Position numbers and translations under genes: made by a program. From NCBI GenBank assembly GCA_002722155.1, contig PBKS01000007.1:1-51186 (forward strand): a stretch of DNA of 51,186 bases, in the 5' to 3' direction. Shown piece after piece: positions 1 through 51,186 of this stretch. The DNA comes from Chloroflexota bacterium. Lineage in GTDB: Bacteria > Chloroflexota > Dehalococcoidia > Lucifugimonadales > UBA826. Positions within the stretch are counted from its first letter, which is position 1; each line of letters starts with the position of its first letter. Below the pieces are notes generated by a model. It saw nothing but the letters and a program-made list of their open reading frames with translations, did not search any database and was not told the DNA's origin.

Positions 1-291
1 TGCCTTTGGCACTCCGCCTAACGATTTCCCAACAAAAAAACTATCTTCAATCCGAACAACTTCATAACCGGGATGATCCATGTGAGCCACATATGCAATC
101 GGACGATGTTCATCTTCAGTCCCAGAAATTTTCGCTATAATGTTTCCGTATTCATCCTGGAAATTCTCAATATTATTTTCTTCTAAAATTGCACGTAATT
201 TCGAGGAAACTAAACCCTCATGGAAAGCAGTCGCGGGACATTGGCCCAGATCTCTCAAAATTGCTAGGGCTGTAGTATGAATTCTTTTCAA
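1..291 (-). CDS. Metallopeptidase, M42-like (5' part only)
   Basis: The first 97 codons of a minus-strand gene run off the left edge of the window. An in-frame stop lies just upstream, so the only reasonable start is TTG at 291-289, preceded by GGAG with a 6-base spacer. Residues 45-55 (DEYGNIIAKI) and 65-78 (IAYVAHMDHPGYEV) match the N-terminal pattern of M42/M28-type co-catalytic zinc aminopeptidases, where an H-x-D pair (here H70 and D72) supplies metal ligands. The family-typical residue after the Asp (Glu in M42 HMDE) is His here, so it may be a divergent clan-MH peptidase. The rest of the active site is outside the window. Family assignment is inference from this short stretch. Confidence 0.6.
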   Translation of the reverse strand, partial: MKRIHTTALAILRDLGQCPATAFHEGLVSSKLRAILEENNIENFQDEYGNIIAKISGTEDEHRPIAYVAHMDHPGYEVVRIEDSFFVGKSLGGVPKA

Positions 292-481
292 ATCTGACTC
301 CAGAATCGCTCACAAAATCTCATTGGTTTGAGAGCGCTATTTTCCTATCATATACTTCTACAAGATTCGCACAGTATCAAAGAAGTTTGCAATGACATCT
401 AATTTGGACTGTTGGCAAAGAACCAATAATTTTTTCGAATCATTCATAATGTTTTATACCACTGAATATAAAGGGATTTAG

Positions 482-2467
482 ATGGGTGAAATAGTCCTAG
501 CATTGGTCGGTAAAGAGTTGAAATTTTGTGAGTCGACATCTGAATCAACAAGTGGCGCTCGAACTCAAGTAAAGGTTAGTAGGAATAAAAAAACCAAATT
601 GCCTACAAAAAACGTGGTATATCGGTCAGGGCTATTTATTAATGATTTCCTGGAAATGCAGAAATTTTCTTCTGAAGCCCAAAAGATATGTTCTGAGTTA
701 AATCTCGAGGAAATCTGGAAATTAATGGCCCAAAAATTGGAAAAGAATGGGAACAGTAATGTTGATATAGGTGACATAGCCGATTTATTGGACCTTAAGA
801 ACAGTCCGCATTTGATAGCAGCACTATATCTCCACATAAACGAAAATCCAATGTTTTTTTCATTGAACAAAAACAACCTGGTAATACATTCTCATGAAAC
901 GGTTGAGGCAACAGAGGCCAAGCAGAGAAAGGCAAAACGCGAATACAGGGATGAAGTGGAACTAGCAGATGCAATTACTAATAAATCCATACCTCCTAAT
1001 CTTACAGATCACCAACTTCAGCTTTTGGATCATTTGAAAAACTTTGTCGTTCTAGGGGAATCCTATACTCGAAGTGCCAAAGCTATCGATTTAATCAAAA
1101 ATATTACTGCCGGTTCGCAAGGAGACCTTCAAAAAACAGGTTTCAAGATACTTGAAACTGCGGGGCTCTTTAACCTAGACATTCCCTATGAACTGGAAAC
1201 CCTCAAAATACATACCGTATTCCCAGAGGAGATAGCTAAAGAAGCAAAAAGAATGGCATTTCCAGACCAAAACTGGGAAGACCTATCAGATCTACCAACT
1301 TACACTATCGATGATGAAAGCACTCTTGATAAAGATGATGCTTTTTCCTTGGATGAAAATGGCAATCGGATATGGATACACATCGCTGCTGCTTCCACAG
1401 TTATAGCTAAAGATTCCATCTTTGACTTGGAAGCAAAATACAGAAAGTCGTCAGTATATTTACCAGAGATCACCATACCCATGCTACCCAAGGAGATTTC
1501 TGAAAACATAGCTTCACTTAATCCAAATAAAAAAAGGCTATGCTTATCCTTGGTGTTGGACCTTGATGAAAAGTCAAACATAGTAAAGAGTAATTTCGTA
1601 AAAACCTTTATAAATACTGATCAATCATTTACATATGAATCCGCTGACCTAATCTTCGACAACAGCAAACATAAACTTCACAAAATCTTTTCCAAATTAC
1701 AAAAATTCACCAAATCTCACAGTACTGACAGAGAAATACGTGGTGCTCAGATTTTCAACAAACCTGACGCTATGATAAAAATTGGGGAAGAAGGCAAGGT
1801 ATCTGTTTCAATGTCGTCACCCAACTCCCCTTCCCAAAAACTTATATCTGAATTAATGATCGTCTACAACGTAAAAATGGCCGAATTTTTTTCTACAAAC
1901 AGAATCCCGGCTCTCTATAGATATCAGCCAGAATCACAGATCCTACCTCCCAAAGAAAAATCCGACTTGCTAAATTGGTATCGAGCTTCTAAACATATGA
2001 GGCCAGCCAAAATATCGATAGACTCAGACGTTCATTCTGGATTAGGAGTAGACCTATATTGCCAATCAACCTCACCAATTAGACGTTTCTCAGATTTATG
2101 TCTGCAACGGCAAGCCATTGAATATATTGAGAGTAATACTCACTCTTATGAAAATGAGGAGTTATCAAACATTGGTTTCGAATCTGAAATACGGGTGAAG
2201 GAAATTCGCAGGTATGAGTCCAAGAGAAAAAAATATTGGCTATTAAAATATCTGTCACAAGAGTTTCTAGTTGCTCAATCGTCAACGCCATTAAGCGCCA
2301 CCGTATTGGAAAATCAGCCTGAGCGCACCGCAGTAATTGAACTGACAGAATATCCAATTAGAGGACGTTGTCTCCTGCCGCAAAAATACAAACCAGGTAG
2401 TCTATGTGAACTTAAGTTGAACGGTGTAGACCTATGGGAGCAAACAGTGCAATTTAGCTTAGTTTAA
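482..2467 (+). CDS. RNase II/R family 3'-5' exoribonuclease (RNB domain)
   Basis: A 661-residue protein with the RNB catalytic domain of RNase II/RNase R, which degrades single-stranded RNA processively from the 3' end. The magnesium-binding signature is intact: TIDDESTLDKDDAF at 275-288 gives D277, D283, D285 and D286, equivalent to the four Asp of E. coli RNase II. The substrate-channel motif SPIRRFSDL is seen near residue 530. The N-terminal ~200 residues are divergent and resemble the helical/OB region of cyanobacterial-type RNase II rather than the long RNase R form. The C-terminal S1-like part is short. The gene stands alone between a minus-strand peptidase and tRNA-Pro, with an AAGGGA sequence just before its ATG. 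The choice between RNase II and RNase R is not settled by sequence alone. Confidence 0.88.
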   Translation: MGEIVLALVGKELKFCESTSESTSGARTQVKVSRNKKTKLPTKNVVYRSGLFINDFLEMQKFSSEAQKICSELNLEEIWKLMAQKLEKNGNSNVDIGDIADLLDLKNSPHLIAALYLHINENPMFFSLNKNNLVIHSHETVEATEAKQRKAKREYRDEVELADAITNKSIPPNLTDHQLQLLDHLKNFVVLGESYTRSAKAIDLIKNITAGSQGDLQKTGFKILETAGLFNLDIPYELETLKIHTVFPEEIAKEAKRMAFPDQNWEDLSDLPTYTIDDESTLDKDDAFSLDENGNRIWIHIAAASTVIAKDSIFDLEAKYRKSSVYLPEITIPMLPKEISENIASLNPNKKRLCLSLVLDLDEKSNIVKSNFVKTFINTDQSFTYESADLIFDNSKHKLHKIFSKLQKFTKSHSTDREIRGAQIFNKPDAMIKIGEEGKVSVSMSSPNSPSQKLISELMIVYNVKMAEFFSTNRIPALYRYQPESQILPPKEKSDLLNWYRASKHMRPAKISIDSDVHSGLGVDLYCQSTSPIRRFSDLCLQRQAIEYIESNTHSYENEELSNIGFESEIRVKEIRRYESKRKKYWLLKYLSQEFLVAQSSTPLSATVLENQPERTAVIELTEYPIRGRCLLPQKYKPGSLCELKLNGVDLWEQTVQFSLV

Positions 2468-2488
2468 TCAACAAATCATAGAGCCTAG

Positions 2489-2563
2489 TGGTCGGGGTGC
2501 TCGGGATCGAACCGAGGGCCTCCTGTTCCCAAAACAGGCGCGCTACCGCTGCGCCACACCCCG
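2489..2563 (-). tRNA. tRNA-Pro (anticodon UGG)
   Basis: Read on the minus strand, a complete cloverleaf folds: acceptor CGGGGTG/CACCCCG, D arm GCGC-AGCGGTA-GCGC with the conserved GG, anticodon stem CCTGT/ACAGG around loop TTTGGGA (anticodon TGG), 5-base variable loop, and T arm CTCGG-TTCGATC-CCGAG. Discriminator A is followed directly by a genomically encoded CCA (included in the coordinates). This isoacceptor can read CCA and CCG codons and, by wobble, others. Confidence 0.96.
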
Positions 2564-2627
2564 AAAAATAGCCTACCTAGATTACATCCAATTCCTTTGC
2601 AGGTAAAGGAAAAAAACAGGCTTTATT

Positions 2628-2657
2628 TTGAACTGTGTGTCAATCAACATGTAGAAT
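2628..2657 (+). promoter_or_regulatory. Candidate sigma70-type promoter for larB
   Basis: TTGAAC at 2628-2633 and TAGAAT at 2652-2657 are separated by 18 bases, about 125 bases upstream of the larB Shine-Dalgarno. Nothing else coding is seen in 2564-2783. The -10 is good and the -35 is partial, so this is a pattern match only. Confidence 0.4.
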
Positions 2658-2783
2658 CGATCGATAAATAGGATCGAAGTTAAAAATTTACCTGATTTGA
2701 AACAATGAGCCAAAAGCTGAAAGAAAGAGTACATAAATTCGTAAAAGTATGATTCAAAACAATTATTTACTTGGAGGAAAATC

Positions 2784-3542
2784 ATCGAAGAGTCAAAAAT
2801 AAGAGCTCTGCTGTCAGAAGTACAGTCAGGGGATAAAACCATAGACCAAGGGGTTGAAGATTTTAGGAATTTACCATTTGAAAACCTTGAGTTTGCACGC
2901 GTAGATCACCATAGGGCTATTAGGCAAGGGTTTCCAGAAGTGATTTTCGGTCAGGGCAAAACGCCAGATCAAATAAAGCAAATTACCAAGACTATCTTAG
3001 ATACCTCTGGAAAAGTGGTGGTCACAAGGGCTGAACCTGCCGCTTACGAAGCAGTAATAGAGTGGGTCCCAGATGCATTGTATGACCCAATTGCAAGGGT
3101 TATAACTGCCATCAGTGAACCAAATCAAAATCCGGTTAGCGGGTTAACTGTTGTATGCGCCGGAACTTCTGATTTGCCTGTCGCAATGGAAGCTATTCTG
3201 ACAGCTGAGGTGATGGGATGCGAAGTAAATAGAATTTTTGATGTAGGTGTCGCAGGTATCCATAGGCTATTTGATAAATTAGATGAAATTCAAAACTCAA
3301 GAGCCATAGTAGCTGTTGCAGGAATGGAGGGAGCCCTCCCCTCAGTGATTGGAGGGCTGGTCAACTGTCCGATCATAGCCGTTCCAACTAGTATTGGATA
3401 CGGAGCTAGCTTCGGAGGAATTGCGGCTCTACTTGCTATGCTAAACAGCTGCGCACCCGGAATAACTGTTGTAAATATAGATAACGGCTTTGGCGCAGGA
3501 TACTCTGCAGCCAATATAGTCCTCGCTAACAATAATAAATAA
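2784..3542 (+). CDS. larB: Nickel pincer cofactor biosynthesis protein LarB
   Basis: LarB carboxylates and hydrolyses nicotinic acid adenine dinucleotide, the first step toward the Ni-pincer nucleotide of lactate racemase and relatives. The C-terminal AIR-carboxylase-like domain is clear (GTSDLPVA, DVGVAGIHRL, GMEGALPSVIGGL, VPTSIGYGASFGG, NIDNGFGAGY). The conserved N-terminal family segment (FENLEFARVDHHRAIRQGFPE) also lies in frame, upstream of the first GTG at 2940. No ATG, GTG or TTG exists between the upstream stop at 2742 and that conserved segment. A strong GGAGG at 2773-2777 is followed after 6 bases by ATC at 2784, giving a family-length 252-residue protein. I therefore place the start at this ATC. 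No larC or larE is in the window. Confidence 0.85.
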   Translation: MEESKIRALLSEVQSGDKTIDQGVEDFRNLPFENLEFARVDHHRAIRQGFPEVIFGQGKTPDQIKQITKTILDTSGKVVVTRAEPAAYEAVIEWVPDALYDPIARVITAISEPNQNPVSGLTVVCAGTSDLPVAMEAILTAEVMGCEVNRIFDVGVAGIHRLFDKLDEIQNSRAIVAVAGMEGALPSVIGGLVNCPIIAVPTSIGYGASFGGIAALLAMLNSCAPGITVVNIDNGFGAGYSAANIVLANNNK

Positions 3543-3556
3543 TCAGGATGGTAATA

Positions 3557-5152
3557 ATGAATGTCCAATACAATTTGGGTGTAGATAAATCAGAAAATCC
3601 TATAATGGGTTTTACAGACTCAATCTATCACTCCTCAGATAACATACATCGAGTGGCTATTATCTCTGGGCTTTCAGGTCTTGATAATAGTGATTCATTT
3701 TTTTCTACCGCTACGAAAGGTATTGAATCAATATCAAATCAAATAGGTTTTATCGCTTCCAATCTTGGTGCAAATACAACTGGAAGTTCCGAGTACCAAT
3801 TCCCGCCTCCAACCAAAACATTTCATGAACTGGAGAATCCAGAAGAGATGTACATTTGGCGTTGGCTGACAATGGATTCCCCCGATGTAGTCATAGAATT
3901 AGTAGAATCGAGTAGATCGGAAACTTTGATTGAAACCATCGGTTTCGGGGAGAAAAACAAATATGGCTTAGAATACACGGCCTTTCGAGGAGACAGTTCT
4001 CTTTTGAGTGCCCTTGCATCTGGATCTGGCCCCACACCCGGACCTATACCAGGAATAAGAATTACATCTGAGTCCAAAAATGTTAATCAAGCATTAGCAG
4101 GAATAATTACGGAGATTTCAAAAACTCCCCCTTCAAGATCAGAAGCCTCAGAAGAACTACAAAGAAGAGTATCCAGGACCCCAAAAGAAGTAAGTAACAG
4201 ACTAGCGCAAGTTTACGGATTCAAACTGGACCAACCAATTAACTATGTCCAAGGAGTGGCCATAAGCGGAAGGCTTAGATTAAAAGCGATTGACCCGGAT
4301 TATTCTGATCCAAATAAAGATATAGTTGCCTTAGTTGAATTCCTTACAGAAGACCTAGCATTTAATGAAAATAGTAAAGAAGGCCCGAACCTCGCTGCTA
4401 TGTGCTGGGCTGAAGATTTATATGAGGCAACCTCCGATTCCAGATGGAAAGATTTACTAGTAAAAACAGCAGAAACGTATGAGAAAGTACCGGCAGGTAC
4501 ATCTCCAAAACCTTGTCATCCTGAATTCGGTTGTGAGGATATGTTTTTCATTTCAGCCATGTTAGGAAGGGCATACAAAGTTACTGGGCAAACAATCTAT
4601 GCCGATGCCTATGTAAACTTTCTACTCGATGCCAATATTCAACAGGACAACGGGCTATTCTGGCACAACAGGACGACACCGTACTTTTGGGGAAGAGGAA
4701 ATGGATTCGCATCTTTAGCCTATGCTGAGGCACTTTCTTACCTACCTGAAAACCATCCAAGGAGAGACGAACTTTTAACTATTCATATCAAACATTTGGA
4801 AGGAATGATTGCTCATCAACTACCAAGTGGAACGTGGTCCCAACTAATCGATCTTCCAGGAACGTATCAAGAAATGTCCGTCACTTGCATGATTGGATAT
4901 TCAATAGCCAGAGGCATACGGAAAGGATGGCTCGATAATTCTTACATGCCTAGTCTTGAAAAGATTTGGTCAGCAGCAAAAAGAAGGATTGCAGACAATG
5001 GGGACTTAGTAGACGTGTGTTCTGGAACAGGTTTTCAACAAAAGAGAAGTGACTACATCTATAGAAAAGCTGAATATGGGTATGATGACAGAGGGGGATC
5101 TATGGCGATATGGTTCTCAACCGAAATGGCAATGCTACAACAAAACGACTAG
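3557..5152 (+). CDS. GH105/GH88-type unsaturated uronyl hydrolase with extra N-terminal domain
   Basis: The C-terminal ~330 residues resemble YteR-like unsaturated rhamnogalacturonyl hydrolases of the six-hairpin (alpha/alpha)6 fold: the family segments WGRGNGFASLAYAEAL and PGTYQEMSVTCMIGYSIARG are recognisable. Such enzymes release the 4,5-unsaturated uronic acid from lyase-generated oligosaccharides. The first ~200 residues are not part of that fold; they contain an IISGLSGLD strand and an EEMYIWRWLTMDSPDVVIEL segment that vaguely recalls M14-like carboxypeptidase folds, a weak guess. No signal peptide is seen, so action is probably cytoplasmic. Two ATGs compete; the one at 3557 has AGGATGG at proper spacing, whereas that at 3548 abuts AGG. 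It follows larB by a few bases and precedes an LLM oxidoreductase and a sugar kinase, which fits sugar-acid catabolism. Confidence 0.75.
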   Translation: MNVQYNLGVDKSENPIMGFTDSIYHSSDNIHRVAIISGLSGLDNSDSFFSTATKGIESISNQIGFIASNLGANTTGSSEYQFPPPTKTFHELENPEEMYIWRWLTMDSPDVVIELVESSRSETLIETIGFGEKNKYGLEYTAFRGDSSLLSALASGSGPTPGPIPGIRITSESKNVNQALAGIITEISKTPPSRSEASEELQRRVSRTPKEVSNRLAQVYGFKLDQPINYVQGVAISGRLRLKAIDPDYSDPNKDIVALVEFLTEDLAFNENSKEGPNLAAMCWAEDLYEATSDSRWKDLLVKTAETYEKVPAGTSPKPCHPEFGCEDMFFISAMLGRAYKVTGQTIYADAYVNFLLDANIQQDNGLFWHNRTTPYFWGRGNGFASLAYAEALSYLPENHPRRDELLTIHIKHLEGMIAHQLPSGTWSQLIDLPGTYQEMSVTCMIGYSIARGIRKGWLDNSYMPSLEKIWSAAKRRIADNGDLVDVCSGTGFQQKRSDYIYRKAEYGYDDRGGSMAIWFSTEMAMLQQND

Positions 5153-5189
5153 ATCAGTTATGGAAATCGAAATCAAATGAGGTATTTAA

Positions 5190-6254
5190 ATGGACATCGG
5201 TATTGGCCTTGACCCAACATTACGTCTAAACATAGAGCAGCAAAAGGAAATGTCTAGAGAAGCCGCCCGAATAGGGTATCAGAGTATCTGGACGCCTGAA
5301 GTACCTGGGCAAATGGATTCGTATCAAATTTGCCTTATGAGATGGGCTGCTTCCAACGAAATTGTCGAGGGAGGATTACAAACCGGTATAGCTGTCTCTC
5401 CAGTAATGTGGAGAACCCCCATGGCCTTTGCGATGACGGGAGGGGCAATCAGTCACATGACCAATGGTAAATTTATTATGGGAATTGGGGCAGGAGGAGC
5501 CTATAGGCCTGACGTCAGAAAATCAATAGGACTTCCTAAAATGTCTGCCCTGGCATTAATGCGGGACTATATAACAATCATAAAAGAACTAGTAAATGAG
5601 GGGAAAACAGACTATGAAGGTGAGGTCGGGGTTATGAAAGGTGGAAGAATGTCCATAAATCCATTACCCGCCACTCCCGTTTATCTAGGGGCATTAGGTC
5701 CCAAAATGCTTCAGTTGGCCGGGGAATTGGCAGATGGAGCCGCTTTAAACTGGTGCGCTCCAGAACAGGTGGCCTGGAGTCGAGAAAAAATAGTAGAAGG
5801 AGCGGAAAAAGTAGGTAGAGATCCTTCAGAAATAAAGATTTCAGAGTACATAAGAATCTGCGTAGATGAAAATGAAGATAAAGCACGGATCGCTTTAGCC
5901 AAAGCAACCATGCACTATGCCTTGGGGGCAACAGTGCCGACCGAAAAAGAGAGATCTTTCGGGTACAGGGCTCATTTTGAAAGAATGGGGTTTACCTCAG
6001 AGCTAGCGGACCTAGACGAAATGCGTAAGAAAGGTGCATCTCGTGATGAAGTAGCCGATGCGTTCCCGGTAGATTTGCTCAGAACTGTCGGATATTTCGG
6101 TAGCGCAAAAAATGCAGCGGCTGAATTTGCCCGAATATCGAAGGGGCTAGACCATACTATAGTCCGAGTCGTGTCTTCTCGCCCCGGAACGATAGAGGGA
6201 ACCCTAGACGTAATGAAGGCCTGTGCTCCGGATAAAGTAAGGCCCAAGTTATAA
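5190..6254 (+). CDS. LLM class flavin/F420-dependent oxidoreductase
   Basis: A 354-residue TIM-barrel protein of the bacterial luciferase-like superfamily. Recognisable are the N-terminal strand MDIGIGLDPT, the EAARIGYQSIWTPE helix, the LQTGIAVSP strand, the GKFIMGIGAGG cofactor-region motif, and the late VYLGALGPKMLQLAGELADGA segment shared with F420-dependent reductases such as methylene-H4MPT reductase and glucose-6-phosphate dehydrogenase types. Whether it uses F420 or FMN, and its substrate, cannot be read from the sequence. GAGG lies 7 bases before the ATG. It sits 4 bases before the sugar kinase gene, so the two are very likely co-transcribed. Confidence 0.85.
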   Translation: MDIGIGLDPTLRLNIEQQKEMSREAARIGYQSIWTPEVPGQMDSYQICLMRWAASNEIVEGGLQTGIAVSPVMWRTPMAFAMTGGAISHMTNGKFIMGIGAGGAYRPDVRKSIGLPKMSALALMRDYITIIKELVNEGKTDYEGEVGVMKGGRMSINPLPATPVYLGALGPKMLQLAGELADGAALNWCAPEQVAWSREKIVEGAEKVGRDPSEIKISEYIRICVDENEDKARIALAKATMHYALGATVPTEKERSFGYRAHFERMGFTSELADLDEMRKKGASRDEVADAFPVDLLRTVGYFGSAKNAAAEFARISKGLDHTIVRVVSSRPGTIEGTLDVMKACAPDKVRPKL

Positions 6255-6258
6255 AAAT

Positions 6259-7203
6259 ATGCCTGATTTAATTAGTATCGGGGAATGCATGATCGAATTA
6301 TTTTCTGAAGATCCGATGGAATCTTCAGAGATTTTCCATCGATCTTTAGCTGGAGATACTTTCAATGTACTAGTGGCCGCCGGTCGGCTAGGCACCTCGA
6401 CTGGATACATAACTTTGCTCGGAGATGACCCATTTCAGACCTACCTGAAAGCATGTTTTGTAAAGGAAAAAATTGACACATCTCAAGTAAGGACTATACC
6501 TGGTTTTAATGCCGCCCATTTTGTAGCAACCAAACCTGATGGTGATAGGGAATTCATATATTATAGGTCTAATAGTGCTCCAACTCACCTCACCCCTGAT
6601 GATATTGACGAAAATTATCTATTATCGGCAAAAATACTTCACTGCAGCGGAATAGCTCAGGCTATTTCTGAATCATCAAGAAAAACAGTTTTAGAAGCCG
6701 CCAAGAAAGCTCATAAAAACAAAATAATAGTGTCATATGATCCCAATTACAGACACCAATTGTGGGATTTTGAGACAGCTATAGAAGCTATGAAAGAATT
6801 AATGCCCTTCGTCGATATTTTTATGCCCAGCATACCTGCGGATTCACAAGCCCTTTTCGGACATGATGACACTGATCAAATCATAAAACAAACCACTGAT
6901 ATGGGGGTTGAAACCATTATTGTAACTAAAGGTCATACGGGCTCGTCGTTATACTCCAGAGGAGAGAAAATCAATCTGGATCCCTACCAAACGCAGAAAG
7001 TCGTAGATACAACTGGTGCCGGAGACGCATTCAATGGTGCTTTCCTGCATGGAATTATGAATGGGATGAGCAATTATGAGGCGGCCTGTCTTGCGAACGT
7101 CTCAGCCGGTTTGAATATAACTGGCCGTGGAGCTTTAGGTGGCATGGCAGAAGGGGCAGTTATATACGATTTACACGAGAAATACATGGAGCAAATGGCT
7201 TGA
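6259..7203 (+). CDS. PfkB-family sugar kinase, likely 2-keto-3-deoxygluconate kinase
   Basis: A 314-residue ribokinase-fold kinase. It has the N-terminal GECMIELF strand, the AGDTFNVLVAAGRLG sugar-binding region, SYDPNYRHQLW in the middle, and the C-terminal PfkB signature DTTGAGDAFNGAF, with D256 as catalytic base and the GAGD anion hole. YDPNYR and the overall spacing are typical of KDG kinases, which phosphorylate 2-keto-3-deoxygluconate to KDPG in uronate and pectin degradation. That fits the GH105 hydrolase two genes upstream. The exact substrate remains an inference, since fructokinases and other PfkB members share the motifs. The stop TGA overlaps the TTG start of the next small gene. 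Confidence 0.82.
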   Translation: MPDLISIGECMIELFSEDPMESSEIFHRSLAGDTFNVLVAAGRLGTSTGYITLLGDDPFQTYLKACFVKEKIDTSQVRTIPGFNAAHFVATKPDGDREFIYYRSNSAPTHLTPDDIDENYLLSAKILHCSGIAQAISESSRKTVLEAAKKAHKNKIIVSYDPNYRHQLWDFETAIEAMKELMPFVDIFMPSIPADSQALFGHDDTDQIIKQTTDMGVETIIVTKGHTGSSLYSRGEKINLDPYQTQKVVDTTGAGDAFNGAFLHGIMNGMSNYEAACLANVSAGLNITGRGALGGMAEGAVIYDLHEKYMEQMA

Positions 7204-7376
7204 ATCGAGAGGAAAAGGTCCAGTTTTTAATAAATCATTTAGATAATATACAGCCATGCCAAGGGTGTGGCATGAGGTGGAGTACTGGTGATTACGAATG
7301 CCCACATTGCGGAGAGGATTTGGATTACAACCTTCGAGTTTGGGCTGAGTCGATAATAGACACCCTTAGTCCATGA
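7200..7376 (+). CDS. Small zinc-ribbon protein, 58 residues
   Basis: A short ORF starting at TTG 7200, which overlaps the TGA of the sugar kinase, with GGAG at 7188-7191 giving an 8-base spacer. It encodes 58 residues with two knuckles, CQGC (about residues 20-23) and CPHC (about 34-37), separated by ten residues, the classic C-x2-C...C-x2-C zinc ribbon. An acidic amphipathic tail follows. No specific function is recognised; tiny ribbon proteins like this usually bind nucleic acids or act as partner or adaptor modules. Translational coupling to the kinase is likely. Confidence 0.65.
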   Translation: MNREEKVQFLINHLDNIQPCQGCGMRWSTGDYECPHCGEDLDYNLRVWAESIIDTLSP

Positions 7377-7386
7377 CATTGAGTTT

Positions 7387-8064
7387 TTAACTATTAACCC
7401 ACTTTACTCCATTCAGAACAAGGTTCTGGAATCCTTCGCTTTGATGACTATTCCCATCATGTCCTAGTAAAGTCACAAACACCTTGCCCGCACCATAGGA
7501 CCTGGTCCATGCAAGAGGAAAGGTTCCTGCCTCCATTTCGATATCCTCTGCTCCCGCTCTATTTTTTCCGTAAACGCCACCTTCAAAATCAGCCGTTATG
7601 AAAACATCGTTTCCATCTCTATAATCAATGTTCATATACAATTCATCATCTGTGCTAAACCTCGAAATGTCCGAAGCGCATGGATGTGAGACGTTTGAAA
7701 CATCCACAGTAAAATTGCTGTAGGGAGGGTGAAAACTTTGACCCATAACCCATCCTCCCCCAGTTATGTCTCCGTATTCATTCCAGGTATCCGGTACACA
7801 TCCAGAAATGTGGATACAAACAAAACCGTTACCGGCACTAATATATCCCTTTAAGGAATTCTGTTGATCAGAATCCAGGGCCATATCTCCTTCCCTTAGG
7901 GTATTAAATATCAAAGCATCAGACTTATTTAAAGTCCCATCAGTCAGTGCCTCCGCATCTTCCCGAACAGTTACAATATGGCCAGCATTTTCCAAAAACT
8001 GCTTCAATACTGGAGTCGATTCCTCATATGGATGCCTACCTCCACTCATTAATAATAAATTCAT
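7387..8064 (-). CDS. ThuA-like domain protein
   Basis: A 225-residue protein of the ThuA family, which has a class I glutamine-amidotransferase-like (flavodoxin-like) fold. Visible are the first strand MNLLLMSGGRHPYEES, the FVCIHISG strand, the GGGWVMGQSFHPPYSN segment, SHPCASDISRFSTDDELY, and the C-terminal PLAWTRSYGAGKVFVTLLGHD, all typical of ThuA. These proteins are linked to sugar metabolism or act as domains of secreted dehydrogenase complexes; their chemistry is mostly undefined. The start is well supported by AAGGAGG five bases before the ATG. It lies downstream of the arylsulfotransferase-like gene, 49 bases away, on the same strand. Confidence 0.8.
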   Translation of the reverse strand: MNLLLMSGGRHPYEESTPVLKQFLENAGHIVTVREDAEALTDGTLNKSDALIFNTLREGDMALDSDQQNSLKGYISAGNGFVCIHISGCVPDTWNEYGDITGGGWVMGQSFHPPYSNFTVDVSNVSHPCASDISRFSTDDELYMNIDYRDGNDVFITADFEGGVYGKNRAGAEDIEMEAGTFPLAWTRSYGAGKVFVTLLGHDGNSHQSEGFQNLVLNGVKWVNS

Positions 8065-8113
8065 ATTATCCTCCTTACTTTCAATTTTTAACTAAAATCA
8101 TCTAAAAATGTCT

Positions 8114-9247
8114 CTATTGATTTTTAGCTGTTTCTCCACCAAATAAACGATTCATATTTCTATAATTATCTGGATCTAAATCTTTGTCCAAAATAGAGGA
8201 ATGCTCTGGCGGGTATCTGTGAGCCCTGAACACCATATTGGTTGGATCCCCTTTCCTGAGATCAGGGGAGTAGAAAGGGTTTATATATTCCCAGACAACC
8301 TTGCCATTTTTGGTTATCTCAAAAAGCCTACCAAAAGCTCCCTCACAAATTAGAGTATTTCCATTTGCCAGTCTTTCAGAACTACTTATATGAAAACTAT
8401 AAAAAGCCAAGGCGGGAGTTTCAGTATATTGCCATTCAATTTCATTGGTTGCCGGATTAACTTCAATCACCCGAGACCTATCCATCCCCTGGGAGTGACT
8501 ACCGTTATCAAAGATCAAAACGTTCCCATTTTCCAAGAAAGTGGGATGATGCTGATGAAATACATTTCCAGGACCCCACTTCCAAAGAAATTCTCCTGTT
8601 TCTCTACTTATTATCCCTACAGTACTGGTATTCCTGAAACTAACCAAGAAATCTCCATTAGGCGTTAAATTCAAAGAGTTAGCATGAGTCCATTCTCTAC
8701 GATGCTCTAGCGGACATATCACGTCTTCATCGAAGTCCATCTCTTTGTAGATTTCCCACTCATTTACTATCCCCCCGCTTATATCAACCTCTCTTATGAC
8801 ATCTCCCAAAATAGTTTTAGGGTCATCTTCTCTCGGATGACCTCCTTTTACCTGCTGAGAAGTCTCTTCATCCAAAGCAGTGAATAAAAGAACCACGGTG
8901 TTCCCATTTGGCAGCCTAATGTAATCGTGATGTAACATCGGGTCTTTGTATTCCCATACAACTTCAGAATCCCAATTCATCTCTACAATCGAAGCTGAAG
9001 AACCCCCTAAACCCTTCACGATATCTACATCTTCTGGAGGCTTGGTCCTAGCTAGCAAATTCCCATTAGGTAAGAGATATGCATATACAATACCTCCACT
9101 GTAGTTCCATCTATGTACGATTCGACCGTAATTATCAATTAGAGTCGCGTGATCACCTCCATTTGTGCTAAACAACGTGTACCCGTTGAAAGTGCTAGAC
9201 GGTGAATTATGTATCAGACCAACCGGATGATGAATCGATCTCCCCAT
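8114..9247 (-). CDS. Arylsulfotransferase (ASST)-like beta-propeller protein
   Basis: A 377-residue protein with repeated propeller blades of the type LPNGNLLA...VWEY: examples are LPNGNTVVLLF, LTPNGDFLVSF, LENGNVLIFDNG and LANGNTLICEGAFG. The core segment HANSLNLTPNGDFLVSFRNTSTV followed by TGEFLWKWGPG and QHHPTFLENGN is characteristic of the ASST family (Arylsulfotran_2-like), which in characterised members transfers sulfate between phenols through a histidine. No signal peptide is evident, unlike periplasmic ASST. The catalytic His cannot be assigned with certainty, so the enzymatic activity is inference. GGAAG lies 5 bases before the ATG. It is followed on the same strand by a ThuA protein and preceded by the rhodanese, suggesting a sulfur-related cluster. 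Confidence 0.75.
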   Translation of the reverse strand: MGRSIHHPVGLIHNSPSSTFNGYTLFSTNGGDHATLIDNYGRIVHRWNYSGGIVYAYLLPNGNLLARTKPPEDVDIVKGLGGSSASIVEMNWDSEVVWEYKDPMLHHDYIRLPNGNTVVLLFTALDEETSQQVKGGHPREDDPKTILGDVIREVDISGGIVNEWEIYKEMDFDEDVICPLEHRREWTHANSLNLTPNGDFLVSFRNTSTVGIISRETGEFLWKWGPGNVFHQHHPTFLENGNVLIFDNGSHSQGMDRSRVIEVNPATNEIEWQYTETPALAFYSFHISSSERLANGNTLICEGAFGRLFEITKNGKVVWEYINPFYSPDLRKGDPTNMVFRAHRYPPEHSSILDKDLDPDNYRNMNRLFGGETAKNQ

Positions 9248-9308
9248 AAAAACTTCCTTTCTATATTTTCTAAACCTTGTTGATCCAATTTATTTGGCAA
9301 TCTACTTA

Positions 9309-10154
9309 TTAAACTATTAGAGGTGTATCAGAACGGTTAGCCCACTCTCCCATTGAGCCGTCGTAATTCCTTTTATTCTCATATCCCAGAAGGGCAAGGA
9401 CAAACGCTCCGTGCGCCGCACGGATTCCACCTTGTCAATAAGTTATTATCTCTTTCTCAGGTGTCACCCCAACCTCCTCTAGCATATTTCTAAGTTCAGA
9501 AGGTTCTTTTATGGTGTGGTATTTGTCATCGGTTATAAAGTTTGTCCACTCTAAATGAACAGAACCAGGAACCCGGCCTGATCTTGAATTACCTCTAGAA
9601 TTGGTCCCGTCCCATTCACCATCCGATCTTACATCTAGAAATACTACATTCTCATCACCAATTTTAGACACGGCTTGATCTAGAGAGCATATAAGGTCTT
9701 CATCTATTTTGGGGTTGAATGTCACTTCTTTCATATCTGGTGGGTCAATGGATACCGGCCTCCCTTCATCGAACCACTTCTTCCAACCACCATTCAACAC
9801 CTTGGCATTGGAGTGACCATAATAGTTCAATACCCACCAAAACCTACTGGACCAGAGACTTCCGCCACTGTCATAACTAACCACAGTAGTATCATCACCT
9901 ATCCCCATATCTTCAAAAAGTTCTTTCACGACCTCGGGTTCAGCCACCCAGGGATACGCTGTAGGGTCTTCAGGATAAAGTGGATGTTTTATGTAATGGT
10001 GCACTTTTATACCGACCGCACCTTTAATATGGGCCCTGGAATAGGATTCAAACATATCGCAGTCAATGATCCTAACGTTAGGATCATCTATATGATCATT
10101 CAACCATTCAGTATCGACGAGTATATGTGGATTCACAAAATTTTCAGTATTCAA
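9309..10154 (-). CDS. Tandem-domain rhodanese (thiosulfate sulfurtransferase), probable selenoprotein with Sec240
   Basis: Two rhodanese domains transfer sulfane sulfur from thiosulfate or mercaptopyruvate to an acceptor. The N-terminal inactive domain shows RIIDCDMFESYSRAHIKGA and VVSYDSGGSLWSSRFWW; the C-terminal domain shows VVFLDVRSDGEWDGT and RVPGSVHLEW. At the catalytic-loop position, where family members have Cys in Y-C-x-G-G, codon 240 is TGA (9437-9435). The frame continues after it with QGGIRAAHGAFVLALLGYEN and NYDGSMGEWANRSDTPL, the expected family C-terminus, to a TAA at 9309. Read through, the protein has the usual 281 residues. A SECIS-like hairpin follows the TGA. The start is TTG 10154 with GGAGG 6 bases upstream. 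Selenocysteine is the favoured reading; a nonsense mutation or a base error remains possible. Confidence 0.8.
9395..9437 (-). promoter_or_regulatory. Putative bacterial SECIS element after in-frame TGA
   Basis: On the minus strand, the TGA (9437-9435) is followed by a two-part stem-loop. An outer stem CAAGG/CCTTG pairs 9434-9430 with 9399-9395. After an internal loop, an inner 7-bp perfect stem TCCGTGC/GCACGGA (9424-9418 with 9414-9408) carries the apical triloop GGC. The apical loop begins 17 bases after the TGA and starts with G, which fits the loose bacterial SECIS rules as I know them (loop about 16-37 bases downstream, a G among its first two bases). The fold is by eye; the element also codes for protein. 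Confidence 0.6.
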
Positions 10155-10235
10155 TGCGTACCTCCATTTGCTTATAACCGCAACCCAGGAGCTAGGTTCC
10201 GTGATTGCATAAGATAAACGACTAACTAGCAGGGG

Positions 10236-10405
10236 TCAAAAAAGGCATAACTTCCTCTCTCAATACTTTCTAATGAAACATATGGTAGGAAACCTGATTA
10301 AAAATCACCATGCCGGCATCTGCATCAATGAATTTTTAAAGCTTGCGAATAATTTCTTCGCTAGTCCCCCATATGGAGACCTCTGACCTAAGTTCAGAGC
10401 CTTAA
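10236..10405 (-). pseudogene. Decayed C-terminal fragment of an LLM-class oxidoreductase
   Basis: Reading the minus strand from about 10405 down to 10236, one frame gives SIWGTSEEIIRKL, stop, KFIDADAGMVIFN, then a short degraded stretch and a second stop, then KVLREEVMPF and a final stop. This is the recognisable C-terminal block of luciferase-like oxidoreductases (WGTPEE-IRK, DAG-DMVIFN, ER-EVMP), but it has two internal stops and no upstream part of the gene. It occupies the otherwise empty gap between the rhodanese and the esterase-like gene. The 5' boundary is approximate. Confidence 0.6.
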
Positions 10406-10441
10406 GATCATTGAAACCCACTAGCACCACCTATGAATTCA

Positions 10442-11353
10442 TCATTTCCAGTGGTTGGGAATCAGTGGAACTGCCTCTTGCCCAAACAATTTTTCCGTTA
10501 ACCATTCTTCCGTAAAAATACCATCTCTGTAACTCGATCGTTCAGAAGTCCGGACAGTAACTGGGCCACTCATATTTTCTGTCAGATCCGACAAGGTTTT
10601 CTCATCATGAAGGCCGCCCTCATGATCAGCTATTATAAGAGAGTCTGCTGTAATGGCTGGAGCATGAAACCTTAAATCATAATATGCAAGAATTTTAGAG
10701 ACTTTTTTTTCTTTTTCTGGATACAGCCTCAGATAGTCATTAAACTCTTCTAGGGGGTACGTAGAAGTTTTCAACCTCTGATTAATAGAATCATATAAAA
10801 AGGAAGGGGTTGAAACTATATGGGTTACTGATCCATGCAGAGCACCTGCTATCAAAGCTATATCATTCCCCCAAGCAACGATCGACGATTTATCGACATT
10901 AGGGACTGTCAACAAAAAATCCAAGCCTCGAAGAGTATCTGCCACAATCCCCCTGTAAACGTAGGTGGAAATGGAGTCGATCCCATCCGTCAGCTGACCA
11001 GGGTACATAGCAGAGTAAGGACTATCAGCTGTTCTCATTCCCCGGCAGGCCAAAGAAAAAGTGATATATCTGCTCCGAATCTGATTAGAGGTTCCCTGTG
11101 GAATTATTTCCAAAACACTGGCATTTTTAGGAACATAGTAGATCACTGGAAAGGGTCCATCACCTTTAGGAACACTGAGATATCCATATATGTTGTATGG
11201 CCCAACACTAGACAAATGGATCCCATAGAGTTCTGCAAAATCCGTCGACCGAATTGTAAGAATTTCGGTTTCTGCACCTATAGGAATTTCATTCAATTCT
11301 TTGCCCAATGAATACCAAAATTGCCCGAAGTCTAATGGTCTATTTTCCGACAT
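10442..11353 (-). CDS. CE7-like alpha/beta-hydrolase paralog lacking the catalytic serine
   Basis: A 303-residue protein homologous to the adjacent upstream acetyl-xylan-esterase-like protein: shared blocks are FGQFWYSLGKEL, YGYLSVPKGDGPFPVI, TYVYRGIVADTLRGLDFLL and YPLEEFNDYLRLYPEK. The nucleophile elbow, G-S-S-Q-G in the neighbour, is WGNDIAL here (162-168), so the catalytic Ser is replaced by D164. The Asp and His motifs near the C-terminus (LGLQDN and GHGHE in the neighbour) are also not recognisable. It is probably a non-catalytic paralog, perhaps a subunit or regulator, or a gene losing function, although its frame is intact. Only 7 bases separate it from the active paralog, so they form one operon. 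Confidence 0.7.
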   Translation of the reverse strand: MSENRPLDFGQFWYSLGKELNEIPIGAETEILTIRSTDFAELYGIHLSSVGPYNIYGYLSVPKGDGPFPVIYYVPKNASVLEIIPQGTSNQIRSRYITFSLACRGMRTADSPYSAMYPGQLTDGIDSISTYVYRGIVADTLRGLDFLLTVPNVDKSSIVAWGNDIALIAGALHGSVTHIVSTPSFLYDSINQRLKTSTYPLEEFNDYLRLYPEKEKKVSKILAYYDLRFHAPAITADSLIIADHEGGLHDEKTLSDLTENMSGPVTVRTSERSSYRDGIFTEEWLTEKLFGQEAVPLIPNHWK

Positions 11354-11360
11354 ATCTTCT

Positions 11361-12281
11361 CTAATCCTTCAAATGGTTATCAAAAAACTGGTCTATTACA
11401 GCTGCGTGAACATATCTTCCAGCTTCATGACCATGACCGTCGTATTCAAATAGTTTCTTATTTTCACTTCCTATTGAGTCAAAAAGTGAATATCCTGTTT
11501 CAGGAGGACATATATTATCCTGCAACCCCAAGTTGACCATAATCGGGCAACTTATTTGATCGGCAAACGATATACCATCGAAATAAGACAAAGTGTTCTC
11601 GACCATCTCAACCCTATCAGGATAGGCCTGGATGTAATCGTTTATTTCTTGGTACGGATATGTATCCGTCAATTCGATAGCGTCCATAAATCCGCACAAA
11701 TACGGTGCCCCTGCTGAAGCTGCTTTGATCTCTTTCCTCATAGCTGAAGTGGTTATTGTTAGTCCCCCACCCTGACTGCTACCAGCAACACCAATCCTTG
11801 CAGCGTTCACTTCCTCCCTACCCAATAAAAAATCAACACCACGCCAAGCATCCGCATAAAACCCTCTATAGGAATATGTATTTCGATCTATTATTCTGTG
11901 CGTGAGTAATCCAGGATAACCAGGATCAAATTGAGATCTACTTCTAACTTTTCCTCTCGGATTTACAGATAAACAAGCGTAACCTTTGGCTGACCAGTCC
12001 TTGGGTATCGGCGGATCACTCTGATAACCGGGCACCAAGAGAATGGCCGGTAATTCTTTAGAGTTTGAAATAGGTACGGTATACCATCCTGACACCCTAA
12101 CCCCATCTAAACTATCGTAAAAAACCTGGTATACAGTGATCTTTTCATCGGACCTTAGTTCGTCCCTTTCACAATCCACATTTAGGTCTATTAATGCTAG
12201 TTCATCTAGGACTGAACCCCAAAATTCGCTAAAATCGTCTGGTTTAACAACCCGACATTTATAATCTCTATCCACTCCCAT
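11361..12281 (-). CDS. Acetyl xylan esterase / cephalosporin deacetylase-like (CE7) esterase
   Basis: A 306-residue alpha/beta-hydrolase of the CE7 (AXE1) type, which removes acetyl groups from xylo-oligosaccharides and other small acetylated molecules. The catalytic triad can be placed: S169 in GSSQGG, D255 in LGLQDNICPP, and H285 in GHGHEAG. The family stretch RGFYADAWRGVDFLL and the NPRGKVRSRSQFDPGYPG region are also present. No signal peptide is seen, consistent with the usual cytosolic CE7 enzymes. GGAG lies 7 bases before the ATG. The downstream paralog lacks the triad; the pair may form mixed oligomers, since CE7 enzymes are commonly hexameric (inference). Confidence 0.82.
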   Translation of the reverse strand: MGVDRDYKCRVVKPDDFSEFWGSVLDELALIDLNVDCERDELRSDEKITVYQVFYDSLDGVRVSGWYTVPISNSKELPAILLVPGYQSDPPIPKDWSAKGYACLSVNPRGKVRSRSQFDPGYPGLLTHRIIDRNTYSYRGFYADAWRGVDFLLGREEVNAARIGVAGSSQGGGLTITTSAMRKEIKAASAGAPYLCGFMDAIELTDTYPYQEINDYIQAYPDRVEMVENTLSYFDGISFADQISCPIMVNLGLQDNICPPETGYSLFDSIGSENKKLFEYDGHGHEAGRYVHAAVIDQFFDNHLKD

Positions 12282-12333
12282 ACTATTACTCCTACCAAAT
12301 TTATAAAAGTAAACACCAATAGCAAGTCAGAGG

Positions 12334-12361
12334 ATTTTACCTTAATGATTTACTCAGTCAA
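12334..12361 (-). promoter_or_regulatory. Candidate promoter of the CE7 esterase pair
   Basis: On the minus strand TTGACT (12361-12356) and TAAAAT (12339-12334) are separated by 16 bases, about 55 bases upstream of the esterase ATG, in the divergent gap with the 1464-residue membrane protein gene. Each hexamer matches the sigma70 consensus at five of six positions. Confidence 0.45.
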
Positions 12362-12423
12362 TCATGTAAATACAAGGTATCGGAACGGCGGGCAATCTCC
12401 TTATAGAAATAGAACTGCATAAA

Positions 12424-15400
12424 ATGTCTAAGCTAATCCTGCTACTCGAAAATACAACAAAAATATACTGGATATCCCTGATATTAATAATTACAGTTGC
12501 TGCGTTTCTCAGGATTAACGGGATAAGTTGGGATCAAGGTTTCAGCTTCACACCCCATCCAGATGAAAGAGCCATATTAATGAAGGTATCGGAAATTGAA
12601 TTTCCCCCTTTGTCAAACCCTACAATACTATTTGACCCTTCAAACAGTCCTTGGAATCCTAACTGGTTTCCCTATGGAAGCCTCCCAATATATCTACTGA
12701 AAATTGTCCAATCAATTTGGAGCATGATTACCGGATCGGAGGTTCTTGACTCCAGGGTCATGGCCAGATTACTTTCTACTTTGGCAGATCTAGGGACTAT
12801 ACTCGGAACAACACTTTTAGCGAGAGCGTGTTTTGGCAGGAAAGTTAGCCTGCTAGCATGTTTACTGGTTTCCTTTTCGGTAATCCATATTCAATTATCA
12901 AACTTTTTCGCTTTTGACACTTTTATCACTTTTTTTGCTATTTGGGCGCTATTTTTTCTCTACCGTGTGGCTAAAAATGGACATCTCAAAGATTCTGCTA
13001 TTGCTGGGCTATTGATTGGTCTGGGTTTAGCCTCAAAAATAAGCCTTTTCCCTATTCTGGGGGTGTTTTTATTCTCCCACATAATATGTTCCATAAACTA
13101 TTATTTCCATCCTCAAGGCGGACAGTTTCCTGTTTCTATTACGGTCAGGAATATGTTGATTGGTCTCTGCATAGGCTTCATAGCCTTCACCATTGCTGAA
13201 CCTTACGCGCTTCTCGATTGGAAGCAATTCATTTCAGACAACAAAGAACAATCTGAAATGGTGAGGAGGATCAGAGATTATCCCTATACCAGACAATACA
13301 TAGATACCACTCCTTATTTATATCAAATCACTCAACTCGGTAGATGGGCGATCGGGTGGCCATTCGCAGTCATAGGGCTGATCGGAATAATATCAGCGTT
13401 GGTGAGTACAAAACACTGGAAGTTAGGGGTCATCACTGCTGCGATATTTGTCGGGTTGGGCTTTGCAATGACTACATCCAACTCAATCCTTATGATTCTA
13501 GCTATTTCATCGGTTGCCTTCTTGGCTCTGATATTCAATTTTATATTGAGAGGTAATAAATCAATAGGAACATTATTAATTCTCTCTTGGATTATCCCTT
13601 ACACACTCATAGTAGGCAGCTTCGAAGTTAAGTTCCTGAGATATCTACTCCCAATAATCCCGCTATTAGCAATCCTGGCAAGCGTTTTAATGGTTCAAAT
13701 TGCCAGTAATCCCCGCATGACTGTAAAGATAATGGGGTACGGAGTATATATTTTCGTAATATTCTCGACGATCACATTCGCTTTGGCATACCAAAACATA
13801 TATAACACTCCGCATCCTGGAATCGCGGCTTCCAATTGGATAAATGAAAACGTACCTCACAAATCTATATTGCTGAAAGAACATTGGGAAGAAAGTTTAC
13901 CTAATTTAGAACAATATGACGTTAGAGAGCTTCCGATTTATGACCCCGACACACCGTCTAAATTAGATACTATGACCGCATCACTTTCACAATCAGATTA
14001 TTTGATAATTTTCAGCAATCGCCTATACGGCACAGTTACCCGAATTCCAGAACGCTATCCTATGATGACGGGATACTACAAATCTCTATTCTCGGGAGAT
14101 CTAGGATTCCGGCCAGTCCGTATCGAAGATTCATACATGTCTTTAGCAGAAATCGAAATTTATGAAGATTCCTTCTCAAGGACAAATCTAAAAGAGGTAG
14201 ATCAAGCGTTCCTAGTGGGTGACGGCTTCGGAATCAATGGTGGGTTTGCCGATGAAAGCTTTTCGGTATATGACCACCCTAAAGTAATAATTTTTTTGAA
14301 CATGGCGAAATTGAGTACAAACGACCTGAGAAAGATTATAGAACAAGAATCACTCGATTTTTTTCCTGGCGACAAGATCAAACCTTCAAGTGGAAAAAAT
14401 ATGAACGACATGATGATGTCTGAAAATACCAAAGTGCTGCAAAGGAAGGGAGGCACCTGGTCCGAAATAATTACTGAAAACTCAAACTCAAACAGGTATC
14501 CAATCCTATATTGGATTGGATACCTGACACTCCTGTCCTTAGTTTCATTCCCTATCACCTACCAGATATTTTCTAGGTTTGACGACAAAGGATACCTATT
14601 TGGTAAAACTATAGGGCTACTCACAATATGCTTTACAGCATGGATCCTGTCGAGCCTACGTATAGTGGATTTCGGAGAATCCGCTCTGTGGCTTGCTATA
14701 AGCCTAGTATCTACCATATCTATGTCCATAGCCCTTAGTAAATATCGCGATATTTTCAACTATCTCAGAAAAGAATGGGCAAAAATATTAAGTTTGGAAG
14801 CTTTGTTTCTGGGATTGTTTTTGATATTTATCTGTATCAGAATGATGAACCCTGACCTATGGCATCCTTACCGAGGTGGGGAAAAACCCATGGATTTAGC
14901 CTATCTGAACGCTATAGTTAAATCGACACATATGCCCCCATACGATCCCTGGTTTTCGGGTGGATATTTGAATTACTATTACTGGGGACAATTCATTGTC
15001 GCCTCACTTATCCACCTGACTGGAATAACTACTGAGATATCGTATAACTTGGCCGTCGCTACATTCTTTGCATTATCATCCTGCTCAGTTTATTCCATAG
15101 GTAGAAACCTTATTCGGACCAATGAGAACTCCTACAAAATCAGACCCGCCATAGCCGGGCTGATTTCTATCCTTCTAGTGTGTGTGATTGGTAATATCGA
15201 CGGTTTTTACCAAGTATGGGACTCTATCAGGAATGGCTCGCATGTTTTAGGTGACTTCGACTACTGGAGAAGTAGCCGAATGATGGCTCCTGATCCGCCA
15301 GGATATGAAATCACTGAATTCCCTTTTTTCACCTTCCTTTTTGCGGATTTGCATGCCCATCTAATCTGCATACCCTTTGCCCTTTTGGTAGTGGGAATAT

Positions 15401-16818
15401 CCTTACAAATAACACTCGATAATTTTCACAAACCATGGTGGCGAGCGATACCGATGCTATCGATTTTAGGATTGGCAATAGGAGCATTGGCAGCAATTAA
15501 CACTTGGGATGTACCCATTTACACTGGCATAGCAATAGGAGCCCTTCTAATTGGTGAAATAAAGAGAGAAGGTGGGCTAAACCTCATGATCATTCTTAGA
15601 ACATCCTGGAAATCTCTATACGCCCTATTATCCGCCTACATTTTTTTCTTGCCCTACCATTTAAATTCAGTGACCTTTTTCAACTGGATAGAAAGGACAA
15701 CTAATACGACAACTTTATTCCAACTTTTTTCAATCAATGGTTTATTTATAATAATAATTCTTTTTTGGTGTGCTTTTTCACTATATCCGCACATAATCCG
15801 ACCATTCGTAGACAAATTGTCACCTCAATTATTCTTGAGGAAAATATATGAGTTATCTCCTAAATATCTTATCTTGACCTTAATTGTGATTTTAGGTTTG
15901 GGGTATCTCTTGATAGCACTCGCTTCAGGAATACTCGGAGGGGCTATCCCCGTATCACTGTTAATGTTGTTCCTTCTGGGGATTGCCTGCTTCACCAAAT
16001 TTAAAAATTCAAAATCCTCTTATTCCGATTTATTTTTCCCATATCTCCTAGCGATCGGAGCTTTTTCACTTATATTAGGAGTTGATATATGGAGGATTGA
16101 AGGAGATATAGACAGAATGAATACTGTGTTTAAGTTTTACCTTCAGATTTGGGTGCTTCTCGGAATAGCTTCAGCTTACTTTTTATTTCGCCTAGCTAAC
16201 GAAATTGAATTTTCATTTAAATCACCCCTTGCTTTATCAGGGTCCATTTTTATATTCATTGTTATAATGTCCAGCCTAATTTATCCGACGCTAGGTACGA
16301 TCGACAGAATACAGGATCGATTCTACAGATCAGACATATCCTTTACTCTAGACGGGTATAAATTCTCCGACGATGTCATTTACAAGGATGAAAAAGGTGA
16401 GATAGATTTATCCTCGGACATGAGAGCCATTAGGTGGATTAGAAGTAACATCAACGGATCACCAATAATTCTTGAAGGGATAACTCCCACCTACCGCTGG
16501 GGCAGCAGAGTATCAATCCACACAGGTTTGCCCACCGTGATCGGCTGGGAATGGCATCAACAGCAACAAAGATGGGGACAACGTAATAAAGTCAACTCCC
16601 GAATGGACGATGTGAACACTTTCTACACTAGACCTGATTCAGAGCTTACTGAGGACTTTTTACATAAATATGAAATTGAATACATATTCATTGGAGAGGT
16701 AGAAAAACTGTACTACCCCAGCAGTGGATTAAAAAAGATATATAACGGACTAAACGGCAAACTTGAAAAAATATATGACCAAAAAGGTGTCGTTATCATG
16801 AAGGTACAAAATCTATAG
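12424..16818 (+). CDS. Giant membrane protein: PMT-like glycosyltransferase fused to YYY (DUF2298) domain
   Basis: A 1464-residue polytopic membrane protein with more than twenty predicted hydrophobic helices. The N-terminal ~600 residues look like a GT-C (GT39/PMT-ArnT type) enzyme: one helix, then an extracytoplasmic loop with an acidic HPDE motif (D47, E48), then FPYGSLPIYLLKI. The second half carries the Chloroflexi/archaeal YYY domain (TIGR03662-like): LWHPYRGGEKPMDLAYLNAI, SGGYLNYYYWGQF around residue 850, EFPFFTFLFADLHAHL, and MNTVFKFYLQIW. Such proteins probably use polyprenyl-linked sugars in cell-envelope glycosylation, an inference from the GT-C fold. In relatives the two halves are often separate genes. 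It starts at ATG 12424 with no strong Shine-Dalgarno. Confidence 0.85.
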   Translation: MSKLILLLENTTKIYWISLILIITVAAFLRINGISWDQGFSFTPHPDERAILMKVSEIEFPPLSNPTILFDPSNSPWNPNWFPYGSLPIYLLKIVQSIWSMITGSEVLDSRVMARLLSTLADLGTILGTTLLARACFGRKVSLLACLLVSFSVIHIQLSNFFAFDTFITFFAIWALFFLYRVAKNGHLKDSAIAGLLIGLGLASKISLFPILGVFLFSHIICSINYYFHPQGGQFPVSITVRNMLIGLCIGFIAFTIAEPYALLDWKQFISDNKEQSEMVRRIRDYPYTRQYIDTTPYLYQITQLGRWAIGWPFAVIGLIGIISALVSTKHWKLGVITAAIFVGLGFAMTTSNSILMILAISSVAFLALIFNFILRGNKSIGTLLILSWIIPYTLIVGSFEVKFLRYLLPIIPLLAILASVLMVQIASNPRMTVKIMGYGVYIFVIFSTITFALAYQNIYNTPHPGIAASNWINENVPHKSILLKEHWEESLPNLEQYDVRELPIYDPDTPSKLDTMTASLSQSDYLIIFSNRLYGTVTRIPERYPMMTGYYKSLFSGDLGFRPVRIEDSYMSLAEIEIYEDSFSRTNLKEVDQAFLVGDGFGINGGFADESFSVYDHPKVIIFLNMAKLSTNDLRKIIEQESLDFFPGDKIKPSSGKNMNDMMMSENTKVLQRKGGTWSEIITENSNSNRYPILYWIGYLTLLSLVSFPITYQIFSRFDDKGYLFGKTIGLLTICFTAWILSSLRIVDFGESALWLAISLVSTISMSIALSKYRDIFNYLRKEWAKILSLEALFLGLFLIFICIRMMNPDLWHPYRGGEKPMDLAYLNAIVKSTHMPPYDPWFSGGYLNYYYWGQFIVASLIHLTGITTEISYNLAVATFFALSSCSVYSIGRNLIRTNENSYKIRPAIAGLISILLVCVIGNIDGFYQVWDSIRNGSHVLGDFDYWRSSRMMAPDPPGYEITEFPFFTFLFADLHAHLICIPFALLVVGISLQITLDNFHKPWWRAIPMLSILGLAIGALAAINTWDVPIYTGIAIGALLIGEIKREGGLNLMIILRTSWKSLYALLSAYIFFLPYHLNSVTFFNWIERTTNTTTLFQLFSINGLFIIIILFWCAFSLYPHIIRPFVDKLSPQLFLRKIYELSPKYLILTLIVILGLGYLLIALASGILGGAIPVSLLMLFLLGIACFTKFKNSKSSYSDLFFPYLLAIGAFSLILGVDIWRIEGDIDRMNTVFKFYLQIWVLLGIASAYFLFRLANEIEFSFKSPLALSGSIFIFIVIMSSLIYPTLGTIDRIQDRFYRSDISFTLDGYKFSDDVIYKDEKGEIDLSSDMRAIRWIRSNINGSPIILEGITPTYRWGSRVSIHTGLPTVIGWEWHQQQQRWGQRNKVNSRMDDVNTFYTRPDSELTEDFLHKYEIEYIFIGEVEKLYYPSSGLKKIYNGLNGKLEKIYDQKGVVIMKVQNL

Positions 16819-16879
16819 AAATCCTACTTCTACAGAATTTGGATATACTCCACTGGTTGCTTTAAAGAGATATTCCTGT

Positions 16880-16908
16880 TTGACACCCCACGCGCACATA
16901 TAGACAAT
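16880..16908 (+). promoter_or_regulatory. Candidate promoter of the CoA-transferase pair
   Basis: A perfect TTGACA (16880-16885) is followed after 17 bases by GACAAT (16903-16908), ending 36 bases before the first CoA-transferase ATG. The -35 is strong and the -10 partial. Confidence 0.4.
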
Positions 16909-16944
16909 GGCAGCCAATACTTAGCTAAAGTTCATTACTGAAAT

Positions 16945-18165
16945 ATGCCTTTCGGCGCTCTCGAAAAAACCATAGTATTAGACCTTTCCAACAGATTGGC
17001 ATCTTCCTTTTGTGCAAAAACACTCGGATTGTACGGTTGCGAGGTTATTAAGGTAGAACCTCCCGGCGGGGATCCACTCAGGTGGGGGACCACTGGGGAC
17101 AAAGATAACCACAATAATATTAGCCCTTTGTTCATACATTTAAATGCGGGGAAAAAAAGTATCACTTTAGATGTTGATACAACACAAGGCCAAAAAATAT
17201 TAGCTGACTTGATGTTAGTATCCGATGTGGTTATTGAAAACCAAAAGCCAGGGAGTCTGGACAAGATCGGGTTATCTTACAACCAAATTAAAGAATCCAA
17301 TCCATCAATCATTTTTACTTCCGTAACGCCGTATGGTCAGACCGGGCCCTATAAAGATTTTGAATATGATGAATTGACCTTGTTCGCTATGACGGGAGCT
17401 ATGAACAGGGAGGGTTTACCTGATAGAGAGCCTTTAAGGTACGCCGGAGAAATAGCCCAATATTTCGCTGGCAATGCAGCGGCTGCGGCAACCACAGCTG
17501 CTCTGTTCAAGCGAACTCTAACAGGACAGGGGGACTGGTTAGATATTTCAATACAAGAATGCATGGTCGGTCATCCTCACCAAATAGGAAGAAGAGCTCC
17601 CTATATTTACGCTGGTGAACCCGACCTAAGATCACAGCCTAGAACCTCTGCTTCAGGAGCAAGGGAGCCATATGCAGTTGGAACTTTTCGGTGCAAAGAT
17701 GGCTATTTTAGTTTCCTACCTTTGGGACCTAGAATGTGGCCTAATATAGCCAAAATGATATCCAGAGAAGATCTCATGGTTAATCCCAAATATAACGACA
17801 CCCTTAAACGATCAGAAAATCGGGAAGATTTGGAAGCTATATTCCAGTCTTGGCTTGATGAAAGGACTAGAGAAGAAATTTTTCAAGCAGTACAAAAAGC
17901 AGGAGTCCCCGGGTCCCCGATTCTGCAACCCGAAGAAGTTCATAAAAATAAACAATTCATTGCAAGAGATTTTTTCCAAAATGTGGATTTGCCAAATGGA
18001 AATAACTTACGTATGACAGGTGATCCTTTCCGATTTTCGAATGTTCCGCAGTCGCCAATCACAACTGCTCCTGAACAAGGGCAAGATACCAAGGTAATCC
18101 TTCAGCAACTATTAAAATTAACTTCTCCTGAAATAGACATCCTAAAGACGGAAAATATTATATGA
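16945..18165 (+). CDS. CaiB/BaiF family (class III) CoA transferase
   Basis: A 406-residue class III CoA transferase, moving CoA between an acyl-CoA and a free acid. Typical blocks are the N-terminal VLDLSNRLASSFCAKTLGLYGCEVIKVEPP, the HLNAGKKSITLDV strand, VVIENQKPGSLDKIGLSY, SIIFTSVTPYGQTGPY, and the swinging C-terminal KAGVPGSPILQPEEV. The catalytic Asp of the family should lie in the region after the PYGQTGPY block but I cannot assign it with certainty. The substrate is unknown; proteins of this type are numerous in SAR202-like genomes and handle many organic acids. The stop overlaps the start of the next transferase by four bases, so the two are translated as a coupled pair and may form a heteromer. 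Confidence 0.88.
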   Translation: MPFGALEKTIVLDLSNRLASSFCAKTLGLYGCEVIKVEPPGGDPLRWGTTGDKDNHNNISPLFIHLNAGKKSITLDVDTTQGQKILADLMLVSDVVIENQKPGSLDKIGLSYNQIKESNPSIIFTSVTPYGQTGPYKDFEYDELTLFAMTGAMNREGLPDREPLRYAGEIAQYFAGNAAAAATTAALFKRTLTGQGDWLDISIQECMVGHPHQIGRRAPYIYAGEPDLRSQPRTSASGAREPYAVGTFRCKDGYFSFLPLGPRMWPNIAKMISREDLMVNPKYNDTLKRSENREDLEAIFQSWLDERTREEIFQAVQKAGVPGSPILQPEEVHKNKQFIARDFFQNVDLPNGNNLRMTGDPFRFSNVPQSPITTAPEQGQDTKVILQQLLKLTSPEIDILKTENII

Positions 18166-19472
18166 CCATACCTAATGGCCACCCATTATCCTCCATAAGA
18201 GCCCTAGAATTATCTGAAATATGGGCCGGGCCATTTTGTGGATGTTTGCTCGGAGATATGGGAGCTGAAGTGATCAAAATAGAATCCATTCAACGGATCG
18301 GTAGAGGACCAATCAACCCTCCTCCTAACTCAGGAGGATATCCAGATGATGATCCTGGTAAAGATCCCTGGAACCGGCAGTCCAATTTCAATGCCACGAA
18401 CCGAAACAAAAGAAGCCTTACTTTGGATTTAAAAACCCCTGAAGGATTAAATTCTTTCGCTGATCTGGTCTCACAAAGCGATATCGTTTTTTGTAATTAC
18501 GCTCGTACAGTGATGGGGAATTTTGGACTCAGCTACGAAGAGGTGCGAAAAATAAAACCGGACATTATCTACATGCTAATGCCTGGATATGGAAATGACG
18601 GTCCATACGCTGACTACCGCAGCATGGGAATGGCGATCGATGCTATTACAGGGCATTCATTCTTAAGAGGCTATCCAGATACCGACCTTTCTTCCAATTC
18701 ACTAGTTCATCACCCGGATGCTGTAGCAGCCACAAACGGTTTGTTGGCCCTAACTTCGGCTTTGGTGTATCGGGCAAAAACCGGAAAAGGTCAATTCATA
18801 GATATGTCTCAAGCCGAGTCATTTATGACCCATTTAGGGGAAATTTATATTGAAAACCAGATGTTAGACACTCCCAGGAAAAGAAGAGGTAATCGACATC
18901 CAGATTTTGCGCCCCAAGGAGTATACAAATGCCGCGGAGAGGATAATTGGATAGCCATCAGTATTAAAACCGATGAGGATTGGTCCAGATTCAAAGCTAT
19001 TGTCGAAGATAATTACCTAAGCTCGCAACATTTCGAAACTTTGTCAGGAAGGCAACAAGGCCACAACCATATTGATGAAATCATAAACAAATGGACCTAT
19101 GGCCAAGATAGGTATGAAGTTCTTAACAGTCTGCAAAAGGCCGAAATCCCCTCTGGGGTTGTATTAGATTGCGGTGCTGATTCATATGCAGACCCACATT
19201 TAAATGAAAGGGACATTTTCCAAGTGGTGGATCATCCCGCCGCGGGCTTACACCCAATGACCGGACCTATTTTTAAATTTAACAGCGCTGAAGGTCAGGT
19301 CATTCACAATCCAGCCCCCTGCCTGGGACAGGACAATATGTATATATTGAAAGAAGTGCTTGGGTATGGTGAAAATAAAATAAATCTATTAGAAGCCAAT
19401 GAAATAATTGGTACAGTTCCTTTGACTGGTTCAGACATGGGAGGCTCTCGACGGATAGCAAATAAAAACTAA
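18162..19472 (+). CDS. CaiB/BaiF family (class III) CoA transferase
   Basis: A 436-residue second class III CoA transferase that overlaps the first by ATGA. Family blocks are LSEIWAGPFCGCLLGDMGAEVIKIE, FNATNRNKRSLTLDL, IVFCNYARTVMGNFGLSYEEV, DIIYMLMPGYGNDGPY, and the C-terminal VLDCGADSYADPHLNERDIF. The family's interlocked-dimer architecture, together with tight coupling to a divergent paralog, makes a heterodimer plausible but unproven. The substrate is not readable. The C-terminal ~35 residues after the HNPAPCLGQDN block are an extension. Confidence 0.88.
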   Translation: MTIPNGHPLSSIRALELSEIWAGPFCGCLLGDMGAEVIKIESIQRIGRGPINPPPNSGGYPDDDPGKDPWNRQSNFNATNRNKRSLTLDLKTPEGLNSFADLVSQSDIVFCNYARTVMGNFGLSYEEVRKIKPDIIYMLMPGYGNDGPYADYRSMGMAIDAITGHSFLRGYPDTDLSSNSLVHHPDAVAATNGLLALTSALVYRAKTGKGQFIDMSQAESFMTHLGEIYIENQMLDTPRKRRGNRHPDFAPQGVYKCRGEDNWIAISIKTDEDWSRFKAIVEDNYLSSQHFETLSGRQQGHNHIDEIINKWTYGQDRYEVLNSLQKAEIPSGVVLDCGADSYADPHLNERDIFQVVDHPAAGLHPMTGPIFKFNSAEGQVIHNPAPCLGQDNMYILKEVLGYGENKINLLEANEIIGTVPLTGSDMGGSRRIANKN

Positions 19473-19556
19473 CAAAACAATAAAACAATACGGAATACGG
19501 AAAAATCATTTTGCAACCATTTATATTTGACTCTCAACCTTTGAGTAAACGTTAGG

Positions 19557-21497
19557 ATGACATCAAAAACAATCGCACCTTATGGATCTTGGAAATCTCA
19601 GATAAGCCCTAAATCAATTGTCTCTGACTCGATTAGCTTAGGCGAAATTTTTGTATCCAACGAAAACATATTCTGGCAAGAAATGAGACCTTCTGAAGGT
19701 GGTCGATACACGATCATGCATCAATCTATGAGTGGTGCGAAACATGAACTAATACCCAAATCATACAATGTCAGAACTCGTGTGCATGAATATGGTGGTG
19801 GGGCATTTCTAATAGACGAAGATAACGTATATTTTTCCAACTTCTCCGATCAACAAATATACAAAACCACAATTACGGGTGCTAAACCATTTCAAATTAC
19901 AAATGAACCTACATTCAGATTCGCAAACGGTATTAAGGACTCAAAAAACGACCGTATTATCTACATTGCTGAAAAACACGATGGCAAAAATGAACCCGTC
20001 AATTCCATCGTCTCGGTTGATCTGAATAATGGCGGTGCAATCACTACGATTACTAGTGGGGCCGATTTTTATTCTTCCCCTGTAATTAGCCCTGATGGTG
20101 TAACTCTCGCATGGATTCAATGGAACCATCCCAATATGCCTTGGGATTCGACCGAACTTTATATAGCTGATCTGGAGGACGGATATATACGAAATCCCAG
20201 AAAACTCCTTGGTAACGGTGAATCAATTTGCCACCCGACTTGGTCTCCAAACGGAATACTTTATTACGTGTCTGATGTTTCAGGATGGTGGAACATATAC
20301 AAATATGAAAATGGAGCATCCCATAACCTCACACCATTTGATGGTGAATTCGCACAAGCACAATGGAGTTTAGGGGTCAGCTTTTACGATTTTATTAACG
20401 ATAATCAAATAATATGTGCTTACAACAAGTCTGGGTTTTGGAAAATTGGCCTACTAGACACGATTACTTGCGATTTAAATGACATAGATACTGTTGCTAA
20501 ATTCACTGAGATAAATAGATCAGGCCTAAAGGCCAACAACAATAGAGCATTGTTCACTTTAGGTTCACCTGACACCCCATATGCATTATATCTATATCAA
20601 CCAAATGCCCTCCAAAAACTTAAAAAAATACAAGAATCTACGCCAAATGAAATAGATGCTGCTCATTTTTCAGAACCTCAGGCGGTTAGCTATACTACAC
20701 TCGCTGAGAAAGATTGCCATGCCTTCTATTACCCTCCCCACAATACAACCTATGAAGCCCCAGGCTCTACAAAGCCTCCTCTCATAATACTTAGTCATGG
20801 TGGCCCAACCGGAGCTACCTCAAACACTCTTGATTTCAGTATTCAATATTGGACCAATAGGGGATTTGCAATACTAGATGTCAATTACAGAGGTAGTACA
20901 GGTTACGGAACAGAATACAGAAAAGCTTTAAATGGTAACTGGGGAATAAGTGATGTGGATGACTGCGTTAGTGGCGGGATGTACCTTGTTTCTAAGGGTC
21001 TGGTTGACCCTGAAAAAATTGCGATCAGAGGTGGAAGTGCTGGGGGATTTACAACTTTAGCTTGCCTGACCTTCACGGATTTCTTCAAAGCAGGGGCAAG
21101 TTACTACGGTGTAAGTGATCTTATTGGCTTAGCCGAAGAGACGCACAAATTTGAATCAAGATATCTCGATTCGATGGTTGGAAAATATCCTGAAGAAATC
21201 CAAAAGTACATAGAGAGATCTCCCATCAACCATACAAACAATTTATCCTGTCCTGTGATTTTATTTCAAGGGTTAGAAGATAAAATTGTTCTACCAAACC
21301 AATCCCAGAAAATGTACTCCTCATTGAAGTCTCAGGGCATACCAGTATCTTATATGGAGTTCGAGAATGAACAGCACGGATTCAGAAATTCGGAAAACAT
21401 AATACGAAGTTTGGAGGCAGAATTCTACTTTTATTCTAGAGTTTTTGGGTACGAACCATTTGACGTAATCCACCCTATAGACATTGAAAATCTGTAG
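19557..21497 (+). CDS. S9 family prolyl-oligopeptidase-type serine peptidase
   Basis: A 646-residue protein with an N-terminal beta-propeller (roughly residues 40-370, with TolB/WD40-like blades such as SPVISPDGVTLAWIQW and ICHPTWSPNGILYYVSD) and a C-terminal alpha/beta-hydrolase domain. The catalytic triad is intact: S494 in RGGSAGGFT, D575 in GLEDKIVLP, and H607 in NEQHGF. LSHGGPTGATSN provides the oxyanion region. This layout is that of S9C acylaminoacyl-peptidase-like enzymes, which trim peptides in the cytoplasm; no signal peptide is seen. It is convergent with dinB, only 7 bases apart. Confidence 0.88.
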   Translation: MTSKTIAPYGSWKSQISPKSIVSDSISLGEIFVSNENIFWQEMRPSEGGRYTIMHQSMSGAKHELIPKSYNVRTRVHEYGGGAFLIDEDNVYFSNFSDQQIYKTTITGAKPFQITNEPTFRFANGIKDSKNDRIIYIAEKHDGKNEPVNSIVSVDLNNGGAITTITSGADFYSSPVISPDGVTLAWIQWNHPNMPWDSTELYIADLEDGYIRNPRKLLGNGESICHPTWSPNGILYYVSDVSGWWNIYKYENGASHNLTPFDGEFAQAQWSLGVSFYDFINDNQIICAYNKSGFWKIGLLDTITCDLNDIDTVAKFTEINRSGLKANNNRALFTLGSPDTPYALYLYQPNALQKLKKIQESTPNEIDAAHFSEPQAVSYTTLAEKDCHAFYYPPHNTTYEAPGSTKPPLIILSHGGPTGATSNTLDFSIQYWTNRGFAILDVNYRGSTGYGTEYRKALNGNWGISDVDDCVSGGMYLVSKGLVDPEKIAIRGGSAGGFTTLACLTFTDFFKAGASYYGVSDLIGLAEETHKFESRYLDSMVGKYPEEIQKYIERSPINHTNNLSCPVILFQGLEDKIVLPNQSQKMYSSLKSQGIPVSYMEFENEQHGFRNSENIIRSLEAEFYFYSRVFGYEPFDVIHPIDIENL

Positions 21498-21504
21498 CTC
21501 TTTT

Positions 21505-22632
21505 TTAAAACCCTTCGAATCTCAATTGCATCTCATCATGGCGACTTTCGGCTGTTGAAAACCCTGAAACTCCCACTCCTATTAAACGATATTTATCATT
21601 AGAATGTTCCAGTTCATAGGCTAAAAGTTCTAGAGCAGATTCTGTAATTTCAGATGGAATCTGGACTTTCTCTGGAAGTGTTTTTTGCCTGGTCAAAATA
21701 GTGAAATCTGATCGCCTGAGTTTTAACTTCACTGTACTGCCTCGCAGGTCTCTCTTCAGTAGTGAATCAGCCACTTGACCACTTAATCTCATCACTATTT
21801 CATTCAGATCCGTCGGATCTGCGCTGTCTTCTAAAAGGGTAGTTTCCGAACTTATTGATTTGCGCTCCCTTTGTGTTATCACAGGCCGTAAATCGACTCC
21901 TTCAGATATGCTTTTAATATGTGTGGCATTACTCCCCAAAATATCGGAAAGTGTCTCTGTGGGTTGTGAAGCTATATCACCCACGGTGTATATTGATAAT
22001 TCACGCAACTTGGCAGAACTTTTCGGACCGATCCCCCAAACTACCTCAATCGGCAATGGATGTAAAAACGAGATTTCATTTCCTGGCCTAACTATTGTCA
22101 GCCCATTGGGTTTATTAATCCCAGAAGCAATTTTAGCTACTGACTTAGAAGTAGAAACCCCTATAGAGATGGTCAGTCCAAATTTGGAAAAAACCTCACC
22201 CTTTAAATTCTTTGCGATTTGGGGAGGAGTAACATTGCCTACAATCAAATGTGTTACATCCAAGTACGCTTCATCCAATGACAATGGCTCTACCAAGGGA
22301 GTGATATCCCTAAAAACTTTCATAACTCGACTTGAAACTTCTTTGTAAACGGCAAAACGCGGAGATACCACAACTATCTCCGGACATTTCCTTACCGCGA
22401 CACTCATTGGCATCGCAGATTTTATTCCAAATTTTCTAGCCTCGTAGGAAGCTGAAGCTACCACTCCTCTTTTCCTAGGACTACCTCCCACTGCAACGGG
22501 TCGATTAATTAGTTCAGGAAAATCACGCTGTTCGACCGAAGCATAAAAAGCATCAAAATCAGCGTGCAATATTCCTCTATTTTCACCCAAACTCACATCT
22601 TTTTCCTTCAAATTACAAAATTTTTTATTCAC
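21505..22632 (-). CDS. dinB: DNA polymerase IV (Y-family translesion polymerase)
   Basis: A 375-residue Y-family polymerase that bypasses damaged template bases with low fidelity. The palm motif LHADFDAFYASVEQR gives metal-ligand D25, and PLSLDEAYLDVT gives the second acidic pair. The helix-hairpin-helix stretch VVWGIGPKSSAKLRELSIYTVGDIA and the little-finger domain (RGSTVKLKLRRSDFTILTRQ) are in the normal order. Length is a little over E. coli Pol IV because of a ~20-residue N-terminal extension. No C-terminal clamp-binding peptide is obvious. It faces rpoB divergently. Confidence 0.92.
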   Translation of the reverse strand: MNKKFCNLKEKDVSLGENRGILHADFDAFYASVEQRDFPELINRPVAVGGSPRKRGVVASASYEARKFGIKSAMPMSVAVRKCPEIVVVSPRFAVYKEVSSRVMKVFRDITPLVEPLSLDEAYLDVTHLIVGNVTPPQIAKNLKGEVFSKFGLTISIGVSTSKSVAKIASGINKPNGLTIVRPGNEISFLHPLPIEVVWGIGPKSSAKLRELSIYTVGDIASQPTETLSDILGSNATHIKSISEGVDLRPVITQRERKSISSETTLLEDSADPTDLNEIVMRLSGQVADSLLKRDLRGSTVKLKLRRSDFTILTRQKTLPEKVQIPSEITESALELLAYELEHSNDKYRLIGVGVSGFSTAESRHDEMQLRFEGF

Positions 22633-22668
22633 CGATACAAGTTTATTGAAAGACAGCTTAACTTAATG

Positions 22669-22698
22669 TTGACAAGTGTGATATATAGTAGCTAGAAT
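22669..22698 (+). promoter_or_regulatory. rpoBC promoter
   Basis: TTGACA (22669-22674) matches the -35 consensus perfectly and TAGAAT (22693-22698) matches the -10 at five of six, with an 18-base spacer. Transcription would begin near 22705, leaving a leader of about 150 bases before rpoB. Confidence 0.65.
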
Positions 22699-22782
22699 GG
22701 AAGACTGTATGATTACACATGCGCTGATTCGCACAAACGTTTTTACTAATCCACCTATCTTCTTGGCGATTTTAAAGTGCCG

Positions 22783-22806
22783 CTCTTCTGTCTTGGAAGA
22801 GTTTTT
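22783..22806 (+). terminator. Terminator-like hairpin in the rpoB leader (possible attenuator)
   Basis: CTCTTC (22783-22788) pairs with GAAGAG (22796-22801) around a 7-base loop, followed immediately by TTTTTATT. It lies between the promoter and the rpoB start, so as an intrinsic terminator it would reduce rpoBC transcription. The 6-bp stem is short, so strength is uncertain. Confidence 0.4.
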
Positions 22807-22855
22807 ATTCGTTAACAGTTAGGAATATTTCTTTCCCTGAAGGAGTGTAAGGCTA

Positions 22856-25800
22856 ATGACCTCTTCTGCATTGCAGGATAACAGTGTTGTTTTTCCAAAG
22901 ATAAAATCTTTTTCCAAAATTGAGACCATTTTAGACGTACCTGACCTCATAGACGTACAAAAAGAATCCTTCAAATGGTTCACCTCAAATGGTCTAACTG
23001 AGCTTTTTGAAGAAATTTCACCTATTGAAGATAGTCAGGGACAGAACCCGCGATTCTCTCTTAGATTTGTAGATTTTGAATTTGAAGAGCCGAAATTTAC
23101 CGAAGAATACTGCCGTAGTCAAGAGAAGACATTCGAAGCCGCCCTTTACGTAACAGTAAGCTTACAAATTAACGCGGCTGGGCCAGGGATGGGGGAAATA
23201 AAGGAACAGCGTCTTTATGTTGGAAACATACCAATTATGACTTCAGCTGGGACTTTTATCATCAATGGAGCCGAAAGAATTGTGGTAAGCCAATTAGTTC
23301 GATCTCCTGGTGTTTATTTCACGGAGGAAAGGGATGCTGCAACTGGTCGCCCCCTTGCATCAGCAAAAATGATCCCGTATAGAGGTGCCTGGATCGAATT
23401 CGAGACTAGTAACAGAGATGTAATCTACGTAAAAATTGACAGGAAAAGAAAAACCCCCGTTACTACCTTTCTAAGATCATTAGGCTATGAAACGAACGAA
23501 GAGCTTTTAGAATTATTCAGTGACGTCGATAACAATCCTGACCACCAATTCCTACAGACCACGATAGAAAAGGACTCAAGCGTTACAAATCAAGAAGAGG
23601 CGCTTATAGAGTTCTACAGGAGGTTAAGACCAGGGGAACCTCCCAACGCGGAGAATGCGAAATCCTTAATAGAATCCCTATTTTTTGACAGTAGAAGATA
23701 CGATTTAGGGAAAGTAGGAAGATATAAACTGGACCGGAATTTAAAAGGTGCCGAAAATGCTGACAAAGACGGAAATCTAGAGAATCGTATCCTCGCAAAA
23801 GAAGACATCATTAATCTTTTGAAAAGGTTAATACAGGTAAATAATTCTGAACGCCGAGCTAATGACATTGACCACTTGGGTAACAGAAGAGTCAGGGCTG
23901 TTGGTGAATTGATCCAAAACCAAGTCCGAGTTGGGTTACTGAGGATGGAAAGAGTAATCAAAGAAAGGATGACCATACAACCCGATCCGGAAAGCACCAC
24001 ACCTGCTGCTCTGATCAATGTGCGCCCTGTCGTGGCCGCAATTAGAGAATTTTTTGGAGGGTCTCAATTATCACAGTTTATGGATCAGGCAAATCCTTTA
24101 GCAGAGCTAACTCATAAGAGACGTCTATCTGCTCTGGGCCCAGGTGGATTATCCAGAGAAAGAGCTGGTTTCGATGTTAGGGATGTTCATCATTCTCATT
24201 ACGGCAGAATATGTCCTATTGAAACACCTGAAGGACCCAACATCGGATTACTAGTCTCGCTAGCCACATACGCACGAACCAATGAATTCGGTTTTATAGA
24301 AACGCCATATAGAAAAATACTTAGAGAAATTGATAACGGGGACCCCGATGACTTGATTGGTCACACTCCCATTGAGGACCTTCAGGCTGATGATGGAAGA
24401 ACTATTGTTAAGGCAGGCACCCAAATATCCATTCGGACGGCAGGGAGAATTGCAGCGCAAAATAACAGAATCATAAAGGTACGACCATACGTCTCCGACG
24501 ACCCGAATGACATAGTTCATTTATCGGCAGACGATGAAGAAGACTACTACATTGCTCAGGCAAATTCGGCAATCAATGAGGCTGGTGAGTTTGTCAATGA
24601 TAGGGTCGAAACCCGTCGAGGTGAAGAGGTTGGAATGGAGCAAACTGACTCTGTCCGATTCATGGATGTGTCCCCACTTCAGCTGGTAAGTGTATCGACT
24701 TCATTAATCCCATTCTTGGAACACGATGATGCAAACCGGGCTCTTATGGGGTCTAACATGCAACGACAAGCCGTACCCCTATTGAAACCGGAAAAGCCCC
24801 TCGTAGGGACCGGCATGGAAATGCGAGTTGCCAAAGACAGTGGACAAGTTGTGATGTCTAAGACCGATGGTACGGTTACCAGTGTCGCGGGCAATCAAAT
24901 AATAGTGACAAATGAAAATGGAGATGAAATCCATCATACATTAGTAAAATTTCACAGAAGTAACCAGGGGACTTGTATCAATCAACGCCCCATCGTTGAC
25001 AAGAACACCACAGTTAAAAAGGGAGATGTTCTTGCAGACGGATCGTCCACGGACCAGGGAGAGTTAGCCCTAGGGCAAAATGTTTTAGTAGCTTTCATGA
25101 CTTGGGAAGGATACAACTTTGAAGACGCAATCATATTAAGTAATAGATTGATCAAAGAAGATAAATTTACTTCCGTACATATTGAAAAACATGAGGTCGA
25201 AGCTCGTGATACCAAATTAGGGCCAGAAGAAATAACAAGGGACATACCTAACATAGGTGAAGACAGCCTTAGAAATTTGGATGAGGAAGGGATCATTCGA
25301 GTCGGAGCCGAAGTTTCGAACCGGGACATATTGGTTGGTAAGATAACTCCCAAAGGTGAAACGGAGCTTTCTGCGGAAGAAAAACTTCTTAGGGCTATCT
25401 TCGGCGAGAAGGCTCGCGATGTAAAGGATTCTTCCCTGTACGTACCCCACGGGCAGGGAGGTAAAGTAATTGACGTAAAAATTCTAGACAGAGAAAACGG
25501 AGATGACCTTTCACCAGGGGTAAACAAATTGGTCCGTGTCTGGATAGCTCACACCAGAAAAATCACCGAAGGGGATAAAATGGCCGGTCGACACGGCAAC
25601 AAAGGTGTTATAGCCAAAATCCTACCAGAAGAAGATATGCCTTTCCTAGCTGATGGGACTCCTGTGGATATCATACTCAATCCCATTGGCGTTCCGTCAA
25701 GAATGAATTTGGGTCAAGTACTCGAAACCCATCTAGGATGGGCCGCAAAAAGGTTAGGATTTGACGCAAAAACTCCCGTTTTTGATGGAGCACAAGATTC

Positions 25801-26716
25801 AGCGATTGAAGATGAATTGGCTAAAGCATGGCTTATAGACCAGTCTGGAGCGGTGCCCGCCAGATCGCTTGCAGACAACAATCCTGAATTGGTGGATTTA
25901 GAAATACTGTCAGAATTCCTTGAGACAAGAGGGTTTGATTTTAGGGAAATATACATTGAGCCCAGACCTGACGCCGCCAGATATGCATGCTTGAAAATAT
26001 GGCTGAATGAAGTTGCAAAGAAAGATACATCAGGCATGTCGGTCGACGATCTTATGGAAGAAGCCCTGATACTCAATAGAGATTATGGGCTCGCGGCACC
26101 AGTCTTAGGAAAATCCACTCTATATGACGGAAGAACCGGGGATTTATTCGATCAGCCCGTTACAGTTGGATACATTTACATGTTAAAACTAATTCACTTG
26201 GTGGAAGACAAAATTCATGCCAGAGCAACCGGGCCTTATTCTTTAATCACTCAACAGCCACTTGGTGGTAAAGCACAGCTTGGAGGCCAGAGATTTGGCG
26301 AAATGGAAGTATGGGCCTTAGAGGCCTACAGCGCAGCCCACAACTTAAGGGAAATGCTCACCATAAAATCAGATGACGAAATAGGCCGAGTAAAAACATA
26401 CGAAGCGATTGTAAAAGGTGAGGACGTAGCTCAACCAGGAATACCACAATCTTTCCATGTCCTCATGAAAGAACTGCAAAGCTTAGTATTGTCAATCGAA
26501 CTTGAGAATGACAGCGCACCGGAAGACCGAGGGTTATCAACAGAAGATACTCTATTTGCAGATCCTGCTGAAATCTCAGACCCATTAGCACTCCTAGAAG
26601 GGGCTCTAAATATAGATGGCAGCGATTCTGACGAGGAAAAAGTTGAGCAGGAATCCGCGCCTGAAAATTCAGAATCTTTAGAAGATGACCGGCCAGTGCC
26701 CGGGGGAGAAGACTAA
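22856..26716 (+). CDS. rpoB: DNA-directed RNA polymerase beta subunit
   Basis: A 1286-residue beta subunit forming one half of the RNA polymerase active-site cleft. Recognised blocks are the rifampicin region ([27 protein letters not shown]), the [18 protein letters not shown] stretch, [29 protein letters not shown], and the C-terminal [20 protein letters not shown]. The end carries an acidic, low-complexity tail of about 60 residues after the last conserved helix. GAAGGAG lies 10 bases before the ATG. rplJ-rplL, the usual upstream neighbours, are absent; a divergent dinB takes their place. rpoC follows after 45 bases. Confidence 0.98.
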
Positions 26717-26761
26717 AAAAAGTAACTGCACAAATTTCTTAAATGGAACGGAGAATTTGAA

Positions 26762-29700
26762 ATGGCTCAACCTGGAAACGATTTCGACGCAATATCAATT
26801 TCGCTAGCATCTCCTAACGATGTCCAAAGATGGTCATGGGGAGAAGTAACTAAACCTGAGACAATTAACTACAGGACTTTAAGGCCTGAAAAAGATGGTT
26901 TGTTCTGCGAAAGAATTTTTGGTCCAACGAAAGACTGGGAATGCTACTGTGGAAAATACAAAAAGATTAGGTTCAGAGGTGTCACATGTGACCGTTGTGG
27001 GGTAGAAGTTGCTAGGTCAAAGGTTAGAAGAGAAAGGATGGGACATATTGAACTTGCCGCACCGGTTGCTCACATATGGTTTTCCAAAGGAACTCCAAGC
27101 CGTCTCGGTCTGTTATTAGATTTATCTCCGAGAAATTTGGACAGGGTACTGTACTTTGCGCAATATTTAGTAACAGATGTGGATCAAGAATTAAAAGGTC
27201 AATTGCTCGAGCAGCTACATTCCAATCTGGAAGAAAAAACTCTTGAAAAGGAATCGAAAATTCAGACTGATGAGAACAGTCTGACCGAAGAATATGAAAA
27301 ACAAATTGAGTCTCTGAAAGCTCCTATAGCAGATGAGGAAGAGGCCCCAACGGATGAATCAGTAGAAACTTTGGCGAAAATAGAAGAACTCGAAAAAGAA
27401 CGGGATCAGAAAATCGCTGAGATTGTAAACGATATTAACGAAGAATTTGAAGAAATACTAAATAATATCGAAGGCCAGATTTCTTCTCTTGAAGAAATTG
27501 AGGTGACTAGATTATTAACTGAAACCCAATATAGAGATAATCGAGATAACTTCCCTGGAGTTTTCCAGGCAGGAATGGGGGCAGAATCCGTATTATACGT
27601 CCTGCAAAACCATATCGATCTTGATGAAGTAAGAGATGAACTTCAGGAGGAGATGCAATCTACCTCAGGCCAAAGAAGGAAAAAAGCGATCAAGCGACTT
27701 CGGGTTGTCGAATCCTTCAGAAAAAGTACAAACAAACCCGAATGGATGATACTCACCAATCTACCGGTTCTACCTCCCGACCTAAGGCCCATGGTGCAAT
27801 TGGATGGTGGTCGATTTGCAACCAGTGACCTGAATGACCTATATAGAAGGGTCATAAACCGAAACAATAGGCTAAGCAGACTGATTGAATTACAAGCACC
27901 TGAGATTATCATAAGAAACGAAAAGCGCATGTTGCAAGAGTCAGTAGACGCTTTAATTGATAATGGAAGAAGAGGTAGAGCTGTAGCAGGCAGCCATAAC
28001 CACAAGTTAAAATCCCTGTCTGATCTTTTACGGGGTAAGCAGGGCCGCTTCAGACAAAACCTACTCGGCAAACGTGTTGATTACAGCGGAAGGTCCGTGA
28101 TCATCGCCGGGCCTGAATTAAAGCTCCATCAGTGCGGTTTACCTAGGCGTATGGCCTTAGAATTATTCAAACCTTTTGTGATGCATCGTCTAGTTCTAAA
28201 AGGCTATGCCCACAACATAAGAAGTGCCAAAAGGTTAGCGGAGCGTAACCGATCCGAAGTTTGGGAAATACTAGGAGACGTCGTGAAAGAACGACCTGTC
28301 TTACTAAATCGGGCTCCTACTCTTCATAGACTTGGAATCCAAGCATTTGAACCAGTACTGATAGAGGGTAGCGCTATAAGGGTCCACCCATTGGTGTGCA
28401 CTGCCTTCAACGCAGATTTTGACGGAGACCAGATGGCAGTACATGTACCTCTGTCAAGGATAGCTGTCCTCGAGGCCAGAAAACTAATGTTGAGTACATT
28501 CAACATGCTAGCCCCTAGTTCAGGAGAACCTATCGTCACCCCGTCTCTGGATATGGTGCTCGGATGCTACTACATGACGTCAATCGATGAAAATGCCCAC
28601 GGAATAGGAAAAAGGTTCAGCAATTTTGATGATGCCATACTGGCCCATGAGGTAGGTGCAATCGACCTAAGGGCTCCCATACACGCTAGAAATGGGTCGG
28701 GCGACTTAATCGACACAACGGTAGGGCGAATTTTGTTCAACGGTGTATTGCCTGAAAACCTACCTTACGTAAACGAAGAAGTAGAAAGAAATAAGTTAAA
28801 AGAAATAACTGGACACTGTTTCCGACTACTTGGAAACGAAGAGGCGGCCGTAGTTTTAGATGACATAAAGAATCTAGGATTCAAAAATTCCTCCAAATCG
28901 GGTGTATCCATTGCCATAAATGACGTAAAAGTATCGACTAAGAAATCAGGGATAGTCAGTGAGGCTGAAGTGGCGGTCAGCCAACTTGAAGAACAATACA
29001 TGGACGGTTTGATAACTGAAGATGAACGCTACAATGCGACTGTCAGAATATGGACCGATGCCAATGACAAATTGACCCAGGTCATCGCTGAAGATCTACC
29101 TAATTATGGTGGAATCTATATGATGGCTAATTCTGGAGCAAAAGGCAACATAGCCCAAATCAGACAGATGGCAGGGATGAGAGGTTTAATGTCAAACCCA
29201 CGAGGTAGGATTATTGATAGACCCATTAAATCGAACTTCAGGGAAGGCCTGACCGTGTTAGAGTATTTCATATCCACACATGGAGCCAGAAAAGGATTGG
29301 CTGACACCGCCTTAAGAACAGCTGATAGCGGTTATCTCACCAGGAGACTTATTGATGTAGCGCAAGAAGTAATCATCACTATAGAGGACTGCGGTGTCAG
29401 TAACGGTGTCACCGTAGAAGATTATCAGGATGACACTCTTAAAGATTTATTCTACGATCGAATAAAATACAGATATACAGCCAATCCAATCGCTAACCCA
29501 GAAACCGGTGAAGTAATAATAGATGCTAACCAACCATTGAGGGAAGATGACATTGAAGTTCTAAGAGATGCGGAGATTACAGTTGTGGAGGTCAGATCAC
29601 CTCTGTCGTGCCAAGCTGAAAAAGGACTTTGCAAAATGTGCTATGGCCTTTCACTGGCTAATTTACAACCAATAATGATTGGAGACGCAGTAGGAATAAT

Positions 29701-30808
29701 AGCTGCACAAAGTATCGGTGAACCGGGCACCCAATTGACTATGCGTACCTTTCATACGGGTGGCGTAGCTGGTGCTGATATTACAAGTGGTTTGCCCAGG
29801 GTAGAGGAATTGTTTGAAGCAAGATCTCCAAGGGGCGCTGCAGTTCTATCAGAGATATCAGGAAAAGCTGAAATTATTGAAACTCCAGAAGGTCGCACAG
29901 CCCGAATAATTAATTCTGAGGAACTCATCGACGAATATACTTTGGAAGGCTACAAGGCCTTAGTAAAGAACGGAACCACCGTCATAATAGGTACACCAAT
30001 AGCCGAGTCAAAGGACTCAAACGACGATTCAATGATTCACGCCCGGAATTCAGGCACCGTGGGGATTGACGGCAATATAATAACGATAACATGGACAGAC
30101 GAAGAGCAAAGAGAATATTCAATTCCAGCAGCCTCGCACATAGAAATAAATGCTGGAGATGAAGTTGAAGCAGGGGATGCAATCACAGCAGGACCAAAAA
30201 ACCCTCAGCAAATTTTGGAAATACAAGGAAGGGAAGCAGTCCAATCCTATTTAATTGAGGAAGTTCAAAAAGTATACCGCTCCCAAGGTGTACCAATTCA
30301 TGATAAACATATAGAAACGATAATTCGACAGATGTTACGGAGAGTACAAATCAATGAGGCTGGTGATACAGAGTTCCTACCAGGTGATCCAATGGATAGA
30401 AAGGAATTTGAAGAAAAAAACGGCGAAGTTATAGCCGAAGGGGGCGATCCAGCTACCGCAGTCCCCATATTGTTAGGTATCACGCGAGCCTCACTCCATA
30501 TGGACAGTTTCCTAGCTGCTGCCTCATTCCAAGAAACTACGAGAGTGCTGACTGAGTCAGCAGTTACTGGAAGGAGGGATGTGCTATCTGGATTAAAAGA
30601 AAATGTTATTATCGGGAGGCTTATACCAGCGCGATATGACATAACTGAGGAAGGCCGCGAAAAATTAGGGGTTGCTGAATTAGACAAAATGTTTGATATG
30701 GAAGGGCTCCCTGAATCCCCTCCTCCTCCTGCCTTGGAGGATGGTTCAGAAATATCTATCCTAGACACTGACATCTCCACCATGGAGGAGCCACAAGAGT
30801 TACTGTAA
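26762..30808 (+). CDS. rpoC: DNA-directed RNA polymerase beta' subunit
   Basis: A 1348-residue beta' subunit carrying the catalytic magnesium. The N-terminal zinc site is C61, C63, C76 and C79; the active-site motif NADFDGDQ gives D552, D554 and D556; the bridge-helix/trigger-loop region is [19 protein letters not shown]; a second zinc cluster is C-x6-C-x2-C in [13 protein letters not shown]. Residues ~150-240 form a highly charged coiled-coil insertion within the clamp. GGAG lies 8 bases upstream of the ATG. The gene is co-transcribed with rpoB. Confidence 0.98.
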
Positions 30809-30825
30809 AAATAGATTCGATCTAA

Positions 30826-30862
30826 TTGACAAACCAGTCCCTGCCATGGTTTTATGGGACTG
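30826..30862 (+). promoter_or_regulatory. Candidate promoter for the btu transcript, with overlapping inverted repeat
   Basis: A perfect TTGACA (30826-30831) is followed after 18 bases by TTTTAT (30850-30855), about 30 bases before the cobalamin riboswitch core. A 7-bp inverted repeat, CAGTCCC (30835-30841) with GGGACTG (30856-30862), brackets the spacer and -10. It lacks a T-run, so it is not a convincing rpoC terminator. Confidence 0.45.
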
Positions 30863-30883
30863 TTAAAAACTGAAAACAAAAAT

Positions 30884-31035
30884 GGTACAAGTGCCCTTCA
30901 GGGTTTAAAAGAGGAAGTCGGTCAAAATCCGACACTGTCCCGCAACGGTAGGCTTAAAAAGCAAGTCCGGTCAACCACTAAGTGCCACTATCTAGGTCTT
31001 CGCGGAAAGGCCGGGTTGAGCTAATGACTTTCCCC
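30884..31035 (+). ncRNA. Cobalamin (B12) riboswitch
   Basis: The core blocks of an adenosyl/hydroxocobalamin aptamer occur in order: GAGGAAGTCGGTCAAAATCC, the conserved CTGTCCCGCAACGGTA (around 30935-30951), and a B12-box-like AAGTCCGGTCAACCACTAAG followed by GTGCCAC. Arms pair as expected, for example GTCGG with CCGAC. It lies directly upstream of btuF-C-D and ends in an intrinsic terminator, so cobalamin binding should switch off the uptake operon. The 5' and 3' limits are approximate. Confidence 0.9.
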
Positions 31036-31039
31036 GCCG

Positions 31040-31067
31040 GCCCACAGAGATGTGGGCTTTTTATTTT
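31040..31067 (+). terminator. Riboswitch-linked intrinsic terminator
   Basis: GCCCACA (31040-31046), a GAGA tetraloop, TGTGGGC (31051-31057), then TTTTTATTTT. This is the expression platform of the cobalamin riboswitch, located between the aptamer and the btuF start. An ATG at 31050 falls inside the loop and is not a start codon. Confidence 0.88.
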
Positions 31068-31109
31068 CCTGCTATAGATCTTAGAAAATTTTATAGCGAG
31101 GAAAATAAC

Positions 31110-32192
31110 TTGATTAGACCCGTTTTTCTATTATTGACTTTATCCCTGACATTAATTCTAAGTACAGTTTCTTGTACCAACGGAGCTGTTCCTGAAAGCC
31201 CTAAGCTTGCCTCCCCTGCCCCAACGCCAATACCTATTCCTACTAAATTCTACTCTCAAACAATGCCGGCAACTCCTTTGCCCGCCCCAACACCCTTGGT
31301 AAATACGGAAGAAATAACTTCTCCTATAAACGAAAATGTAGGAAAAGTTGTCCATGACACCCTACCCGTAGAGAAATCCTCTGAAAAGATCTTTGTGAAA
31401 TTTCCTCTAACAATCCTAGACAGGGAAGAAAAGCCATTAACATTCACAGAACCGCCTGAACGAATAGTTGTCTATGATGCCGCAGCAGTAGAAACCATTT
31501 TTGCAATTGGTCAAGGACACAGAATTATCGGTACCCACAGCTGGGTATCATACCCTGAAGAATCAGAAAAAATTGAGAAGGTAGGAGACGCCTTCAATAT
31601 GGATATTGAACGTATTGTGGCCTTGGATCCTGATTTAGTATTTTTATTCTATCCAACCTTTAAACAAGAGTTAGAAAAAGCCGGATTAAAAGTTCTCTTG
31701 CTGGAATCAGTTGACGATGACTTAAGAAAAATGGCAAATACTTTCAGAATTTGGGGACAAATCACAAATGCTCCCAACGAAGCGGAACTATTGGCAAAAG
31801 ATTTCGAAAATAGGGTCATGCAAATTGAATCTATTTTAGCTCCTTACGATTCTGGTCCATCAGTTTTCCAAGACGTAGGCGATCTTTGGACCCCGGGTGA
31901 TAACACCCTCATGGGAAGTGTATTCAACTTGCTGAAACTCCAGAATATAAGCCATGACGTGGCGAACTACGGTCAACTAAGTCCTGAAGTGATAATTGAT
32001 AGAAATCCTCAAATCCTTATCAGTTCGAATCCAGATTCAATTTACCAAAACTCTGCCTTCCAAGAGTTATTGCCAGTCAAAAACAATTCTATTTTCAAAT
32101 CAAACGACGATTACCTTAGTATATCTGGACCAAGGTTTATATTAGGGGTAGAAGAACTCGCACTTGAATTTTACCCAGGGCTTTTCAAATAA
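31110..32192 (+). CDS. btuF: Cobalamin ABC transporter substrate-binding lipoprotein
   Basis: A 360-residue class III periplasmic-type binding protein. From TTG 31110 (GAGG 8 bases upstream) it begins with a hydrophobic signal and a cysteine after STVS, fitting a lipoprotein anchored outside the membrane; a ~60-residue Pro/Thr-rich linker follows. The Peripla_BP_2 fold is shown by PPERIVVYDAAAVETIFAIGQG, IVALDPDLVFLF and PEVIIDRNPQILISSN. The upstream B12 riboswitch and the downstream permease and ATPase identify cobalamin (or another corrinoid) as the likely ligand; without that context it could be read as a heme or siderophore binder. Confidence 0.85.
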   Translation: MIRPVFLLLTLSLTLILSTVSCTNGAVPESPKLASPAPTPIPIPTKFYSQTMPATPLPAPTPLVNTEEITSPINENVGKVVHDTLPVEKSSEKIFVKFPLTILDREEKPLTFTEPPERIVVYDAAAVETIFAIGQGHRIIGTHSWVSYPEESEKIEKVGDAFNMDIERIVALDPDLVFLFYPTFKQELEKAGLKVLLLESVDDDLRKMANTFRIWGQITNAPNEAELLAKDFENRVMQIESILAPYDSGPSVFQDVGDLWTPGDNTLMGSVFNLLKLQNISHDVANYGQLSPEVIIDRNPQILISSNPDSIYQNSAFQELLPVKNNSIFKSNDDYLSISGPRFILGVEELALEFYPGLFK

Positions 32193-32197
32193 GACCC

Positions 32198-33268
32198 ATG
32201 TCAGATAACTCTACCAGAGAATTGGTTTCCATCTATAAATATCCTTGGACTCATATAATTACAGGCATATTTATAGCTTTTATTTGTACCGTTGTCGCAG
32301 TCGCCATTGGCTCCGTATATATACCTGTCACATCAGTAATTACTATCATCTTTTCAAAATTGGATGTTTTTCAACAACAAGAACAAATAAGCTCATCGTG
32401 GCACACAATAATCTGGAACATTCGTTTCCCAAGGGTTGTTCTCGCTCTCCTAGTAGGTGCCTCTCTCGGCATTTCTGGAGCAACGTATCAAGGTCTCTTT
32501 AAAAATCCTCTGGCGGATCCATATCTCATAGGAGTAGCATCAGGAGCTTCACTTGGAGCTACGATAGTCTTCCTCACTGGAGTACCATTTACATACGGAT
32601 ATTTTAGCTTTCTGCCTTTGGCTTCATTTTGCGGGGGACTGGCTGCAGTTTGTTTGGCTTACCTAATTTCCATCAAGTCGGGCGACACTCAATTATCTAC
32701 CCTCCTATTAGCAGGCATAGCAATAGGAGCTTTTGCCACCGCAATAACAGGAATCCTCATGCTGAGCAGTGATCCTGATTTGAGACCCCTATTGAGCTGG
32801 CTTATGGGAGGATTTATAAGAGCCCAATGGTCTCATTCTATATTGATAATTCCCTATATGACCATAGGAATAATATTTATTTTAGGTTACAGCCGTGTCC
32901 TAAACACAATGCAACTTGAAGAATATTACTCTGAATCGTTGGGAGTGGACGTGGAGAAAGCTAAGAGAGTGCTAATAATATCCGCTACCCTGATGACCGC
33001 AGTTGCTGTCTCATTTAGCGGCCTAATTGGATTTGTAGGATTGGTAGCTCCTCATGTAGTAAGACTGCTATGGGGCACAGATTATAGAACTATTTTACCG
33101 CTTTCAGGAATAGCCGGTGCCACATTCTTAGTTATTGCCGACCTAGCAGCTAGGACAGTGGTAAGTCCAGTTGAATTACCAGTTGGAATAATAACAGCGT
33201 TAGTAGGATCTCCTTTTTTCGTTTACCTGTTACTCAAGGCTAAAAGAAGGGCGGGAAATGGCTATTAA
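32198..33268 (+). CDS. btuC: Cobalamin ABC transporter permease (FecCD family)
   Basis: A 356-residue permease of the BtuC/FecCD family with about ten membrane helices. Family motifs are IRFPRVVLALLVGASLGISGATYQGLFKNPLADPYLIGVASGASLGA near the N-terminus, LSWLMGGFIRAQW, the cytoplasmic coupling-helix region SLGVDVEKAKR, and SFSGLIGFVGLVAPHVVRLLWGTDYR. It starts 5 bases after btuF and ends overlapping btuD by 11 bases, so the three are translated as one operon under the riboswitch. Confidence 0.9.
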   Translation: MSDNSTRELVSIYKYPWTHIITGIFIAFICTVVAVAIGSVYIPVTSVITIIFSKLDVFQQQEQISSSWHTIIWNIRFPRVVLALLVGASLGISGATYQGLFKNPLADPYLIGVASGASLGATIVFLTGVPFTYGYFSFLPLASFCGGLAAVCLAYLISIKSGDTQLSTLLLAGIAIGAFATAITGILMLSSDPDLRPLLSWLMGGFIRAQWSHSILIIPYMTIGIIFILGYSRVLNTMQLEEYYSESLGVDVEKAKRVLIISATLMTAVAVSFSGLIGFVGLVAPHVVRLLWGTDYRTILPLSGIAGATFLVIADLAARTVVSPVELPVGIITALVGSPFFVYLLLKAKRRAGNGY

Positions 33269-34031
33269 CATAAAAGACGTTTCATTCAATTATGGATCCC
33301 CGCAGATAATAAAAGGGATTAATTTGTATCTAAAGCCAGGGCAATTAGTTTCTTTAGTAGGCCCCAACGGAGCTGGAAAAACCACCCTTCTGAAGCTAAT
33401 TTGCGGGACTTTAAAACCTACCACGGGTGAAATATATATACAGGATCGACCAGGGGAGACTTTTACAAAAAAGGAAAGAGCATCCAAAGTATCATTAGTT
33501 CCTCAAAACCCGAAACTACCGGAAGAAATGAAGGTTTCAGATTTTGTAATGCTGGGGCGCAATCCTCATCTGGGACTACTTGAATGGGAATCGGCAAAAG
33601 ATTTTCAAGTTGCCGGCGAAGCAATTCAGCTAACAGAGATAGGTCACCTATTAGAAAGAAAATTAGGTGAAATTTCTGGTGGGGAAAGACAAAGAGTCAT
33701 GCTAGCTCTGGCGATGACACAGGGCTCACCAATAATGCTCCTAGATGAACCAACTGCTAGCTTGGATATATCGCATCAAATGAAAGTAATGAAGTTGATA
33801 AAAAAAATACATGGTCAAAGGCGATTAAATGCAGTAACCGTTTTGGCTATTCATGATTTGAATATCGCTGCTCAATTTAGCGATCGCGTTATCCTATTTT
33901 CAGAAGGTAATGTAGCAATAGATGGAACCCCGAAACAAGTGTTGACAAAAGACAACATTAAAGAAATATACGGTTCACAGGTAACAGTAATGAGTCATCC
34001 TGAACATGGGTCCCCTCTAATAATTTCCTAG
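33258..34031 (+). CDS. btuD: Cobalamin ABC transporter ATP-binding protein
   Basis: A 257-residue ATPase of the FecE/BtuD type that powers import through BtuC. Walker A GPNGAGKTT, Q-loop VPQNPKLP, signature SGGERQR, Walker B IMLLDEPTASLD and switch His in AIHDLN are all intact. It overlaps the btuC end by 11 bases. Gene end faces a minus-strand carbonic anhydrase gene with an 8-base gap. Confidence 0.9.
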   Translation: MAINIKDVSFNYGSPQIIKGINLYLKPGQLVSLVGPNGAGKTTLLKLICGTLKPTTGEIYIQDRPGETFTKKERASKVSLVPQNPKLPEEMKVSDFVMLGRNPHLGLLEWESAKDFQVAGEAIQLTEIGHLLERKLGEISGGERQRVMLALAMTQGSPIMLLDEPTASLDISHQMKVMKLIKKIHGQRRLNAVTVLAIHDLNIAAQFSDRVILFSEGNVAIDGTPKQVLTKDNIKEIYGSQVTVMSHPEHGSPLIIS

Positions 34032-34039
34032 ACCAGTTT

Positions 34040-34564
34040 TTATTCCAAATTTCCTTGCCCTTTGTATTCTTTAGCCTTGTTAAGATAAATGTCAGCTGTT
34101 TCTTCCTGGAGATCTATATGCTTTTGTTGCACCTCCCCTCTCACTCTTCCTGGCATACCCACAGCAATGGATTTTTCTGGTATATCCATATTTTCCAGTA
34201 ACATAGCCCCCGACCCCACAATACTATTCTTACCAATAATAACCCCATCGTTTATTATAGATCCATTCCCGATAAGTGATAGGTTGCCAATATATTTAGC
34301 GTGACACATGACTCTGTGTCCTATCGTAACGTAGTCCCCTATTTCAATATCATCATCCCCATGGACCACCGAATTATCCTGAATGTTTGTGTATTTCCCT
34401 ATTGTCACCTTCCCACTATCCCCTCTGATGACAGTTCCAGGCCATATACTAGATCCTTCCCCTATTTCAACATCCCCAACAACATAGGCGGCTTCACTAA
34501 TAAAAGCACTCGGGTGCACTAACGGCTTTTTATCTCCTAGATTTCTAATCAAGATGTCCTCCAT
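34040..34564 (-). CDS. Gamma-class carbonic anhydrase family protein
   Basis: A 174-residue left-handed beta-helix (hexapeptide-repeat) protein. The three zinc-ligand histidines of gamma-carbonic anhydrases can be placed: H68 (SVVHGD), H83 (IGHRV) and H88 (MCHAK). R47 and D49 in VIRGDS and Q62-D63 in IQDNS also fit. Family members hydrate CO2 or, in some (YrdA, PaaY), have other hydrolase roles. In this window a decarboxylase pump and a carboxylating LarB give it possible partners, but nothing directly links them. Minus strand, convergent with btuD. Confidence 0.82.
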   Translation of the reverse strand: MEDILIRNLGDKKPLVHPSAFISEAAYVVGDVEIGEGSSIWPGTVIRGDSGKVTIGKYTNIQDNSVVHGDDDIEIGDYVTIGHRVMCHAKYIGNLSLIGNGSIINDGVIIGKNSIVGSGAMLLENMDIPEKSIAVGMPGRVRGEVQQKHIDLQEETADIYLNKAKEYKGQGNLE

Positions 34565-34629
34565 TAATTGTAAACTGGTAGAATAAAATCACTAATTAAG
34601 TATCGACTACAGCCAATTCTCTAATTATT

Positions 34630-35226
34630 ATGTCAAATAAATATGCTCCGGTGTTTATTAATTCCACCCATTTCACTTCGATAGCATTGATTATCTTGGT
34701 TTTTTTGTTTTTATCTTGTACTGGAGAATCTAATACAACTACCATCGTAATTCCAATGGAGAGTTCTATTCCCACGTCAGAAGCAACCCCTAAACAGCCA
34801 AAACAGAACTACACTCCTCCCTTAACAAAATCTATAACTCCGACGGCAACTCCAGAAGTAGAAGCCCTTTTCCTATATAGTCGTGGACTAAATCTTTTTA
34901 GGGCGGAAAAATTTATTGAATCTGTTAACGCTTTCTCCACCTTAATAAAAAGAATGCCCAATCTTGCTATAGCCTACAAATCTAGAGCAGCAGCCTACTA
35001 CCACATGGAAAAATTCGAGCTAGCCAAGAAAGATATAGAACAAGCACTTCTATTAGATGTGGATTTGGGAGGGGCCTATCTATATCTAGGTTTAATCCAC
35101 AAAAAAGAAGGAGATATTGAACTAGCACAAAAAAACCTGCAGATGGCTGTCAATTTGATTCACCCCATCAGGGAAACTGAAGAACTAAGAATAGCTGAAT
35201 CAGCCCTAGGAAACCTAAATAAATAA
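34630..35226 (+). CDS. TPR-repeat lipoprotein
   Basis: A 198-residue protein with an N-terminal membrane segment ending in FLFLSC, probably a lipidation cysteine, then a Thr/Pro-rich linker (residues 35-75). Two to three tetratricopeptide repeats follow: LFLYSRGLNLFRAEKFIESVNAF, LAIAYKSRAAAYYHMEKFELAKKDIEQAL and GAYLYLGLIHKKEGDIELAQKNLQMAV. It probably serves as a surface scaffold; no partner is evident. It shares the Ser/Thr/Pro linker style of the two solute-binding lipoproteins in this window. Confidence 0.72.
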   Translation: MSNKYAPVFINSTHFTSIALIILVFLFLSCTGESNTTTIVIPMESSIPTSEATPKQPKQNYTPPLTKSITPTATPEVEALFLYSRGLNLFRAEKFIESVNAFSTLIKRMPNLAIAYKSRAAAYYHMEKFELAKKDIEQALLLDVDLGGAYLYLGLIHKKEGDIELAQKNLQMAVNLIHPIRETEELRIAESALGNLNK

Positions 35227-35258
35227 GTCCAATTTCATTTATATATCTAAATAAATAT

Positions 35259-35654
35259 TCAGCGAATCGACAAGATTAAATCGCCTTCCGATATTTGATC
35301 CCCTTCTCGAGCCTTTACATCAACAACAGTGCCTTCAACATTTGATTGAAGAGTCTGCTGCATTTTCATCGATTCCAAAATTATTATGTCTTGCCCAACT
35401 ACCAATTTTTCTCCAATACTGACCAATATTGAAATTATCGTGCCGGGCATAGGGCTGTTAAATTGTGTCAAACTATTGTTTTTATTTTCCGGATCACGCA
35501 TTACATCCGAAGTAGTTAAACTGAATTCGGACGTAAAAGAAGAATTATCTAATTTGACTTCAAATCTTTCTCCATCCACTAATACCACAGCAGGATCAGA
35601 GTCCATATCCTGTATCTCCACCGTATACCAATGGTTTCCTATCCGGATCTTCAT
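35259..35654 (-). CDS. Biotin carboxyl carrier protein of an Na+-pump decarboxylase
   Basis: A 131-residue biotinyl carrier. The lipoyl/biotinyl domain occupies residues 65-131, with the biotin-attachment motif ESMKM (K97) and the NSPMPGTIISILVSIGEKVV-type strand before it. The N-terminal ~55 residues (MKIRIGNHWYTVEIQD) resemble the tail of pyruvate/oxaloacetate carboxylase alpha subunits. Its ATG directly abuts the stop of the beta subunit, so it works with that sodium pump, carrying the carboxyl group to it. Confidence 0.82.
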   Translation of the reverse strand: MKIRIGNHWYTVEIQDMDSDPAVVLVDGERFEVKLDNSSFTSEFSLTTSDVMRDPENKNNSLTQFNSPMPGTIISILVSIGEKLVVGQDIIILESMKMQQTLQSNVEGTVVDVKAREGDQISEGDLILSIR

Positions 35655-36818
35655 CTAATTCCCCACCAAAGATATGAAAACACCTGCTATTACCGCAGAT
35701 CCTATAACTCCTGCTACATTTGGACCCATCGCATGCGACAGTAAAAAATTATCTGGGTTAGCTTGTTGCCCAAGATGATGTGAAATACGAGCCGCCATTG
35801 GTACTGCTGAGACACCTGCTGACCCTATAAGTGGATTTATCTTTTCTTTAAGAAATAGGTTCATAATTTTTGCAAATAGTATGCCCCCAACAGTACCGCA
35901 GGAAAAAGCCAGAAATCCAAGAACCAGTATCACGATAGTTTGCCAATCGAATACTCTCTCAGCCGTAAGTTGAGTTCCTACGGTGATCATTAAAAATATT
36001 GTAGCTATATTCAAAATCTCATTGGTAGCAGATCTAGTCAATCTAGGCACTACTCCACTTTCCCGAAAAAGATTACCTATCATGAACATAGCTATCAGAG
36101 GAGCTGACTTGGGAACTACCAATATAATAATAATGAGAGCCACATTAGGGAAAATCAATTTCTCAAGCTTTGACACCTCCCTAAGGGGTCGCATGATTAT
36201 TTGCCTCTCTTTCTCGGTGGTAAAAAGTTTCATTAAGGGTGGTTGTATGAAAGCTACAGCGGCCATGTATGAGTAGGCTATAACGGCAGTAATACCCAAA
36301 AGGTCTGGTGCCAGCCGAGCAGATAAAAATATGGTTGTTGGGCCATCTGCTCCCCCAATAATTCCAATTGATGCAGCCTCTTCAATACCAAAGTTCATTC
36401 CTAGTGACCCTGCGAATAATGCTCCCCAAAAGGCCATGAAAATGCCAATCTGAGCTGCCGCTCCTAGAAGTAACGTCTTGGGATTGGCAATTACAGGACC
36501 AAAATCAGTCAAAGCACCAATTCCGAGGAAAATGATAGGAGGCAATAAATTCCAATAAGACAATCCATAGTGAAAAAATATACCGAAAATCCCTGCCGTT
36601 TGATTCAGAGAATCTGGATTAGGAGGTTCCAGTAGGCCTGTCAAAGGCATATTTGCAGCAATTATTCCCAATCCTATAGGCAGCAACTCGTATGGCTCCC
36701 AACCTTTCTTTATCGCAAGATATATGAAAGAGATACCAACGCATATCATGACTGCATCCCGCCAGTCTATGTTGGCTAGTCCTGTAGTTTTTATAAAGTC
36801 CAGAAGTTGTTCAATCAC
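35655..36818 (-). CDS. oadB: Sodium-translocating decarboxylase beta subunit (OadB type)
   Basis: A 387-residue membrane protein with about ten helices that decarboxylates carboxybiotin and pumps Na+ outward. Diagnostic segments are PIIFLGIGALTDFGPVIANP, the pore loop GIIGGADGPTTIFLSARLAPDLLG, and the C-terminal HLGQQANPDNFLLSHAMGPNVAGVIGSA. Members act in oxaloacetate, methylmalonyl-CoA, malonate or glutaconyl-CoA decarboxylases, and the beta subunit alone does not tell which. The gene sits between the gamma-like and biotin carrier genes; the alpha carboxyltransferase is not in the window. Confidence 0.9.
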   Translation of the reverse strand: MIEQLLDFIKTTGLANIDWRDAVMICVGISFIYLAIKKGWEPYELLPIGLGIIAANMPLTGLLEPPNPDSLNQTAGIFGIFFHYGLSYWNLLPPIIFLGIGALTDFGPVIANPKTLLLGAAAQIGIFMAFWGALFAGSLGMNFGIEEAASIGIIGGADGPTTIFLSARLAPDLLGITAVIAYSYMAAVAFIQPPLMKLFTTEKERQIIMRPLREVSKLEKLIFPNVALIIIILVVPKSAPLIAMFMIGNLFRESGVVPRLTRSATNEILNIATIFLMITVGTQLTAERVFDWQTIVILVLGFLAFSCGTVGGILFAKIMNLFLKEKINPLIGSAGVSAVPMAARISHHLGQQANPDNFLLSHAMGPNVAGVIGSAVIAGVFISLVGN

Positions 36819-36851
36819 CTCTAAACACCATTACCAATGAGAAGCAATTTA

Positions 36852-37103
36852 TTAAATCTCAGAATCTACCTCACTTTCATAACGGTTGCCTGTCAGATAG
36901 GCCACTGCCACCGCCGCAGCTTTCGCCTTTCGCAGGGACTCGTCTTTCTGATCTTCCGAAGGAAGCACACCTGGAGGATTTATCTTGTTGGAGACATATC
37001 TGCTTAGAAATATTGAAGATATCAACAGGAACAGCAATAAAAAAGACGTGCCCATACCAATAACTGTGAGGTAGACACCTTGTGTTAGTATCGATTGGTC
37101 GAT
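36852..37103 (-). CDS. oadG: Sodium pump decarboxylase gamma subunit (OadG-like)
   Basis: A small one-helix protein that anchors the biotin decarboxylase complex. The first ATG (37055) would cut into the membrane helix. In-frame upstream codons restore the family N-terminus ILTQGVYLTVIGMGTSFLLL, but no ATG, GTG or TTG occurs before the upstream stop. ATC at 37103 with GGTGA 7 bases before it is the best candidate start, giving 83 residues. After the helix come a polar linker and the typical end-segment AAAVAVAYLTGNRYESE. This start is inferred, not proven; the function is supported by gene order with oadB. Confidence 0.7.
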   Translation of the reverse strand: MDQSILTQGVYLTVIGMGTSFLLLFLLISSIFLSRYVSNKINPPGVLPSEDQKDESLRKAKAAAVAVAYLTGNRYESEVDSEI

Positions 37104-37129
37104 GACATTTTCACCATTTATGCTAGGAT
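37102..37129 (+). promoter_or_regulatory. Candidate promoter of the Yip1-like gene
   Basis: ATGACA (37102-37107) and TAGGAT (37124-37129) lie 16 bases apart, about 78 bases upstream of the ATG. It overlaps the predicted start of the oppositely oriented oadG. Each hexamer fits the sigma70 consensus at five of six. Confidence 0.4.
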
Positions 37130-37206
37130 CGTATTCCTAAGGATTTTACACCATTATTGTTGTTCTGTAGGAAATTGAGGAAAAGTTCTGATGCTTAGTC
37201 CAACTT

Positions 37207-37752
37207 ATGATAGAAAACATTATTAAAGCAGCTGTCCTAAATAGCCAAATTTATCCTAAATTCCGTAACCATCCAGAACTGGTGGCTGAATCACTAGGAA
37301 CGGTGGCACTTACAGCCGTTTCAAGTGCTGTTTACCTAAAGTATAAAGGCAGTGGGATCAATCCAGAAAGCGATTTCTCCACGCTGCAAATGATGCTGGT
37401 AGCCTTTTCCACAATTTTTGTAGGTATGATGTTGTGGTCATTCATAAACAACACATTGTGTGGCCTTCTAGGCGGTGCAGCAGAATTCAGGGATACGATT
37501 CGCAGTACAGGAATAGCATATGGTCCAGGGATTTGCTTAGTATTTGCAACAATCCCAATTGTTGGTGACTACATATTGTTAGGATCTTTGTTATGGCTAT
37601 TCGCGACTGTAACCAACGGAGTTAAAGAAACCCACAACATAACTTTATTAAGAGCAATTATTCCCTCGTTTATAGGATGGTTTGTATCGTGGCTATTACT
37701 CCCCTGGTTAATGATAATAGGCCCATATTTCACAAATCCGATGCTCGATTAA
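37207..37752 (+). CDS. Yip1-family integral membrane protein
   Basis: A 181-residue hydrophobic protein with about five membrane helices (near residues 30-48, 60-82, 100-130, 130-150 and 155-175) and a short charged N-terminus typical of Yip1-type proteins. The middle FRDTIRSTGIAYGPGICLVFATIPIVGDYILLGSLLWL matches the conserved 'R..g.s..P' core of that superfamily. Function is unknown in bacteria. Its stop overlaps the stop of the convergent tatD by four bases. Confidence 0.6.
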   Translation: MIENIIKAAVLNSQIYPKFRNHPELVAESLGTVALTAVSSAVYLKYKGSGINPESDFSTLQMMLVAFSTIFVGMMLWSFINNTLCGLLGGAAEFRDTIRSTGIAYGPGICLVFATIPIVGDYILLGSLLWLFATVTNGVKETHNITLLRAIIPSFIGWFVSWLLLPWLMIIGPYFTNPMLD

Positions 37753-38546
37753 AGATCCGGTACGTATTTGTTTAATATCCCCCATCGGTGCGATAACAGC
37801 TGTCTCGTATTATGAAAAAGTGCAGTCTCCACACTAGCCTCATCCATATCTTTCAGCTCTGCAATTTTTTTCGTGATGGATCTTAAATAGTGTGGTTCTG
37901 TCCAATTATCTCTGTTCTTTTTGAACGGCTGAGGGGCAGAATCGGTCTCTATCACTATATTAGCAATTGGTATCTTTGATACTACTTCCTGAAGATGTGG
38001 TAGACGAAATATAGGTCTAGCAATGGATATATAAAACCCTAAATCTATAATCTCTTTAGCTTCCTTTATAGTACCTTGAAAGTAATGCATAACACCGCCG
38101 ACTTCATACCCTTTCTCCTCTTTTAAAACTCTAAAACAATCCTGATGGGCCCCACGACTATGAAAAATTATCGGCAGATCCAGTTCACGAGCAATGTTTA
38201 TTTGTTCTCTGAATGCAGGAAATTGCCAGGCCCTGTCAGGCATTCCTTCCATATAATCCAAACCGATCTCACTCATTACTACCACTTTTTCCTCTTTTAT
38301 AGCCAAATTTCTTAATTCCATGTAATCCTCCCCCGTAAGAGGTTTTACGATATCCATAGGATGGACTCCCACTCCAGCAAAGAAAGAGTTAAACCTTCGT
38401 GATAAATCAACTGCCCGCGCAGATGACTCAACAGTCGTTCCTGCACATATAACAAAGCCAACTCCCACGGAGTGAGCTCGGTCCAATATTAATGGAATTT
38501 CGCAATCTGGAAAGGAATCCAGATGGACATGGGTATCAATTAGCAT
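37749..38546 (-). CDS. tatD: TatD-family metal-dependent hydrolase/DNase
   Basis: A 265-residue TIM-barrel amidohydrolase-like nuclease of the TatD family, with 3'-5' exonuclease activity in characterised members. Metal ligands are recognisable: H6 and H8 (IDTHVHLD), E93 (MSEIGLDY), H129 (IIFHSRG), H154 (VMHYFQG) and D202 (ETDSAP). This protein reads EIGLDYMEGMPDRAWQFPAF, as in family members. Convergent with the Yip1-like gene and divergent from a binding-protein gene. Confidence 0.88.
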   Translation of the reverse strand: MLIDTHVHLDSFPDCEIPLILDRAHSVGVGFVICAGTTVESSARAVDLSRRFNSFFAGVGVHPMDIVKPLTGEDYMELRNLAIKEEKVVVMSEIGLDYMEGMPDRAWQFPAFREQINIARELDLPIIFHSRGAHQDCFRVLKEEKGYEVGGVMHYFQGTIKEAKEIIDLGFYISIARPIFRLPHLQEVVSKIPIANIVIETDSAPQPFKKNRDNWTEPHYLRSITKKIAELKDMDEASVETALFHNTRQLLSHRWGILNKYVPDL

Positions 38547-38575
38547 ATGAAAGAATTAATAATGTGATTTCATAC

Positions 38576-38590
38576 ATCAACACTGTTGAT
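38576..38590. repeat. 15-base near-perfect palindrome between tatD and a binding-protein gene
   Basis: ATCAACA (38576-38582), one spacer base, TGTTGAT (38584-38590). It lies in the divergent intergenic gap, adjacent to a TATAAT-like sequence on the minus strand (38594-38589), so it could be an operator for tatD or for the downstream binding protein. The half-site resembles that of the suf palindrome. Confidence 0.35.
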
Positions 38591-38625
38591 TATACTACTT
38601 GTATAACTAATGCATAAATAGCCTA

Positions 38626-40398
38626 GTGATTAATTTGGTTAATAAATTTCACAAAGACAAATTCCTGGTATCAAAAGGGATTGTAGGAATTATTTTGATA
38701 ATTCTCTCATTTGGATGCTCAAACGAATCTTATCAATCTAAATCGGAATTAACCCCCTTCCAAACTCAGCCTACCGTACAAAAATTGGCTAGTTCATTTC
38801 CTCAAGAAAAAGAAGCGAGGCCAACCCCTCATCTCGAAGCGACTGCGTCTCCCAACACACAATATATTACTCCGATACCGAGTAATAATTCACCTTTTAT
38901 CAAGAGCCCTCCAACCATCAACCATTTGCAAAATGCAATGAATGCTCCGCTATCAGGTAAAAAAGGCGGAACTCTCAAATTAGCTTCAAAGGATTATTTC
39001 CAATCGCTAGATCCGCATCAAAATTATTCGGCAGCGTTTTCAACGTGGGGTATAGGAATAATATATCAGCGACTTTTGAAATTCAGCAGTGGCCCAAATA
39101 TTAGCTTACCTTCAAAAGCTACAGAATGCGAAATATGCAAATCTTGGGAAATGCTAGACAGTAAAACATTTATGTTTGAAATTGACACGGAAAATATATG
39201 GAAAACTAGTTCCTCAAACTTATCAAATATATCGGCGGTGGATGTGAAGTTCAGTTTAGACCGTCAAATTCACATGGAAAGCCAAAATTCCAACCGTTTT
39301 CATATGATCCGTAGCGTGGAAATAAAGCCTGAAAACCATATCCAAATTAATTTGCATGCACCGGATGCTGATTTATTTATAGCTCTGGCAGATGGAAGGT
39401 CTAAATTATTATCAAAATCAAATGTGGAGAACTACCAATTTATAGATCCTGCCAACCTTGCCGGGTCTGGTCCGTGGAAGCTTTCAAAATTAAAAGATTC
39501 CTATTCATCAGTGGAGAATACCTATTCAGCTCCAAACATTCCATATTTAGATGCAATAGAGTTTCATATTCTTCCAGATTCTCAAACAAGATTAAGTGCC
39601 TATAGTGTAGGTTTGATAGATGTCTACAACATAGATGATCCCTCGTCGAATGTAGACATAACGTTTATAGAACCAAATCCAGGACAAGGTTTTGAGATAG
39701 CATTTAACACCGGAATACCTCCCTTTAATGATGACCACTTAAGATCTTTAGCTCGAGCCACCATAGATCCGGATGAGATAATACGGCGCGCCTGGAGTGG
39801 AAACGCATTTTTTTCTTTGGGCTTTTCTACAAACGATGCCTCATGGATACCAGAAGACTCAATATGGAAATCACACTTCTTTCCTTTTAAAAAACGTGAA
39901 CATCTAAATAAGACCATCCCAATAAACATCACTGTTAGCCATTTTGGTCCACAATTCACCAAAAGCGTAGAAATAGTTGCTGATCAGCTTGAATTAATTG
40001 GATTCGACCCATTGATAAACTACGTTAACCGAAGAGAATATACAAAGGTTACACGGAATCAAGACGATTTCCATGCATTGATGGGACCAACATTTCCTCA
40101 TTCATCAACAAATGGTTATGTTATACCCGTTTTACACAGCAAGGGTTTATGGAATACTACAAACCATGTGGATGTAAAGCTGGACGAACTAATAGAGGCC
40201 CAATCACAAGAATATTTTTCCCCCAAACGATCCAAAATCATAAAGGAAATTAACACACATCTACTAGAAAAATCCTATAGATTTATGCCTGCAACTCAAG
40301 AAAATTTGTGGGCTTGGACACAAGATCTGGAAAATATGTATCCGAATTTTTCTGGGTTCGAATATACTCACTGGGAAAAAGTATGGCTAGATCGCTAA
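38626..40398 (+). CDS. ABC transporter substrate-binding lipoprotein (family 5)
   Basis: A 590-residue oligopeptide/dipeptide-type binding protein (SBP_bac_5). From GTG 38626 it has a signal region ending in ILSFGC, a lipidation cysteine, then a ~60-residue Pro/Ser/Thr linker. The binding domain starts at GGTLKLASKDYFQSLDPHQN, with IYQRLLKF and SAVDVKFSLDRQ as family landmarks and LAGSGPWKL later. No permease or ATPase is adjacent, so it may be an orphan receptor or serve a transporter encoded elsewhere. No strong Shine-Dalgarno precedes the GTG, so the start is less certain than the rest. Confidence 0.8.
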   Translation: MINLVNKFHKDKFLVSKGIVGIILIILSFGCSNESYQSKSELTPFQTQPTVQKLASSFPQEKEARPTPHLEATASPNTQYITPIPSNNSPFIKSPPTINHLQNAMNAPLSGKKGGTLKLASKDYFQSLDPHQNYSAAFSTWGIGIIYQRLLKFSSGPNISLPSKATECEICKSWEMLDSKTFMFEIDTENIWKTSSSNLSNISAVDVKFSLDRQIHMESQNSNRFHMIRSVEIKPENHIQINLHAPDADLFIALADGRSKLLSKSNVENYQFIDPANLAGSGPWKLSKLKDSYSSVENTYSAPNIPYLDAIEFHILPDSQTRLSAYSVGLIDVYNIDDPSSNVDITFIEPNPGQGFEIAFNTGIPPFNDDHLRSLARATIDPDEIIRRAWSGNAFFSLGFSTNDASWIPEDSIWKSHFFPFKKREHLNKTIPINITVSHFGPQFTKSVEIVADQLELIGFDPLINYVNRREYTKVTRNQDDFHALMGPTFPHSSTNGYVIPVLHSKGLWNTTNHVDVKLDELIEAQSQEYFSPKRSKIIKEINTHLLEKSYRFMPATQENLWAWTQDLENMYPNFSGFEYTHWEKVWLDR

Positions 40399-40399
40399 A

Positions 40400-40846
40400 T
40401 CAGTCCTTTGTTGATAGAGCATCCTCAAGGGCCGACCATGCGAGTAAAGCACACTTGATCCTAACCGGGAAATGCCTAACACTTATCAACGCTGAGAGCT
40501 CCCCTATAAATTCCTGGTCGACATCTTGATCAATTGATTGCCTCATTGTTTCGACAAATCTTATAGATAAGGCAGAAGCTTCGTCGATGGTTAAACCTTT
40601 TACTGATTCAGACAATAAGGATCCAGAAGCCATATTTATAGCGCATCCATCACCAGCAAACTGTACTCTCTCAATTTGATGCTCACCTGACAAACCTATT
40701 TGAAAATGAACCTCGTCACCACAAAAAGGATTTACAGCATCTCCCGATAGGTCGTAACTTTCAATAGGTGAAACATTCCGAGGATTTCTACAATGATCAA
40801 GGATAACCCTATCCCTATAAATGTCATCAATACTACTTAGGTCCAT
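40400..40846 (-). CDS. SufU-like Fe-S assembly scaffold (second copy)
   Basis: A 148-residue SufU/IscU-type protein. The three cluster/zinc cysteines are in place: C42 (NPFCGDE), C68 (GDGCAIN) and C132 (RIKCALL), with D44 also present. SufU in Gram-positives mainly accepts sulfur from SufS. It is the last gene of the suf cluster and overlaps the end of sufS by 14 bases, a strong sign of joint translation. It differs substantially from the copy between sufD and the Rrf2 gene. Confidence 0.85.
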   Translation of the reverse strand: MDLSSIDDIYRDRVILDHCRNPRNVSPIESYDLSGDAVNPFCGDEVHFQIGLSGEHQIERVQFAGDGCAINMASGSLLSESVKGLTIDEASALSIRFVETMRQSIDQDVDQEFIGELSALISVRHFPVRIKCALLAWSALEDALSTKD

Positions 40847-42086
40847 CCCTAAAATACCTCAGTGCTTCTGTTACACCATCTACTAAAATATCTACCTCTT
40901 TTTTCGTGTTGTACAAGTAAAAACTTGCTCTTGAAGTTGCAGCAACCCCCAGACTCCTCACCAATGGCATCGCACAGTGATGACCAGTCCTAACAGCAAT
41001 GCCTATCCTATCGAGAAATGTACCTAGGTCATGGGGATGGACATCCGGAGTATTAAAAGAAAATACTCCACCCCTGATATTTGGATCATCTGGCCCAAAT
41101 AAATCCAGTCCTTCTAAATCTGCCTTCCTAAACCTATCTAAAGCATAGGCAGTCATATCCTTCTCATGCTCCCTGACATTTCCCATACCCAAAGCATTCA
41201 GATAATCCACTGCACTACCAAGGGCTATCGAATCAGCTATGTTAGGAGTTCCTGCTTCAAATTTCATAGGTAGGTCTGCCCAAGAAGCCTTTTCATAAGA
41301 TACCTCCAACACCATTTCACCACCAGTAAGGAAAGGTTCCATTGACTCAAGGATTTCCTCCTTGACATACAGGGCCCCTATACCAGTCGGACCTAACATT
41401 TTATGGCCAGAGAACGCCAAAAAATCGCAGTTCAATTCCTGAACATCAGTGGGCATATGAGGAACACTCTGAGCTCCATCTACTAAAATCTTTGCTCCCA
41501 ATTTATGAGCTTCTTCTGCCAATTCTTTAATAGGGTTGATCGTGCCAAGAGCATTTGACATGTGAACAGCTGACACAAGAACCGTTCTTTCCGTTATCAA
41601 CTCCTTCACTCGATCCATGTCCAAAGTTCCGTTCTCCAACATTGGAATGAATTTTATAACCGCATTTTTCCTTCGTGCCAATTCTTGCCATGGAACCAAA
41701 TTACTATGATGCTCCATCGGGGTTAGCAAAATTTCATCACCTTCATGAACATTCTTTTCCCCCCATGAGTAAGCCACAAGGTTTAAGCTTTCTGAGGCAT
41801 TCCTTGTCCATATGACCAGATCCGAAGATTCTGAGTTAATAAAAGATGATACTTTTTCTCTAGCCTCCTCATATCTATCAGTGGCTTCCATACTTAACGT
41901 ATGGACACCTCGGTGTACATTAGCGTTAAAATTTTCATAATACTCAACCAATGCATCAATAACTTGACGAGGTTTTTGGCTAGTCGCCGCATTATCAAGA
42001 TAGACTAAAGGTTTGCCAAAAATTTCCTTAGTTAGTATTGGAAAGTCCAATCTTATTTTTTCAACATCAAACATTAATTCATACAC
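40833..42086 (-). CDS. sufS: Cysteine desulfurase SufS
   Basis: A 417-residue group II cysteine desulfurase that takes sulfur from cysteine as a persulfide. PLP-binding Lys is in AFSGHKMLGPTGIG, and the active-site Cys is in RTGHHCAMPL close to the C-terminus, as in SufS rather than IscS. The N-terminal VYLDNAATSQKPRQVIDAL and AVHMSNALGTINPIKELA are typical. It sits between the Rrf2 gene and the second sufU. Confidence 0.93.
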   Translation of the reverse strand: MYELMFDVEKIRLDFPILTKEIFGKPLVYLDNAATSQKPRQVIDALVEYYENFNANVHRGVHTLSMEATDRYEEAREKVSSFINSESSDLVIWTRNASESLNLVAYSWGEKNVHEGDEILLTPMEHHSNLVPWQELARRKNAVIKFIPMLENGTLDMDRVKELITERTVLVSAVHMSNALGTINPIKELAEEAHKLGAKILVDGAQSVPHMPTDVQELNCDFLAFSGHKMLGPTGIGALYVKEEILESMEPFLTGGEMVLEVSYEKASWADLPMKFEAGTPNIADSIALGSAVDYLNALGMGNVREHEKDMTAYALDRFRKADLEGLDLFGPDDPNIRGGVFSFNTPDVHPHDLGTFLDRIGIAVRTGHHCAMPLVRSLGVAATSRASFYLYNTKKEVDILVDGVTEALRYFRDGPK

Positions 42087-42112
42087 TCCGCGAAATTCAT
42101 ATCAACGTTAAT

Positions 42113-42541
42113 CTATATCTGCAATTTAATGAATTCAGTTCTTCGAGCTAGGTCAGATACCGTAATCGCCGACAGAACCCCATATATTGCATCTTCCACC
42201 GTGATCCATATTTCCTTCTGAGCACAATAGGGCGAGTGCACACAAAACCCATCATCATCCAAGCAATTGATTAAATTATCCTTACCATCCAAAACTTCCA
42301 TCACGGAACTTAATTGAATTGTGTCAGGATCAACCGCCAGTTCATGTCCCCCATGTGGTCCTCTCGTACTCTTAACAAGTCCGGCTTTTTTTAGTGAGTG
42401 CAATACCTGAGCTAAATACGCATTAGGAATAGCTGTTCTTTCTGAAATTTCTGCCGATCTCAATGACTTCCCATCAGAACCATACATCGCCAAATCTACT
42501 AGAGCTCTTACTCCATAATCAACTTTAATAGGCACATGCAT
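42113..42541 (-). CDS. Rrf2-family transcriptional regulator (SufR/IscR-like)
   Basis: A 142-residue Rrf2 protein. A winged helix (residues ~10-70, with SAEISERTAIPNAYLAQVLHSLKKAGLV and RGPHGGHELA) precedes three cysteines, C93, C100 and C106, in the Rrf2 cluster loop, so it can be expected to bind a [2Fe-2S] cluster and sense Fe-S status. Being embedded inside the suf cluster, and with a palindrome at the suf promoter, it is the probable local regulator. The gap to the upstream sufU is about 25 bases. Confidence 0.85.
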   Translation of the reverse strand: MHVPIKVDYGVRALVDLAMYGSDGKSLRSAEISERTAIPNAYLAQVLHSLKKAGLVKSTRGPHGGHELAVDPDTIQLSSVMEVLDGKDNLINCLDDDGFCVHSPYCAQKEIWITVEDAIYGVLSAITVSDLARRTEFIKLQI

Positions 42542-42566
42542 AGTTCACCTCACCTTATGAAAGTAA

Positions 42567-43019
42567 CTACTCGGTAGATACGACCTCATTTCCGTCTTGA
42601 ATCGCAGAATGAAGAGTGTGCCAAGCAAGGGTGGCACATTTTATTCTTGCCGGATATTGTGAAACTCCCTTCAATATTTCCAGATCCCCCAACAGCTCAG
42701 AATCGTATGACTCTCCCGGTGCCCTAGTGATCATTTTTCGAAATGCTTCAAATAATTTCTCAGCGTGCTCGACGGTCTTACCTTTCAACTCCTCTGTCAT
42801 CATAGATGCTGAAGACTTAGATATAGCACATCCCACCCCATTGAATGCTACATCAGAAACCACACCATCTTCTAGGAATAATTGAAGCGTTACCTGGTCA
42901 CCACAGAGTGGATTAAATCCATCTGCTGTGGCGGTAGGGTCCTCTAGCTCGCCAAAATTACGAGGTCTCCGATTGTGATCCATTACGATTTCTTGATATA
43001 AATCTTCTAGATCATGCAT
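42567..43019 (-). CDS. sufU: SufU Fe-S assembly scaffold / sulfur acceptor
   Basis: A ~150-residue SufU protein with the three conserved cysteines in FNPLCGDQ, NGVGCAISKSSAS and RIKCATLAW, in the usual order. Two starts are possible: TTG at 43031, or ATG at 43019. The ATG gives MHDLEDLYQEIVMDH, matching normal SufU N-termini and lying one base after the sufD stop (TAG-A-ATG), so I choose it. It works with SufS to deliver sulfur to SufBCD. The second SufU copy at the end of the same operon suggests specialised roles. Confidence 0.9.
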   Translation of the reverse strand: MHDLEDLYQEIVMDHNRRPRNFGELEDPTATADGFNPLCGDQVTLQLFLEDGVVSDVAFNGVGCAISKSSASMMTEELKGKTVEHAEKLFEAFRKMITRAPGESYDSELLGDLEILKGVSQYPARIKCATLAWHTLHSAIQDGNEVVSTE

Positions 43020-43020
43020 T

Positions 43021-44328
43021 CTAAAATTCAAACCTATGACTGGGCAAAGATGTAAGAAAAGCCTCTTCCAGATAAGCCCTAAGCTCTTCGATTTCGACTT
43101 TGTCGATTACTTCGCCAGCAAACCCGTATATTATTAGTCGGCTTGCAGTCTCAAGATCCACTCCTCTACTTCTCATATAAAAAACCGTATCTGCATCTAT
43201 ATTCCCAGCTGTGGCACCATGAGCACACTTAACATCATCAGCATAAATGAAAAGGGCTGGTTTGCTATCCACTTCAGCATCTGGTGACAAAATCAAATTT
43301 TTATCTGATTGGATAGAGTCGGTTTTCTGTGCTTCTTTCCTAACAAGAACAGTTCCACCAAACACAGCCCTAGATTTACCATCCAATATTCCTTTGTAAA
43401 ACAGATTACTCTGACAATGTGGTTTCAAATGGTCAATATTTATGAAATTATCCATATGCTGATTCCCACTGGTAAAATACAACCCTTGCAAATCACAGGA
43501 AGCATTTTCTCCGTCGACCAACACATTCAAGTCATAACGTCCAATTCCGGAACCCCTGAAAAACGCTCTTGAATTAAATCTACCACCAGTACCTATCTTT
43601 ACTCTCCCATACCCGACATCGTATGTGTGATCTGTCTCACTCATAAGACGGTAGTGATTTACGGTCGAGCCTTCACCTACATATATTTCGGACACGGAAT
43701 TAGTCAATGTATTATCTTCACCACCACCTACATAATTTTCTATTACATTGACAGATGATTTTTTGCCTGAGGTGACCAAAACGCGAGGATGGTTTACCGT
43801 GCCTGGCACGCCTTGGTTGAAAAAAATCAAATTGATCACTAATCCAGAATTCTCTCCATCTGGGACCGAGATAATTGACCCATCAGACATAAAGGCACTA
43901 TTCCAGGCAGCAAAGCCATCATCTGAGTAGTCCATGATTCCGCCTATTGATTCAACAATATCCTGTGGAAAGTCATCCGATGCTATGTTGGAAACTTGTA
44001 TTGCTGGGGAGGTGTCAGAAGAGAAAGTTCCTTGGTATTGCCCATTAACAAAAACTACGTTAAGCCATGAATCATGCCAAGGAGCAGCCTTCTTGATGGT
44101 ATCCAAATCAACTTCCTCAAATGTAGCCAATGAATATTGAGGCTCTGCAATTGGTCTGGCGCTAGTGTATTTCCATTTCTCATTGCCTTTCCTATGCACT
44201 GGCAATCCAATCTGCTTGAATATAAGCATGGCTTCATTTCTGAATTCGGAAGACCATTCAGGTAGAGTAGCGCAAAGGTCTTGGAAATCTTCTTGGTATT
44301 GATCGGCAATCGTGATGGTGTCTTGCAT
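43021..44328 (-). CDS. sufD: Fe-S cluster assembly protein SufD
   Basis: A 435-residue SufD, partner of SufB in the SufBC2D scaffold. The beta-helix core and C-terminal segments LKPHCQSNLFYKGILDGKSRAVF, DKNLILSPDAEVDSKPALFIYADDVKCAHGATAGN and YMRSRGVDLETASRLIIYGFAGEV are diagnostic, including the Cys and His (KCAHG) close to the cluster site. Its ATG overlaps the sufC stop by one base (TAATG), so expression is coupled. Confidence 0.93.
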   Translation of the reverse strand: MQDTITIADQYQEDFQDLCATLPEWSSEFRNEAMLIFKQIGLPVHRKGNEKWKYTSARPIAEPQYSLATFEEVDLDTIKKAAPWHDSWLNVVFVNGQYQGTFSSDTSPAIQVSNIASDDFPQDIVESIGGIMDYSDDGFAAWNSAFMSDGSIISVPDGENSGLVINLIFFNQGVPGTVNHPRVLVTSGKKSSVNVIENYVGGGEDNTLTNSVSEIYVGEGSTVNHYRLMSETDHTYDVGYGRVKIGTGGRFNSRAFFRGSGIGRYDLNVLVDGENASCDLQGLYFTSGNQHMDNFINIDHLKPHCQSNLFYKGILDGKSRAVFGGTVLVRKEAQKTDSIQSDKNLILSPDAEVDSKPALFIYADDVKCAHGATAGNIDADTVFYMRSRGVDLETASRLIIYGFAGEVIDKVEIEELRAYLEEAFLTSLPSHRFEF

Positions 44329-45110
44329 TAAGAGTTGACCTCTTCACCTACAGACTCTCTCACCCATTCATAACCTTTTTCTTCAAGTTCCAGTGCCAAT
44401 TTACTATCACCTGATCGTACTATCCGACCATCTACCAATACATGTACAAAATCAGGGGTAATGTAATCTAAAATACGTTGATAATGCGTCACAATCAAAA
44501 CAGATTTCTCAGGACTCTTAAATACATTTACACCGTGCGATACGATTCGAAGGGCGTCTATGTCCAGGCCAGAGTCTGTTTCATCCAGTAATGCTAAAGA
44601 AGGATCCAAAAGAGCCAATTGAAGAATTTCATTACGCTTCTTTTCGCCTCCTGAAAATCCTTCATTCACTGAACGCTTCACTAGATCAGGGTCCATTTCA
44701 ACTAAATTTCGTTTTTCTTCAAGTAGTTGATCAAATTCCCTCACACTAAGTTCATCTTCACCATTTTCTTTGCGAACAGCATCAATTGCGGATTTCAAAA
44801 ACTGCCAAGTTCTAACACCAGGCAACTCAACAGGATACTGAAAAGCAAGAAATATTCCTGATCTAGCCCTTATTTCAGGTTCTACTTCAAGCAAACTCTG
44901 GCCTTTGTAAACAATATCGCCACCTGTGACACTATAGCCTGGCCGACCGGCTATAACATTAGCAAGAGTACTTTTACCTGAGCCGTTAGGCCCCATAATT
45001 GCATGGACCTCCCCTTCATGAATACTCAGATTTATTCCTTTAAGTATCTCGGTCTCTTCAACAGATACACGAAGATCTTTAACTTCAATCAATTTATCAC
45101 TCTTTGACAT
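44328..45110 (-). CDS. sufC: Fe-S cluster assembly ATPase SufC
   Basis: A 260-residue ABC-type ATPase that drives SufBC2D remodelling. Walker A GPNGSGKST, Q-loop AFQYPVELPGV (with the SufC-specific YPVE sequence), signature FSGGEKKRNEILQ, Walker B LALLDETDSGLDIDAL and the switch His in VTHYQRIL are all there. It lies between sufB and sufD with no gap to either. Confidence 0.95.
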   Translation of the reverse strand: MSKSDKLIEVKDLRVSVEETEILKGINLSIHEGEVHAIMGPNGSGKSTLANVIAGRPGYSVTGGDIVYKGQSLLEVEPEIRARSGIFLAFQYPVELPGVRTWQFLKSAIDAVRKENGEDELSVREFDQLLEEKRNLVEMDPDLVKRSVNEGFSGGEKKRNEILQLALLDPSLALLDETDSGLDIDALRIVSHGVNVFKSPEKSVLIVTHYQRILDYITPDFVHVLVDGRIVRSGDSKLALELEEKGYEWVRESVGEEVNS

Positions 45111-46574
45111 TTAACCTACTGTGCCCTCCAAACTCACTCGCAACAATTGTGATGCCTCCATAGCAAATTCAAACGGAAGCTCCTTAAAAATACCGCGACA
45201 AAACCCATTAATTATCATGTAGTTTGATTCTTCCAAATCTATTCCTCTCTGTTGGAGATAGAAGAGCTGGTCATCATTCACCTTGGATGTAGTAGCCTCA
45301 TGCCCCATTTGTGCTGTTGGATTACGCACCTCTATATATGGAACCGTATGAGCTCCACATTCATCACCAATCAGCAATGAATCGCATTGGGTGAAATTTC
45401 TAGCATTATCCGCACCTGGAAGTATGGAGACCTGTCCTCGATATGTATTTTCGGCCTTACCGGCGGATATACCCTTGGCAATAATGGTACTTTTAGTATT
45501 CTTGCCTACATGAATCATCTTTGTGCCCGTATCGGCTTGTTGATAGTTATTCACCAAGGCAACCGAATAAAACTCACCCACTGAATTATCTCCCTGAAGA
45601 ATTACACTCGGGTATTTCCATGTTATGGCAGACCCAGTCTCAACTTGAGTCCAGGATATTTTAGAGTTTTCTCCTCTGGCAGCTCCTCGCTTAGTTACAA
45701 AATTGAATACTCCACCCTCACCATTTTTATCCCCCGGGTACCAATTTTGAAGGGTCGAATATTTTATCTCCGCATCCTTAAGGGCCACCAATTCAACGAC
45801 GGCGGCATGCAATTGATGACTCTTCCTCATCGGTGCCGTACAACCTTCTAAATAACTCACGTAACTACCTTCGTCAGCAATAATCAACGTTCTTTCAAAT
45901 TGACCTGAATCAGCCACATTAATTCTGAAATATGTCATCAATTCAATAGGGCACCGTACTCCTGGGGGCACATAGCAGAAGGAACCATCGCTGAATACGG
46001 CAGAATTGAGGGTAGCATAGAAGTTATCACTATACGGGACTACCGAACCCAAATATTTTTGCACCAGCTCTGGGTACTTTTGAACTGCTTCACTAATCGG
46101 GCAAAATATTACGCCGGCTTCCTTCAACATATCTTGATAAGTAGTAGCAACAGAGACGCTATCCAGCACGGCATCAACCGCCACTCCAGACAATTTCTTT
46201 TGCTCTTCAAGAGGAATACCTAATTTATCAAATGCCTCTAGAAGTTCCGGGTCAACTTCATCCAAGCTCTTTGGCGCATCATCACCCGATTTCGGGGCCG
46301 CATAATATATGATGTCCTGAAAATCGATCTCTTCGAAATTAACCTGCGCCCATTTAGGCGCGGCCTCATCCCCTTGATCTGTCCAATGCCGAAAAGCTTT
46401 TAATCGCCATTCCAACAACCATTCAGGTTCCTTTTTCTTTGCAGATATAAAACGGACGATATCTTCGTTCAAACCTTTTGGAGCGACATCAGACTCTATG
46501 TCTAATTCAAAGCCCCATTTATATTGAGAATCCTCAACCCCAGTTTGCCTAGATATAACCTTTTGATCAGCCAT
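45111..46574 (-). CDS. sufB: Fe-S cluster assembly protein SufB
   Basis: A 487-residue SufB, the main Fe-S scaffold subunit. Diagnostic blocks are the N-terminal [70 protein letters not shown] (conserved Cys), [23 protein letters not shown] and the C-terminal [22 protein letters not shown]. It is the first gene of the operon; AAGGAGAGG lies upstream of the ATG. The cluster-related C-terminal Cys region ([14 protein letters not shown]) is intact. Confidence 0.96.
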
Positions 46575-46670
46575 TCAGGACCTCTCCTTAACCAATTTCC
46601 TCATTTCACTAACCATTCACTTCACTGTGACATCAGACGAGCTATCACTTACCTAAAACCATCCAATGCT

Positions 46671-46693
46671 TTGTTGAGTTAATCAGTCAACAA
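46671..46693. promoter_or_regulatory. Putative suf operator palindrome
   Basis: TTGTTGA (46671-46677) and TCAACAA (46687-46693) form perfect 7-base arms around a 9-base spacer that is itself partly symmetric. On the minus strand it begins about 10 bases after the suf -10 box, at or just past the transcription start. This position suits a repressor, most simply the Rrf2-type regulator of the same operon. No match to a known Rrf2 site is claimed. Confidence 0.45.
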
Positions 46694-46703
46694 TACAGGA
46701 TCA

Positions 46704-46733
46704 AATATAACATTTGCCGAATTAGGTGGTCAA
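46704..46733 (-). promoter_or_regulatory. suf operon promoter
   Basis: On the minus strand TTGACC (46733-46728) and TATATT (46709-46704) are 18 bases apart, each matching consensus at five of six positions. It is about 130 bases upstream of the sufB ATG and is the only good pair in this gap. A weak hairpin (ACCCAC/GTGGGT) precedes it and could end yjbQ transcription. Confidence 0.55.
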
Positions 46734-46793
46734 AAACATCCGGACCCACCAATAAGAAAGTGGGTTTACCAAAACTCCAAACTTATATATATT

Positions 46794-47276
46794 CTACGCC
46801 AACCCCATTATTTGCACGATAACTTCCCTGCTCCCAACCATTTCACCTTTCATACCATCGAGTTCAACCATAAATATCCTCTGCCATTCACCAAGTGCCA
46901 TTTTTCCTTCCACCACAGGAATCATCTCACTGGAACCAAGTGTTAAATGTTGGCAATGAGAATGCCCATTCGGACATTCATTCTCATGCATATGTACTGT
47001 TCGAACATCAAAGTCGTTGTGTCTGTATCGAGCGTCTTCGGAAGACAAACGTTCTAACATTTCCTTAAAATCTTCCAACAAAAGAGGTTCATTTTCTTGT
47101 ATCACAATTGCGGAAGTGGTATGCCTAGAAAACACCACTAATATACCGTTTGAGATACCCGATCCTTTTAAAAATTCTGCCACTTCGTCAGTAATATCAA
47201 TAAATTCTGGCGACGAATTGGATGCTACTTTCAGATCGCAAGTAAACACTTCCATTACCGAGCGCGAAACGCTCAT
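46794..47276 (-). CDS. YjbQ/UPF0047 family protein (secondary thiamine-phosphate synthase type)
   Basis: A 160-residue YjbQ protein. The conserved VVFSRHTTSAIVIQENEPLLLEDF, the central GHSHCQHLTLGSSEMIPV, and KMALGEWQRIFMVELDG cover the family's putative active-site His and Glu. E. coli YjbQ has a reported low-level thiamine-phosphate synthase activity; the physiological role is not settled. Downstream of the polyprenyl synthase on the same strand with an ~80-base gap, so it may share or have its own promoter. Confidence 0.85.
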   Translation of the reverse strand: MSVSRSVMEVFTCDLKVASNSSPEFIDITDEVAEFLKGSGISNGILVVFSRHTTSAIVIQENEPLLLEDFKEMLERLSSEDARYRHNDFDVRTVHMHENECPNGHSHCQHLTLGSSEMIPVVEGKMALGEWQRIFMVELDGMKGEMVGSREVIVQIMGLA

Positions 47277-47346
47277 ATGCCTATCTACCTCTCACTGTAA
47301 CTTAACACTATAGTTTTGCATTAATGATCATATTATAATCGATTGT

Positions 47347-47379
47347 TGATAACTCTACCTCAGTAGTTTCGAGTTATCA
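47347..47379. repeat. 9-bp inverted repeat at the end of the polyprenyl synthase gene
   Basis: TGATAACTC (47347-47355) pairs perfectly with GAGTTATCA (47371-47379) across a 15-base loop that holds the gene's stop codon. No T-tract follows on either strand, so it is not a standard intrinsic terminator; it may stabilise the 3' end of the mRNA. Confidence 0.3.
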
Positions 47380-48403
47380 GAAAGTCTATTAATTCTTTAA
47401 ATTCTGTGTCTGACTTTTCACTAAATCCGGCAGATTTTATGCCCTTATGGACCTGGAAAGCATAATTTTCTACGAGACCTTGGCAATAATCCATGGCTTT
47501 AGTGTCGTCTAAAATATCCAGAACACGAGACGTTTCATCTTCACTCAAATATTCTGACGAATACAGCGTTGAAATTTCCTTATCATACATTCCTTGCTTG
47601 GCCTCCCTGGCATGGATAATGGGCAAGGTATTTTTCCTCCTACGAATATCCGCACCAACCGGTTTGCCAGTAGCTTTACTTTCTCCCCATGTTCCCAAGA
47701 TATCATCTCGGATTTGAAACATGAAGCCAAGAGCAGCTCCAATACACCTAAACAAATTCCCCACTTCATCGTTGCCAGAGCCGATTACAGCCCCCAAATG
47801 TACTGAAGACCTCAAAAGAGCACCAGTCTTACGAGAAATCATTTCCATGTATTGGTCTACATTGATCCTTGTTTCTCCTTCAAAAGATATATCCATGTAC
47901 TGCCCTTCAATCATCTCAAGACAAGCCTCCGAAATAATCGATGAAGAATGATAAATCAGGCTAGGATTTTCAAAGTCCATATATGACATAGATTTTTCCG
48001 CTAATACTCTCATAACATTCCCAGCTACTAAGGCTTTGGGGACACCCCAAACATTCCACAAAGTGGGCCGGTGATGGCGTATTGCGTCAAAATCTTGTAT
48101 TTCATCGTGTATCAGTGAAAAATTATGTATTAGCTCGAGAGAAACCGCCGCGGGAACGGCTCTATTAACATCCCCGCCCAATGCTTCGCATGTGAATAAA
48201 CACAGGGAAGGTCGTATGCTTTTTCCTTTCTCCAAATCACACGGTTTACCTGCAACGTCTGACCATCCCATGCAATATCTCAACATGTCATAGACAAATG
48301 ACGAACGATCCGAAATGGTGTTTCTCAAAGCCGGCTCCAAAACATCTTGGTATCGACTTAGAACCGAGGGGAGTTCGGGTCCGAATTCGACATTATTATT
48401 CAA
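47360..48403 (-). CDS. Polyprenyl (isoprenyl) diphosphate synthase
   Basis: A 347-residue trans-prenyltransferase condensing isopentenyl diphosphate with an allylic diphosphate. The first Asp-rich motif is HDEIQD (D100, E101, D104), a variant of DDxxD, and the second is QIRDDILGTWG (D233, D234). Also seen are GKSIRPSLCL and ISRKTGAL. The last motif TGKPVGADIRRRKNTLP is typical of the longer-chain synthases. Product length cannot be read safely; the residues just before the first motif (LELIHNFSLIHD) suggest a medium to long chain. Likely provides quinone or glycan-carrier side chains. Confidence 0.88.
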   Translation of the reverse strand: MNNNVEFGPELPSVLSRYQDVLEPALRNTISDRSSFVYDMLRYCMGWSDVAGKPCDLEKGKSIRPSLCLFTCEALGGDVNRAVPAAVSLELIHNFSLIHDEIQDFDAIRHHRPTLWNVWGVPKALVAGNVMRVLAEKSMSYMDFENPSLIYHSSSIISEACLEMIEGQYMDISFEGETRINVDQYMEMISRKTGALLRSSVHLGAVIGSGNDEVGNLFRCIGAALGFMFQIRDDILGTWGESKATGKPVGADIRRRKNTLPIIHAREAKQGMYDKEISTLYSSEYLSEDETSRVLDILDDTKAMDYCQGLVENYAFQVHKGIKSAGFSEKSDTEFKELIDFLITRNY

Positions 48404-48565
48404 AATTTGTTCTCAAATGGAGCATTTATGCAAACCTTTACTCGTTTATATCGCTTGCTACTAAAAGTTTAGTTCCGTCGCATTGAAACACTTAACAGCT
48501 TTAGTTTACAAAATTTGTGTTCCGCCTATGAGCAAATGTAGACAGCTGTTTGTGCGTTTTTTCAC

Positions 48566-48595
48566 TTGCTAGCAAAAAGACCCTTGTGCTATATT
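48566..48595 (+). promoter_or_regulatory. Candidate nuo operon promoter
   Basis: TTGCTA (48566-48571) and TATATT (48590-48595) are 18 bases apart, about 85 bases before nuoA. The -10 is good, the -35 partial. The rest of 48404-48678 shows no gene. Confidence 0.45.
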
Positions 48596-48678
48596 TTCGC
48601 ATGGAATTGTAGCGAACAAGTGGGGAATCTTAAATCTATCGCAACTATTATCAATTCTCATAAATGACGGTGTAAATC

Positions 48679-49074
48679 ATGGCTGATGAATATTTCACAC
48701 AATACGGTGTTATTGCCATATTTGCAGCCCTTGCTGTTGTGATACCTACAAGCATGTTATTAATTGGATGGGCTCTATCCCTCCTAAAGGTCAGGCCCAA
48801 CAAACCATCCTTCGTAAAAAACAGCATATATGAGTGCGGATTTGAAACAATAACGGAAAGGTGGAGTCAATTTAACTTTCGCTACTACAGCATTGCGTTA
48901 CTTTTCGTAATATTCGATGTCGAAGTGGTTTTCTTGTTTCCTTGGGCCGCATCTTTCGGCACAATGTCGGCACAATTCGGCTTGTTTGTGTTAGCGGAAA
49001 TGTCTGTATTTATTGGTATTTTAGTTTTGGGTTGGGTCTACGCTTGGAAAAAAGGCTCTCTTGAGTGGAGTTAA
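48679..49074 (+). CDS. nuoA: NADH-quinone oxidoreductase subunit A
   Basis: A 131-residue membrane subunit of complex I with three helices. Conserved loop motif [44 protein letters not shown] is unmistakable, including the ECG cysteine of the loop that lies near the quinone cavity and the acidic FDVE. First gene of nuoABCD; its end overlaps a possible TTG start of nuoB. Confidence 0.95.
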
Positions 49075-49081
49075 TTCAAAC

Positions 49082-49699
49082 ATGGTAAACACAAATAGTA
49101 CAGACAACTCTTTGATAATTCCCCTGCATGATAAAACTTGGGATCTGGACCGAGAAGAAGGGAATTACGTAAACGAGCTAAAAGCAACCCATACTGAAGC
49201 GTTATCTGAACCTCTAATCGAAGTACCTGATGATATAAGCAGAAATATAGCTGTGACTTCTGTTGATGCTCTAGTAAATTGGGGGCGCAAATCTGCAGTA
49301 TGGCCTTTATCGTTCGGCCTTGCTTGTTGCGCTTTTGAAATGATGGCAAGTGCTATGTCAAGGTTTGATTTATCTCGATTTGGAATGGAAGTATTCAGGC
49401 CATCCCCGCGGCAGGCAGACCTTATGATCATAGCCGGTACCGTTACATGGAAAATGGCCCCCGCAATCGAAAGAGTCTATGAACAAATGGCTGATCCCAA
49501 ATGGGTAATCTCTATGGGAGTATGTGCTACAAGTGGTGGCCCCTATTATGGTTCTTACAGCGTGGTTCCAGGCGTGAACCACATTATACCCGTTGACGTG
49601 TATGTACCAGGTTGTCCGCCAAGACCTGATGCTCTTTTGTATGGGATTATGCAGCTTCACGAAAAAATAAAACGTTACTCTGTAAAAAATAGAGGGTAA
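49082..49699 (+). CDS. nuoB: NADH-quinone oxidoreductase subunit B
   Basis: The subunit carrying the N2 [4Fe-4S] cluster next to the quinone site. All four ligands are present: C82 and C83 (LACCAFE), C148 (MGVCATSGG) and C178 (PGCPPRP), counted from ATG 49082. An in-frame TTG at 49061 overlaps nuoA, but the ATG has GGAG 11 bases upstream and is preferred. The N-terminus is ~60 residues longer than that of many homologs. It precedes nuoC by two bases. Confidence 0.95.
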
Positions 49700-49701
49700 T
49701 T

Positions 49702-50145
49702 TTGACTAAAATTATCAGTGGCGACGAAATTTCAAAATCGATAGATGACACGTTAAACAATGCGGTACTACACTCTGACGAAACCGCTGCTTGGGTATCT
49801 CCGGAAAAAATACATGAAGTATGCGAAATACTTAAAGATCCTGATGGATTAGATTATTCCTTTCTAACAGCAATAAGTGCGGTTGATTACATTGAATATT
49901 TTGAAATTGTCTATCACTTATCCTCTCTCAGAAACAATCAATCTTGTGTGATAAAAGTTAAATGCAATGGAAGGGAAAATCCATCCATCGAATCCGTAAC
50001 AGATATTTGGCAGGCTGCAGATCTTCAAGAAAGAGAGATTTGGGATTTGATGGGAATTGAATTCAAAAATCATCCCAATCTGAAAAGAATCCTTCTCTGG
50101 GAAGGATTTGATGGTCACCCCTTACGAAAGGACTTCATAGGTTAA
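49702..50145 (+). CDS. nuoC: NADH-quinone oxidoreductase subunit C
   Basis: A 147-residue 30-kDa-type subunit, separate from NuoD (not fused as in some proteobacteria). Conserved are YFEIVYHLSSLR, PSIESVTDIWQAADLQEREIWDLMGIEFKNHPNLKRILL and the C-terminal WEGFDGHPLRKDFIG. The start is TTG 49702 with GAGGG 5 bases upstream. Only a few bases separate it from nuoD. Confidence 0.93.
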   Translation: MTKIISGDEISKSIDDTLNNAVLHSDETAAWVSPEKIHEVCEILKDPDGLDYSFLTAISAVDYIEYFEIVYHLSSLRNNQSCVIKVKCNGRENPSIESVTDIWQAADLQEREIWDLMGIEFKNHPNLKRILLWEGFDGHPLRKDFIG

Positions 50146-50149
50146 CTCC

Positions 50150-51186
50150 ATGTCGACCATACGAACAGAACCTGTAACAATAAATTTAGGACCACAACAT
50201 CCTAGTACTCATGGAGTATTCAGGCTTCGGGTGACTTTTGACGGTGAAGAGATCATAGACGTGGAGCCCGTATTTGGTTATCTGCACAGGGGAACTGAAA
50301 AGTTAGCAGAGTCTAGAAATTATGTACAAATAGTCACACTAACGGACCGAATGGATTATGTGGCCAGCATGTCTAACAATTTGGCCTACGTAAGAACTGT
50401 TGAAAAATTAGCTGACATTGAAGTACCAGAAAGAGCACAGTACATCAGAGTCATAAGTGTTGAGTTGCAAAGAATTGCCAGCCATCTTATGGCTACGGGA
50501 TTTCTCCTAAATGACTTAGGAGCACTTGCTACTCCCTTGGTATATTGTTTTCGAGAAAGAGAACGGATCTTAGATCTCTTTGAAATGCTTTGCGGGGCAA
50601 GGATCACGCTGAGTTACATGAGACCAGGAGGCGTATTTCAAGACGCCCCTGATGACTTCTGGAATGCCTTATATGTTTTGATATCAGATTTTCCGAATTA
50701 TTTGGATGAATTAGAAAGCCTCATTACAACTAATGAAATAGTTCTTGCTAGGACCATAGGTGTAGGCGTGCTATCTGATACACAGGCAGTTGACTCAGGT
50801 GTTAGCGGACCAGTTCTCAGAGCGGCGAGCGTGAAATGGGATCTAAGGAAAGCTAATCCTTACGAGATATATGACCGAGTGAAATTCGATATTCCAATTG
50901 GAAATTCTGGCGATACTTACGACAGATACTACGTCCGTCTCCAAGAAATGAGAGAGAGCATCAAAATCATATCTCAATGCATAGAGCAAATAGAACCTGG
51001 GCCCGTTAGAACCGAAACACCTTTCTTTATTCGCCCCCCGATTGGAGAGACATACTCATCCGTTGAAGGTCCAAAAGGCGAGCTCGGATTTTACATGGTT
51101 AGTGACGGAGGAATTTCTCCCTACAGATGTAAAGTAAGAGCTCCTTCATTCATTAATTTGACACCTCTAAAAGACATGCTAACAGG
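50150..51186 (+). CDS. nuoD: NADH-quinone oxidoreductase subunit D (3' end cut)
   Basis: The first 345 codons of the 49-kDa quinone-site subunit, truncated by the window edge. Motifs are NLGPQHPSTHGVFRL, GYLHRGTEKLAE, ELQRIASHLMATG, YMRPGGVF, and PKGELGFYMVSDG near the end, all standard for NuoD. The GPQHPSTHG stretch holds a conserved His near the quinone headgroup. The start ATG follows nuoC by 4 bases. Confidence 0.95.
   Translation, partial: MSTIRTEPVTINLGPQHPSTHGVFRLRVTFDGEEIIDVEPVFGYLHRGTEKLAESRNYVQIVTLTDRMDYVASMSNNLAYVRTVEKLADIEVPERAQYIRVISVELQRIASHLMATGFLLNDLGALATPLVYCFRERERILDLFEMLCGARITLSYMRPGGVFQDAPDDFWNALYVLISDFPNYLDELESLITTNEIVLARTIGVGVLSDTQAVDSGVSGPVLRAASVKWDLRKANPYEIYDRVKFDIPIGNSGDTYDRYYVRLQEMRESIKIISQCIEQIEPGPVRTETPFFIRPPIGETYSSVEGPKGELGFYMVSDGGISPYRCKVRAPSFINLTPLKDMLT

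Follow-up and report, generated by a model that had tools for sequence, protein, structure and literature searches.

Results

The window, the whole 51,186-nucleotide stretch of Chloroflexota DNA that we analyzed, carries a gene for a tandem rhodanese on the minus strand (9309..10154). Translation of that strand yields a single frame of 281 codons, which opens with a TTG start at 10154, has GGAGG just 5' of that start, and closes with a TAA stop at 9309-9311. The sole interruption of this frame is a TGA at codon 240 (9435..9437, minus strand), which lies at the position of the catalytic cysteine by translation and alignment and is predicted to be read as selenocysteine (Sec). Standard ORF calling ends the gene at this codon and returns a product of 239 amino acids (9435-10154). 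A preliminary description of the locus had foreseen this truncation and had also claimed that the codons beyond it retain the motifs of the family up to a normal length of 281 residues. Both claims held. The motifs YUQGGIRAAH, GAFVLALLGYEN, and NYDGSMGEWANRSDTP were all found, and the frame ends in TAA at length 281.

The encoded protein has the architecture of a two-domain rhodanese. A profile search matched PF00581 in two stretches (126.2 bits), one in an N-terminal domain without a catalytic cysteine (Asp95 region) and one in a C-terminal domain that carries residue 240. The catalytic cysteine of the solved rhodaneses 1uar and 1e0c aligns with the TGA column, in keeping with the preliminary identification of a tandem rhodanese with TGA at the catalytic cysteine. 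Using 28 family sequences, we obtained an AF2 model with a mean pLDDT of 95.5, in which residue 240 sits between a strand (235-239) and a helix (244-255), in the active loop typical of rhodaneses. The top PDB matches of this model were also 1uar and 1e0c (query TM, 0.88 and 0.89), and profile and fold match together place the active-site residue in the second domain.

Directly downstream of the rhodanese gene lies a gene resembling arylsulfotransferase (ASST-like; PF05935; 8114..9247, minus strand), followed by a ThuA-like gene (PF06283; 7387..8064, minus strand), which is the cluster context that had been described for this locus. An ASST-like gene came directly after the rhodanese gene in 16 of 22 loci, and the pair persisted at loci where other neighbors differed (L058 and L060). 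In nearer relatives, the ThuA, PfkB, luciferase-like, GH88, and AIRC genes occur in the same order. Alongside the rhodanese copies of Binatia and Tectomicrobia, the ASST-like, ThuA, and other listed neighbors were not found. On the other side of the gene, between an esterase and the rhodanese, we observed what appears to be a decayed C-terminal remnant of a luciferase-like monooxygenase (10155-10441, minus strand; VSIWGTSEEIIRKL...GMVIFNQVSYHMFH). Sister genomes retain an undamaged monooxygenase gene (L051, about 4964-5900).

To characterize codon 240 among relatives, we combined a genome search with named loci and extra stretches and removed redundancy. This column holds TGA in 44 homologs and TGC or TGT in 12 others, a recurrence of TGA that, across this alignment, is far beyond chance. 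The TGA forms belong to Dehalococcoidia/SAR202, Binatia, and Tectomicrobia, with records of three phyla. A rhodanese copy with one internal TGA was present in 37 of the 60 genomes searched (the source genome and its relatives), including 7 of 7 from the same genus. Most of these copies, among them those of Candidatus Binatia and Tectomicrobia, are 40 to 86% identical to the window protein, with one at 39%. The sister rhodaneses (83 to 86% identical) come from records named SAR202 cluster bacterium, Dehalococcoidia, and Chloroflexi. Because these loci are found in members of the same genus, we assign the window to a SAR202-type Chloroflexota genome. Against four same-genus sisters, the frame after the TGA gave a dN of 0.03 to 0.05 and a dS of 0.76 to 1.1, and by this measure it is under strong purifying selection. 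The preliminary description had named a decayed downstream frame in sisters, or TGC or TGT in independent reads, as signs against Sec, and had proposed a comparison of this codon in close homologs. We found no such decay, and the same TGA recurs in close homologs and in many independently assembled genomes. The gene thus combines an in-frame UGA at the cysteine position of its homologs with a conserved downstream frame, as is required of a bacterial selenoprotein.

Sec and Cys have been exchanged repeatedly at position 240, judging from a tree of the two forms, which needs six changes, at least four of them forced by well-supported branches. Because of tree sampling and long branches, we claim no direction for these switches. 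We also observed two genomes with two versions of the rhodanese each. One (G022; L078 and L083) has a Sec version and a Cys version. The other (G058; L043 and L080) has two Sec versions, and the SECIS stem is still compensated in L080, which is very divergent.

Immediately behind the TGA lies a predicted bacterial SECIS hairpin (UCCGUGC-GGC-GCACGGA; 9408..9424, minus strand) with a 7-bp stem, a 3-nt loop, and 17 nt from UGA to loop. We ranked synonymous variation over 85 conserved sites within residues 100-279 of the Sec set, and the lowest values fell at codons 246, 247, 245, 248, and 244, which encode IRAAH. GCG encodes Ala246 and Ala247 in all Sec forms with alanine at these sites, and 43 of 44 use CGT for Arg245. 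Codons for residues 244-248 are varied among the Cys forms, so the constraint is limited to forms with TGA. Covariation pointed the same way. Among 38 distinct sequences, 95.9% of hairpin cells were paired, and four of the seven pairs had changed on both sides in a compensatory manner. The covariation score was reached by none of 500 shuffles, and shifting the partner strand abolished the signal. The outermost pair was open in 9 of the 38 sequences, and the loop throughout the family was G(G/U)C, i.e., GGC or GUC.

The hairpin also lies within the limits of a published bacterial SECIS (bSECIS) model (PMC13188914): its loop starts with G, G/U, its stem has 7 bp, its distance from the UGA is 17 nt, and its energy (-10.7 kcal/mol, computed over the first 36 nt) is below -7.5 kcal/mol. 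As a single sequence, the region folded only modestly better than shuffles (z of -1.0 to -1.9), which is not decisive, so the SECIS assignment rests on comparison. When we scanned 400 genomes from the phylum for the exact pattern, the signature occurred in 13, at one place each, and a reversed control gave zero.

The assembly of the source genome, 86% complete and in 25 contigs, yielded SelA (539.8 bits), SelB (331.9 bits), SelD (389.9 bits), and a tRNA-Sec with anticodon TCA (64.2 bits), each over its curated cut-off. The genome of the Sec rhodanese therefore has selA, selB, selC, and selD, a complete Sec system and the set that the preliminary description had said to look for, with its absence named as a sign against Sec. 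The selD gene (L017, 1501-2424, minus strand; G000:C25) has one in-frame TGA itself. This TGA is codon 11 of the matched stretch, near the SelD start, within CAGUASKLSP, at what we take to be the catalytic Cys/Sec site of SelD. By this sequence, the selenophosphate synthetase of the genome is probably a selenoprotein too, and together with the Sec system it marks the lineage as a selenium user. Among the relatives, a full SelA was found in 33 of the 37 genomes with the TGA form, the remaining four being 55 to 87% complete. SelA was also found in 17 of the 23 genomes outside that set, so its co-occurrence is consistent with Sec and not discriminating.

Discussion

We conclude that, very probably (probability of roughly 0.93), the UGA at codon 240 is decoded as Sec and the gene belongs to the Sec-containing rhodaneses of COG2897. 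In the proposed mechanism, UGA 240 would be decoded by SelB with tRNA-Sec, steered by the hairpin in codons 244-249. The argument is one of comparative genomics, from which we infer the incorporation of Sec itself.

Other readings of the TGA fare poorly against this evidence. It could be an ordinary stop that leaves a truncated protein of 239 residues or a pseudogene, as the standard ORF call at codon 240 would have it. This is highly improbable given purifying selection on the frame beyond the TGA, the same TGA in 44 homologs with records of three phyla, and a hairpin with both synonymous constraint and covariation, and we rejected both the functional truncation and the pseudogene. An error of sequencing or assembly that turned TGC or TGT into TGA has nothing to recommend it beyond the background chance of a single-base error. 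We rejected it as well, with a negligible chance of being right, since the TGA is shared by many independently assembled genomes, both MAGs and SAR202 records without a MAG label. The in-frame TGA of selD could be taken to mean that TGA has been reassigned in this organism, for example, to Trp or Gly. However, 6 of the 38 genes in the window end in TGA, and TGA is therefore not a reassigned codon. Moreover, both in-frame TGAs (rhodanese and selD) occur at catalytic cysteine positions, and the matched tRNA with a UCA anticodon is tRNA-Sec. Reassignment is about as implausible as a sequencing error.

The Sec rhodanese of the window has known relatives. A 2005 study of the Sargasso Sea described a rhodanese-related sulfurtransferase of COG2897 that contains Sec and has a predicted SECIS (PMC1088965). 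It was recovered again from GOS in 2008 (PMC2398784) and tabulated in 2022 (example, MQG53192.1; PMC9312934) and in 2026 as "form 4" with a UxxG motif (MCY3690685.1; PMC13188914). The window gene has UxxG (as UQGG) and a bSECIS, features by which the published accounts define the family of Zhang et al. (2005). It also shares with that family Sec at the catalytic cysteine, a bacterial SECIS behind the UGA, and a marine source, a likeness drawn from published descriptions. On this sequence evidence, it is a new and well-supported member of the known Sec COG2897 (SseA) family and not a new kind. Here, the family is represented by one gene in a SAR202-type Chloroflexota genome, and beyond the earlier reports we document SECIS covariation, codon constraint, and a cross-phylum spread to Binatia and Tectomicrobia. 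Our literature search found no biochemistry or functional study of a Sec COG2897 rhodanese.

Several other rhodaneses resemble the window protein less closely. The Thermus thermophilus rhodanese (1uar) and Azotobacter vinelandii RhdA (1e0c) share its tandem fold (TM of 0.88-0.89), and 1e0c shares its C/U-Q-x-x-x-R active loop, but both have Cys where it has Sec and are 28 to 33% identical. The best NCBIfam match was to the Escherichia coli-type 3-mercaptopyruvate sulfurtransferase SseA (NF008557/PRK11493; 1urh), which has the same two-domain architecture and is set apart by the active loop, UQGGIR in the window protein. Assignment as a 3-mercaptopyruvate sulfurtransferase failed, with 120.8 bits against the 250-bit equivalog cut-off of NF008557. 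Other rhodanese selenoproteins (COG0607 PspE forms, the CxU form NF041203, and TsoB NF045694) likewise combine Sec with a rhodanese domain but differ in Sec motif and architecture (PMC13188914), and NF041203 scored 38.7 on the window protein against a cut-off of 115 bits.

What the enzyme does is less certain than how its UGA is read. We consider it likely, from the sequence and the model, that Sec240 carries out a sulfur-transfer reaction. The protein is a tandem rhodanese like SseA or thiosulfate sulfurtransferase, and Sec240 in the second domain would be its catalytic residue. Going by the fold and active site, the selenolate of the UQGGIR loop would most likely attack a sulfane-sulfur donor, either thiosulfate or a persulfide; the sulfur would be held on Sec240 as an Se-S intermediate and then handed to a thiol acceptor. 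Alternatively, Sec240 could serve mainly as a redox center of the peroxidase or reductase type or in selenium handling, with Cys32 or Cys156 as possible resolving thiols. Most uncharacterized selenoproteins are expected to be redox proteins (PMC9312934). Cys32 occurs in 37 of 43 Sec forms and 3 of 12 Cys forms, and Cys156 in 32 of 44 and 0 of 12, respectively, a contrast that may reflect only ancestry because the Cys set contains distant paralogs. These residues could be the resolving thiols of a redox cycle or no more than a sign of descent. Weighing against a redox role, the protein has kept its rhodanese fold, a loop of the CQxxxR type, and the strand-loop-helix arrangement of the active site, and we regard that role as rather unlikely.

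If sulfur transfer is the function, the gene offers a clean and testable example of persulfide chemistry in which Sec has taken the place of Cys, with natural Cys versions for comparison. Such a replacement would be expected to alter redox or nucleophilic chemistry, as had been suggested for this locus; our literature search turned up no experiments on what selenium contributes to such chemistry. There is also a practical consequence for annotation. Standard annotation truncates the window protein at 239 residues and takes away its active site, so marine Chloroflexota sulfurtransferases of this type will be mistaken for inactive fragments.

The recurrent pairing with the ASST-like gene is a lead to a functional link. 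At its most ambitious, the pair would perform an undescribed selenium-dependent transfer of sulfur groups in the marine organosulfur metabolism of SAR202-type bacteria, with Sec required rather than tolerated, a proposal that we consider speculative and improbable.

Elsewhere in the window, we identified a predicted cobalamin riboswitch (30872-31069, plus strand; 40.5 bits). It overlaps the start of an apparent B12-type ABC uptake operon (31050-34031) that encodes a binding protein, a permease, and an ATPase.
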